DNA of 46,899 nucleotides from Brevinematales bacterium (lineage in GTDB: Bacteria > Spirochaetota > Brevinematia > Brevinematales > GWF1-51-8). The notes under the pieces are model-generated. The model was given only the letters and a program-made list of their open reading frames with translations. It was not told where the DNA came from and searched no databases. The translations under genes were made by a program, and so were the position numbers. The stretch's first letter is position 1. Each line of letters begins with the position of its first letter. This document shows positions 1 through 46,899 of the stretch, piece after piece. Location: contig JABLXV010000033.1 of NCBI GenBank assembly GCA_013177895.1, forward strand, positions 1-46,899. The letters run 5' to 3'.

Positions 1-96
1 GCGACAGCTCGAAAACTGCTCGGGATTATCTATGATACTCTCAAGAATGGATGGGTGTTCGAGGACTTCCCGAATTTTATACTGAAAAATACATAA
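1..96 (+). CDS. IS110-type transposase, C-terminal end (partial)
   Basis: Frame 1 is open from the window edge to a TAA at 94-96 and gives 31 residues with the run ARKLLGIIYDTLKNGWVFED. An Ala-Arg-Lys-Leu start followed by a short amphipathic helix ('YDTLKNG') resembles the extreme C-terminus of IS110-family (transposase_20) transposases, from memory of that family. The body of the protein lies outside the window, so the DEDD and serine active-site regions cannot be checked. It is followed by a non-coding stretch with a strong inverted repeat, which would fit the flank of such an element. It could instead be the tail of an unrelated protein. Confidence 0.5.
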   Translation, partial: ATARKLLGIIYDTLKNGWVFEDFPNFILKNT

Positions 97-141
97 GTAG
101 ATTGTTTTTTATCATAGGAGAAAGAACGAAAGAAAGAGGTT

Positions 142-291
142 CCCCGCCGGATCCCGCTTTGTAGTGCAGGGGCGCGAAACGGGAAACGCCGCAACTCGCC
201 TCAAGCTCCTCAGTAAGTGAAAACAGGTCGCGCTCGAACAACGGCGTTTCAACCCGTTTCGCTTAGAAAAAGTCGCGGCATAGCGGCGGGG
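142..291. repeat. Nested inverted repeat, possible structured RNA
   Basis: The inner arms are 174-191 and 242-262. They are complementary over 18 bp, apart from three extra bases in the right arm, and enclose a 50-nt loop. An outer pair, CCCCGCCG at 142-149 and CGGCGGGG at 284-291, is placed symmetrically outside them. Transcribed from either strand, this would fold into a roughly 150-nt long hairpin. Its position just after the transposase end suggests an element-encoded RNA or element terminus, but neither is shown by the sequence. Confidence 0.55.
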
Positions 292-385
292 CATAAACGG
301 CCAAAATACGTAACCGCATATTAGAATTGCAGTTGTCTGCCCAACCGCGATACTCCCCGCAGCGGTATGCAATCCGCGAATATTT

Positions 386-414
386 TTGCTAAAAGCGCGG
401 GAAACCTGTAGAAT
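386..414 (+). promoter_or_regulatory. Predicted sigma70 promoter
   Basis: TTGCTA at 386-391 and TAGAAT at 409-414 are separated by 17 bp, upstream of the hydroxylase start at 443. It would drive the four-gene run to 2220. Confidence 0.45.
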
Positions 415-442
415 ACGGGATAGCTGAAAAGGAAGGTATATT

Positions 443-1081
443 ATGGAAACGATAAAAAAGAACGACGAACCGATCCGCTTATTCAAGTCGGATGCGCTGG
501 AGTTTTTCACGCATATTTCGCCGGTTGTCGTGGCGGTCGTCTGGGCGCCGATCATCGGCCTGTTTGTCACCCTGTCGGCGATCGAATCGTCCGCGGCCGG
601 GCAGATATGGGTCGTTTTCCCGGCGTTTATACTCGGCGCGTTCCTATGGACGTTCTGGGAATATATCCTGCACCGATTTTTATTCCATTATCATCCCAAG
701 TCTGAGGCCGGTAAACGGATCAATTTCCTGTTTCACGGGATTCACCATGCCCAGCCGATGGAGAAGACGCGGCTTGTGATGCCCCCGGTCGTGAGTCTCC
801 CGTTAGGGCTGATTTTCTACGGGCTATATTTTCTGCTGTTCTTCCTCCTGTTCGGGCTGCCGCTATGGGTGAAACCGTTATTCGCCGGCACGGTGTTCGG
901 ATACCTCTGCTACGATATCACGCATTACGCGACCCATCATTTCAGGATCAAGGGCGGATATCTGGAAAGCGTGCGCTCGCATCATATGAAGCACCACGCC
1001 TCCACCCCGGATAAACGCTTCGGGGTGACCAGTAAGTTATGGGACCTGGTGTTCGGTACGGAGCCCGGCGAGGCGAAATAG
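443..1081 (+). CDS. Fatty acid hydroxylase / sterol desaturase family protein
   Basis: This is a 212-residue integral membrane protein with four histidine clusters typical of the FA hydroxylase superfamily: HRFLFHYH, HGIHH, HYATHH and HHMKHH. In this family the clusters bind a di-iron centre that hydroxylates or desaturates lipid chains. Hydrophobic segments lie near residues 25-65 and 110-150. The spacing and the 'EYILHRFLFH' start of the catalytic part are closest to the fatty-acid 2-hydroxylase (FA2H/Scs7) branch; no cytochrome b5 domain is fused. The start follows GGAAGG at a normal distance. The substrate is not known, with a 2-hydroxylated membrane lipid the most likely product. It is the first gene of a short co-directional run. 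Confidence 0.85.
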   Translation: METIKKNDEPIRLFKSDALEFFTHISPVVVAVVWAPIIGLFVTLSAIESSAAGQIWVVFPAFILGAFLWTFWEYILHRFLFHYHPKSEAGKRINFLFHGIHHAQPMEKTRLVMPPVVSLPLGLIFYGLYFLLFFLLFGLPLWVKPLFAGTVFGYLCYDITHYATHHFRIKGGYLESVRSHHMKHHASTPDKRFGVTSKLWDLVFGTEPGEAK

Positions 1082-1098
1082 ACGAGACGGAGGGGGAT

Positions 1099-1635
1099 AT
1101 GAGAAAACACCCCGAGATAGGATGCTGCGGCCTCGAGTGCGGGCTTTGCCCGAGGTACTATACCGACGGCGGGTCGCGTTGCCCCGGGTGCGGCGGCGAG
1201 GGTTTCGAGGAGAAACACCCGTCATGCGGGTTTGTTACCTGCTGTGTAAAAAAGCATGAAACCGAGGCCTGCGGGCTTTGCGCGGAATTCCCGTGCGGAA
1301 GGTTCGACAACGAGACGGGGGAGCATGATTCGTTTATCACCCACCGGAACGTGATGTCCAATTCCCGCGAGATCGGTAAAGCGGGGATGGACGCGTTTAT
1401 AAAGGGGTTAGCCGGAAGGATGTCGGCGCTCGAAATAATGCTCCGCGATTACGACGACGGGCGTTCGAAAAGTTTCTACTGTCTGGCGTGTGCGTTACTA
1501 TCCCCGGATACGCTGAAATCCGTTATCGGCGGGATACCGCCGGAGGGAGACCGTAAAGCGCGGGCTAAGGAGCTCAGGGAGCGGCTGGAGGAATTGGCCG
1601 GGAAGGAAGGAATCGAGTTAAAATTACGGCTTTAA
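1099..1635 (+). CDS. Cysteine-rich DUF3795 family protein
   Basis: This 178-residue protein has a cysteine-dense N-terminal half: CCGLECGLC, CPGC, CC and CGLCAEFPC within about the first 75 residues. That pattern matches DUF3795, a family presumed to bind metal or an Fe-S cluster and without an established function. The rest is helical and charged. The ATG at 1099 is chosen because GGAGGGGG lies just upstream. An in-frame ATG at 1039 lies inside the hydroxylase gene and has no ribosome site. It begins 17 bp after the hydroxylase stop, so the two are likely co-transcribed. Confidence 0.75.
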   Translation: MRKHPEIGCCGLECGLCPRYYTDGGSRCPGCGGEGFEEKHPSCGFVTCCVKKHETEACGLCAEFPCGRFDNETGEHDSFITHRNVMSNSREIGKAGMDAFIKGLAGRMSALEIMLRDYDDGRSKSFYCLACALLSPDTLKSVIGGIPPEGDRKARAKELRERLEELAGKEGIELKLRL

Positions 1636-1654
1636 CGATAGAAAGGAGCTGATT

Positions 1655-1849
1655 ATGGACGGCACACGCCGCGAGAATATCACGCGCGGGGCGCATGTAA
1701 ATATCGTACTGAAGAAAGACCAGCCGACCGGGGCGTTGACCGAGGGTTATGTGAAGGATATCCTCACCAGTTCGCCGTACCATTCGCGCGGGATCAAGGT
1801 ACGTCTGGAGACCGGGGCGGTCGGCCGCGTACAGGAAATGCTGGAGTAG
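1655..1849 (+). CDS. ywbE: YwbE family small protein
   Basis: This 64-residue protein matches the YwbE (DUF2196) pattern along its length: a 'G..V.IV.K.DQ.TG.LT.G.V..ILT.S..H.RGIKV.L..G.VGRVQ' layout, visible here as VNIVLKKDQPTG, ILTSSPYHSRGIKV and GRVQEML. The family is a small all-beta, KOW-like fold found in many bacteria, with no assigned role. AAAGGAG lies upstream of the ATG. It sits five bases before the next gene. Confidence 0.88.
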   Translation: MDGTRRENITRGAHVNIVLKKDQPTGALTEGYVKDILTSSPYHSRGIKVRLETGAVGRVQEMLE

Positions 1850-1854
1850 GATGT

Positions 1855-2220
1855 ATGAAGGAAATGAATTACCTGCGCGTGCAGGTGCGGTATAGCGGAA
1901 AAACCGGGAAGCCGGTCGGGATATTCGCGGCGGTGTACCATCTGATGAACGCGGGAGCGTTATCGGCAGAGGAAACAAAGCTGTATAAAGATATCGAGGC
2001 ATGGTTCGAGGAATATCTGCCGAACCCGCCGTTCTATGATAACGGGAATCCCGATAAGGCGATCACCTACTTCAAGAACAACAAAACCTTACATATGCTG
2101 GAAAAGCTCATGCCGTTATTGGGGCTTCTCGATAAGTATAAAGTACCCTATGATGTGGTTTATACCAATTTTCCCGGGAATATTATCTACGAGGACGATT
2201 TTCAGGTCGCGGTAATCTGA
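1855..2220 (+). CDS. Hypothetical protein, 121 residues
   Basis: I do not recognise a family. The protein is soluble, without a signal peptide, and rich in aromatic and charged residues. It contains 'SGKTGKPVGIFAAVYHL' near the start and 'YKVPYDVVYTNFPGNIIYEDDF' near the end. The ATG lies five bases after the ywbE stop and follows GGAGTAGGA, so the two are translationally close and probably co-expressed. Its last 19 bases overlap the end of the convergent dehydrogenase gene. Confidence 0.7.
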   Translation: MKEMNYLRVQVRYSGKTGKPVGIFAAVYHLMNAGALSAEETKLYKDIEAWFEEYLPNPPFYDNGNPDKAITYFKNNKTLHMLEKLMPLLGLLDKYKVPYDVVYTNFPGNIIYEDDFQVAVI

Positions 2221-3092
2221 AATCCCGTCAATCTCGCGCTTTCATCCCATAGTTCTTTAGCCTTTAAAGTATCATAGCTCTCGCCGGACGAAGGGGCATC
2301 CATGCCGCGGTCGAAATACTTTCCGCTGGCCGGGACGTCTGTTATGAGTTTCGATAACGCCAGCCCCGCCTTATCGGTGGTACAGCTGCCGGGGATAAAT
2401 CCCGCAAATACCGGAAGCATGATGTACCACGCGAATTTCATCATCGGCGAATTATTTCGCCCGAGGCCGGTACCGGGCAGAAGCCCCGGATTGAACGCGT
2501 TTATCATAATATCAGGCCGGCGGCGGGAGAGCTCATAAGTAAAGAAGATATTGCAAAGTTTGGATGTCGCGTAACGGCACATACCGAGCTTCGATAAGTT
2601 CGCATCGGGGGTATCGGCAGGGTGTGCCATTTCCTCGGGGGTGGTATAATTCGGCGGTGCGAACGATCCCTTACCGGCGGGGTTATGAAGCCCGCTCGAT
2701 ACGACCGCGATCTTTTTCAGTTCGGCGTATTTTGCTGTCAGGAGATTGGCCAGGAGGAAATGCCCCAAATGGTTGACCCCGAACGTCTCCTCGAACCCGT
2801 CGGAGGTATAACGCGTCTTACCCGCGTATTGCACCCCGGCGTTACAGATAAGACCGTGTATAAGAGGCTTGGTCTCGTTGACAAATCCGCGGATAGATGT
2901 TAACGAGCCCAAGTCGAGCCGACGCACATCGATGGAATCGTTTCCTGTCAGCCGTATCAGCTTCCCGCGCGCGGTATTCCCTTTCGCGGTGTTTCTGCAC
3001 GCAATGATGACGGCGTATCCCTGTCTGAGGAGGTGCTTCGTGGCATGGAATCCCAGCCCTGAGTTTCCCCCGGTAACGATAATTGTTTCTAT
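2202..3092 (-). CDS. Short-chain dehydrogenase/reductase with apparent ATA start
   Basis: This NAD(P)-dependent SDR belongs to the retinol-dehydrogenase-like branch. Read from 3092 it is 296 residues. It has a TGGNSGLG nucleotide-binding loop at residues 7-14, NAG at 84-86, a serine pair at 132-133 and the catalytic YATSK (Tyr174, Lys178). No ATG, GTG or TTG lies upstream of the Rossmann loop in this frame before the stop. The reading ATA-GAA-ACA-ATT sits 7 nt after GGAG (3100-3103 on the plus strand), exactly where a start is expected. The first GTG (2927) would remove the cofactor-binding loop. It follows osmC by 36 bp, so the two probably form one operon. Substrate unknown. Confidence 0.8.
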   Translation of the reverse strand: METIIVTGGNSGLGFHATKHLLRQGYAVIIACRNTAKGNTARGKLIRLTGNDSIDVRRLDLGSLTSIRGFVNETKPLIHGLICNAGVQYAGKTRYTSDGFEETFGVNHLGHFLLANLLTAKYAELKKIAVVSSGLHNPAGKGSFAPPNYTTPEEMAHPADTPDANLSKLGMCRYATSKLCNIFFTYELSRRRPDIMINAFNPGLLPGTGLGRNNSPMMKFAWYIMLPVFAGFIPGSCTTDKAGLALSKLITDVPASGKYFDRGMDAPSSGESYDTLKAKELWDESARLTGFQITAT

Positions 3093-3128
3093 AATAGTGC
3101 TCCTATTTCATAAATATTGAATTATGAT

Positions 3129-3557
3129 TTACGCAACGGTAATCGTATATTCTGCGGTAACCTCGCAGTTTCCGCGAAGATTGTCCCATACCGGGCAGAA
3201 AGCCTCCTCGGTCAGCTGTATAGCGCGCTTGATATCAGAGTCCTGAGCATCGGGGGACACCAGTTCGAAGAACAGTTCGATTTTATGGAACGATGTGGGG
3301 TGTTGTTCGCGGCGGTATCCTTTTGCGCGCGCGTTAAACGATATGACGGTTTTCCGCTTCTTTCGCAGGATGGAGACGATGGTCGAGCCGCTGCATGAGG
3401 CAAGGCTCATCAGAAGGAGCTGCATCGGCATATATCCCTGCCCGTCCCCGAGCGGCGGGACATAATCGAGGGTGATCGGCGGATTATCCCCGGCGGAGCC
3501 TTTGAATCCCAGTTTATTGTTGACGAGTTCGACCGCGCATTCCAGAAAGTCAGACAT
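3129..3557 (-). CDS. OsmC family peroxiredoxin-like protein
   Basis: This 142-residue cytoplasmic protein has the OsmC/Ohr fold. The two family cysteines are present: Cys55 in 'SLASCSG' and Cys121 in 'AFCPVW'. The family uses this pair to reduce organic hydroperoxides. The sequence is closer to the YhfA/OsmC-like group than to classical Ohr, judging from 'PMQLLLMSLASCSG'. The ATG follows AGGAGA at a normal distance, and a near-consensus promoter lies at 3608-3636. It leads the dehydrogenase gene. Confidence 0.88.
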   Translation of the reverse strand: MSDFLECAVELVNNKLGFKGSAGDNPPITLDYVPPLGDGQGYMPMQLLLMSLASCSGSTIVSILRKKRKTVISFNARAKGYRREQHPTSFHKIELFFELVSPDAQDSDIKRAIQLTEEAFCPVWDNLRGNCEVTAEYTITVA

Positions 3558-3607
3558 AATGATCTCCTTTTGAAAAAATATTTCATATATTGCTGAAATA
3601 GAATAGA

Positions 3608-3636
3608 ATTATACTCTAATCTCCGTGCTCCCGCAA
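3608..3636 (-). promoter_or_regulatory. Predicted sigma70 promoter for osmC-SDR
   Basis: On the minus strand, TTGCGG (3631-3636) and TATAAT (3608-3613) are 17 bp apart, about 50 bp before the osmC start. Confidence 0.65.
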
Positions 3637-3758
3637 GAAGTTTAAGTTTTTCTATAATCAGCATGATAAAAAATTCGGAACGTCCTACTGATAATTTGGG
3701 AAATTTATCGAATTTTCAGAACGAAAAACACTAATATACTTTTCGAAATTGAAAAAAT

Positions 3759-3786
3759 TTGAAATTCTAAAAAAGCGTGTTATAAT
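3759..3786 (+). promoter_or_regulatory. Predicted distal promoter of glucan locus
   Basis: TTGAAA at 3759-3764 and TATAAT at 3781-3786 with a 16-bp spacer lie in the AT-rich 3558-3879 gap. Together with the promoter at 3838-3865 this gives tandem promoters for the locus. The rest of the gap is AT-rich with short A/T palindromes such as AAATT-N5-AATTT near 3745-3760; no gene is seen in it. Confidence 0.5.
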
Positions 3787-3837
3787 AATGGTACAGGGTT
3801 GGTCTCTTTAAAAAATGAAATTAATAAAAAAAAAGTG

Positions 3838-3865
3838 TTGACAAAAATAAAAAATAGTGTATGAT
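3838..3865 (+). promoter_or_regulatory. Predicted proximal promoter of glucan locus
   Basis: A perfect TTGACA (3838-3843) and TATGAT (3860-3865) are separated by 16 bp. The expected transcript starts near 3872, leaving a leader of about 20 nt before the ATG at 3892. Confidence 0.7.
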
Positions 3866-3891
3866 TATTTAAAAACCAAATGGAGGGTTGT

Positions 3892-6800
3892 ATGCGCAAA
3901 GTCTGGTATTTATTTCTAGCTCTTTGTGTGGTGGGTTTCGCTCCTGTTTTCGCACAGAGCGATGACGAACCTATTTCGATGGTTGATGGTAAGCCCGATA
4001 CCGATGGTGACGGGATACCGGATGAGTGGGAAAAACAGTATGGTTTGAATCCCAACAATATGTTTGACGGCAAAATGGATATGGACGGCGACAAGATCAA
4101 GAATATCGATGAGTATAAGCTGAAAACCAATCCTACCGACAAAGACGTCGATAAGAACAAAGACGGAGTTGCGGACGATTGGATGAAGTTTTATGGTTTT
4201 ACCGACGCTAACGCGGATGCGGACGGCGACGGTGTTTCGAATAAAGAAGAATATGAAGCGGGTACGAATCCGACCGATGCAAACTCCTCTCCAAAAAAAG
4301 TAGCGAAAGTATCGCAAAAACATCCTGAACCCATTATGGATGGCATCAAAGAGAATATCGATCCCAATATTCCTGATAATCACCTTATCAAACCGAATGT
4401 TCTGAAATTTTTAGATCCTATTGGTGATGACAAAGGGCCTGGATACTATACTTATCCGACAAACCCTGTCTATGTACCTGGAGGGTTTGATATAGTTTCC
4501 TTTACAGTAGATGCATCTGGTTCAGACAATGTTATTTTTCAAATAACAATTAATGCGGATGTAAAGCAAGACTGGGGTATGGCTGCTGATTTCGATATCC
4601 AGCATTTTCAGATATATATTGATCAGGATAAGGTTCCCGGTTCCGGTAATGTAAAAAGTATTCCGGGGTTGAATATATATTTTGATCCGGCGGATGCGTG
4701 GGAAAAGGCGGTTATTATTACACCACAGCCCGATTCTCGTGTACAGATAGAAATAGATGTAAAAGCAAAAGAGATGTCTGGGGATATAGTTGTACCGATA
4801 AAGATTTCCGCTCAGGGTAGAACTTTTACTGCAGTTGTTAAAAAATCTGACTTAGGAATAACACCTGATACGGATATTACTACATGGGGTTGGCAGCTTA
4901 TAGCTCAATCGAATGAAGGTTACCCTGATCCCGAAGATATATTAACTAGAAATGTGAACGAGTATCGCGGTTTGCACCGTTTCGGCGGCGGTAACGATTA
5001 CTGGGGTGACCCGGAATTAATGGATTTGCTGGTATGGCCTGCAAAAGGTACGTTGCAGGAAGCAAAGGATCAGTTTGCTATCCTAAATGTATGGGAGAGT
5101 TACCCCGATCCGAAATTGGATATCAAAGCAGTTGTTCCTTTGATATACTCTGATGCAACCGAACAATGGGCACCTCCAGGAGGATTCTCGGGATTTGCCA
5201 AAGATTTGGCGGCTAAGATTAAACCGCCTGCCCAAAAAGATAAGTATGTTAGCGATAATTTTACGTTCTCCGGTAGTGTTAATGCGCAATGGTATTATAA
5301 CTTAGACAACACCTCATTAACTCCTGCACACCCAAGTTCTTTTGGGGGTGGAGGCTTGGATATTACGTTTAGACCGGATTCATATTATGATAACCATATT
5401 TATTCCCGTTTCACCCTGGAGTTTTACGGAAAAGCTTTCACTGATTTAGTGAACTTCTATGCCCGTATTTCAACGTGGTGGGGCCCTGATGCACAATGGG
5501 ATTATTGGCGGGGGAATTATTATAAAGAAACACATGCTCCTCAGGGAGTTTCTATTGATTTCGAGGCTTTTAGATTCCAATTAGTGAATCCTATTCCTAC
5601 AGTTGACTATATTTCAATAGGCAACTATGAATACCATATTTCCGCATGGACAGTTGGCGCTGCTTCATACCCCGATAGGGATAAATTTAAAGGAGTATTT
5701 CTTGACGGGTCCAGCGAGGTAATGAAAATAGTATATAATGTAGCATATTTTTATCCCTTCCCTTGGCTTGGGTTAGGATGGAGCCTTGGTGATTATACGG
5801 CGCGTGATAATGTTATTTCCGGTTTGTTTAAATTTGAACCTTTAAGCTTTTTAAAAGTTAAGACAACAGGTATGCTGTATTCTGATTGGGAGTATGGCAA
5901 AAAAGATAACGATACAGGTTTAACTGGTTTAGCAAAAAGATTTCAGAATGCCGCGGGCGATTTAGATGTAGTTATAGATTTTAAAGCTTTAAATACAGAC
6001 TTTGGTTTTCAGGTACAAGGTGGTATTTCACAGGTTTGGCGCGGTACTAATATAACCTCAGGCGGTATAATAGGTGATAGTGGGGTTGGTATTCCTGCCG
6101 GTATTAATGATATTTTCGGTTTCTTTGGCGTAGGAACCCTAAAAATGAAGAATTTATTTGGTAGTAGTATCAACGTTATTTTGCAGGGGTTCTATTTGCA
6201 CGATTATTACTCGATAATGGCAGGACGGGGTGATTACGGTTTTGCCGCACGTCAAGATGTATTCCTGATGTATGGAAATCAGTCTGCTTCCGCTTATGCA
6301 CAGGATGACGCTAAGTTTAAAAAATGGGATTTCGTTATGTGGGAAAGCGTTGGTGATGGGCAATGGGCAGGCGGTACAGGAATTATCGAAATGACAGCCG
6401 GGTTGCTGAATATTCATACTGAGTTTTCCGTTTGGGGCTTTAATAATACCAACTGGAATAAATTACCTTCTGGATATACGAACGGGCAGATCATAACGCA
6501 TCCTACAATACCGGCAGCAACATATACGAATAATACGCTCGCATACGCGATGCGCGGATACTTCTCAATGGGATACAAACTGAATATCGGTTCCGGTCTT
6601 GATCTTAAACTCAGTTATTTGTTTAATCATACCATGGACTGGTGGCCGATGTCCGCAACCTCTCATACCCGCGACGGTATGACCGGAGTTTATATGTTCA
6701 ACTACGGCTTTACATACTTCAGCCATGTGCCCAAGATTACCGCATATTATCAGTTTACAAAAGCACTCAAAATTGGTCTTGGATTCGAATATCAGAACGA

Positions 6801-7050
6801 TACCATACATGACTTATATCCCGGTGCTACATATCCGGATTATAACGTTCAGGGATATTCGCTGATATTTGATTTACAGATTAATACTCCTTTGGGCACT
6901 ATTCGCTCATATGTACAGGGGTATATTTCAGATAATCCCAGAGGTATAATTTGGGGTGGAACACACAGTGCTGATTTCAGGACACCTTATATTTATTTTG
7001 GTAATAAGTATAATATCCTTGCGCTCACTGAATTAGATATTTACTTCTAA
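3892..7050 (+). CDS. Outer-membrane protein with Ca-binding repeats and glucodextranase-C-like module
   Basis: The protein is about 1052 residues. The ATG at 3892 is chosen because the GGAGGG motif overlaps the earlier in-frame ATG at 3880. A signal peptide ends near 'PVFA|QSDD'. Residues about 30-125 hold three acidic units such as DTDGDGIPDEWE and DADGDGVSNKEE, like thrombospondin type 3 / EF-loop calcium sites. Residues about 175-420 begin 'DPIGDDKGPGYYTYP' and contain 'IQHFQIYIDQD', strongly recalling the C-terminal module of glucodextranases and some GH13 enzymes. From about residue 450 to the terminal 'LDIYF' the sequence alternates polar and aromatic residues in short strands and ends in Phe, as outer-membrane barrels do. 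I infer a glucan-binding porin or scaffold. It opens the operon ending with the amylase. Confidence 0.75.
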   Translation: MRKVWYLFLALCVVGFAPVFAQSDDEPISMVDGKPDTDGDGIPDEWEKQYGLNPNNMFDGKMDMDGDKIKNIDEYKLKTNPTDKDVDKNKDGVADDWMKFYGFTDANADADGDGVSNKEEYEAGTNPTDANSSPKKVAKVSQKHPEPIMDGIKENIDPNIPDNHLIKPNVLKFLDPIGDDKGPGYYTYPTNPVYVPGGFDIVSFTVDASGSDNVIFQITINADVKQDWGMAADFDIQHFQIYIDQDKVPGSGNVKSIPGLNIYFDPADAWEKAVIITPQPDSRVQIEIDVKAKEMSGDIVVPIKISAQGRTFTAVVKKSDLGITPDTDITTWGWQLIAQSNEGYPDPEDILTRNVNEYRGLHRFGGGNDYWGDPELMDLLVWPAKGTLQEAKDQFAILNVWESYPDPKLDIKAVVPLIYSDATEQWAPPGGFSGFAKDLAAKIKPPAQKDKYVSDNFTFSGSVNAQWYYNLDNTSLTPAHPSSFGGGGLDITFRPDSYYDNHIYSRFTLEFYGKAFTDLVNFYARISTWWGPDAQWDYWRGNYYKETHAPQGVSIDFEAFRFQLVNPIPTVDYISIGNYEYHISAWTVGAASYPDRDKFKGVFLDGSSEVMKIVYNVAYFYPFPWLGLGWSLGDYTARDNVISGLFKFEPLSFLKVKTTGMLYSDWEYGKKDNDTGLTGLAKRFQNAAGDLDVVIDFKALNTDFGFQVQGGISQVWRGTNITSGGIIGDSGVGIPAGINDIFGFFGVGTLKMKNLFGSSINVILQGFYLHDYYSIMAGRGDYGFAARQDVFLMYGNQSASAYAQDDAKFKKWDFVMWESVGDGQWAGGTGIIEMTAGLLNIHTEFSVWGFNNTNWNKLPSGYTNGQIITHPTIPAATYTNNTLAYAMRGYFSMGYKLNIGSGLDLKLSYLFNHTMDWWPMSATSHTRDGMTGVYMFNYGFTYFSHVPKITAYYQFTKALKIGLGFEYQNDTIHDLYPGATYPDYNVQGYSLIFDLQINTPLGTIRSYVQGYISDNPRGIIWGGTHSADFRTPYIYFGNKYNILALTELDIYF

Positions 7051-7062
7051 AAGGAGGAAAAA

Positions 7063-8067
7063 ATGAAGCGTATATCATTTCAAATTACATCATTACTCAT
7101 ATTCGCCTTAGTTGCGTTATCCGGTTGCTGGTCGCTAACTGATGAGCCTACTTTTAGAACTGAATTAAGACCGGGCGAGGATCCGGGTCATGCAGGCACT
7201 ACGAATTATCAGTATGTCTCAAATGTAACTATTTATGGAACCGTTCTGGCAACAATTAATGATGCCGACGGGGATTACAAGGGTGACGGTACGTTGAGAA
7301 TGCCCCCTGCGATTCTGTTTCCTGATGTGTTTGATATCCATCAGGTAATTATCACAGCGGATTCGACGAATGTATACTTCTATATTGCTTTTCAGGACAG
7401 ATATTATTCTTCTCCTGACGATGCAACAAACAGTGTCGCCGGATTCTTTAATATGTTCGTTGGTATTCAAATCGGTCAGGCCGGTGATATGACCGGTAAT
7501 CCGAATATACAATTTTTCGCTCCGATCGACGGAACTCAGGATCAGCTGGATACTAAAGTGAATGCGACCGGTTTTACCTTTAAATATGGCATAGGCTTAA
7601 TAGGGAACACTCCGACAGACACCGCTTTTTCACAGCCGGAAATACCCGGTACTTTGTTCGATGCATTTGGTAATTCCGGATCGATCGGTGATATAAAAAC
7701 AGGGCCGAATTTAACGAATGTACAGTCAATATTTACCCCTTACGAATACCCTAATACCTGCACGACCTTCGTAGTTGTCGTCCCCCGTGGGACATGGCTG
7801 ACCGCAGGCGAATGGCGAATATTAATATTCTCGTGGAACTGGCAGGATTACGGTCATAACGACCACTTGGAGTATCCCGGGTTTAACGGTCATCTTCGTG
7901 AAAATTCCGGCGGTATTCCCGTCAGTTGGCAGTTCGGATCGTCGGGCGGTTCTGTTGCCTTAATGGCGGATATTGTTACCTCTGATTCGAATGTACAGAA
8001 GACCATCCTGACCAAGGGAAGCGAAGCGGTTACCGCCGACCAGTGTATTACAGTAACATTACCTTAA
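7063..8067 (+). CDS. Lipoprotein with glucodextranase-C-like module
   Basis: This 334-residue lipoprotein has its lipobox ending at Cys22 (LSGC). After a short linker, 'DADGDYKGDGTLRMPP' and 'DVFDIHQVIIT' give the same order of features as the module in the preceding protein: an acidic opening, a Pro-rich strand, then a 'fDi..v.i' strand. The later 'WRILIFSWNWQDYGHNDHLEYPG' suggests an aromatic binding face. It begins 12 bp after the outer-membrane protein gene and has AAAGGAGG upstream. It is likely displayed on the cell envelope as an accessory glycan-binding protein; the fold assignment is inference. Confidence 0.65.
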   Translation: MKRISFQITSLLIFALVALSGCWSLTDEPTFRTELRPGEDPGHAGTTNYQYVSNVTIYGTVLATINDADGDYKGDGTLRMPPAILFPDVFDIHQVIITADSTNVYFYIAFQDRYYSSPDDATNSVAGFFNMFVGIQIGQAGDMTGNPNIQFFAPIDGTQDQLDTKVNATGFTFKYGIGLIGNTPTDTAFSQPEIPGTLFDAFGNSGSIGDIKTGPNLTNVQSIFTPYEYPNTCTTFVVVVPRGTWLTAGEWRILIFSWNWQDYGHNDHLEYPGFNGHLRENSGGIPVSWQFGSSGGSVALMADIVTSDSNVQKTILTKGSEAVTADQCITVTLP

Positions 8068-8089
8068 AAATTTTTTAGGAGGTTCATTT

Positions 8090-9123
8090 ATGAAAGGTTT
8101 GAAGAAGCTAAGTCTAGTTTTTGCTGCTGTTTTAGCGGTTGTTTTGGCGAGTTGTGCTCCTGCGGAAGTTAAGAAAATTGACCCGACCGTTAATCCGCTG
8201 AAGATCAAGTTCGATTTCTCCGGGACGTTCAATCCCGAAACCTACGGTGTTCTTCCGTTCCTTGTCGGCGACATCAATGAAGTAATCATGGGCGCAGGCG
8301 ATTGGGGATGGACCGGCAATATTAACGAGGCCGGTGTAAAGGGTGCGGATGCTGTTTCGATGCTGACCAAGGAAGCGGACGGAACATGGTCGATCACCTT
8401 AGCACCTACCAACAATACTGTTGCATGGGGTATCGCGTTCAAGGCTGCGAACTATCTGACCAGCGAATGGACTGCTGTTACCAATGACTTCTGGAATAAT
8501 ATCGGCGCGCAGTTGACCGGTGTTAACAACGAGCAGATCTTCATCTCCAACGGTGTGATCATCGCGGTTCAGAAGCCCAGCGGAACATTATCTAATGTAT
8601 CCGGCGCGTTGGTTTATGACGGCTTCACCGTCAGCGCGGATCAGAAGACTGTTACTATCGACGTCGGCGCTCATGGCGGATGGTCGGTACGCGCTCCCGG
8701 CGTTACCACCAACGATATTGCCGTAACCATTATGTGGAGTGGAATTCCTTCATGGAACCAGAATCCCACGAAGACCTTAGGATGGCTCCCTCTTCTTGGA
8801 TTAGTTTCTAACACCAATACCGGCGCGACCTTGGTTGTTATTCCTACTGTCACCGGTGGCGCTGGCTTCCTGCACACCAACGGTGTTGCTACATGGGATC
8901 CCAAGCAAGGTAATCTGGTTACTCTTAATGCTGGTCTGAAGACCGCTTATGTAACCTTTACGGTTCCTGCCGGTTCCGCCAGAACCTTCGAGTTCAAGAT
9001 GGCGAATACCAATGGTTGGGATTCCGGCGAAGAAGCAACAACCAGGCTGGTATCCTTCCTGTTGGTGGCGCGGCTTACACTCAGGCCGTAACGTTCAGTC
9101 TCGCTCCTGTTAATCTTCCGTAA
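8090..9123 (+). CDS. Lipoprotein gene with a 3' frameshift
   Basis: The lipobox ends at Cys22 (LASC). The protein is threonine-, asparagine- and tryptophan-rich with repeated beta-strand patterns and 'FEFKMANTNGWDSGEE' near the end, reminiscent of starch-binding beta-sandwiches but not assignable. The uninterrupted frame stops at 9091 with a basic tail. One base added near 9031-9043 restores a natural ending, GILPVGGAAYTQAVTFSLAP followed by VNLP, and a stop at 9121-9123, for 344 residues. The previous lipoprotein also ends in a short strand with 'TLP'. It is therefore either a one-base deletion in the cell or an assembly error. RBS: TTAGGAGG. Confidence 0.65.
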
Positions 9124-9138
9124 AAAAAGGCTTAAATA

Positions 9139-9172
9139 TGAGGAAGGCGTAAGCCTTCCTCAATTTTTATTT
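9139..9172 (+). terminator. Internal terminator or attenuator
   Basis: A perfect 10-bp stem (TGAGGAAGGC / GCCTTCCTCA) with a GTAA tetraloop is followed by ATTTTTATTT. It lies between the third and fourth genes of the glucan locus. It should lower expression of the downstream lipoprotein and amylase relative to the first three genes. Confidence 0.75.
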
Positions 9173-9184
9173 AAGGAGTATTGT

Positions 9185-10372
9185 ATGAAAAAGATGTTTA
9201 TCTCATTACTCATATCTTTATTTTTTATTCTTATATCATGCTCGGAGAATATAGTTGTTACCAATAATTACCAGACTAATAGCTTTCTTACCAACTGGTA
9301 TGTACCAGTAACAACGAATTATAATTTTCCCGGGGTAAATGGCAGTTTAACTGTGTATAGTGTAATAATTAATTCAGGCGTAACATTAAATTTTATTTTT
9401 CCTACGAATAACGGTTATATCAGTGCAAATCAGATGTGCGTATATAATATCATCAGCAACGCTCCTTATAATCCAAATACATTTAGAGATTTGTATTTTG
9501 TAATTGACGGAAATCTATTTCCTGAAGCGGTAACTAGTATGTATAATAAAACAGGAAATGTATATTCAAATATATTAAATACATATGCGTTAAAAAACGG
9601 ATTTCATACCATGCAGCCTTGGCTGAAGGTGTATTATACAGCGAAGACATATTATATACCGGGTGATGAAATCATGGTGTTTGTTACGAACGATTATAAT
9701 ATTGTGGGGAATGTTTCCGATCCGACAAACGACGACCATGGCTATCTAGGAGATTTTTCTTTGCCGTTGAATAACGGAGCTGACGGTACATATATCGCAG
9801 GCGCGCAGGATATCACGAATATCGTGGTATATTCAGCGGGCGGTAATATGCGAATAGATTTATACATGAAATATCTATCAACTGCCTGGTCTCCCCAGAC
9901 CGGATTCGATCACGTCTCGTTCCAAATATATTTGAATAATCCGGGAGTATCAGGAAAGACGTTTTTACCGAAGCAGAAATGTAATGTACCAGTAGGAATG
10001 ACCGATTGGGATTATATGGTTTTCGGATATGGTTGGGGTAAAAATGTGTACTATTGCGATACCGCTTCAGTTGGGTACTTCGGTACCTCAACGGGTATTC
10101 CTGATATTTTTGTTGACGCTGGACTAAACAAAATTAGTTTTATGGTCTATGCAAATACCATTGGAAATCCCTCGAGTTTAAGCAACTGGCAGGTATATAC
10201 GACAACATTCGATTTTGACGGGATGACGACGGATTTTAGATTAATCGGTCTTACGAATAGTACTCCTGATCATTTATTTCACAGCGACAGAGCTGATTTA
10301 TTTGATGAGAATAAAAAATATACTAACGCGGTAGTATTGGATTGGGTTGGTCCAATTACATTATCTAATTAA
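9185..10372 (+). CDS. Lipoprotein with glucodextranase-C-like module
   Basis: This 395-residue lipoprotein has its lipobox ending at Cys19 (LISC). The first half (about residues 20-180) is Asn/Tyr-rich beta structure without a recognised family. The second half opens with 'VSDPTNDDHGYLGDFSLP', followed by 'DITNIVVY', 'FDHVSFQIYL' and 'VYTTTFDFDGMTTDFRLIG'. That is the same sequence of elements seen in the module of the outer-membrane protein at the head of the locus and in glucodextranase C-terminal domains. The gene is visibly more AT-rich than the flanking housekeeping genes. It sits after the internal terminator and 12 bp before the amylase gene. Probable role: surface glycan binding. Confidence 0.65.
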   Translation: MKKMFISLLISLFFILISCSENIVVTNNYQTNSFLTNWYVPVTTNYNFPGVNGSLTVYSVIINSGVTLNFIFPTNNGYISANQMCVYNIISNAPYNPNTFRDLYFVIDGNLFPEAVTSMYNKTGNVYSNILNTYALKNGFHTMQPWLKVYYTAKTYYIPGDEIMVFVTNDYNIVGNVSDPTNDDHGYLGDFSLPLNNGADGTYIAGAQDITNIVVYSAGGNMRIDLYMKYLSTAWSPQTGFDHVSFQIYLNNPGVSGKTFLPKQKCNVPVGMTDWDYMVFGYGWGKNVYYCDTASVGYFGTSTGIPDIFVDAGLNKISFMVYANTIGNPSSLSNWQVYTTTFDFDGMTTDFRLIGLTNSTPDHLFHSDRADLFDENKKYTNAVVLDWVGPITLSN

Positions 10373-10384
10373 CGGGGGACTACT

Positions 10385-12109
10385 ATGAATAAAAATATAA
10401 TTACTTTTATTTTCATATTGGGATTCTTAATAAACTGTGGCGGTCCGACATATATCAATAATAATATATCAATATATGATCCCGCATCAATTTCTGGACC
10501 TCAGCAGATTGCCTCACCCGATTGGAGAGACGAAACAATATACTTCATCATGATTGATCGGTTTGCAAATGGAAATCCCAATAACGACATACAAATGCCC
10601 GGCGGAGCCGAACACGGGCCGACAGAGTACCAATGGAACGGTGGAGATTTTCAGGGCTTGATACAAAAACTAGAGTATATAAAGGAACTAGGTTTTACCG
10701 CAATTTGGATAACTCCGCCAATCGAAAATGAATGGTGGGATGCATCAATTCCATATGCCGGATATCATGGTTACTGGGCGTCGGTATTTACAAATGTCGA
10801 TCCGCATTACGGCACGATGGAGGAATATAAAGCCTTCGTACGTTTATGCCATCTAAATGGGATTAAAGTAATCCAGGATATTGTCTGTAATCATACCGGA
10901 AATTACTTTAAAATGGACTCGGTGAATGGAAATATAACGGTAAATTCAAATTCTTACCCGATGTATCCCGCTGAGAAATACTTATCAAACAGTATCGTTT
11001 ATTATATACAAAATGGTGTTTCATCATCGAACGAAGTAAGTTTTTACCATTGGACTCCTGATATTACAGATTGGAACGACTGGGTTCAATTAACAAATTA
11101 TCAAGCTTCATCCTTAGATGACCTTAATTCAGAAAATCCATTTGTACTTAAAAAACTAAAAGAATGGTACAATTATTGGATTGCAAATGTAGGTATTGAT
11201 GGTGTAAGAATGGATACAGCAAAGAATGTTCCTAAGGATTTTTGGAAAGATTTTTGCTTTTCATCTAATACCACAGATCCGGGAATGAGGTATTATGCCA
11301 ACGGGTTTTTAAAAACTAATTTTATAATGTTTGGTGAAGTATGGACTCCGGGTGCTGCAAATGAAGATCAACTTGCAGGGGGATTTACTCAGGATGAACT
11401 GGGGAATCCAGTAATGCATGATATACTTTACTACCCGTTGAATTCAGCTGTAAAGGCAGTATTTGCACAAGGAAAGCCTACTGAAAATATAAAAATATTA
11501 TGTGATAATATTACAAATTATCGCAGCGATATTCGCTCAATTTTAGTATCATTTATTGATAACCATGATACCCAGAGGTTTATTAGCGCGAGTGATATCG
11601 TTCGTATGAAAATGGCTTTAGTTTTTATTTATACATATCCCGGGATCCCATGCGTATATTATGGAACAGAGCAGGCTTTCACAGAGCAGCGTGCCGCTAT
11701 GTTTGCTGATGGTTTCCAAGGGGGTATGGAGAAAAAAGATTATTATGATACCAGTTCAGACACCTTTAAATTTGTAAAAAATCTTAATTCTCTCAGAAAA
11801 GCTTTTGATATTCTAAGATATGGAAATGTTCAGATTGTAAAATATGATTCATTAAACTCCGGAATTCTTGCATATATAAGAGAATACAATGCTAAAAAAA
11901 TACTGGTTATTTTTAACACATCAAGTATCACTAAATATGCAAATGGTATTGATACCGGTTATTTGGGTATTAATACTTTTATAAACTTACTTTCGGTTGG
12001 GACGAATGAGTCAATAAATAGTTTTTCTGATGGTAAGATATATACCTCTATTGCTCCATATACCGTTAAGGTTCTCATTCTAAACACTAATTTTATAGAG
12101 TATAGATAA
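10385..12109 (+). CDS. GH13 alpha-amylase-family lipoprotein
   Basis: This 574-residue lipoprotein has its lipobox ending at Cys18 (LINC). All four GH13 regions are present: DIVCNH (165-170), GVRMD with nucleophile Asp277, GEVW with acid/base Glu318, and DNHD with transition-state stabiliser Asp395. The N-terminal 'YFIMIDRFANGNP' and 'WNGGDFQGLIQKLEYI' start the barrel. The size fits a catalytic domain plus the C-terminal beta domain with no extra starch-binding module, so its neighbours may supply binding. It should hydrolyse alpha-glucans at the cell surface or in the periplasm; exact specificity is not readable. AT-rich like the preceding gene. A strong terminator follows. Confidence 0.92.
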   Translation: MNKNIITFIFILGFLINCGGPTYINNNISIYDPASISGPQQIASPDWRDETIYFIMIDRFANGNPNNDIQMPGGAEHGPTEYQWNGGDFQGLIQKLEYIKELGFTAIWITPPIENEWWDASIPYAGYHGYWASVFTNVDPHYGTMEEYKAFVRLCHLNGIKVIQDIVCNHTGNYFKMDSVNGNITVNSNSYPMYPAEKYLSNSIVYYIQNGVSSSNEVSFYHWTPDITDWNDWVQLTNYQASSLDDLNSENPFVLKKLKEWYNYWIANVGIDGVRMDTAKNVPKDFWKDFCFSSNTTDPGMRYYANGFLKTNFIMFGEVWTPGAANEDQLAGGFTQDELGNPVMHDILYYPLNSAVKAVFAQGKPTENIKILCDNITNYRSDIRSILVSFIDNHDTQRFISASDIVRMKMALVFIYTYPGIPCVYYGTEQAFTEQRAAMFADGFQGGMEKKDYYDTSSDTFKFVKNLNSLRKAFDILRYGNVQIVKYDSLNSGILAYIREYNAKKILVIFNTSSITKYANGIDTGYLGINTFINLLSVGTNESINSFSDGKIYTSIAPYTVKVLILNTNFIEYR

Positions 12110-12113
12110 ATAT

Positions 12114-12141
12114 AAACCCCGCCTTCGGGCGGGGTTTTTTT
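12114..12141 (+). terminator. Intrinsic terminator of glucan locus
   Basis: A perfect 10-bp stem (AAACCCCGCC / GGCGGGGTTT) with a TTCG tetraloop is followed by a run of T, just after the amylase stop. Confidence 0.92.
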
Positions 12142-12184
12142 ATTATACTCCCCGCAACAAAATATCCCTAACTCGTTTCAACTA

Positions 12185-12212
12185 TTGACATTCCGTTACC
12201 CCGCTTTATAAT
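12185..12212 (+). promoter_or_regulatory. Consensus sigma70 promoter
   Basis: TTGACA at 12185-12190 and TATAAT at 12207-12212 with a 16-bp spacer, 30 bp before the phosphoesterase start. Both hexamers are perfect. Confidence 0.8.
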
Positions 12213-12241
12213 GATAGCAAAATATAAATGGGGGACATATC

Positions 12242-13963
12242 ATGCGCAGATTCATGACTATCATCATTGGTTCGATGTTATTCCTGTCATGCTCGGGCGG
12301 AGAAGTCAAACCGCCGCAGGCATCCGGTAAAATATCCGCGGGGCTGAAACTCTACGTCATGCCGTTCCATAAAACGACTATGCTATCCGGGAAGATCAGT
12401 ATCGTCCCGAGGTTGTACGAATTCTTTACCGACGGGACTAAGGCCGATGCGGGTATTTTTGTTACTAACGCTAAATTCTATCTCGGGGATAAGATGATCG
12501 GGGAATCCGCCGAGAAGCCGATTATGCTGAAGGGTGATGTTATCGATGAAAAAAACGGGGTCTATCCGTTTCATATAGTTACTGTCGCGAGCGACGGAAA
12601 GACCTACGAGTATGTCACCAATGTGACTATCAGTAACGTATACCTTACGGTGAAGGCGATGCTGAAGGAACCGAAGCCTGAGGGGATGGAGATATATATT
12701 GCGGGCAGCGCGTCGGTGCTGATAAAGAAGGGTATGGACGTCGAATGGAACGCGACCGCGCTGAAGATGAAAAAAATCAGCGATTTGGAGTACGTTGCGA
12801 CGTTTAAGGTGGGGCTGAACGAGACAGTGTTCATGGAGTTTACGCTTGGGAGCTGGGCGACCAAGGCGCGCGATGCAAAGAACGAACTGATTCATACCAG
12901 CACGGTTGTGAAAAAGGACGGGCAGGTTTTCGAGGTCGCGATCGACAACTGGGGAAAGCCCACCGGGAAAACATCCACCGAGGGGTGGAATATCGGGTTT
13001 ACCGGGGACGGTAAAAACCTGACGCTGACCTATTCGCAGAAGAACGAGAAACCGTGCGTGATTAACTATGCCTATGCAGGCGATAAGTTCGTATCAAAAA
13101 ATTTCAGCAATACGCAGTACTGCACGTTCGAATTTCCCGCTAAATGGGGCTCCGAACTGCTGATAAACATTCAGGGGCAGAAAACGACTAATTCGTTTAT
13201 ATTACCGAAGAAGGGATTGCCCTTCACGTTCCTGAAAGTCGGGGATATTCACTGCAATTCAACCGCGCCTATCCCCGCGCTGATGGCGAAAGAGACGAAT
13301 ATCGCGTTCGTGATGGATACCGGCGACCTCGTGATGGACGGACTCAAGGGTACCGACTGGAACACCTACTATTCCCTTAATGGGTGCTATCTGAAAAAGT
13401 TTCTCTATCAGCCCGCGATGGGAAACCATGAATATGAATCTCCCTTCTATAACTACATTACCGGGAAACCGAAATGGTATTCTTACACATGGGAAAACAC
13501 GTACTTTATCTGTATCGATAATAACAACAATATTGAGACAGGTTCGCCGCAGGTAAAATGGCTCGAGGGCGAGCTAAAGAAGGCGGCGAAGTATAAATTT
13601 AAGATAGTGTATATGCATATACCGGCGTATAGTTCGAAAAAACATGGTGACGACATGATGGTGCAGACGCATCTGGTTCCGTTATTCGATAAGTACGGCG
13701 TGCAGCTTGTTTTCTGCGGACATGAACACGGTTACGAGGTATCTTACCCGATGAAGGCTAATAAAAAGTCGGACAAAGGTACGATCTATGTTATTTCCGC
13801 GGGCGGCGGGCAATTTTTATACGACCTTGAGAAACAATCAGAATGGAGCAGGGTTGATAAAAAGGCTTTCAACTATATGCGGGTGACTGTCTACCCTGAT
13901 AAAATAATCCTCAACGCGATCGACGATCAGGGCGTCATTTTCGATTCGTTCGAGGTGAAATAA
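12242..13963 (+). CDS. Metallophosphoesterase lipoprotein with CBM20-like front part
   Basis: This 573-residue lipoprotein has its lipobox ending at Cys17 (LSC). The C-terminal part has the complete calcineurin-like signature: GDIH near residue 334, GDLVMDG, GNHEY (Asn395, His396), MHIP and GHEHG (His494, His496), binding two metals for phosphoester hydrolysis. Upstream, about residues 135-235, 'GMEIYIAGSASVL', 'FMEFTLGSW' and 'KARDAKNE' resemble the starch-binding CBM20 pattern often found in front of such esterases. A second short beta domain lies between about 240 and 320. The substrate is unknown. It has its own promoter and sits next to the glucan locus, so a link to surface glycans is possible but not shown. 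Confidence 0.85.
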   Translation: MRRFMTIIIGSMLFLSCSGGEVKPPQASGKISAGLKLYVMPFHKTTMLSGKISIVPRLYEFFTDGTKADAGIFVTNAKFYLGDKMIGESAEKPIMLKGDVIDEKNGVYPFHIVTVASDGKTYEYVTNVTISNVYLTVKAMLKEPKPEGMEIYIAGSASVLIKKGMDVEWNATALKMKKISDLEYVATFKVGLNETVFMEFTLGSWATKARDAKNELIHTSTVVKKDGQVFEVAIDNWGKPTGKTSTEGWNIGFTGDGKNLTLTYSQKNEKPCVINYAYAGDKFVSKNFSNTQYCTFEFPAKWGSELLINIQGQKTTNSFILPKKGLPFTFLKVGDIHCNSTAPIPALMAKETNIAFVMDTGDLVMDGLKGTDWNTYYSLNGCYLKKFLYQPAMGNHEYESPFYNYITGKPKWYSYTWENTYFICIDNNNNIETGSPQVKWLEGELKKAAKYKFKIVYMHIPAYSSKKHGDDMMVQTHLVPLFDKYGVQLVFCGHEHGYEVSYPMKANKKSDKGTIYVISAGGGQFLYDLEKQSEWSRVDKKAFNYMRVTVYPDKIILNAIDDQGVIFDSFEVK

Positions 13964-13978
13964 AGAACATCCGCGCTA

Positions 13979-14006
13979 TTTACTAAAATGTAAAAAATGA
14001 TATAAT
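13979..14006 (+). promoter_or_regulatory. Predicted promoter for channel gene
   Basis: TTTACT at 13979-13984 and TATAAT at 14001-14006 with a 16-bp spacer, 31 bp before the ATG. The -35 is weak. Confidence 0.45.
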
Positions 14007-14037
14007 AGAAAGAAATATAGGCTATCGGAGGATATAT

Positions 14038-15996
14038 ATGAAGCCGAAGTTCGGAGAAAGGATGCGGTATAAGTTCGAGAATTTTATGTCTCGCGGAGGA
14101 TCAGCCGTATTCATCAGCTTGTTGGTATTATTCTTTATCGCTTTCGGTATAGTAGCCGGGATACGCGCTTTGATGTTCAGTATCGACCCGCAGCCCTTCG
14201 GCGAACAAATCGCGGATTCGGATATGGGCGAACATGTATGGCTTGCGTTTACTGAAATCGCGGATCCTGGTAACGTCGGCGGAGAATCGCCGTTCTCCAT
14301 CCAATATAAAATCTTAGGTATCGTCACAATACTGATCGGTATGGTTATTTTCTCGGCTTTAATCGGATTGATCGGCCAAAAATTCGAGGAAACTGTCTAT
14401 AATTTCAGGAAAGGAAAAAGCAAGGTAATAGAATCAGATCATACGATCATTCTCGGATGGAACGAACGGGTGATGGATATTATCGGCACCCTGATTATCG
14501 CAAACGAGAGCAGAAAAAAAGCCGCTATAGTAGTGCTCGCCGAGAAAGAAAAGGAAGAGATGGACGACGAGATAGCCGAGGCAATAAGCGACACCAAGAC
14601 CACGAAGATAATTACCCGGAACGGGATTACCTCTTCCGTATTGCAATTAGCAAAAGTGAACGTGGCCGGCGCGCGATCGGCGATATTGCTCTCCACCTGC
14701 CCTGAAGGCGCATCCCCCGAGGAAAAAACATTATCGGACACAAAAATTATAAAAACGATGCTCGCGTTAATCAGCGTGCAGGGCGGAGAGAACAAGCTCA
14801 ATATCGTGCTGGAGTTATTCAACGACGAAAGTTTCGAGATCATTAAAACGTTAGATGACTCCAAGATCAACGCGATTACCGCGAAGGAAATTTTAGGGAA
14901 ACTTCTGGTACAGACCTCTATATCCGGCGGCTTGGAAGTAGTATATAGCGAAATTCTCGGTTACTCGGGATCGGAAACCTATTTTGTCAATGACGACTTT
15001 AAGGGGATGAAATTCGACGAATTGGCCTATCATTACCCCGACGGCGCCCCTTACGGTATCCGGCGCGCGGACGGCGCGGTCATCATCAATCCCGCCGAGG
15101 GCAGTGTCATGCAGGAAGGGGATGAGTTGATTATGCTGGCGCAGGACGATTCGACTATCAAGTTTAAAAAGTCGGCGGAATTTGCCCCGAAGGATTTCCC
15201 TTACGAACAGGTGACTGTTAAAAAGGAACCAGCGCGGCAATTAATCCTGGGCTGGCATAGTATTGCATCTGTGGTGATTGACGAATTCGCGGATTATCTT
15301 GCCGATGGATCGGTAATCGATATCCTGATCGATGCTCCGTCCGACGATATAAAAAAGACCATAGCGGAACTGCGGTCGCGCAACACGGGGTTGAGCATCA
15401 ATCTGATAGAGACCAACCCGTTATCGATGGAAAATCTGCGCGCGGTAAGCCCGTACGGGTATAATAACGTCATCATACTCGCGCAGAATGAGAGCGATTT
15501 CAACCCGGAAAAGGTCGATTCGGATACGCTGGTGATTCTCCTGTTCCTGCGCAAAATACTCAGCGAGAATGAAGGCCGGAAAAATCATACTAAAATTATC
15601 ACTCAGGTGCTGAACTCCGAGAACCAGGAGTTGATTACCGATTACAACGCCGACGACTTTATTATCAGCAATAAGATGCTGACATACCTGATGTCCCAGT
15701 TAAGCGAAGAACCCGGGCTGATCGACGTCTATGATCAGCTTTTCGGGGCGGAGGGGAGCGAAATCTACCTCAAGCCCGCGAATTTCTATTTCTCGCAGAT
15801 GCCTGTCGAGGCGACGTTCCCGGATATGATACATGCGGCGCGTAAACGCGGGGAAATCTGTATCGGGCTGCGTATCTCCGAAAACGCGACCGACGCGGAT
15901 AAGAACTTCGGCGTTATCATTAATCCCGGGAAGAAAGAAAAATTCGCGCTGACGGGGAGAGATTATCTGGTTGTTTTCGCGGAGGATGAATTATAG
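14038..15996 (+). CDS. CASTOR/POLLUX-like ion channel with two RCK-type domains
   Basis: This 652-residue membrane protein has hydrophobic segments at about residues 22-45 and 92-115. A pore-like stretch 'ADPGNVGGE' lies between them, corresponding to the ADxGN filter of plant CASTOR/POLLUX/DMI1 channels. A cytoplasmic Rossmann domain begins 'HTIILGWNERVMDIIG' near residue 136. A second unit begins 'LILGWHSIASVVIDEF' near residue 400. Each is followed by TrkA-C-like beta segments. Bacterial relatives are gated cation channels whose RCK ring senses a ligand such as Ca2+. Start ATG follows CGGAGG. It is a single-gene unit by promoter and downstream hairpin. Confidence 0.8.
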   Translation: MKPKFGERMRYKFENFMSRGGSAVFISLLVLFFIAFGIVAGIRALMFSIDPQPFGEQIADSDMGEHVWLAFTEIADPGNVGGESPFSIQYKILGIVTILIGMVIFSALIGLIGQKFEETVYNFRKGKSKVIESDHTIILGWNERVMDIIGTLIIANESRKKAAIVVLAEKEKEEMDDEIAEAISDTKTTKIITRNGITSSVLQLAKVNVAGARSAILLSTCPEGASPEEKTLSDTKIIKTMLALISVQGGENKLNIVLELFNDESFEIIKTLDDSKINAITAKEILGKLLVQTSISGGLEVVYSEILGYSGSETYFVNDDFKGMKFDELAYHYPDGAPYGIRRADGAVIINPAEGSVMQEGDELIMLAQDDSTIKFKKSAEFAPKDFPYEQVTVKKEPARQLILGWHSIASVVIDEFADYLADGSVIDILIDAPSDDIKKTIAELRSRNTGLSINLIETNPLSMENLRAVSPYGYNNVIILAQNESDFNPEKVDSDTLVILLFLRKILSENEGRKNHTKIITQVLNSENQELITDYNADDFIISNKMLTYLMSQLSEEPGLIDVYDQLFGAEGSEIYLKPANFYFSQMPVEATFPDMIHAARKRGEICIGLRISENATDADKNFGVIINPGKKEKFALTGRDYLVVFAEDEL

Positions 15997-16043
15997 GGCG
16001 ATTAATGGAATACACTATAGAATAATCGTTAAAAATATGTTAG

Positions 16044-16080
16044 AATAAATCGGGGCGAAAGCCCCGATTTATTATTTTCA
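16044..16080 (+). terminator. Terminator after channel gene, close to next start
   Basis: A 13-bp stem (AATAAATCGGGGC / GCCCCGATTTATT) with a GAAA tetraloop is followed by ATTTT. It ends less than 20 bp before the next ATG, leaving no room for a separate promoter after it, so it may act as an attenuator in the leader of the next gene. Confidence 0.75.
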
Positions 16081-16092
16081 AAGGAGGAAATA

Positions 16093-17793
16093 ATGAAAAG
16101 ATTGCATCTGCTCGAGGTGTTCGGAATGATATTTTTCCTCCTGAATTGTCCCGCCATTCACTGGGCGCGGGTGTTTTTCGTCGGGTCGAATCCCTATATG
16201 TCGATGACGGCTTTCCCGCAAAGCGTGCTCGAACTCGACAAGGATATGTTATTTGTGACCGCGTCCTACCAGAGTCTCCCGTGGTGGGGCGACGTCGACG
16301 AGCCGATGAACCGTCCCAACGATTCCTACGCATCCACCGAGCAGAGCATCAATTTTGTCAAGGAGGCGGGCGATACGGAATCCTCCTATTTCAGTCAGTA
16401 CGGCTTCATGTCGGTCATCGAGGGGCAGGTGAATTATTTCCATAAGTGGGCGAAAAATGTGAAAATGATGCTCACCGTGAAATACACTCTTGACGCGATG
16501 TACGGCAACGCCGAAGGAAATCTCCGCGCGGAGACGAACACAATCCAATATATCCCATTCGCATACGATGTTTCGCATCAAATCCATAATTTTTACGCCG
16601 AGGGAGTCCTCGGATTCCTGTTGGGCGATAACCCGTCGGGATTGAAGCTCGGTTTCGGCTATAAGAACACCGGAAATCTGAGTTCCGCCTTCAGCGCGAC
16701 AGTCGACGGGAGCGACATCACATCCGACCGGCTGACATGGGGCTGGACGACCGTCGGGTGCAATCATATCTTCGGGTACAAACATATCAACGGCGACGCG
16801 TGGCTTCAGAACAGCTATTCCATCGGCCCGCTTTACCAGTTCGATATCCAGATCGGCACGACATTCCCGTCGGTGAAGGTCGGCAGCCGTTTCCGCTATA
16901 TCACCGGGACGCAGGACCAATACGTCTGGCAGGCGAACAGTACTAACACGATTCTGGAAAAGAATTTCGACGGGACTTATGTGAAGAACGTGTGGTCGAA
17001 AAAGACCGACGACCTGCTGTACCGTCTCTACGGGAATTTCGTGCTTAAACGGACGCAGGCGTATTCTCTCAATATTCTGCTGTTTTTCGGGTATGAAAAT
17101 AAAAACGCCTATAACGCGCTCGCGGAGAATATGAGTATCCAGACCAGTTCGCGCGAGTCTTTTTCGAGCTTTGTGGTGGAGGCGAATCCGAATGTCAATA
17201 TATACGGCGGTAAGGGGTTTTCGATAGATATCGCGCTACTCGCGGAGTACAGCTATACCCGTTACGAAAATATGTACGACCGTTGGAATAGTCTCCTCGG
17301 AGGATCGAAGTCCACCTTCTGGGACACCTCGTCCTATCAGGGTATCGAATACTGGTGGGAGAATTTCTCCTACGCGGACGAGCATTTCGCGGACGTGGGC
17401 GCCGACCTCGCGATGCAAATCCCGTTATACGGCACCAAGACCGAGAAACTCGGGCTTTCGCTCGTCCTTTTTATCAATACTAAGTTCACATTCAAGACGA
17501 AGACTTACGGGACGAACCAGAATACGTCCGCGGACGTGGTATTCTCCCCGGTGAGCTACCGCGATAACTATAAGCGTGAAATATGGTTCAACTCCGTGAT
17601 CGGGCTGATGTACCAATGGGAACGCTACACGCTCAGGATCGAGCTGTACGAACCGCTGATCTACTCGCTGCTGTCGAAAACGACGGTCACCGACGCGTCG
17701 CGTTCGACCACCTACTTCGAACAGGAAAAGACGCAGGCATGGGCGGTACAGCAGGGGACGAAGGTTTCGCTGACGCTGGGGTACGAATTATAG
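16093..17793 (+). CDS. Putative outer-membrane beta-barrel protein
   Basis: The protein is 566 residues. A hydrophobic N-terminus with a likely signal-peptidase site near 'AIHWA' is followed by 'FFVGSNPYMSMTAFPQ'. The rest is a long series of alternating-residue strands rich in Tyr, Trp, Phe, Gly and Asn, for example 'LKLGFGYKNTGNL' and 'YSLNILLFFGYENK', with a final 'VSLTLGYEL'. I recognise no specific family. The start follows AAAGGAGG. An unusual point is the terminator-like hairpin just upstream of that site. The next gene begins 14 bp after the stop, so the two are probably expressed together. Function unknown; a transporter or surface barrel is likely. Confidence 0.65.
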   Translation: MKRLHLLEVFGMIFFLLNCPAIHWARVFFVGSNPYMSMTAFPQSVLELDKDMLFVTASYQSLPWWGDVDEPMNRPNDSYASTEQSINFVKEAGDTESSYFSQYGFMSVIEGQVNYFHKWAKNVKMMLTVKYTLDAMYGNAEGNLRAETNTIQYIPFAYDVSHQIHNFYAEGVLGFLLGDNPSGLKLGFGYKNTGNLSSAFSATVDGSDITSDRLTWGWTTVGCNHIFGYKHINGDAWLQNSYSIGPLYQFDIQIGTTFPSVKVGSRFRYITGTQDQYVWQANSTNTILEKNFDGTYVKNVWSKKTDDLLYRLYGNFVLKRTQAYSLNILLFFGYENKNAYNALAENMSIQTSSRESFSSFVVEANPNVNIYGGKGFSIDIALLAEYSYTRYENMYDRWNSLLGGSKSTFWDTSSYQGIEYWWENFSYADEHFADVGADLAMQIPLYGTKTEKLGLSLVLFINTKFTFKTKTYGTNQNTSADVVFSPVSYRDNYKREIWFNSVIGLMYQWERYTLRIELYEPLIYSLLSKTTVTDASRSTTYFEQEKTQAWAVQQGTKVSLTLGYEL

Positions 17794-17806
17794 AAGGAGG
17801 AGAAGG

Positions 17807-19021
17807 ATGAAGAAGGGTACAGTTTTATTGATGGGGCTGTTTTTTATCACGGCGGCGTATGGGAATGACGGATATGTGGAATATCATCCGGTAACGGGGA
17901 GGGTATTTTTTTCTAAAAGTAAAACTATAAATATGGTTTGGGAAAAAGTTAATTATTACGATGGGTTGTTTACAACTGTATTCTGCTTTAGTAATACCAC
18001 TCCGGACATTGTTCAAATTAAAATTGGATTTCCAATAAAAAGCTATGCAAGCGATATTCTATTTGACGAATTTCCGGAGGGTGGGGTCGGATATCAAGAT
18101 GCGATACTTAAAATGATTCAAAAAGAATTGAACTTTCAAAGTTTTATTGATGGCATATCGTTTCCTAGGAAGTTGTATTTAATTGAGGAAAAGAGCCAGA
18201 ATAAGAAAGATCTAAAGGGATATGATTATTTGTTTTTAGGCGAAACCATATTTTCACCATATCAATCGGTTATTGTATCGAATACATATTATCAAAAACC
18301 AGAGCATAGTAGTGCGAATTGGGGTGTAGATTCTTATACAGTTATATATGTGCTAAAAACCGGAAGTTCTTGGAAAGATCCAATTAAAAAGTCGGGTATT
18401 ACTATTTACTTTCCATTTTATGCTAATCCTTTAAATGAAGAAAAGCAAATGTACTACACATTTCTTGGATGTTATGGATTCAAATCAAAGAACTACTTTT
18501 ATAAAATAACCCCTAATCCAGATAAATTAATAAAAACGAAGTTAGGGTATAAAGCGGAATGGAAGAAATTAAACTTTTCCCCAAACGAAAATATTGAAAT
18601 CATCTGGGGATATACGCTTCGCGAATCTGGGAAATATGCGGGAGATGACCCGATATTTCCAGTGATTAATAACATGATTGAGAAAAGTAATCCAAATCTT
18701 TTTAAGAAAAAATGCCCTGAGTACTTTAAAGAGTTTCAAGATGAAGAAAGATTTTATAGTTATATAACTGCCCTTGGATTAGGAATTATCGGTGGATATG
18801 GGGATTCCATTCTATCTGATTATGGAAAACTATATAAAGAAAGTATTATCAGGTTTGTTATTAACGGATTTAATGCAGTAAACGGATATAACTTTAAAAC
18901 GAAACTTTGGCGGGAATTTTTTAAGAATTTCGATTGGTACATACCAGAGAATGATGAAACTATGTTTTCAGTATCCGAGAAAAAACTTGTTGATGAATTG
19001 TTGAAAAGAATTGAAAAATGA
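17807..19021 (+). CDS. Secreted protein with C-terminal YARHG-like domain
   Basis: The protein is 404 residues. A signal peptide ends near 'ITAAYG|NDGY'. The body is mostly beta strands without a recognised family. At the C-terminus 'FVINGFNAVNGYNFKTKLW' followed by 'REFFKNFDWYIPE' matches the spacing of the YARHG extracellular domain (xARNxxYAxxGYxFxxxxxxxFFxxxxWY), though the A-R pair is replaced by I-N. From about 17,900 the DNA is strikingly AT-rich against the GC-rich neighbours, which suggests separate origin. The first 60 bases retain the neighbour's composition and start with AAGGAGGAGAAGG before the ATG. Role unknown; an envelope partner of the preceding barrel protein is possible. 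Confidence 0.65.
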   Translation: MKKGTVLLMGLFFITAAYGNDGYVEYHPVTGRVFFSKSKTINMVWEKVNYYDGLFTTVFCFSNTTPDIVQIKIGFPIKSYASDILFDEFPEGGVGYQDAILKMIQKELNFQSFIDGISFPRKLYLIEEKSQNKKDLKGYDYLFLGETIFSPYQSVIVSNTYYQKPEHSSANWGVDSYTVIYVLKTGSSWKDPIKKSGITIYFPFYANPLNEEKQMYYTFLGCYGFKSKNYFYKITPNPDKLIKTKLGYKAEWKKLNFSPNENIEIIWGYTLRESGKYAGDDPIFPVINNMIEKSNPNLFKKKCPEYFKEFQDEERFYSYITALGLGIIGGYGDSILSDYGKLYKESIIRFVINGFNAVNGYNFKTKLWREFFKNFDWYIPENDETMFSVSEKKLVDELLKRIEK

Positions 19022-19235
19022 ATTCTTACTGCCATATCAGAGTCTAAAATTATAATGGGCTTGTTTTACGCGCAACTTCTCGGAATAGAAAATATTTTTA
19101 TAATACTTCGGTAGGCTCACCTGCATTCTACTTCGCAGAAGCAGGGTCAGGATGACTAGGTATTCTCAGGGTGACGTCCCAGGTAGAGCGGCTGATTAAT
19201 ATGCATCGCAGCGTAATGGAATTAGCCGTACGCAG
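19022..19235. other. Intergenic spacer with REP-like sequence
   Basis: No gene is seen. Between about 19112 and 19200 it contains CAGGGTCAGGATGAC and CAGGGTGACGTC, a local near-repeat, and the small palindrome CTTCGCAGAAG. This style is common in dispersed intergenic repeats, but no second copy occurs in the window. Confidence 0.35.
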
Positions 19236-19245
19236 TACCTAGGGG

Positions 19246-19274
19246 TTGACCTTTTTCCGTTTGCTTGTTAAACT
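19246..19274 (+). promoter_or_regulatory. Predicted promoter placing transcript start at the ATG
   Basis: TTGACC at 19246-19251 and TAAACT at 19269-19274 are 17 bp apart. The expected transcription start is about 19281-19282, at the ATG of the M50 protease. No Shine-Dalgarno sequence precedes that ATG. Confidence 0.55.
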
Positions 19275-19281
19275 ATTGCAT

Positions 19282-19962
19282 ATGAACTGGGAATACTTAC
19301 GCGGGTTACCGTTAATATATCAAATCATCATAGTTGCGCTGGTTATACTGGGGACGCTCTATTCGATTATCCTGCACGAGATCGCGCACGGGTATGCCGC
19401 CTATCTGGGAGGCGACCCGACCGCGAAGGAACGCGGACGGCTGTCGTTCAATCCTATCAAACATATCGACCCTATCGGCACTCTCGCGCTCCCCGGGGCT
19501 TTAATTCTGCTGAACTCCATATTCGGTATGCACTTACCCGTGTTCGGATGGGCGAAACCGGTGCCGGTGAACCCGATGAATCTGCGCACCAAACGCGATA
19601 TGACTCTGGTGTCGCTCGCGGGAATCATGATGAATTTCGCGATCATGCTGTTTATGTTATTAATCATCTTTATCATCGTAAGATTCATACCGGGCGCGAT
19701 GTTCCTGCTGATCGCGTTTATTCTCATCGGGGCGATCAATATCCTGCTCATCGTATTTAACATATTGCCCCTGCCGCCGCTGGACGGGTTTAATTTCCTC
19801 CTGAGCGTGCTCCCCCCGAAGCAGGCGGGCTGGCTCGATAAGAATAAAAAAATCCTGTTCGGCGTATTGTTCGCGCTGATATTTTTCGGGCTGATTCAGT
19901 ATATCTATACGCCGGTTTTCTGGCTTTACGAACAGTTTATCAATATAATTTTAAGAAGTTGA
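19282..19962 (+). CDS. Site-2 protease-like M50 family membrane metallopeptidase
   Basis: This 226-residue polytopic protein has HEIAHG (His32, Glu33, His36) in the first membrane helix, the zinc-binding and catalytic motif of M50 proteases. 'LPLPPLDGF' near residue 165 supplies the third zinc ligand. It lacks a PDZ domain, so it belongs to the short M50B group that includes SpoIVFB-like and YwhC-like enzymes. These cleave transmembrane segments of regulatory or signal proteins. The ATG at 19282 is preferred: an upstream TTG at 19246 lies inside the -35 box and would add a poorly conserved extension. The following TPR gene starts 8 bp after the stop. Confidence 0.9.
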   Translation: MNWEYLRGLPLIYQIIIVALVILGTLYSIILHEIAHGYAAYLGGDPTAKERGRLSFNPIKHIDPIGTLALPGALILLNSIFGMHLPVFGWAKPVPVNPMNLRTKRDMTLVSLAGIMMNFAIMLFMLLIIFIIVRFIPGAMFLLIAFILIGAINILLIVFNILPLPPLDGFNFLLSVLPPKQAGWLDKNKKILFGVLFALIFFGLIQYIYTPVFWLYEQFINIILRS

Positions 19963-19969
19963 GGACGAT

Positions 19970-21940
19970 ATGAAAAAAGCGATGATTGCGAATATATTGA
20001 TTTTCTGCGCATGGGCGATGCTTTCCGCTCTGCCGCACGACCGCACGGCAGAGATTCAGAAGGTGCAGACGGCGACCAATTCCTCCGACCCCATCGCGGA
20101 TTACTGGGACGAGTTCTGGGACAATACCCAGCTTTCGCAGAAGGCCGCCGAGGGAATGTATATGGACGCAATTTCCCTTCAGGAAGAGGGTAAATATAAG
20201 GAAGCGTTGAAGAAGTATAAATTCCTGATCGACAGCGGGGTGGAAGACAGGTACGTCTATCAGAACATGTTTACCGCATATACGAACCTGCTGGTCAAGA
20301 AGCCCGATAAGGCTCTCGCGCAGGAAGCATTGCAATATATCCTGAAAGCGATCAAGAAATATCCCAGCACGGTGGAACTCTATTCGTTATGGATTGAGCT
20401 CAGCCGCGCTATCGGGGACGAGAAGGAGTTCATGAAGGCGGCGGGCGCGCTTCTCGCGAAACGTCCCGAAGACCGGAAGGCGAATTATTATCTCGGCTCG
20501 TTTTATTACGTGAACGGGCAGATGGAAAAGGCTCAGCCGTACCTCGAGAAGGTGATAGTCGCGCCCAACGACGGCGACAACTTCGGGTATCTCTCCCAGT
20601 ACTACTCGCTTTTTTACCTCGGCATGATCGCGTTTAAGAACTATAACTATAATAACGCCATCCGTTTCCTAGAGAAGGCCGAGGAGGTCTACGGCGAGGA
20701 TTTGGAGCTCGTTCGTTATCTGAGCCTTCTCAACGCCGTGGTGCTGGACTTCGATAAATCCATCGCCTATGTGGACAAACTCCCGGAGAGCTCGTGGCAA
20801 TCCGAGATGATCGATCTGGTGGTGGCGGTCCGTTTTGCGGCACAGAGCAAAGACCTTCCGAAGATACTGAAAAGCGTCACGCAGAAGACACTTTTTGTCG
20901 ATGCGCTGAATGAATACTACGCAGGGAAATATACGAATTCGGTCCAGACTATCCAGAAATATATGAAAAAGAACAACAGCGACGATTATTACTCGCATTT
21001 TGTGCTGTATAAAAATTTCGAGGCGTTGGGGGATACCCAATCCCTCTGGCGCGAGGCGTTTATCCTCGGGAAAAAGGCGGGCGAGGCTCAGAAACCCGCG
21101 CTGGCCATCAGCTATTACAAGATGATCGAAAATAATACGAACCTTGTACCGGATGTTTACTGGTTCATCGGGTCGCTCTACGACGATAGCGGAAAGTACA
21201 AAGAAGCCGCGGATTACTACCTGAAATACCTGAATTACTCCGGCGCGAAGGAATACCGTGCGATCTCCGAAATCCGGCTATCGTTCATGTACTACCAGAT
21301 GAAGGATATTTCTAAGGCGTTCGCGCAGATCGAGAGCGCGAAGAAGAATGCGAAGTCTAAGGCTGAGAAATACCAGGTCTATTTTTATTCCGGTATGCTC
21401 AACCTCGAATTTGATAAAAAGCCCGACGCGCTCAAGGATTTTGAAAGCGCGCTGGATATCGATAAAACCGATCACCGTATCTACTATTATATCGGCGCGG
21501 TACTGGTGGGTATGGAACGGATCGACGAAGCGCTCAAGTACCTCCAGATCGGGCGTAAGGCCGATCCCGAGTCGTCCGAACTGAACAACCTGCTCGCCTA
21601 CGCGTATGCGCTCAAGGGGGAGAATCTCGACGAGGCTCTCAAGCTCGTCAATCTCGCGCTGATTACCAACCCCGACAACGTCGCCTATCTCGACACGCTT
21701 GGGTGGATCTATTTCCGCATGGGCGATATCGATAAAGCATACAGCGTATTCCACCAGCTCGAACTGCGTCTGACTGAACTCCCCAAGGCGCCGGGTATCG
21801 AGGATATTTATTATCACCTGGGAATCATCTATGAGAATATGGGAAAGCTCGAGACCGCGATCGATTATTACCGGCAGGGTCTGAAGCTGAATCCGATGAA
21901 TCAGCACCTCGCCGATAAGAAAAAATTGTGGGAAAAGTAA
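19970..21940 (+). CDS. Exported tetratricopeptide-repeat protein
   Basis: This 656-residue protein has an N-terminal signal peptide (hydrophobic to about residue 20) and TPR-like helical pairs through most of its length, clearest in 'ANYYLGSFYYVNGQMEKAQP', 'RIYYYIGAVLVGMERIDEAL' and 'YYHLGIIYENMGKLETAIDY'. Such proteins are scaffolds for envelope complexes. It follows the M50 gene by 8 bp and precedes an LPP20-like lipoprotein, so the three may be expressed together. No enzymatic domain is seen. Confidence 0.85.
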   Translation: MKKAMIANILIFCAWAMLSALPHDRTAEIQKVQTATNSSDPIADYWDEFWDNTQLSQKAAEGMYMDAISLQEEGKYKEALKKYKFLIDSGVEDRYVYQNMFTAYTNLLVKKPDKALAQEALQYILKAIKKYPSTVELYSLWIELSRAIGDEKEFMKAAGALLAKRPEDRKANYYLGSFYYVNGQMEKAQPYLEKVIVAPNDGDNFGYLSQYYSLFYLGMIAFKNYNYNNAIRFLEKAEEVYGEDLELVRYLSLLNAVVLDFDKSIAYVDKLPESSWQSEMIDLVVAVRFAAQSKDLPKILKSVTQKTLFVDALNEYYAGKYTNSVQTIQKYMKKNNSDDYYSHFVLYKNFEALGDTQSLWREAFILGKKAGEAQKPALAISYYKMIENNTNLVPDVYWFIGSLYDDSGKYKEAADYYLKYLNYSGAKEYRAISEIRLSFMYYQMKDISKAFAQIESAKKNAKSKAEKYQVYFYSGMLNLEFDKKPDALKDFESALDIDKTDHRIYYYIGAVLVGMERIDEALKYLQIGRKADPESSELNNLLAYAYALKGENLDEALKLVNLALITNPDNVAYLDTLGWIYFRMGDIDKAYSVFHQLELRLTELPKAPGIEDIYYHLGIIYENMGKLETAIDYYRQGLKLNPMNQHLADKKKLWEK

Positions 21941-21950
21941 TTTATTAATA

Positions 21951-21978
21951 TTGGGTTTTTTCAAAACAGAGATATATT
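21951..21978 (+). promoter_or_regulatory. Possible promoter for LPP20-like gene
   Basis: TTGGGT at 21951-21956 and TATATT at 21973-21978 with a 16-bp spacer, just before the lipoprotein gene. Confidence 0.35.
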
Positions 21979-21994
21979 ATGAATGGAGGAAAAG

Positions 21995-23539
21995 ATGCGG
22001 GGATTAAAAAGCGCTATGCTCTCGTTCGTTATTATTAGTATGGTTTCTTGCGGCGGCGGAGGGGTAGTCAAACCCCAGAACAAGACGCTGGTCAAGACGT
22101 CGTCGCCTTCGGAGCCCGCTTGGGTGATGATGGGTAAAAAGGGCACGAGTGAAATATTTTACTTCGTAGGGCGAGTCGAAAGCGTGACCGGGTTCAAGGG
22201 CGCGCGCGATGCCGCTATCGGCGACGCAGTCAAGCAAATCCTGCAATATATCGGCTTCCAGGCAACTCATGAGTTTAAGGTATCCAAGCAGATACTCGCG
22301 GGCGGCGCGATGAACGCCGACACGTACCGGACGGAAATTATCGACAGTATCGAGGGAAAGGGAAGCGCTAAAGTCAGCGTGGATGTCGAAGAAGTGTACT
22401 ACGAGCAGTATTCCGATGACAGCTATAATGTTTCCGTACTTCTGAAAATCCCGAAGAGCTGGATAGACGCCGAAAAGGCACGGCTTGAGAAACAGACGAA
22501 GGAACAGCACGATACCGCGGTGAAGTATCTCGCGGAATCGGATGCCCAGATAAAAAGCGGCAATATCTCAGCCGCACTCGACAGCGCGGTAAGCGCGCTT
22601 TATATCAGTATCCTTTCCGGGGACAATAAGGACGTCTATGACTCGGCGAAAAGCAAGGTTTACGATATCCTCAGCAGTCTCGCGTTCGCGTTAAAGAACG
22701 CCCCCGCGTTCGCGTATAAAGAAGGCGGCAGCGACCCGATCGATGTGATCGTCTCCTCGTCGAAAAGCGGGAAGCCGGTCGCGGGATTATTGACCGCGTC
22801 GGTCGAGGATAACGGTAAGGCTGAAATGCTCGCGCCGCAGGGATACTCGTCCGGCTCGGACGGGAAAGTGACTTTCGAGGCGAGAGCCGATGGAAGCGCG
22901 GATAGTCTGAACGTATCCGTGTCGTTCTCGTTAAGCAAACTCGACGACCTCAAGAAGGCCGATGAGGAATACTATAATAAGCTCGCGAAGCTCCAGAAAT
23001 CCCTGTCGCTTAAAGTACCGTTGAAACTCGCCGCGAAAATGCTCGCGGTGCCGACCGCGGTAGTCGTAATCGATATAGTCTTCGCTAAGAATGAGAAGAA
23101 GCCCGTCACCAAACCGGTGCTTGTCCCGCAGATGCAGGACGTGTTCGCGGGATTTTTCGCCAATAAGGGCTTCAATATCATCTCGGTCGAGATCCCCGAA
23201 TCGGTGTTCAACAGCGGCGCCGATGAGAAAATGTTCAAGGAATCGATTATGACCTACCTCAAGGAGAAGTACCCGAACGTCAAACGGCTCCTGTTCGCGG
23301 TAGAGATAGTCAATCTCCTCGGTAAAACGAAGGATATAATCGGCCCCGGTAAGGGATTCGAGAACGAGGTATCGGTCGATGTGACCCTCAATTTCTCCAT
23401 CATCGATTTGGATACGAACAAGCTGGAAAAATCCGCTAACCTGAAGGGCGGCGCCTATGCGGCGACTCCCCAGCAGGCGGTACAGATCGCCCGAAAAAAT
23501 ATCATCGATAAACTGAAAAAACAGTTCGAGGATAAATAA
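21995..23539 (+). CDS. LPP20-like lipoprotein
   Basis: The protein is 514 residues from the ATG at 21995. An earlier in-frame ATG at 21983 is rejected because the GGAGG between them serves as the ribosome site. The lipobox ends at Cys19 (MVSC). 'PAWVMMGKKG' followed by 'YFVGRVESVTGFKGARDAAI' and 'VDVEEVYYEQY' is typical of the LPP20 fold of envelope lipoproteins. Later parts include an Ig-like beta region (about 240-320) and a second alpha/beta part (about 350-510) ending in 'ARKNIIDKLKKQFEDK'. Function unknown. It lies directly upstream of tamB, 19 bp away, suggesting an envelope-assembly setting. Confidence 0.75.
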   Translation: MRGLKSAMLSFVIISMVSCGGGGVVKPQNKTLVKTSSPSEPAWVMMGKKGTSEIFYFVGRVESVTGFKGARDAAIGDAVKQILQYIGFQATHEFKVSKQILAGGAMNADTYRTEIIDSIEGKGSAKVSVDVEEVYYEQYSDDSYNVSVLLKIPKSWIDAEKARLEKQTKEQHDTAVKYLAESDAQIKSGNISAALDSAVSALYISILSGDNKDVYDSAKSKVYDILSSLAFALKNAPAFAYKEGGSDPIDVIVSSSKSGKPVAGLLTASVEDNGKAEMLAPQGYSSGSDGKVTFEARADGSADSLNVSVSFSLSKLDDLKKADEEYYNKLAKLQKSLSLKVPLKLAAKMLAVPTAVVVIDIVFAKNEKKPVTKPVLVPQMQDVFAGFFANKGFNIISVEIPESVFNSGADEKMFKESIMTYLKEKYPNVKRLLFAVEIVNLLGKTKDIIGPGKGFENEVSVDVTLNFSIIDLDTNKLEKSANLKGGAYAATPQQAVQIARKNIIDKLKKQFEDK

Positions 23540-23558
23540 CCGGGACGTTTTATAGAAT

Positions 23559-26500
23559 ATGAAGGCCTTAAAATATATTATAGCGTCCGTAGTCATACTC
23601 GCACTCGTCTATTTCGGATTGATGGGCGTCATACATCTTATTCTCGATAAGAATAAGACCGCGATAGAGACCCAGATCGCCGACGTGCTCGGCGTTCAGA
23701 AGGTGAATATCGAGGGGTTTATGAACCTTCCCTTCATTTCGGTGGAAGCAAACGGGTTCTCGCTCGTCATGGACGACGGCTCGTATGCCTATGTCGATTC
23801 CGCGGTCATCCGATATAGCGTCCTGCGGTATTTGCAGTTCGGCGGCATCGCGGCCGCGATTACCGGGGTAAAAGTGGGAAGCGTATCGCTCTTCTCGACT
23901 ATCCCGCAGATACAGTCGATGATCGATGCCCTGCAAAGAGGGGAGACGAACTCTGACGCGAAACCCTCCCCGATAGAATCCATCAACGTTGATATTCACT
24001 CGGTGAATGTGAAACTCGGACTGATCGGGAAGATCAGTTCCGATCTGAATATCAAGGATATCCGTCTCGAATTCAAGCCGAACCGCCTGTCGATATTCGC
24101 CGATATGAAGGCCAACGTTTTCCTTTCGACCAATATCGAGTACCTGAACGCCGACACGAGCGTTGCGTTCGAGTTTACCGATCTTTCGAACCGTATCGGC
24201 ACCGGGAAACTCGACCTGAACGATATCGATTTCGGCGGGATGAAGCTGTTTTCCGAACAGGAGCTCCGTTTTGCCATGCAGTCGAACGATATCTCCTTCG
24301 ATTGGGACGATCCGGCGTTATCGAATTTTATTACGGTGGAGAAAGACAGCCTGACATTCAAGCTGTCCCGGCCTTTTTTGATCGACAATAAAAAATATGC
24401 CGAGTACAATCTCTTCGAATACATTTTCCCGACCAATCAATATGTCATGGAAACATCAGTCGAATACCGTAACGATAAATTCACCCTGATCACCGCGGTA
24501 AAATCGACCGACCTGAAGAAGACGTTCGGAGAAATGACCGCCTACGAGGAAAACGAACGGTTCTATGTTAAGGGATATATCGATACGCCGAAATACGGAC
24601 TGATTAAGGCGGACGTGTACTTCAAGAAGGACGCCCAGCTTCCGGACGGGACTGTCGAGATGCACGATATCGCGTTTATGGACGGCCTGAAGTTCGGGGG
24701 TCTTGCGACAGTCGTTTCCGCATCCAACTCGGTTACCGCGCGCATCAAAGGGCTTCAGATGAACGGGGGAACAATCGGTAACGCGGGCGTCACGATAACT
24801 ATCCAGACCAACGGGATTGTCGATATAAAAAGCCTCAAGGGTTCGTATCAGGCGTTTGTGGACGGCGCGATTACCAACACCGACTTCCGTATTCAAATCC
24901 GCCTCAAGGAAGCGTTAGGTGCGTTCGTAGTAAAGAATATCCATATGGACTTTTTCAATCTCGGGAAAGGGAAGTACAACGGGAACGCCGTGCTGTACAC
25001 GAAGGACGAGGTGTTTTATATCGACGGGGATTTGCAGGGATATTACGCCGGCGGAAAAATTATCGACACCACGGTTCGACTGAGCAATTCGTATCTCAAT
25101 TTTTATACATTAAATTTCCCTAAAAACCAGATATTCCTCAAGGGCGGGTTGGATTTTAATAGCCCGGATAAGATACATACTATCATAAAGTTTTCCGGCG
25201 ATCTCAACTGGGTCTACCGGCATTATTTGCCCACCAAGGGGATTGTAACGATAGACAACGATAAGGGAATGGTGAACGGACGATTCGACCTCGGCGGACT
25301 GATCTCGGTCGGTATTTACGGGACGGGGCCGTGGCTGAACGTCGGGATCAATCTCCATTCGTACCCCATGAAACGTTTCGACTTCCCGGGATTCCTCTCC
25401 GGGCAGGCCGACCTGCGTTTCTACGCGGGCTCGTTATGGGGCGTGAAATTCGACCTCGATTATCCGTTGGATAAGAATAACAAGTTCAAGCTCGTCCTGC
25501 GTTCCGAGAAGAAGAAGGGCGGCGGCGATATTATGGTCGATCATTGCGCGCTTACCCTGAACGAGGATACGCTGTTGTCCACGACGGGATGGATGAACGA
25601 GGACGGGAAACGTCTCAAGGGAAAGATCGAATTTGTCCGGGGATTCCTGACATTCGACGCGTCGTACGACGATATCTTCGGTTCGATGTCAATCCACGAT
25701 TTCGGGGTGAAGAACCTGATCAAGAAAGGGCAGGATTATTATCTGACGCTCGGTATGACGTTCCGGGGAAAACTTACCGACCCGGATATGCACGGAAGCG
25801 CCCTCGTCTACCAGATTGTCTCATCGCCGAACACCCCGAAAAAGACGATCCTGACCGTCGAGGATTTATCGAAGGTGAACAATGTTTATTCTGCGCAAAA
25901 CCTCCGTTACTACGACCGGGATTTCTCGTTCTCCGCGAACGGGAAGATGATACTACGGAAGGACGGGATGTATGTCAGCGCGAACGGGAAAATCTCCCTG
26001 CTCGGGACGATCGACGGTATCTACGATTTGGTGTACAACTCGAAGAACGACAATCAGACGCTATCCTATCGGATAAACTCCATCAAGATGAACGAAATTT
26101 CCATGGGCGCGATCGAGGGCGGGGTGATAGTCGACGGAAACCAGTATAAGTTCTACCGCCTGGCGAACAAGAACGGCGTCAACGGTATCATCATCGATAA
26201 GGGCGGCCAGACGCAGGTCAATCTCGATATCCTGTCCGAAAAAATATCCGGGACGATTGTCTATAACGTGAAGAACAATAAGGTCGAATCCAGCGCGATC
26301 AACCTGTCGGCGGACCTGAAACTTTTCTCATTCCTGAAATTTCTCAGGAAAATCGACGGGAAAGCCCAGTTGAACCTGACGGCGTCAGGTTCCGGATCGG
26401 ATCCGCAGTTTAACGGGGAACTCAAGATCAGCGATTTTTCAGTGGTCATGGATTATACCAAAACCGCCATACAAAACCAGAATATCACGTTGAGTATCCA

Positions 26501-27698
26501 GAAAAGCAAAATTATTTTCAAGAACGAAGTCCTTCCCACCACATCGGGCGATATGGTACTTAACGGGTATATCGACACCAGTCATATACCCATATCCTAT
26601 ATCGACGTACAGATATCGCCCCAAAAAAATAAACTGGCCGAGTTCATTCTCGATGTCGATACTCCGCTGATGAAAATCCAGGGGAACCTCAAGATTAATA
26701 CGGTCCGCGTCTACGGAAATCCCCCTGTACTGAATCTTACCGGGGACGTGGTCGCGCAGAATTTGTTCTTATCGATAGGACTGAACGGCGGAGGCGGGGG
26801 AGGGCCGTCGACCGACCCATACGACCTGTTCGCGCGCCTGAAGTGGAATTTACCGATCAAGGTGGGTAACGGCGTGCGGTTTGCGAATCAGTTGATCGAT
26901 ACGACATTGGTATCCGGGGAGGATCTGACGATACTCGGCTCGCTCTGGGATAACACGTTTACCCTCAAAGGCGAGGTATCGGTCACGCGGGGCACGTTCA
27001 GCTATATCGGGCGCGATTTTATGATACAGACCGGAGTCGCGAAGTTTTCCGGGAAGCCGGGATACCCTCTGCCGTTTATTTCGCTCAACACGCTATCCCG
27101 CTATAAGGACGCGGACGGCGAGAATATCGAGGTCTTTTTGACGTTCGAAGGGGATATCACCGACATCAAGCTGAAAGATTTTTACTCGATTCCCGACCGT
27201 CCGAAGAGCGATCTGTACGGATTGCTCGGATTCGAGAATACGGCCATCAATACGACGAACGAGGCATGGAGCGAAGTCGGCAAGAAACTGGTCGTGAGCG
27301 GCATCGGGATGGCGGACGATATTTTAATATTCAATCCGATATCGATGGCGATGCGGAAAACGCTGGGGCTGGACTTTTTTATGATACGCAGCGGCATTGT
27401 CGAAACAATGACGAAGGGGATGCTTTACGGGAGCACGAATCTCGACCCGCTCAGCCTGATCGGCGGCACATCGTTCAGTATGGGGAAATACCTTTTCTCG
27501 AACCTGTTCCTCGAGTATGAAATCACCCTTGAGCGCGATCCGTTATCCCAAATCGGAATAAAAACCACTCACTCCGTGGGGCTTCTGTTCGATTTTTATA
27601 ATTTCAATTTCGGCGGACATTTCCAGCCGATTGTCGACGCCGTAAAATCGGATAATTATGAGTTCACGTTCGAATTCAACGTCCACCAGAAATTCTAG
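23559..27698 (+). CDS. tamB: TamB-like translocation and assembly module protein
   Basis: This 1379-residue protein has one N-terminal membrane anchor (about residues 7-28). A very long run of beta strands forms an AsmA/TamB-type groove across the periplasm, and a C-terminal DUF490 domain is present (about 1090-1375, with 'FTLKGEVSVTRGTFSYIGRD' and a barrel-like last segment). The family links the inner membrane to BamA-type proteins and acts in outer-membrane protein insertion and phospholipid transport. bamA follows 173 bp downstream and no tamA is seen, so BamA may be its partner. The ATG lies 19 bp after the LPP20-like gene with a weak ribosome site. Confidence 0.88.
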   Translation: MKALKYIIASVVILALVYFGLMGVIHLILDKNKTAIETQIADVLGVQKVNIEGFMNLPFISVEANGFSLVMDDGSYAYVDSAVIRYSVLRYLQFGGIAAAITGVKVGSVSLFSTIPQIQSMIDALQRGETNSDAKPSPIESINVDIHSVNVKLGLIGKISSDLNIKDIRLEFKPNRLSIFADMKANVFLSTNIEYLNADTSVAFEFTDLSNRIGTGKLDLNDIDFGGMKLFSEQELRFAMQSNDISFDWDDPALSNFITVEKDSLTFKLSRPFLIDNKKYAEYNLFEYIFPTNQYVMETSVEYRNDKFTLITAVKSTDLKKTFGEMTAYEENERFYVKGYIDTPKYGLIKADVYFKKDAQLPDGTVEMHDIAFMDGLKFGGLATVVSASNSVTARIKGLQMNGGTIGNAGVTITIQTNGIVDIKSLKGSYQAFVDGAITNTDFRIQIRLKEALGAFVVKNIHMDFFNLGKGKYNGNAVLYTKDEVFYIDGDLQGYYAGGKIIDTTVRLSNSYLNFYTLNFPKNQIFLKGGLDFNSPDKIHTIIKFSGDLNWVYRHYLPTKGIVTIDNDKGMVNGRFDLGGLISVGIYGTGPWLNVGINLHSYPMKRFDFPGFLSGQADLRFYAGSLWGVKFDLDYPLDKNNKFKLVLRSEKKKGGGDIMVDHCALTLNEDTLLSTTGWMNEDGKRLKGKIEFVRGFLTFDASYDDIFGSMSIHDFGVKNLIKKGQDYYLTLGMTFRGKLTDPDMHGSALVYQIVSSPNTPKKTILTVEDLSKVNNVYSAQNLRYYDRDFSFSANGKMILRKDGMYVSANGKISLLGTIDGIYDLVYNSKNDNQTLSYRINSIKMNEISMGAIEGGVIVDGNQYKFYRLANKNGVNGIIIDKGGQTQVNLDILSEKISGTIVYNVKNNKVESSAINLSADLKLFSFLKFLRKIDGKAQLNLTASGSGSDPQFNGELKISDFSVVMDYTKTAIQNQNITLSIQKSKIIFKNEVLPTTSGDMVLNGYIDTSHIPISYIDVQISPQKNKLAEFILDVDTPLMKIQGNLKINTVRVYGNPPVLNLTGDVVAQNLFLSIGLNGGGGGGPSTDPYDLFARLKWNLPIKVGNGVRFANQLIDTTLVSGEDLTILGSLWDNTFTLKGEVSVTRGTFSYIGRDFMIQTGVAKFSGKPGYPLPFISLNTLSRYKDADGENIEVFLTFEGDITDIKLKDFYSIPDRPKSDLYGLLGFENTAINTTNEAWSEVGKKLVVSGIGMADDILIFNPISMAMRKTLGLDFFMIRSGIVETMTKGMLYGSTNLDPLSLIGGTSFSMGKYLFSNLFLEYEITLERDPLSQIGIKTTHSVGLLFDFYNFNFGGHFQPIVDAVKSDNYEFTFEFNVHQKF

Positions 27699-27727
27699 TC
27701 CTATCTTATAATAATCTATTCAGTAAT

Positions 27728-27756
27728 TTGACCTCCTGTAAAAAATTAACTACAAT
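27728..27756 (+). promoter_or_regulatory. Predicted promoter for bamA
   Basis: TTGACC at 27728-27733 and TACAAT at 27751-27756 are 17 bp apart. They leave a leader of about 110 nt before bamA that contains a GACGC/GCGTC pair near 27827-27848, perhaps a small hairpin. Confidence 0.6.
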
Positions 27757-27871
27757 ATTATCCTGCGATTTCAGTATTTTAATATCTTCTAACCGGTTCG
27801 GGAACGCCTCTCTCCAATGTAAGAGGACGCATGACCGGGAAAGCGTCTAGTTATCTATAGGAGTGCTGTGA

Positions 27872-30319
27872 ATGAAGAAAGCCCTTACCGCGCTATTTTT
27901 ACTTATCATGCCGGTTTTCCTTTTCGCGAAAGCGCCGGAATTGAAAAACCCCAGTATAAAGGAAATCAGGTTCGAGGGAACTATCATTACGGTAAGCTCC
28001 AACCAGATACTGAAACTTTTGCCCTTTAAACAAGGGGACGCGTTCAAGGAAAAACTCTTCAACGACGCTATTAAAACACTCGCGGACCCGCGTCTCAGCC
28101 CCTTCAACGGCGACGTCAAGGGATACCTGAAAGATACCCCGGACGGCGTTATCCTGACGTTCGTTCTGCATGAAAACCCGTTAATCAATAAGGTGATCTT
28201 CGAGGGAAACAACTCCATTAATAAAAGCGACCTGTCGGATATTATCCCGATGGTCGAGGGAATGCATTATAACACCGACGACAAACTGACGTCGATCCAG
28301 CGTATCAAGGACAAGTACCTCAACGAAGGATTTATCGAGGCGAGTGTGTCCGCCAGTCTCGTGCCTGTGGATATCAAGCAGAATAAGTACGACATGGTGT
28401 TTACCGTCAGCGAGGGCAAGAAGATAGTCGTCGAGAAAATCGAGGTCGCGGGCGCGGCCGAAGTGAATTCCGGCGAGGTCAAGGGCGTGATGAAAACGAA
28501 GGAACAGGTATTCATCCTCCAGAGCGGAATCCTGAATATGGAAGATTTTTACGGCGATAAAGAACGCATCGGTATGCTGTACCAGCAGAAGGGCTATCTC
28601 GATATAAAAATTACCCGTTTTGAATGGAAGATAGAGGAACTCGGGGACGACAAGCATAAAGCGATCGTGGTCTATGTCGGATTGGTGGAAGGCCCTAAGT
28701 ATTATGTCGGAGATATCACGATCACGAATAACGTTCTCTTTTCCGAAGAGGACCTGCTGAAATTTATCGAGCTGAAACCGAACGATGTGTACGATAAAGT
28801 GAAGATCGATATCGGCCGGTATATGATATACAATAAGTACAGCGATAACGGGTATCTTTACGCGAATGTTTCCTACCAGATGATCAAGAACCCCACGAAC
28901 TTTATGGTCGATACGGTGTTCTATATCCATGAGGGCGAACGCGCCCATATCGAATCGGTAACATTGAACGGCAACACTAAAACCAAGGATAATGTGATAC
29001 TCCGCGAAATGATATTCGACGAGGGCGAGCTTTGGGTGCAGACTAAAGTACGGCAGAGCTATGAGAAGCTGGTGCAGCTTCAGTACTTCGGTAACGTGAA
29101 CTTCGTCCCGCAGCCGGGAAGCGCCGAGGGGCTTGTCAATATCGATATACAGCTTGAGGAGCAGCGCACCGGACTGATCACGTTCGGTATCGGGTACGGT
29201 ACCGCGAGCGGATTTAACGGGACGGCGCAGATTTCGGAAAATAACTTCCTCGGCACCGGAAGAGTCGTAGCGTTCAAAGGGGAGTACGGTGAAAAGCGGC
29301 AGCTGCTGGAATTATCGTTCACCGAACCGTGGCTTTTCGATACCCCGACGTATCTGTCCATTTCCTTCAGCTTCTCGCGTTACCTCTACGATAACATCCC
29401 CGTCGACGATAATCATGACGGTATTATCGACGGGACGAATATCAACTATGTCAGTAACAATACCGTTTCGCTTCCGTCGTTTATCTCGACCAATAAGTAT
29501 TATAAGCAGGCTTTTTCCTTCGGGCTGGAAATAAAAAAGCGGTTCGGAGTATACTGGGACGGATTCCTCTCATACGGGCTCAGCCTTTACCGCGATATGG
29601 ATGCGAACTTTAAAAACCCGTTGATTCTGAGCTCCACCTGGCAGCCGAATACATCTCTATCCAATTCGCTTACCCACGATTATACGTTTAAAAATACACT
29701 GGGTCTCGGTTTTAACTGGAACTCCACCGACCACCCGCTCAATCCTTTGCGCGGTATACTGGGATTCCTTTATCTTTATAATAACGGCGGTCTCCTCGGC
29801 GGGGATATCCATTATATCCGCGCGAAATACGGCCTGAGCTGGTATTGGAACCCGTTCTGGAAACTGGTTGTCGCGTTGCACGGATCCGGCGAGTTTATTA
29901 TGCCTCAGTTCTACTCGCAGCCTGGCGGGACGAAATTTCAGTACGATACCTCGGATATGCTCTACTTCGACGGGGTCTATGAAATGCGCGGATGGATGAA
30001 TTACCCGTACCGCGGCGAGGCTAAGGCATTCTACAGCGGCGAACTGCGTTTCGAGATATACGGCCAGGAATTATGGGGAGTGTTCTTCCTCGATATGGGA
30101 AGCCTGTGGAGTAAATATACTGAATGGACGTTCGAGCCGAATAATTATCTGTTCAGCTTCGGGTTCGGTGTAAAATTGAATATCCCGGGTCTCCCGATAC
30201 GTCTTTATCTCGCCCGGAAAGGCGGATTCGATAATACTTCGATGTCATGGAAGCTGGAAAAGAACCAGTACCTGCTCGATAACTGGCAGGTGGTGTTCTC
30301 GATACAGGGATTATTCTAG
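27872..30319 (+). CDS. bamA: BamA outer-membrane protein assembly factor
   Basis: The protein is 815 residues. A signal peptide ends near 'FLFAKAP'. Five POTRA domains follow, opening at 'IKEIRFEG', 'INKVIFEGN', 'VEKIEVAG', 'VGDITITNN' and 'IESVTLNGN'. The 16-strand barrel starts near 'GLITFGIGYGTASGFNGT' and ends in Phe ('SIQGLF'), the usual terminal signal. The loop-6 motif appears as MRGW in place of VRGF/Y. BamA inserts beta-barrel proteins into the outer membrane. It is followed 13 bp later by two Skp/OmpH genes, the classic arrangement. The start has GGAG at good distance. Confidence 0.95.
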   Translation: MKKALTALFLLIMPVFLFAKAPELKNPSIKEIRFEGTIITVSSNQILKLLPFKQGDAFKEKLFNDAIKTLADPRLSPFNGDVKGYLKDTPDGVILTFVLHENPLINKVIFEGNNSINKSDLSDIIPMVEGMHYNTDDKLTSIQRIKDKYLNEGFIEASVSASLVPVDIKQNKYDMVFTVSEGKKIVVEKIEVAGAAEVNSGEVKGVMKTKEQVFILQSGILNMEDFYGDKERIGMLYQQKGYLDIKITRFEWKIEELGDDKHKAIVVYVGLVEGPKYYVGDITITNNVLFSEEDLLKFIELKPNDVYDKVKIDIGRYMIYNKYSDNGYLYANVSYQMIKNPTNFMVDTVFYIHEGERAHIESVTLNGNTKTKDNVILREMIFDEGELWVQTKVRQSYEKLVQLQYFGNVNFVPQPGSAEGLVNIDIQLEEQRTGLITFGIGYGTASGFNGTAQISENNFLGTGRVVAFKGEYGEKRQLLELSFTEPWLFDTPTYLSISFSFSRYLYDNIPVDDNHDGIIDGTNINYVSNNTVSLPSFISTNKYYKQAFSFGLEIKKRFGVYWDGFLSYGLSLYRDMDANFKNPLILSSTWQPNTSLSNSLTHDYTFKNTLGLGFNWNSTDHPLNPLRGILGFLYLYNNGGLLGGDIHYIRAKYGLSWYWNPFWKLVVALHGSGEFIMPQFYSQPGGTKFQYDTSDMLYFDGVYEMRGWMNYPYRGEAKAFYSGELRFEIYGQELWGVFFLDMGSLWSKYTEWTFEPNNYLFSFGFGVKLNIPGLPIRLYLARKGGFDNTSMSWKLEKNQYLLDNWQVVFSIQGLF

Positions 30320-30332
30320 GGAGGCGGATGTT

Positions 30333-30920
30333 TTGATAAAAGGTTGGGTGTTTGCACCGGTTCTTCTCATCCTATTTGCTGCGGCTCAGAATTTTTATGG
30401 TTTTGGGCAAATGAAGCGTCTTGTCAAGGTAGGTTATGTTGATCTGGAATCTGTCAAGAACAATTTCCCTAACATTGAAGATATTAAGAAAAAAATCACT
30501 GATGAAACTACCAAAGTCGAGGCGGAGATTACCGTCAAGCAGAAAACGTTAGCCGATCTCGAGAAGGATTATCAGCAGAAATCCGCGACGCTGCCCCCCG
30601 AACAATTGAAACTGCTTGAGATGAAAATCGATACTGCGCGGAAAGAACTGACCTACTATGTGAAATGGGGCGAGGACTACATTGCATCGATCAAGGATCG
30701 TCTGATAACGCCCGTGAAGATAAAAATAAATAAATACATCAAATTGGTCAGTATCGATCAGGGATACAGCTTCGTTTTCATAAAAGGGTCGGATATGGTG
30801 GCTTACTATGATGAAAAATACGATGTCACCGGGCACATCCTATATAAGCTGAAAGTGGATTTAAAGGATGAGAAAATAGTTATATTACGCGAATGGAAGA
30901 AAAAAAATAAAATTAAATAG
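30333..30920 (+). CDS. Skp/OmpH family periplasmic chaperone (first copy)
   Basis: The protein is 195 residues if started at the TTG at 30333, which follows GGGAGGCGG and gives a complete signal peptide (hydrophobic to about residue 25). The next in-frame ATG (about 30411) would remove it. The mature part has the OmpH layout: 'VGYVDLESVKNNFPNIEDIKKK', a long charged coiled coil (about 50-120), then a return to 'GYSFVFIKGSD'. Skp trimers hold unfolded outer-membrane proteins for BamA. It lies 13 bp after bamA. Confidence 0.88.
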   Translation: MIKGWVFAPVLLILFAAAQNFYGFGQMKRLVKVGYVDLESVKNNFPNIEDIKKKITDETTKVEAEITVKQKTLADLEKDYQQKSATLPPEQLKLLEMKIDTARKELTYYVKWGEDYIASIKDRLITPVKIKINKYIKLVSIDQGYSFVFIKGSDMVAYYDEKYDVTGHILYKLKVDLKDEKIVILREWKKKNKIK

Positions 30921-30949
30921 AATCTTGTATTTCGGTTAGGAGGAATGAT

Positions 30950-31492
30950 ATGAAAAAAACTATTTTCAGCCTGATGGCCATAATGTTTTTAGCCAGCGGC
31001 GGGTTTGCCGCCGATGAGAATAAAAGGCTGGTACTGATAGGGTTTGTCGACGTCGAGGAAGTGGTCAAGTTCTACCCCGGTATCGAGGATGTCAAGCAGA
31101 AGATCAAGGTTGAGAAGGATAAATACCAAGTCCAGATCAACAAGCTGAAGGAAGAGATCGCGATCATGGAGCAGAACTATCAGCAGAACTTCAACTCGAT
31201 GACCGACGAAGAGAAGGAACGCCGCGAAGCCGAGATCCAGTATAAGAAAGAAACCCTATACGAATACATCGACGACGCGAATAAGAAGCTCGACGCGTTG
31301 AAGGAAGAACTGACCGGCCCTATTTACGCGAAAATCAGCGCGATTATCGAACGGGTCAGTAAGGAAAAGGGTTATAGTTTCGTCTTCAAGAAATCAAGCA
31401 AGGACATACTTTATGTCGATAAAGAATTCGACCTTACTCCCGACGTCATCGAGCGTCTCAAGAAAGAATTGCAGTTAGAGGACAGGGACTAG
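30950..31492 (+). CDS. Skp/OmpH family periplasmic chaperone (second copy)
   Basis: This 180-residue paralogue of the preceding gene has a signal peptide ending near 'GGFAADEN', then 'IGFVDVEEVVKFYPGIEDV', a Glu/Lys-rich coiled coil (about 50-115) and 'EKGYSFVFKKSSKDILYVD'. The two copies are clearly diverged, so they may serve different clients. The ATG follows AGGAGG. The HD-GYP-like gene begins 30 bp downstream, so it probably shares the transcript. Confidence 0.9.
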   Translation: MKKTIFSLMAIMFLASGGFAADENKRLVLIGFVDVEEVVKFYPGIEDVKQKIKVEKDKYQVQINKLKEEIAIMEQNYQQNFNSMTDEEKERREAEIQYKKETLYEYIDDANKKLDALKEELTGPIYAKISAIIERVSKEKGYSFVFKKSSKDILYVDKEFDLTPDVIERLKKELQLEDRD

Positions 31493-31522
31493 CCGAAATT
31501 ATAGAAGGCCGGGGCGGTATCA

Positions 31523-33070
31523 ATGGAGACAGGCGGGCAAGAATCTGCTTTTTCTCAGCAAAATGTACTTGAAATAGATAAAGTACAGTTAAAACCCGGG
31601 CAGGTTTTATTTGAGGAAATCCCGAACATACCCGGAATGAAATCGGGGTATGTTCTCTCGATCAGCGACATAGAAAAAATCCAGCGTTCGCCAAAAATCA
31701 CATCGGTAAAGATACTCCTGATAGAAAAGGCCTCCGATCTGCCACCCACCGCGCCGCACCGTTCGCGTACCGAACTCAAGGACGAGATACAGAAGCTCGA
31801 CCTGCCCGACCTTGAGAAGCGGAACTCCCTTTATGACCGGGGCCTCGGCGAACGTGTCGAGCAGCTTGTCGGATTGAAGAAGGAATTTATCCGCGGCGAG
31901 AAGTACCATGAACGGGTGGATACGCACCGCGAAGACAACATCAAAAAATTCCACAGCACCCTGAAAACTATCCATACCCAGCAGAAAGAAGAGACCATGC
32001 AGGCGATCGCCGTATTCGCGAAAAGCGCGGCGGATATCGACGGGCTGAGCGAGATCGACGGCCTCGATCTTCAGGCGCTGGTCAATAAGCTCGACCGTTA
32101 TGAGCGCAATATCAAGTATTTTATGGACGCGGTGGAACGCGAGAATATGATTATCACGGCGTTTATCGAGGAGATAGTGCTCGACTTTATCAACGACGTC
32201 GGGTTTCAGCTTGCCCGCGGGTTGTTTTCGGCAATTTCCAAAAACGAGCATTACTCCAATTTTATTATATCGCATACCCTTCAGGTGATGATAGTCGCGC
32301 TGATCACCGCGATAGAAATGTCTAAAATGATTACCGAGAAAACGGCCGAGATGAAACATAACGACCTGAATACGTTCCTGGCGATCGGTAAAAAATCCTA
32401 CCAGCTGGAAGATTTAATCAATCTCGGCATCGCGGCTGTTCTGCACGATATCGATATCAAGATACGGGTTCCCGACCTGACCTATAGTTATAACGGCGGG
32501 TATGAGTGGGATTCGATTATAGATACCCACCCGACTAACGGGTTTCACCTGGTCAAACGGCTCGGGCTGAGTTTCGATGTCGAACGCGCGGTCTTCCAGC
32601 ACCATGAGCGTATCGACGGGTCGGGATTCCCTAACGGGACATTGCCCCGTTTCTTTTCGAAATATACTCCTGTTATCATGTTCGCCGAGCATTATATCGA
32701 ATCCACCACCCCGAATCCGTTCGTCGATAAGTATTACTCGCCGCGCACGGCGCTTGTGGAGATTCTCAGCAGACAGAGGCATCAGCTCGACGGCGACAGC
32801 ATCTACGCGTTTATCCGCGCCGCGTCGCTTTTCCCCATCGGGACATGGCTCCTCCTTTCCGACGGGAATATCGGGATAGTGTACGATATCAACAAGGAGC
32901 TTCTGGAACGGCCTATCCTGAAAGTATTTTTCGACAGGAGTCTCCAGCGCGTGAATCCGTTCATGGAGGATTTGTCGAAGTCGAATGTTCAGATAGTCAA
33001 GCCGATAGACCTGAGCTCAATACGGAAAATCGCGGGCGGCCCGCTGAATTTTATCTTTTCAAACACTTAA
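31523..33070 (+). CDS. HD-GYP-like domain protein 1
   Basis: The protein is 515 residues and cytoplasmic. The N-terminal part (about 15-70) resembles the DUF3391-like region before HD-GYP domains; a helical middle follows. The HD domain spans about 240-420, with 'SHTLQV' near 250, 'LHDIDIK' near 306 and 'HHERIDGSGFP' near 358. HD-GYP enzymes hydrolyse cyclic di-GMP. The usual HDxGK reads HDIDI here, so the lysine is absent, and the third motif is GFP rather than GYP. The late 'vaD' aspartate is replaced by 'FAE'. Activity is uncertain. A conserved C-terminal extension 'LLSDGNIGIVYD' follows. It is the most divergent of three tandem copies and is likely co-transcribed with skp. Confidence 0.78.
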   Translation: METGGQESAFSQQNVLEIDKVQLKPGQVLFEEIPNIPGMKSGYVLSISDIEKIQRSPKITSVKILLIEKASDLPPTAPHRSRTELKDEIQKLDLPDLEKRNSLYDRGLGERVEQLVGLKKEFIRGEKYHERVDTHREDNIKKFHSTLKTIHTQQKEETMQAIAVFAKSAADIDGLSEIDGLDLQALVNKLDRYERNIKYFMDAVERENMIITAFIEEIVLDFINDVGFQLARGLFSAISKNEHYSNFIISHTLQVMIVALITAIEMSKMITEKTAEMKHNDLNTFLAIGKKSYQLEDLINLGIAAVLHDIDIKIRVPDLTYSYNGGYEWDSIIDTHPTNGFHLVKRLGLSFDVERAVFQHHERIDGSGFPNGTLPRFFSKYTPVIMFAEHYIESTTPNPFVDKYYSPRTALVEILSRQRHQLDGDSIYAFIRAASLFPIGTWLLLSDGNIGIVYDINKELLERPILKVFFDRSLQRVNPFMEDLSKSNVQIVKPIDLSSIRKIAGGPLNFIFSNT

Positions 33071-33098
33071 AAATATTGCGAAAAATTTAAAAATATTC

Positions 33099-33127
33099 TT
33101 GCGAACTTCATCGTAATGTATTATACT
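33099..33127 (+). promoter_or_regulatory. Predicted promoter for second HD-GYP-like gene
   Basis: TTGCGA at 33099-33104 and TATACT at 33122-33127 are 17 bp apart, 29 bp before the ATG. Confidence 0.6.
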
Positions 33128-33156
33128 GAATAGAAGAAAGTGGGGTTAAACAGGAT

Positions 33157-34710
33157 ATGGAAGGATTTTCGCATCTTTCGGTTCCTATTGCCGAGCTGCG
33201 TGAGGGGATGGTCCTGAATCAGGACCTGACGCACACGGTGGGCTTACGGCAGGGACGCGTATTGACTACGATCGACATCAAGCGGATACGGGAACTTCGT
33301 CCCGTACCTATACTCCAAGTTGTCATTTCTCACACGCTCCGTTCTCAAATGAATATACAGGTTTCCGACGATGAATCCCGTAGGCTCGGTAACGAGCAGG
33401 GTAAAGCGGCGCTCAAGTCGATCCAGATCGAGCATTACCGTGAAGTGCTCGGGGAAACCGATACCCGGAAGGCATTGGAGGATAAGACGCTCGATGTGAC
33501 CCTGCGGAGTCTGGTCGAGAAGAAAAAATCCGTTATCCGCGGGGAAGAGAATATCACGGCGTACCAGGCCTATAAGAATGCGAATATCGATAAATATATC
33601 AATTCCGTCAAGACTGCCCAGACCACCGCGCCGAAGGATACGATTAATATCATCGAGCATTACGCTCAATCCCACGCGGATATGGAATCGCTATCCAGCG
33701 TGGACGCGCTCGATACGAAAAAGATTGTAGTACGCAGCGATTCATATGAAGTGGATACCGAGCATTTTCTCGATGCGGTGCTGAATAAAAAATCCGTCCA
33801 TACGGCGTTCGTCGAAAATCTGGTCGTCGATTTTCTGGCGGATATGGGGTACGAACTCGCTCGCGGTATGCTCGTGTTTCTTTCGCGTAACGAGTCGAAG
33901 CGCGCGTTCATTTCGTCGCATTCCCTGCAGGTGATGATTATTTCGCTCGTGACGGCGATCGAGCTGACGCGAATGATCAATAAAAAGTCGGAATGTTTGG
34001 ATTCCGGCGACCTGTCGACATTCCTGTCGATCAGTAAAAAGACCTTCACGCTGGAGGAATTGGTCAACCTCGGGATTGCGGCGCTCCTGCATGACGTGGA
34101 GTTTCGCAAGCAGGTTCCCGACCTGAAGGCCGACTCCGTATTTTCGATGCAGCAGCAGTCGATTATCGATCTGCATACCAGTAACGGCTACCATATCGCG
34201 AAAATGCTGAACATCGATTTTGAGGTGCAGCGCGCGGTATTCCAGCACCACGAGCGTTACGACGGGAGCGGATATCCCAGCGGACTGCATCCGCGTTTCT
34301 TCACGAAATACACCCCGATACTGATTTTCGCCGAGCATTATACGGAAAGTGTCACAAAAAACCCGTTTTTCGATCGGGTATTATCCCCCCGCGATACGGT
34401 CGTGCGTCTTTTATCCGCCGAACGGGCGAAATTCGACGGCGATATCACTTACGCCTTCCTGAAGGCAGCGTCGTTATTCCCTGTGGGGGGATGGGTACTA
34501 TTATCGGACAACCGGATCGGACTGGTGCGCGCGGTCAATTCCGAAAAACTGGATAAGCCGACCGTCGGCGTCTATTTCGATCAAACTTTTAATAAAATCT
34601 CTCCCGAAGAAATTAACCTCTCGAAGAGCGCGATTGAAATCGTCAAGCCGTTATCATGGGATATAGTCCGAAACGCGGTCAAAGGCCCGATCGATTTTAT
34701 CTATCATTGA
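33157..34710 (+). CDS. HD-GYP-like domain protein 2
   Basis: The protein is 517 residues with the same layout as its two neighbours. It opens 'LSVPIAELREGMVLNQDLT', the typical N-terminal module of HD-GYP proteins. The HD part has 'SSHSLQVMI', 'LHDVEFRKQVPDL' near residue 310 and an intact 'HHERYDGSGYPSGL' near 361. The lysine of HDxGK is again missing (HDVEF), and 'IFAEHYTES' replaces the usual 'vaDvfdA'. The conserved substitutions argue for an altered rather than randomly decayed site. Close to protein 3 throughout, so that pair is a recent duplication. It has its own promoter, whose -35 (TTGCGA) is like that of the next copy. Confidence 0.8.
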   Translation: MEGFSHLSVPIAELREGMVLNQDLTHTVGLRQGRVLTTIDIKRIRELRPVPILQVVISHTLRSQMNIQVSDDESRRLGNEQGKAALKSIQIEHYREVLGETDTRKALEDKTLDVTLRSLVEKKKSVIRGEENITAYQAYKNANIDKYINSVKTAQTTAPKDTINIIEHYAQSHADMESLSSVDALDTKKIVVRSDSYEVDTEHFLDAVLNKKSVHTAFVENLVVDFLADMGYELARGMLVFLSRNESKRAFISSHSLQVMIISLVTAIELTRMINKKSECLDSGDLSTFLSISKKTFTLEELVNLGIAALLHDVEFRKQVPDLKADSVFSMQQQSIIDLHTSNGYHIAKMLNIDFEVQRAVFQHHERYDGSGYPSGLHPRFFTKYTPILIFAEHYTESVTKNPFFDRVLSPRDTVVRLLSAERAKFDGDITYAFLKAASLFPVGGWVLLSDNRIGLVRAVNSEKLDKPTVGVYFDQTFNKISPEEINLSKSAIEIVKPLSWDIVRNAVKGPIDFIYH

Positions 34711-34794
34711 ACGCTTCATTCATCATTGATATATATCATTTTTATTACTTTATATAGCGCAAATATTCTAATATATAAAAATACAAAAAAATCC

Positions 34795-34823
34795 TTGCGG
34801 AAAAGATTCTTCAATGCTAAAAT
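34795..34823 (+). promoter_or_regulatory. Predicted promoter for third HD-GYP-like gene
   Basis: TTGCGG at 34795-34800 and TAAAAT at 34818-34823 are 17 bp apart. The 34711-34794 stretch before it is AT-rich with no gene. Confidence 0.55.
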
Positions 34824-34852
34824 AATACTGTCGGATGCTATAGGATATAATT

Positions 34853-36406
34853 ATGGATAATTTTTCACTTCTTCAGGTTCCTATCAACGATTTACGCGAG
34901 GGAATGGTTCTCAATCAGGATTTAACCGCGGATATAGGTTTACGGCAGGGTCGGGTATTGACCGCGTCCGATATCGGGAAAATCAGGGAATTGAAACCCA
35001 ACGAAAAACTCTCCGTCGTACTATCTAATTCGTTACGGTCGCAATTAAACATTCCCGATCCCGTCAGACCCGCTAATGCGGCAAGTGATAATAAGCGCGG
35101 AGGTTCGTTAAAATCTTCGCAGATCGCCAATTTCCGTGATGCGCTCGGGGAAAATGAAATCCGAGCGTCATTGAACGATCAGAATCTTGACGGCGCGCTT
35201 AAGGGGATTGTTGAAAAAAAGAAAGCGGTGATTCGCGGGGACGATTACCAGAACAGGGTGGAAAACTACCGGAACGAGCATCTTGAGAAGTATAAAAACT
35301 CCATCAAATCGATACAGACGTCTACACGTAAGGACACCCTGAATATCATCGATCATTATGCGCAAACGCATGCCGATATGGAATCGTTGAACGATGTAGA
35401 CGCGCTTGAGACCGGAGAACTGGTCAATCGCAGCGATACCTATGAACAGAACGCCCAGTTTTTTATGGACTCAATCCTGACGAAAAAGACCGTGTTTACC
35501 TCGTTTGTAGAAAACATCGTGGTCGATTTCCTGGCGGATATGGGGTACGATCTTGCGCGCGGGATGCTCGCGTTCCTTTCCCGAAATGAATCGAAGGTTT
35601 CGTATATCGCTTCGCATTCCCTTCAGGTGATGATCGTCGCGCTGGTCGCCGCTATCGAGCTGACCCGTATTATCAACATGAAATCCCAAACCCTCGACTC
35701 GGAAGATTTAGGTACTCTCCTTTCGATCAGCAAGAAATCGTTCACCCTCGAGGAACTGGTCAATCTGGGAATTGCGGCGTTACTCCACGATATCGAATTC
35801 CGTAAGCAAGTGCCCGACCTGAAAGAAAACTCTATTTTTAACATACAGCAACAGTCGATCATCGACCTGCACCCGAGTAACGGTTACCATCTGGCGAAGA
35901 CCCTGAACATCGATTTCGAGGTTCAGCGCGCGGTATTCCAGCACCACGAGCGTTATGACGGAAGCGGGTATCCGAGCGGGCTTCATCCGCGCTTCTTTAC
36001 CAAATATACCCCGGTATTAATGTTCGCCGAGTATTACACCGAGATGATTACCCGCAATCCGTTTGTCAATACGATACTCACCCCCCGCGATACGGTGGTG
36101 AAGCTGCTGTCGAGCGAACGGGCAAAATTCGACGGCGACGTGATTTATGCGTTCCTCAAAGCGGCGTCGTTATATCCGGTGGGGAGTTGGGTAGTGTTAT
36201 CCGATTCCCGGATCGGGTTGGTTCGCGGGGTTAATTCCGAAAAGCTCGACCGCCCGACAATCGGCGTGTATTTCGATAGAAACTTCTCACGCATGGATAT
36301 TGAGGATGTCAATCTGATGAAAAGCCCGTTGCAGATAGTTAAACCTCTCTCATGGGATATCGTGCGCAGCGCGGTCAAAGAACCCCTCGATTTTATTTAT
36401 CGCTAA
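34853..36406 (+). CDS. HD-GYP-like domain protein 3
   Basis: The protein is 517 residues and nearly co-linear with protein 2 over its whole length, including 'INDLREGMVLNQDL', the helical middle 'YAQTHADMESLNDVDALE', 'LHDIEFRKQVPDL' near 310 and 'HHERYDGSGYPSGL' near 362. As in its neighbours the Gly-Lys of HDxGK is replaced (HDIEF). The C-terminal part 'VLSDSRIGLVRGVNSEKLD' is shared by all three. There are no membrane segments or receiver domain, so the input is probably the N-terminal module. Possibly a c-di-GMP binding or hydrolysing protein; catalysis is not assured. Confidence 0.8.
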   Translation: MDNFSLLQVPINDLREGMVLNQDLTADIGLRQGRVLTASDIGKIRELKPNEKLSVVLSNSLRSQLNIPDPVRPANAASDNKRGGSLKSSQIANFRDALGENEIRASLNDQNLDGALKGIVEKKKAVIRGDDYQNRVENYRNEHLEKYKNSIKSIQTSTRKDTLNIIDHYAQTHADMESLNDVDALETGELVNRSDTYEQNAQFFMDSILTKKTVFTSFVENIVVDFLADMGYDLARGMLAFLSRNESKVSYIASHSLQVMIVALVAAIELTRIINMKSQTLDSEDLGTLLSISKKSFTLEELVNLGIAALLHDIEFRKQVPDLKENSIFNIQQQSIIDLHPSNGYHLAKTLNIDFEVQRAVFQHHERYDGSGYPSGLHPRFFTKYTPVLMFAEYYTEMITRNPFVNTILTPRDTVVKLLSSERAKFDGDVIYAFLKAASLYPVGSWVVLSDSRIGLVRGVNSEKLDRPTIGVYFDRNFSRMDIEDVNLMKSPLQIVKPLSWDIVRSAVKEPLDFIYR

Positions 36407-36419
36407 CGCTATCCGAACG

Positions 36420-36448
36420 TTGTGATTTTTTATCCTATCTATTAAAAT
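36420..36448 (+). promoter_or_regulatory. Predicted promoter for VanX-like operon
   Basis: TTGTGA at 36420-36425 and TAAAAT at 36443-36448 are 17 bp apart, 26 bp before the next ATG. Confidence 0.5.
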
Positions 36449-36474
36449 AGTGATTAATCTTTAACGGGGTACCG

Positions 36475-37206
36475 ATGAAACGGATTATTTGGACCTATCC
36501 CGCGCTGTTTTTTGTAACGCTCATAGCTCTGATGGGGTGCAGGACGCCTGAGAAGAAGCCTATTCCGGGGACTAACGCGATAATCGTTGTCACCAACGGG
36601 CTATCTATGATAGAGGTTTCCATGCTCTCGCAGGGATTGGTCGATATTTCGGCCTACGACCCGTCGATAAAGGTCGCCCTGGCGTACTCGACTACGAATA
36701 ATTTTCTCGGCCGGGATGTTTACGCCGACATGGAGAAGTGTTACCTCCTTTCCGGGGCGGCCGTGATGCTCACAAACGCGCAGGCGATATTGAAGAAGAA
36801 TCATCCCGGATACAGTTTGGTGGTGTACGACGGCGCGCGGCCGGTCAGCGTTCAGGAAGCGATGTGGAAACTCGTGAAGGATACCCCGCAGAAGATTTAT
36901 GTCGCAGACCCCGCGAAGGGGTCGATCCATAACTACGGCGGCGCGGTCGATTTATCGGTCGCCGGCCCGGACGGCATTCCCCTCGATATGGGGACTCCCT
37001 TCGACAGCTTCAGCGACCTGTCCCAACCGAAGTACGAGGAGCAGTTCCTCAAGGATAAACTCCTAAGCTATACCCAGTACAGCAACCGTCTCATTCTCCG
37101 CGAAGCCATGCTCGGCGCGGGTTTTAAGGGGATTCCCAACGAGTGGTGGCATTTTAACGCGTATCCTAAGGACGAGCTCAAGAAGAAATACCAGACGATC
37201 AAGTGA
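36475..37206 (+). CDS. VanX-like D-Ala-D-Ala dipeptidase lipoprotein (M15D)
   Basis: This 243-residue lipoprotein has its lipobox ending at Cys22 (LMGC). It has the zinc dipeptidase signature: 'YDGARP' with Arg122, SIHNYGGAVD (His152, Asp159) and EWWHF (catalytic Glu223, ligand His226). The family cleaves D-Ala-D-Ala, in vancomycin resistance or, as with DdpX, to recycle cell-wall dipeptide. No vanA, vanH or vanRS genes are nearby, so a cell-wall turnover role is more likely. The lipid anchor places it outside the inner membrane, unlike cytoplasmic VanX. The next gene starts 6 bp after the stop. Confidence 0.88.
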   Translation: MKRIIWTYPALFFVTLIALMGCRTPEKKPIPGTNAIIVVTNGLSMIEVSMLSQGLVDISAYDPSIKVALAYSTTNNFLGRDVYADMEKCYLLSGAAVMLTNAQAILKKNHPGYSLVVYDGARPVSVQEAMWKLVKDTPQKIYVADPAKGSIHNYGGAVDLSVAGPDGIPLDMGTPFDSFSDLSQPKYEEQFLKDKLLSYTQYSNRLILREAMLGAGFKGIPNEWWHFNAYPKDELKKKYQTIK

Positions 37207-37212
37207 GGAAAT

Positions 37213-38025
37213 ATGCCCAAATACCTGATTGCCCTTTGCGCCGCGGCTCTCCTGTCCGCCTGCGGGGATAATGTCAAACCGCCCTTGTATGAGCCGCCTA
37301 CGACGCTCCTCGAAGAGAAGGAAGCGCATATCGCGGCGCTCACTGAGAAGTTGTCAACCGATCCGTCAAATACGGTTCTGCTGATAGAGCGCGCCGAGGA
37401 TTATTTTATGACCGGACAGCTCGACAAATCCCTCGGGGATTACCAGACCGCGATGAAGATTTCCCCGGAAGACCCCGTACCGTATTGCGCGGCGGGCGCG
37501 GCATATCTCGCTCTCGGGGAATATGGCGCCGCTCAGGATTCGTTTATGAAGGCGGTATCGCTCGACCCCAAAGCGCACGATGCATATTATTATCTCGGCC
37601 TGATCGCGTTTATCGAAGGAGACAAGCCCGCCGCGGAAAATTATTTCACGCGCGCGATCGAGCTTGCTCCGTCGTACGCGAAGTATTATTTCGACCGCGC
37701 TCAACTCTATATTCAGATGGAGAAGTATTCCCAAGCGGCCGCCGAGTACGGTAAGTTTATCCAATTCGCGCCGGGGATCTATCTGGGATATTATTATCGC
37801 GGACTGGCGTATAAATTAATGAAGAACTACGACGCCGCTGTGAAAGATTTCGCGCGTACTATCGAGCTATCCCCGGACTACGGCGACGCGTACTACGAAC
37901 TGGGGGCGATCTACCTGCTGACCGGGAAGACGGACGCCGCGCTCGCGGATTTATCGAAGGCCGCCGATCTGGGGAATCCCGACGCGGAGGATCTGCTCTT
38001 GAAGATCAAGAAAGGAAAGAAATAG
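37213..38025 (+). CDS. TPR-repeat lipoprotein 1
   Basis: This 270-residue lipoprotein has its lipobox ending at Cys17 (LSAC). After a short linker the protein consists of about six TPR units, for example 'PVPYCAAGAAYLALGEYGAA', 'AYYYLGLIAFIEGDKPAAEN' and 'AYYELGAIYLLTGKTDAALA'. It is probably a protein-binding scaffold in the envelope. It is close behind the dipeptidase gene (6 bp) and 8 bp ahead of its paralogue, so the three should form one operon. Confidence 0.85.
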   Translation: MPKYLIALCAAALLSACGDNVKPPLYEPPTTLLEEKEAHIAALTEKLSTDPSNTVLLIERAEDYFMTGQLDKSLGDYQTAMKISPEDPVPYCAAGAAYLALGEYGAAQDSFMKAVSLDPKAHDAYYYLGLIAFIEGDKPAAENYFTRAIELAPSYAKYYFDRAQLYIQMEKYSQAAAEYGKFIQFAPGIYLGYYYRGLAYKLMKNYDAAVKDFARTIELSPDYGDAYYELGAIYLLTGKTDAALADLSKAADLGNPDAEDLLLKIKKGKK

Positions 38026-38033
38026 GAGTATCT

Positions 38034-38816
38034 ATGCGTTATAATAGAATTCTCGTCCCGCTTCTTCTGATAGGCGCGGTCATTGCCGGGTGCGGGAAGA
38101 ATACTGCCGATAAGCAGGCGATCGAGGCAGAAGCCCTGAAAAAACTGACCGCCGACGTGATCGCCAATCCCACGAACGCGGCCTGCTACTACGAACGGGG
38201 GCTCGAGTATTACCGGCAGGGCAAGCTCAACCTCGCGCTCGAGGATATGAACAACGCGGTCAAGTACCGCCCGGATTACGCGAAGGCCTATCTGCTGCTC
38301 GGGAATATCTATATCGCGGCGGGGCTGGACGGGGACGCATACCTGAACTACCTGAGCGCTGTCAAGTACGACCCGTCGATGGACGATGCCTATTTCGAGA
38401 TCGCGAATTACCAGTACCTCGCGGGTGACCTGAAATCCGCGCTGTCCAATATCAATATCGCGCTGACGCTCGCGCCCGGCAACCCGGAGTATTACTACTC
38501 GCGAGGGATGCTTCATATCAACCTGAAGCAGTACGTACCCGCGCTGAACGATTTTAACCGCGCGATCGTACTCAAGCCCGATTACGCCGACGCCTACCGC
38601 AGCCGGGGCGCGTTATACAGCGCGCTCAAGGAGTACGAGCAGGCGCTCGCCGACCTGACCAAGGCGATCGAGCTCGACCCGGAGTTCACCGACGCGTACT
38701 TCCACCGGGGGATGGTGTATCTCGAGATGGGGAATAAGACCCTCGCGCGGAAGGATCTGGCGAAAGCCGCCGCGCTCGGCGACAAGCAGGCGAAGGCGAT
38801 ACTCGAACAACTGTAA
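38034..38816 (+). CDS. TPR-repeat lipoprotein 2
   Basis: This 260-residue paralogue of the preceding gene has its lipobox ending at Cys20 (IAGC) and about six TPR units, including 'ACYYERGLEYYRQGKLNLAL', 'EYYYSRGMLHINLKQYVPAL' and 'AYFHRGMVYLEMGNKTLARK'. It shares the same ending style ('DLAKAAALGD') with the first copy, which supports duplication. The ATG follows AGGAG. No catalytic domain. Confidence 0.85.
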   Translation: MRYNRILVPLLLIGAVIAGCGKNTADKQAIEAEALKKLTADVIANPTNAACYYERGLEYYRQGKLNLALEDMNNAVKYRPDYAKAYLLLGNIYIAAGLDGDAYLNYLSAVKYDPSMDDAYFEIANYQYLAGDLKSALSNINIALTLAPGNPEYYYSRGMLHINLKQYVPALNDFNRAIVLKPDYADAYRSRGALYSALKEYEQALADLTKAIELDPEFTDAYFHRGMVYLEMGNKTLARKDLAKAAALGDKQAKAILEQL

Positions 38817-38905
38817 TGAAATACCAATATAGAATCAACCCCAGCAATACGAGTTAAACTTATTTTACGCCCGGAAAATATTCCGTCCTGCCAGCAGAAA
38901 CGGGC

Positions 38906-38934
38906 TTGCTTTTTCCATGAAAAGAGTGTATAAT
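38906..38934 (+). promoter_or_regulatory. Predicted promoter for flippase gene
   Basis: TTGCTT at 38906-38911 and a perfect TATAAT at 38929-38934 are 17 bp apart. The 38817-38982 gap holds nothing else I can identify. Confidence 0.55.
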
Positions 38935-38982
38935 ACTTCGCCCTAACTATAGTCGGGCAGACACATTAGAAACGGGGTACGA

Positions 38983-40197
38983 GTGAGAAAAGATTTCGCG
39001 AAAAACACCTTATTCAGTCTCGGCGGATACGGATTCCTGATAGTTTTCAATCTTGCATTCAGCTTCTTCGCGGCGCGCGCGCTCGGGCCGGCGGCGTACG
39101 GAATTTATACTACGTTTTTCTATATCCTTTTATCGTTCACCCAGCCCATCAATTCGCTCCAGCTCGCTGTGGCGAAGGAAGTACAGCGTGAGAAATTGTC
39201 ACGGGAGGAGGCGAACCGCCGGTTTTCGTCCACCCTCTTCGTGTTCGCGCTCGCGGCGCTCGTCATTTTCGGCGGGCTGTCCCCCGTGTTCCAGTCGGTC
39301 TATCACCTTCCAAGTATTTTGGACGGGGTTATCGGCGGAGGGGTGATCGCGGTCTGGATAATCCTGACCGCGTACCGGGGAATCGATATCGGGAGGATGA
39401 ACTTCGCGGGCTACGGCGTCAATATCGGCTTCGAGGGATTTTTACGCGCGGGTATCGGTATCCTTCTGATCCTCATGGGATTCGGCATAACCGGCGCGCT
39501 GGGAGTTTCTATCATCTCGGGTATCATCGGGATACTGATGATTATCCTGCCGGACTTCAAGAACGCCGTAAAGAGCTTTTTCAGGTTCCGGCTGGACAAG
39601 AATCTGGTGAAGGAGTTTGTCAAGGCGCTCGTCATCCTGCTCCCTTACGGGCTGATTATGAACCTCGACCTGACGATGGTACAGAACGTGATCGGCGGGC
39701 AGGAATCGGGATATATCGCGGCGTGCGCCCTCTTCGGGAAAAACCTGATCGCGCTCGTGCTCGTATTCGCGAATGTCATCTTCTCATACACTTTGCACGA
39801 CCGTAAGGATACGTTCTGGATGGGTGTACTCCTGACGATACTGTTCTTTATCGGCGCGGTGCTCTTCTCGATATTCGCGGCAGTCCCGGTGATCAATCTT
39901 CTGTTCGGGCCGGGGTACGAGAAGGTGGTGGATTACCTGCCGTGGTACCTGATTATGACATTACCGGTCGCGATACTCCAGCATATCGTGAACTATTCGG
40001 TTGCGAAAAATTACGGGTTTATGCGGATATTCATCTGGGTCGCGCTCGGGGCGCTTGGGGCGGTATTCTGGTTCCTTTTAACAAATTACCCGATGATTAC
40101 TTTCCTGAAGGCGTCGTTTGTTTCTCTGACGATTATCGACGGTATTCTACTGGCAATCATCTATTTTTTGTCAAGAAATAAACAAAATAATCATTGA
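38983..40197 (+). CDS. Polysaccharide/oligosaccharide flippase family membrane protein
   Basis: This 404-residue protein with about 12 hydrophobic segments starts at a GTG. The opening 'KNTLFSLGGYGFLIVFNLAF' and 'FFAARALGPAAYGIYTTFFY' is the family signature of Wzx/MOP-type exporters (polysaccharide biosynthesis protein family). Such proteins move lipid-linked sugars across the inner membrane. There are no glycosyltransferases around it, so the substrate cannot be inferred. The promoter of hisB overlaps its last codons. Confidence 0.82.
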   Translation: MRKDFAKNTLFSLGGYGFLIVFNLAFSFFAARALGPAAYGIYTTFFYILLSFTQPINSLQLAVAKEVQREKLSREEANRRFSSTLFVFALAALVIFGGLSPVFQSVYHLPSILDGVIGGGVIAVWIILTAYRGIDIGRMNFAGYGVNIGFEGFLRAGIGILLILMGFGITGALGVSIISGIIGILMIILPDFKNAVKSFFRFRLDKNLVKEFVKALVILLPYGLIMNLDLTMVQNVIGGQESGYIAACALFGKNLIALVLVFANVIFSYTLHDRKDTFWMGVLLTILFFIGAVLFSIFAAVPVINLLFGPGYEKVVDYLPWYLIMTLPVAILQHIVNYSVAKNYGFMRIFIWVALGALGAVFWFLLTNYPMITFLKASFVSLTIIDGILLAIIYFLSRNKQNNH

Positions 40198-40221
40198 CCG
40201 TTTCGCACAATATGCTAAAAT
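40194..40221 (+). promoter_or_regulatory. Predicted promoter for his genes
   Basis: TTGACC at 40194-40199 and TAAAAT at 40216-40221 with a 16-bp spacer, overlapping the flippase stop codon. Confidence 0.6.
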
Positions 40222-40251
40222 GTATGAAAATGGATAGAGGGGAGGAAAGAT

Positions 40252-40842
40252 TTGAGAGAGGCTAAAGTCGCGCGAAAGACGAGGGAGACCAATATCGAGG
40301 TCGAAATCAACCTGGACGGAAGCGGAAAGTTCGATATCAATACCGGTATCGGGTTCTTCAACCACATGTTCGAGACCTTGTCGCGCCACAGCCTGATCGA
40401 TATTACCCTCAACGCGAGCGGCGATATCAATGTGGACTATCACCACCTGGTGGAGGATTGCGGGATTGTGCTCGGGCAGGCGATCAATCAGGCGTTGAAG
40501 GATAAGGCGGGCATCCGCCGTTTCGGGAACGCTATCCTGCCGTTGGACGAAGCCCTTTGCGAGGCGGTAATGGATATCAGCGGCCGTCCGCATCTGGAGA
40601 CCAACCTGACGGAGTATTCCGGCACGGTGGGCGAGTTCAATTTCGAGCTGGGCGAGGTGTTTTTCTCCGGGTTCGCGTCCGAGGGGTTTACGGTGCATAT
40701 CAATGTCCGTCAGGGCAAGAATCTGCATCATATCCTCGAGTCGGCGTTCAAATCGTTCGCGCGGGCACTGCGGAGCGCGGTGGAAATCGATGACAGGATG
40801 CACGGGCGGATACCGTCCACAAAGGACCACATAGAGGATTAA
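40252..40842 (+). CDS. hisB: Imidazoleglycerol-phosphate dehydratase
   Basis: This 196-residue protein performs the sixth step of histidine synthesis, dehydrating imidazole glycerol phosphate. The metal-binding repeats are intact: 'GFFNHMFETLSRH', 'DYHHLVEDCGI' and 'NLHHILESAFKSFARAL'. It is the monofunctional form without the phosphatase domain. It starts at a TTG after GGGGAGGAAAG; no ATG is near, and the first residues align with the family start 'R.A.V.RKTRET.I'. It begins a hisB-hisH-hisA run. Confidence 0.95.
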   Translation: MREAKVARKTRETNIEVEINLDGSGKFDINTGIGFFNHMFETLSRHSLIDITLNASGDINVDYHHLVEDCGIVLGQAINQALKDKAGIRRFGNAILPLDEALCEAVMDISGRPHLETNLTEYSGTVGEFNFELGEVFFSGFASEGFTVHINVRQGKNLHHILESAFKSFARALRSAVEIDDRMHGRIPSTKDHIED

Positions 40843-40843
40843 A

Positions 40844-41449
40844 ATGATAGCGATTATAGATTACGGAATGGGCAATCTTGCGAGCGTGTATAACGCGTTC
40901 GTAAAAACGGGGTTCGGCGATATAAAAATTACCTCCGACCCGGCCGACCTTCGCCGCGCGGATAAACTGGTGCTCCCCGGAGTGGGCGCGTTCGAGGACG
41001 CGATGAAGAACCTGAGACGCGATAAGCTGGTCGACCCTATATTGGAAAGTGTCGCCGCCGGGAAACCGTTCCTCGGGATATGTCTCGGATACCAGTTGAT
41101 GTTCGAACGGAGCTGCGAGGGCGGAAATTTCGAGGGGCTCGGCATTATGAAGGGCGATGTCGTACGGTTCGATATCTCGCTGCCGGTCCCGCATATGGGA
41201 TGGAACGAGACTCTGATCAAAGACGGCGCTGGGGTGTTTGACGGATTGGCCGGAAATGTGTATTTTTACTTCGACCACGCGTACTATCCGTTACCATCGG
41301 ACGAATCGGTGATCGCGGGCACGACCGAATACGAGACCGTATTCGTATCGGCGGTACGGAAGGGCAATGTTTACGGGGCGCAGTTTCACCCGGAGAAGAG
41401 TCATAATAACGGATTAAAAATAATAAGTAATTTCGGAAAATTAAAATAA
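40844..41449 (+). CDS. hisH: Imidazole glycerol phosphate synthase glutaminase subunit
   Basis: This 201-residue class I glutamine amidotransferase has its nucleophile Cys80 in 'GICLGYQ' and His182/Glu184 in 'QFHPEKS'. It supplies ammonia to HisF to make imidazole glycerol phosphate and AICAR. 'IIDYGMGNL' at the N-terminus is typical. It starts one base after the hisB stop, so translation is probably coupled. Its obligate partner hisF is not in the window. Confidence 0.95.
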   Translation: MIAIIDYGMGNLASVYNAFVKTGFGDIKITSDPADLRRADKLVLPGVGAFEDAMKNLRRDKLVDPILESVAAGKPFLGICLGYQLMFERSCEGGNFEGLGIMKGDVVRFDISLPVPHMGWNETLIKDGAGVFDGLAGNVYFYFDHAYYPLPSDESVIAGTTEYETVFVSAVRKGNVYGAQFHPEKSHNNGLKIISNFGKLK

Positions 41450-41465
41450 CCGGAGGACTATTTTT

Positions 41466-42191
41466 ATGCTCATCATTCCCGCAATCGATATAAAGGATAA
41501 AAAGTGCGTGCGCCTGGTGCGCGGCGACCCGCAGTTCGAGACGGTCTACTCCACCGAGCCGGTATTCCAGGCGAAGTACTGGGAACGCGAGGGCGCGCGC
41601 CGCCTGCATATCGTCGATCTCGACGGCGCGTTCGAGGGGAAAACCAAGAACCTCGATATTATCCAGCGGATTGTCGAGGAAGTCAATATCATGGTCGAGG
41701 TCGGCGGCGGAATCCGCGACAACCGTATCATCCGCGCGCTCAAGAACCGCGGGGTGCATAAAATTGTGATCGGGACGGCGGCGGTCGAGAACCGTAAATT
41801 TATCAAGAACCTCTGCAAATCGGAACCGGACAGTATCATTATCGCGATAGACGCGCATGACGGGTTTGTGGTCAAGAAGGGATGGAAGGAAGTGACCGAT
41901 AAACGCGCGGTCGATCTGGTGAAGGAACTTGAGGAGTACGGCGTACAGGAAGTGATCTATACCGACGTGAACCGTGACGGCACTCTCGAGGGGCCGAACT
42001 ACGATTCGATCGAGACGATGCTGACGGTGACCGAAATCCCGATTATCGTATCGGGCGGGGTATCCTCTCTCGACGACCTGAGACGGCTCGCGCAGTACGA
42101 GAAGGACGGACTGCGGGGGGTGATTATCGGCAAAGCCCTCTACGAGGGGATATTCAAGCTCTCCGAGGCGCTCAAGTACGATAAGGGATAA
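41466..42191 (+). CDS. hisA: ProFAR isomerase
   Basis: This 241-residue (beta/alpha)8 barrel isomerises ProFAR to PRFAR in histidine synthesis. It has 'IIPAIDIKDKKCVRLVRGD', 'VEVGGGIRD', 'YTDVNRDGTLEGPN' and 'IIVSGGVSS', with the conserved phosphate-binding loops. HisA is preferred over HisF because of 'IDIKDKKCVRLVRGD' and 'DLDGAFEG'. It follows hisH by 16 bp with CGGAGG before the ATG and converges on the SH3b genes 8 bp later. Confidence 0.95.
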   Translation: MLIIPAIDIKDKKCVRLVRGDPQFETVYSTEPVFQAKYWEREGARRLHIVDLDGAFEGKTKNLDIIQRIVEEVNIMVEVGGGIRDNRIIRALKNRGVHKIVIGTAAVENRKFIKNLCKSEPDSIIIAIDAHDGFVVKKGWKEVTDKRAVDLVKELEEYGVQEVIYTDVNRDGTLEGPNYDSIETMLTVTEIPIIVSGGVSSLDDLRRLAQYEKDGLRGVIIGKALYEGIFKLSEALKYDKG

Positions 42192-42199
42192 CTTCTAGT

Positions 42200-42952
42200 C
42201 TACTGATTCCTGATATCCAGCGTCACCCCGTTTTTATCGGCGGTGATTTGAATAAATATATCATCGTTGTACATTGTAAGCACATTTGCCGATTTCTGGA
42301 TTTCAAATTTTAATTTATTTTCTTTCGGGCTTATACTCTGCGTTGGGAAAACAAATTTCGGGTCGCCCGAAAAATACCCGAAAGCCTTCAGCAGGATAAA
42401 CGCGTCTTCCACCCGTGTCATCATAGGAAAAGTATAAACTTCTCTGATATAATCCGGGTCGTCCGTCCAATAATCGGTGACCGATATTTCCGCGGTACAT
42501 TTGTTATCGAAAGAGTACTTCTCGATCGACGTCATTGACCCTTCGCCGCCCTCGCCGTCCTGCTCGGGATCGCCGCTGCTCTCCGAAACACTATACAGGT
42601 AATCCAAGAGCGGATATTGAGAATCTTCCGATACCTCCGGCGCGGGCAGAGTGGATAGATACCCGTCGAAAATATACCCCTTCTTGCCGGCGTAATCGGC
42701 GTAAACCCAATGCCCGTCGATATTGTCGAAGCTGAATACGACGGGTTTCGCGGCATCCTTGAGTACGGTTAGTTTACCGCCGTAGGGAACTTTGATCACC
42801 AGTTTACCGTTGATATCCGCTTTCTCGCGGAGGTTCAGCCCGGACGGCGCGAGGACAGTGAGCTTATCGCCGGGAGCGTACCATACCGGAGCCTCGCCGA
42901 ATAGATACGAGGATACGGATAAAAAAAACAGACTCAATAGTACCTTTTTCAT
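42200..42952 (-). CDS. Exported SH3b-domain protein (copy 2)
   Basis: The protein is 250 residues. A signal peptide ends near 'SSYLFGEA'. A bacterial SH3 domain (about residues 25-105) reads 'LTVLAPSGLNLREKADINGK' and 'HWVYADYAGKKGYIFDGYL'; such domains bind peptidoglycan or envelope proteins. The C-terminal half is unassigned beta structure that is less conserved with the paralogue. It follows that paralogue by 11 bp in the same direction and is probably co-transcribed from 43765-43793. Confidence 0.8.
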   Translation of the reverse strand: MKKVLLSLFFLSVSSYLFGEAPVWYAPGDKLTVLAPSGLNLREKADINGKLVIKVPYGGKLTVLKDAAKPVVFSFDNIDGHWVYADYAGKKGYIFDGYLSTLPAPEVSEDSQYPLLDYLYSVSESSGDPEQDGEGGEGSMTSIEKYSFDNKCTAEISVTDYWTDDPDYIREVYTFPMMTRVEDAFILLKAFGYFSGDPKFVFPTQSISPKENKLKFEIQKSANVLTMYNDDIFIQITADKNGVTLDIRNQ

Positions 42953-42963
42953 ATTTTCCCCCT

Positions 42964-43740
42964 TTATTCGATTCCTATTCCGTCGACGGTCAGTACTATC
43001 GATGAATTCTCCTTTGCGAGTTTTATTGCCGTTTCCGCCGATTTCATCAGTATAGAGTTTGCGCTGACTGTGAACGAGAATCCCGATTTGTTTTCCGAGG
43101 CTTTCGAGGATTTTAACGGGAACATCAGTGTTTCGGTATTATAAAAATACCCGATCAGTTTCATCAGATGAAAAACTTCCTCCAAGCGATATTTCCCGGA
43201 AAAGGTATAGACCGCATGGATTTTCGGAAGCGGGTCGTCCACTGTATAATCGATCGTCGATTCGACCACGGAGGTGATCCCCCCTTCCCATTCTTCGCGC
43301 ACCTTTTCCCACTTCCCGCCGTCATTTTCGTTATCCTCGAATACAGGATCGGAGACGGGCGATAAATTGTTTTGCAGGTAATTCTGCATCAATGATGGGA
43401 GATCGATCTCTCCCGCGTCGCTCTGGGGCGCCGGGAGTTTGGAAAGATATCCGTCGAAAATATACCCTTTTTTACCCTCATATTCCGCGTAAACCCAGTG
43501 TCCGTCGATATTATCGAAGCTGAACACCACGGGTTTAGCGGTATCCTTGAGTACCGTAAGCATGCCCGCATAAGGGACTTTGACGATCGGTTTCCCGTTG
43601 ATATCCGCTTTCTCGCGGAGGTTTAGCCCTGATATCGCGAGGACGTTGAGGGTATCGCCGGGAGCGTACCATAATTCCGTACCGGCATAAGCAGGGATAA
43701 ACAAAGGAAGAAATAATATCAGTATTAAAATATTCCTAAT
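42964..43740 (-). CDS. Exported SH3b-domain protein (copy 1) with apparent ATT start
   Basis: The protein is 258 residues when read from the ATT at 43738-43740. Translated as Met, this gives a perfect signal peptide ('RNILILILFLPLFIPAYA'), and GGAG sits 6 nt upstream (plus-strand 43747-43750). The first ordinary start, a TTG at about 43704, would truncate the signal sequence. The mature protein has the SH3b module 'GLNLREKADINGKPIV' and 'HWVYAEYEGKKGYIFDGYL', very similar to the downstream paralogue. The C-terminal half is unassigned. Envelope location is likely. Confidence 0.75.
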   Translation of the reverse strand: MRNILILILFLPLFIPAYAGTELWYAPGDTLNVLAISGLNLREKADINGKPIVKVPYAGMLTVLKDTAKPVVFSFDNIDGHWVYAEYEGKKGYIFDGYLSKLPAPQSDAGEIDLPSLMQNYLQNNLSPVSDPVFEDNENDGGKWEKVREEWEGGITSVVESTIDYTVDDPLPKIHAVYTFSGKYRLEEVFHLMKLIGYFYNTETLMFPLKSSKASENKSGFSFTVSANSILMKSAETAIKLAKENSSIVLTVDGIGIE

Positions 43741-43764
43741 GGGAATCTCCTTAATTTGCTATAT

Positions 43765-43793
43765 ATTGTAAGTATATCGTTACTGTTAGTCAA
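43765..43793 (-). promoter_or_regulatory. Predicted promoter for SH3b pair
   Basis: On the minus strand TTGACT (43788-43793) and TACAAT (43765-43770) are 17 bp apart. It is divergent from the promoter at 43828-43856. Confidence 0.65.
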
Positions 43794-43827
43794 TTTAAAA
43801 TAGAAAGACACGGGATAAACCGGACGG

Positions 43828-43856
43828 TTGACATTTTCCGATATTTCGAATAGAAT
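43828..43856 (+). promoter_or_regulatory. Predicted promoter for SPFH operon
   Basis: TTGACA at 43828-43833 and TAGAAT at 43851-43856 are 17 bp apart, 27 bp before the ATG. Confidence 0.7.
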
Positions 43857-43883
43857 TAAATATCCTGTTACACGGAGGTCGAA

Positions 43884-44900
43884 ATGCTGGGATTCCGTTT
43901 CATCAAGTTTCAGCCGAATTATTACGTACTGAAGTATAAAAAAGGGCGTGTCGTCCGCGAGGGGCTGGGGCTCGCGTTCAACTACTATTCGCCCACCACA
44001 TCGCTTGTGGCGGTTCCGGTCGGGAGCACCGATACCCCGTTCATCTTCACCGAAAGCACGTCCGACTTCCAGAGCGTGACTGTGCAGGGGCAGGTTACAT
44101 TCCGGGTATCCGACCCGAAGAAGATCGCGGCTTTGCTGAACTTTACCCTTGATAATAATACCAAGAATTATATTTCCGACGACCCGCAGAAACTTTCTCA
44201 ACGGGTCATTACGGTCGTGCAGGTGCTGACCAAGAAATTTATCGAAAATCTCCCCCTGCGCGAGGCTATCCGTTCGAGCGAGCCGATAGCGAGCGGGGTC
44301 GCGTCGAGTATCCGCGCGGACAAGGCGATCGGGTCCCTCGGTATCGAGATACTCGGGCTCGCCGTAGTCGCTATCCTGCCCACCGAGGATACGGCGCGCG
44401 CTCTCGAGGCCACCGCGCGCGAGCAGATACTCAAGGAAGCCGACGACGCGATCTACACCCGGCGGAATTCCGCGGTCGAGCAGGAACGCAGGATAAAAGA
44501 GAACGAGCTGAATACCGAGATCGCGGTCGAGAACAAGAAGCGGCAGATTCTGGAAGCGCAGAAAGAAGCCGAGCGCGCGATCCAGATGAAAGATCACGAG
44601 ATGAAGCAGGCGGAGATGAATTTTACGATAACAAACGAGGAACGGAAAAAGAAGCTGGTCGAGCTTTCCGCCGATAACGCCCGAAAGCAGGCCGATACCC
44701 GCGCCTACGGGGTCTCCGTCGTGCTGAAGGCGGTCGAGGGGATCAAGCCCGAGGTCCTGCAGGTGCTCTCGCAGATGGGTATGGATACCGATAAGCTCAT
44801 CGCGATGGCGTTCCGGGGTATGGCGGAGAATGCCGAGAAGATCGGCGAACTCAATATTTCTCCCGACCTGCTCAAGGAACTGCTGAATAAGAAAAAATGA
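43884..44900 (+). CDS. SPFH/band-7 family protein
   Basis: The protein is 338 residues. The SPFH core covers about residues 10-190, for example 'YVLKYKKGRVVREGLGLAF' and 'SVTVQGQVTFRVSDPKKIAA'. A long Glu/Lys/Arg coiled coil (about 185-265) and a short C-terminal helix follow. There is no membrane helix, so it would bind membranes peripherally or act in the cytosol. SPFH proteins form large rings at membranes. The downstream NAD-kinase-like gene overlaps it by 4 bp (ATGA), which argues that the two proteins act together. ATG follows CGGAGG. Confidence 0.88.
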   Translation: MLGFRFIKFQPNYYVLKYKKGRVVREGLGLAFNYYSPTTSLVAVPVGSTDTPFIFTESTSDFQSVTVQGQVTFRVSDPKKIAALLNFTLDNNTKNYISDDPQKLSQRVITVVQVLTKKFIENLPLREAIRSSEPIASGVASSIRADKAIGSLGIEILGLAVVAILPTEDTARALEATAREQILKEADDAIYTRRNSAVEQERRIKENELNTEIAVENKKRQILEAQKEAERAIQMKDHEMKQAEMNFTITNEERKKKLVELSADNARKQADTRAYGVSVVLKAVEGIKPEVLQVLSQMGMDTDKLIAMAFRGMAENAEKIGELNISPDLLKELLNKKK

Positions 44901-45835
44901 AGCGGATTTCCGAACGTAAAATCGTCCTGGTCAAACGAAAGACGCGTCTCGAGGACCTGATCGTCCGTTATAATACGGTCGAGCAGGCGCGATTCTATAT
45001 CGAGCATCTCGGCGCGGATTTTTCCGACTACGAGGACGAACACCTTACCTACCATAACGCCCTTTCCCGCGCGGAGGATATCCTTTCCGAAATCGGGCGC
45101 ACCCAGATCCTGGAACGTGTCTATATACCGAGCTTTATTTTCGGCCCGGACGATATTGTTGTCGCGGTCGGGCAGGACGGGCTTGTCGCGAACACACTCA
45201 AGTACCTTCGAGGCCAGCCCCTGATCGGGGTCAATCCCGACCCCGCGCGTTGGGACGGAGTCCTGCTGCCGTTCGGGGTGGACGATCTCCCGGAAGCCGC
45301 CGGCGGGGTGGCGAACGGCCGTTACGAGTGCAAGGAGATCACGCTCGGGCGGGCGGTGTTGAACGACGGGCGGGAGCTTCTCGCGGTGAACGATTTTTTT
45401 ATCGGGCAGCGGACGCATATTTCCGCGCGCTACGAGATCCGTCACGGCGGCCGCGCGGAGAATCAGTCGTCGAGCGGGATCATCGTATCGACAGGGCTCG
45501 GGTCGACCGGCTGGCTGAAGAGCGTACTCGCGGGCGCGGAGGGTGTCGCGCGGGGTATCCGTCATAATAAGGCGGAGGTCCGGCTCGGCGAGAGTTTCGA
45601 ATGGGGGTCGCGGTTCCTGTATTTTTCGGTGCGTGAGCCGTTCCCGAGTAAAAACTCCGGCGCGGAGATCGTGTTCGGCAGGGTCGACCGGCGGGAACCC
45701 CTCGCGGTGGTGTCGCATATGCCGGAGAACGGGGTGATATTCAGCGACGGGATCGAGCGGGATTTCCTGCGGTTTAATTCCGGGATGGCCGCGGAAATCG
45801 GGCTCGCGGACTTCACGGGGAAACTCGTGGTATAG
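44897..45835 (+). CDS. NAD-kinase-like protein paired with SPFH
   Basis: The protein is 312 residues. The ATP-NAD kinase fold is indicated by 'DDIVVAVGQDGLVANTL' (GGDG motif as Gly92-Gln-Asp94-Gly95), 'AVNDFFIGQRTHISARY' (the NE/D motif as ND) and 'SSGIIVSTGLGSTGW'. The Gln in place of the second Gly, and an extra N-terminal segment of about 80 residues, set it apart from housekeeping NAD kinases. Similar genes next to SPFH genes are often labelled 'sugar kinase', from memory. Translation is coupled to the SPFH gene through a 4-bp overlap. Substrate unknown. Confidence 0.72.
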   Translation: MKRISERKIVLVKRKTRLEDLIVRYNTVEQARFYIEHLGADFSDYEDEHLTYHNALSRAEDILSEIGRTQILERVYIPSFIFGPDDIVVAVGQDGLVANTLKYLRGQPLIGVNPDPARWDGVLLPFGVDDLPEAAGGVANGRYECKEITLGRAVLNDGRELLAVNDFFIGQRTHISARYEIRHGGRAENQSSSGIIVSTGLGSTGWLKSVLAGAEGVARGIRHNKAEVRLGESFEWGSRFLYFSVREPFPSKNSGAEIVFGRVDRREPLAVVSHMPENGVIFSDGIERDFLRFNSGMAAEIGLADFTGKLVV

Positions 45836-45850
45836 CGGGGATTTCCCGGA

Positions 45851-46201
45851 TTATTCCTTCGATTTTTTCGATAGCTCGATAAGATTCTCGACTTCTTTTT
45901 GAAGCAATGGGATATTGTTAACGATAACGTTCCAGATAACCGCATCGTCTACAGAGTCATACCCATGAATGATACGGTTTCGAAGCGCGATTATTTTCCG
46001 GCTGTCGGTAATATTAATGGCGTTGTCGGTATCGATAATTCTTTTTACGGCTTCCCCGATAATTTCAAGTTCCCTTTCGACAGCGCGTTTAACGGTAATA
46101 TTTCTTTCAAAAGCGGTAAAATCGGCGATGCTGCTCAGATGAATCTTGAGTGTTTGAATAGAGGATTGAATATCGAAAAGATATTTCACGATGACATTCA
46201 T
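45851..46201 (-). CDS. hepT: HepT-like HEPN toxin
   Basis: This 116-residue all-helical HEPN (DUF86) protein has the RX4HXY motif as Arg74, His79 and Tyr81 in 'RNRIIHGYD'. In known HepT/MntA pairs the toxin is an RNase whose tyrosine is AMPylated by the partner. The gene overlaps the upstream nucleotidyltransferase gene by 4 bp (ATGA), as expected for this type of operon. It converges on the NAD-kinase-like gene 15 bp away. Confidence 0.9.
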   Translation of the reverse strand: MNVIVKYLFDIQSSIQTLKIHLSSIADFTAFERNITVKRAVERELEIIGEAVKRIIDTDNAINITDSRKIIALRNRIIHGYDSVDDAVIWNVIVNNIPLLQKEVENLIELSKKSKE

Positions 46202-46503
46202 AGTATTTTCTGTTTTGTTTTTTCAAGCTCGTCCCGGAAATAGGGGTTTTTTACCGATGACTCGGTAACCAGATCCACCTCGCGCCCCAGCATTTCCTCG
46301 AGGGCAAAATACAACTCCCACCATAAACCGCCGTATTCGACCGGATCGATACCGTCCTGGAAGGAAATCAGCAAATCCAAGTCGCTGTCATTCCCGAACG
46401 ATTCGGTGCATGCGGAACCGAAGAGATACGCATGTTTTATCTTCTTCGCGAGCAGTAACTTTTTTATATCGCTGAGGCGTTTTTTTATATCGGAATGGAT
46501 CAT
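46198..46503 (-). CDS. mntA: MntA-like nucleotidyltransferase antitoxin
   Basis: This is a 101-residue minimal nucleotidyltransferase. The motif GSX10DXD is exact: Gly29-Ser30 and Asp41-X-Asp43 in 'LFGSACTESFGNDSDLDLL'. The third acidic residue is in 'REVDLV'. Family members neutralise HepT by adding AMP to its tyrosine. The ATG at 46503 is chosen because GGAGGAAAG precedes it. A longer reading to 46611 runs through the promoter and adds no family sequence. Confidence 0.9.
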   Translation of the reverse strand: MIHSDIKKRLSDIKKLLLAKKIKHAYLFGSACTESFGNDSDLDLLISFQDGIDPVEYGGLWWELYFALEEMLGREVDLVTESSVKNPYFRDELEKTKQKIL

Positions 46504-46522
46504 CTTTCCTCCATATAGGATT

Positions 46523-46551
46523 ATACTAACTCGTTCCGGGAAATCTGTCAA
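46523..46551 (-). promoter_or_regulatory. Predicted promoter for mntA-hepT
   Basis: On the minus strand TTGACA (46546-46551) and TAGTAT (46523-46528) are 17 bp apart, 20 bp before the mntA start. Confidence 0.65.
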
Positions 46552-46647
46552 AAATCCGCGTATCGCTTCACGACCCTCGCCCCAAAAACCGAACCCCGCG
46601 GATTTCCACATTTTTTATTTTCCCTCTATAATATTTTATAATAATGA

Positions 46648-46676
46648 TTGACAGAAATAAAGAAAGATGCTATATT
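46648..46676 (+). promoter_or_regulatory. Predicted promoter for the last gene
   Basis: TTGACA at 46648-46653 and TATATT at 46671-46676 are 17 bp apart, divergent from the mntA promoter. Confidence 0.7.
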
Positions 46677-46706
46677 AGAAATAGGATGTGGAATCTGAGG
46701 TGGAAG

Positions 46707-46899
46707 ATGATAGAGTATAAGAAGCCAAAATATCTTGGTTTAAAAAAAGATGAATTTGAAAGAATTGCAACTGAATTTGCAGAAAAGCATGGGTTTAAAA
46801 TTGGTAACAATATAAGAAATTTAGTTACTAGTTGTGGTGGGGAAATTAAATTTTTAGATTATGAAAACTGGATAAAATCAAAAGACGGTTCAATCATTG
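46707..46899 (+). CDS. N-terminus of an AT-rich gene, possibly ImmA/IrrE-like (partial)
   Basis: The frame is open from the ATG at 46707 to the window edge (64 codons). That ATG is preferred because GAGG lies six bases upstream. An in-frame ATG at 46686 has a poorer site. The protein starts 'MIEYKKPKYLGLKKDEF' and continues 'FAEKHGFKIG', 'LVTSCGGEIKFLDYENW' and 'KDGSII'. The 'GG.I..LDYE.W..S..GSI' pattern recalls the segment before the HExxH helix of ImmA/IrrE metallopeptidases. The catalytic part is outside the window, so this is a guess. Base composition is much more AT-rich than most of the window, pointing to acquisition. Confidence 0.5.
   Translation, partial: MIEYKKPKYLGLKKDEFERIATEFAEKHGFKIGNNIRNLVTSCGGEIKFLDYENWIKSKDGSII

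Follow-up and report, generated by a model that had tools for sequence, protein, structure and literature searches.

The window analysed here, a stretch of 46,899 nucleotides from a Brevinematales bacterium (contig JABLXV010000033.1 of assembly GCA_013177895.1), encodes three adjacent HD-GYP-like proteins, termed P1, P2 and P3 in the following. An earlier note on this DNA had described three such open reading frames directly downstream of bamA-skp, and all three are indeed found there as intact reading frames. The locus is composed of the following features:

27872..30319, plus strand: bamA-like gene (context; the name comes from the earlier note and the tamB/skp surroundings)
30333..31492, plus strand: two OmpH/Skp genes upstream of P1 (30333-30920 and 30950-31492; PF03938)
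31523..33070, plus strand: P1, divergent HD-GYP protein of 515 aa (motifs HDIDIKIRVPD, HHERIDGSGFP, FAE and NPF)
33099..33127, plus strand: promoter-like block before P2 (TTGCGA, 17 nt, TATACT; a consensus match only)
33157..34710, plus strand: P2, divergent HD-GYP protein of 517 aa (motifs HDVEFRKQVPD, HHERYDGSGYP, FAE and NPF)
34794..34823, plus strand: promoter-like block before P3 (CTTGCGG, with TAAAAT 17 nt after the hexamer TTGCGG; sub-threshold in the promoter scan)
34853..36406, plus strand: P3, divergent HD-GYP protein of 517 aa (motifs HDIEFRKQVPD, HHERYDGSGYP, FAE and NPF)

The genes upstream follow the order tamB, bamA, skp, skp, and a gap of 30 bp separates the second skp gene from P1. 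The OmpH/Skp genes are doubled and consecutive behind bamA (30333-31492). Within the genus the order bamA-skp-skp-P1 is conserved, and the placement of P1 after the second skp gene is kept in L029, L030 and L032. The promoter-like blocks 5' of P2 and P3 recur largely unchanged in the two relatives L029 and L030, lending modest support to the earlier claim that the last two genes have promoters of their own. Based on these conserved blocks, P1 is probably transcribed together with bamA-skp in the same operon, and transcription of P2 and P3 may start separately. In GWF1_51_8, a 316-aa ORF without Pfam match lies at the expected place of P2 (L032:6957-7904), and a family paralogue is encoded on a separate contig, away from the bamA locus (L031:186-1736). 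The earlier note had also suggested a possible link of the three proteins to envelope state. As a general rule this link has to be rejected, because bamA-skp-P1 synteny is seen within the genus only and members elsewhere lie next to unrelated genes such as lon, mutL, gidA and recJ.

P1 to P3 are divergent HD-GYP proteins. Their motifs read as had been quoted: HDIDI, HDVEF and HDIEF stand where HDxGK is expected, HHExxDGxG(Y/F)P is kept and FAE replaces the late vaD. The HHExxDGxGYP motif is exact in P2 and P3 and has F for Y in P1; in five distant family members the tyrosine is T, F, A or S. P2 and P3 share 67% identity, P1 and P3 43%. The matches to Pfam HD_5 are weak and above the cut-off (31.3, 31.0 and 36.9 bits for P1, P2 and P3 versus 27.2 bits), other HD-GYP proteins of the same genome scoring up to 151 bits, and 24 of 24 aligned family members match HD_5 at E < 0.01. 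P3 consists of a DUF3391-like N-terminus (about aa 5-58), the HD-GYP core (about 250-440) and a C-terminal beta barrel (about 438-510). The terminal regions match those of other spirochaetal HD-GYP proteins, including some encoded in the same genome (hhalign probability 92.7% for the N-terminal and 99.5% for the C-terminal region). A family-specific insertion separates core helices one and two (about P3 275-297), and E269, K295, NPF at 402-404, D429 and W446 are near-invariant in the family. The core of P3 is predicted to adopt an HD-GYP fold. A full-length AlphaFold run with 11 close sequences yielded a core pLDDT of 65 and improved upon addition of HD-GYP proteins from viral contigs; the model of P3 190-517 has a pLDDT of 83. 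With this model, Foldseek gives 14 matches at E up to 0.001, every one of them an HD-GYP entry with a moderate TM-score (0.34-0.63); Bd1817 (E 1.3e-6) comes first, followed by DvhD, PA4781 and PmGH. The best PDB profile match is the cGAMP-specific V-cGAP3 (E 3.7e-12), which ranks 17th by structure.

The searches place P1 to P3 in a rare HD-GYP branch that is so far spirochaete-only among the genomes searched, which come from two phyla. With a profile of 24 members, 18 of the 393 Spirochaetota genomes searched prove to contain the family, namely four of the same genus, four of one family (f5) of the same class and ten from other parts of the phylum. The remaining families of the same order that were searched contain no family member, and in the phylum of the L033 record (Candidatus Contendobacter), of which 299 genomes were covered, none reached 1e-50. 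Within Spirochaetota there is a clear score gap, members reaching at least 360 bits and other HD-GYP proteins at most 160 bits; the one member below 360 bits (242 bits) is part of a gene that masked bases interrupt. In a scan of named genomes, whose search patterns were too narrow for distant family members, the closest records were Spirochaetes GWF1_49_6, Brevinematales DeMMO6_14 and Spirochaetes GWF1_51_8. In five distant members the C-terminus is formed by a PilZ domain with the RxxxR and [DN]xSxxG c-di-GMP motifs. In a tree of the HD-GYP core the family is monophyletic (FastTree, support 1.0), and P1 to P3 cluster together inside it. The dN/dS values of the trio versus its relatives (0.05-0.10; bamA 0.03-0.06) indicate strong purifying selection. 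The earlier note had argued that the shared motif changes reflect a site altered under selection. The low dN/dS values and the deep family support an altered site that is maintained by selection; the sharing itself, however, is by descent and not independent, and convergent selection within the trio is ruled out because the three proteins group together inside the family.

Annotation as an HD-GYP protein usually assumes c-di-GMP hydrolysis. The family described here keeps the whole His/Asp metal site, but its catalytic pair and its guanine contacts are lost or displaced. In the numbering of PmGH from Persephonella marina (4MCW/4MDZ), H189, H221, D222, H250, H276 and H277 are invariant in the alignment of 27 of 27 members. 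PmGH and the trio share the fold class and six of the eight metal ligands; the trio is without E185 (third metal), D183, D308, R314 and K317, D305 is changed to E, and K225 is absent or displaced. At the D183 position the trio has S, R or V, and the residue is lost family-wide except in f5, which keeps it. The D305 position holds E in the genus, the trio included, and in f5, and varies among D, N, V and E in the other members; D308 is I or T in the trio and kept in only two PilZ-bearing members. R314 is replaced by N across the family, the trio included (S in one member), K317 is lost (V or F in the trio), and NPF stands in place of RPY. In PmGH, the exchanges K225A, D183A and D308A abolished activity and D305A markedly lowered it, while R314 and K317 touch guanine and are dispensable for turnover, R314A and K317A barely reducing activity (PMC4159591). 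Since the metal site appears to be kept while the residues for cutting c-di-GMP appear lost or shifted, P1 to P3 are probably regulators and not standard enzymes.

That the HDxGK lysine is missing, as claimed before, holds for the motif position itself. However, one residue past the K225 slot, at P3 position 317, K or R is present in 21 of 22 non-PilZ members versus a background of 12%, a count that is a lead and not proof because common descent inflates it; in the PilZ-bearing members this position is K or R in none of five. Three alignment methods (phmmer versus PmGH, MAFFT with 35 other HD-GYP proteins, and hhalign) place K/R317 under K225 with a one-residue insertion, whereas L-INS-i, one of four, opens no insertion and leaves K/R317 off K225. 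In the AlphaFold model K/R317 lies within a short helix right after HD. The lysine may hence be displaced by one residue rather than absent, and the shifted lysine that the earlier note had named as evidence against its own reading is half borne out, by three of the four methods. The difference between PilZ and non-PilZ members offers a direct way to test what the HDxGK lysine does. Lysine loss as a unique property is ruled out, as nearby spirochaetal HD-GYP proteins and paralogues in the same genome have M or Y instead (HEIGM, HDIGM, YDIGM, FDIGM, HDIGY). The paralogues of the same genome (L013, L014 and L024) read HDIGY, YDIGM and FDIGM, so that loss of the lysine or the histidine is not rare in this genome. 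A separate group (L096, L098, L101, L103, L104, L105 and L107) carries HEIGM or HEVGM (D222 to E, K225 to M) together with C at the D305 position, which is another coherent site alteration in spirochaetal HD-GYP proteins.

With moderate confidence, we favour the view that P1 to P3 are metal-binding, catalytically impaired regulators or modules of the c-di-GMP network. Judged from the six invariant ligands, the core of these proteins would bind two metals. With the D183/K225 pair broken or displaced and the guanine-reading residues replaced, they would not act as standard c-di-GMP phosphodiesterases and would most likely be signalling modules that are loaded with metal and have weak or no activity, similar in this to Bd1817 or DvhD. 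Such modules might pass their state to partner proteins, and in the sister members the output is possibly the fused PilZ domain. Against impairment speaks that the conserved basic residue after the K225 slot could preserve catalysis. Bd1817 from Bdellovibrio bacteriovorus (PDB 3TM8) resembles the family in its HD-GYP domain, its DUF3391 N-terminus and its di-metal site, which is a predicted one in the family; Bd1817 is inactive on c-di-GMP and holds di-iron. Its altered last ligand is Asn, as in four PilZ-bearing family members. Bd1817 is without the GYP tyrosine, whereas P2 and P3 retain GYP, their last ligand being E, and the core insertion (about P3 275-297) is the family's own.

Degenerate HD-GYP proteins are already known, also in Leptospira, and the P1-P3 family is a conserved and unusual variant of them. 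The published Leptospira proteins include the similar paralogues LIC_10138 and LIC_10139, which have consecutive locus tags (PMC12943098, PMC5932348). Like the trio, the Leptospira proteins are spirochaetal and combine a DUF3391-like N-terminus and a C-terminal barrel-like region with degenerate sites; in a comparison by published descriptions, they are reported to have lost HD residues, whereas the trio's family keeps HD and HHExxDGxG. One of them, LA2383, was reported to be without the HD pair and still hydrolyses c-di-GMP and pGpG (PMC5932348). Motif loss is therefore no proof of inactivity, and given the published degenerate HD-GYP proteins, the predictive value of motifs alone is limited.

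It is unlikely, in our view, that P1 to P3 are working c-di-GMP/pGpG phosphodiesterases in which K/R317 supplies the lysine via the one-residue insertion and E acts as ligand in place of D305. The frequency of K/R317, its alignment under K225 and its place in the helix after HD would fit such an enzyme, as would the D183 kept in f5 and the activity of the degenerate LA2383, but one alignment method makes do without the insertion, and the trio itself has replaced D183 and D308, at either of which alanine abolishes PmGH activity. A more far-reaching proposal, which we consider quite unlikely, is that in a spirochaete-specific HD-GYP clade the catalytic basic residue has shifted by one position and the substrate pocket has been remade, with NPF in place of RPY and the core insertion. 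The proteins would then be metal-dependent sensors of, or enzymes for, a nucleotide not yet recognised, and in one lineage their output would have passed to the fused PilZ domain, the basic residue being lost in exactly those members. Highly unlikely is hydrolysis of another nucleotide or phosphoester in a pocket rebuilt around the kept metal site. The invariance of all six His/Asp ligands, the family's own near-invariant residues and the profile match to cGAMP-specific V-cGAP3 are compatible with this idea; however, the V-cGAP3 alignment covers the generic HD-GYP core and its structural rank is low, and the drift of the D305 position between E, D, N and V would be odd for one conserved enzyme.

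In the relatives of P1 to P3 a tie to c-di-GMP signalling is apparent from the PilZ fusions and a GGDEF neighbour. The L070 member is preceded on the same strand by a GGDEF gene, with 50 bp between the two, and a divergent REC-GGDEF gene adjoins the L066 member; outside the genus, the other neighbours are unrelated. The window trio has neither a PilZ domain nor an adjoining GGDEF gene. The host genome contains 15 GGDEF matches over the cut-off, 15 other HD-GYP matches and 10 PilZ matches, and the GGDEF matches suggest that it probably makes c-di-GMP. The earlier idea of c-di-GMP receptors agrees with the tie seen in relatives, but a canonical receptor is doubtful since R314 and K317 are replaced. 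DvhD from Desulfovibrio vulgaris (9RBZ), catalytically dead with a signalling role and a close structural match to the P3 model, is a c-di-GMP receptor in which no metal was seen (PMC13090378), and host c-di-GMP would supply the ligand for a similar role; it is nevertheless hardly probable that P1 to P3 are DvhD-like receptors with a canonical HD-GYP pocket, because DvhD has lost its metal ligands and holds c-di-GMP at the canonical site, whereas the family is without the PmGH guanine contacts and kept the ligands, suggesting that the metals matter. In L071 (4883-6514), a caspase-domain protein (Peptidase_C14) is encoded two genes from a PilZ-bearing member.
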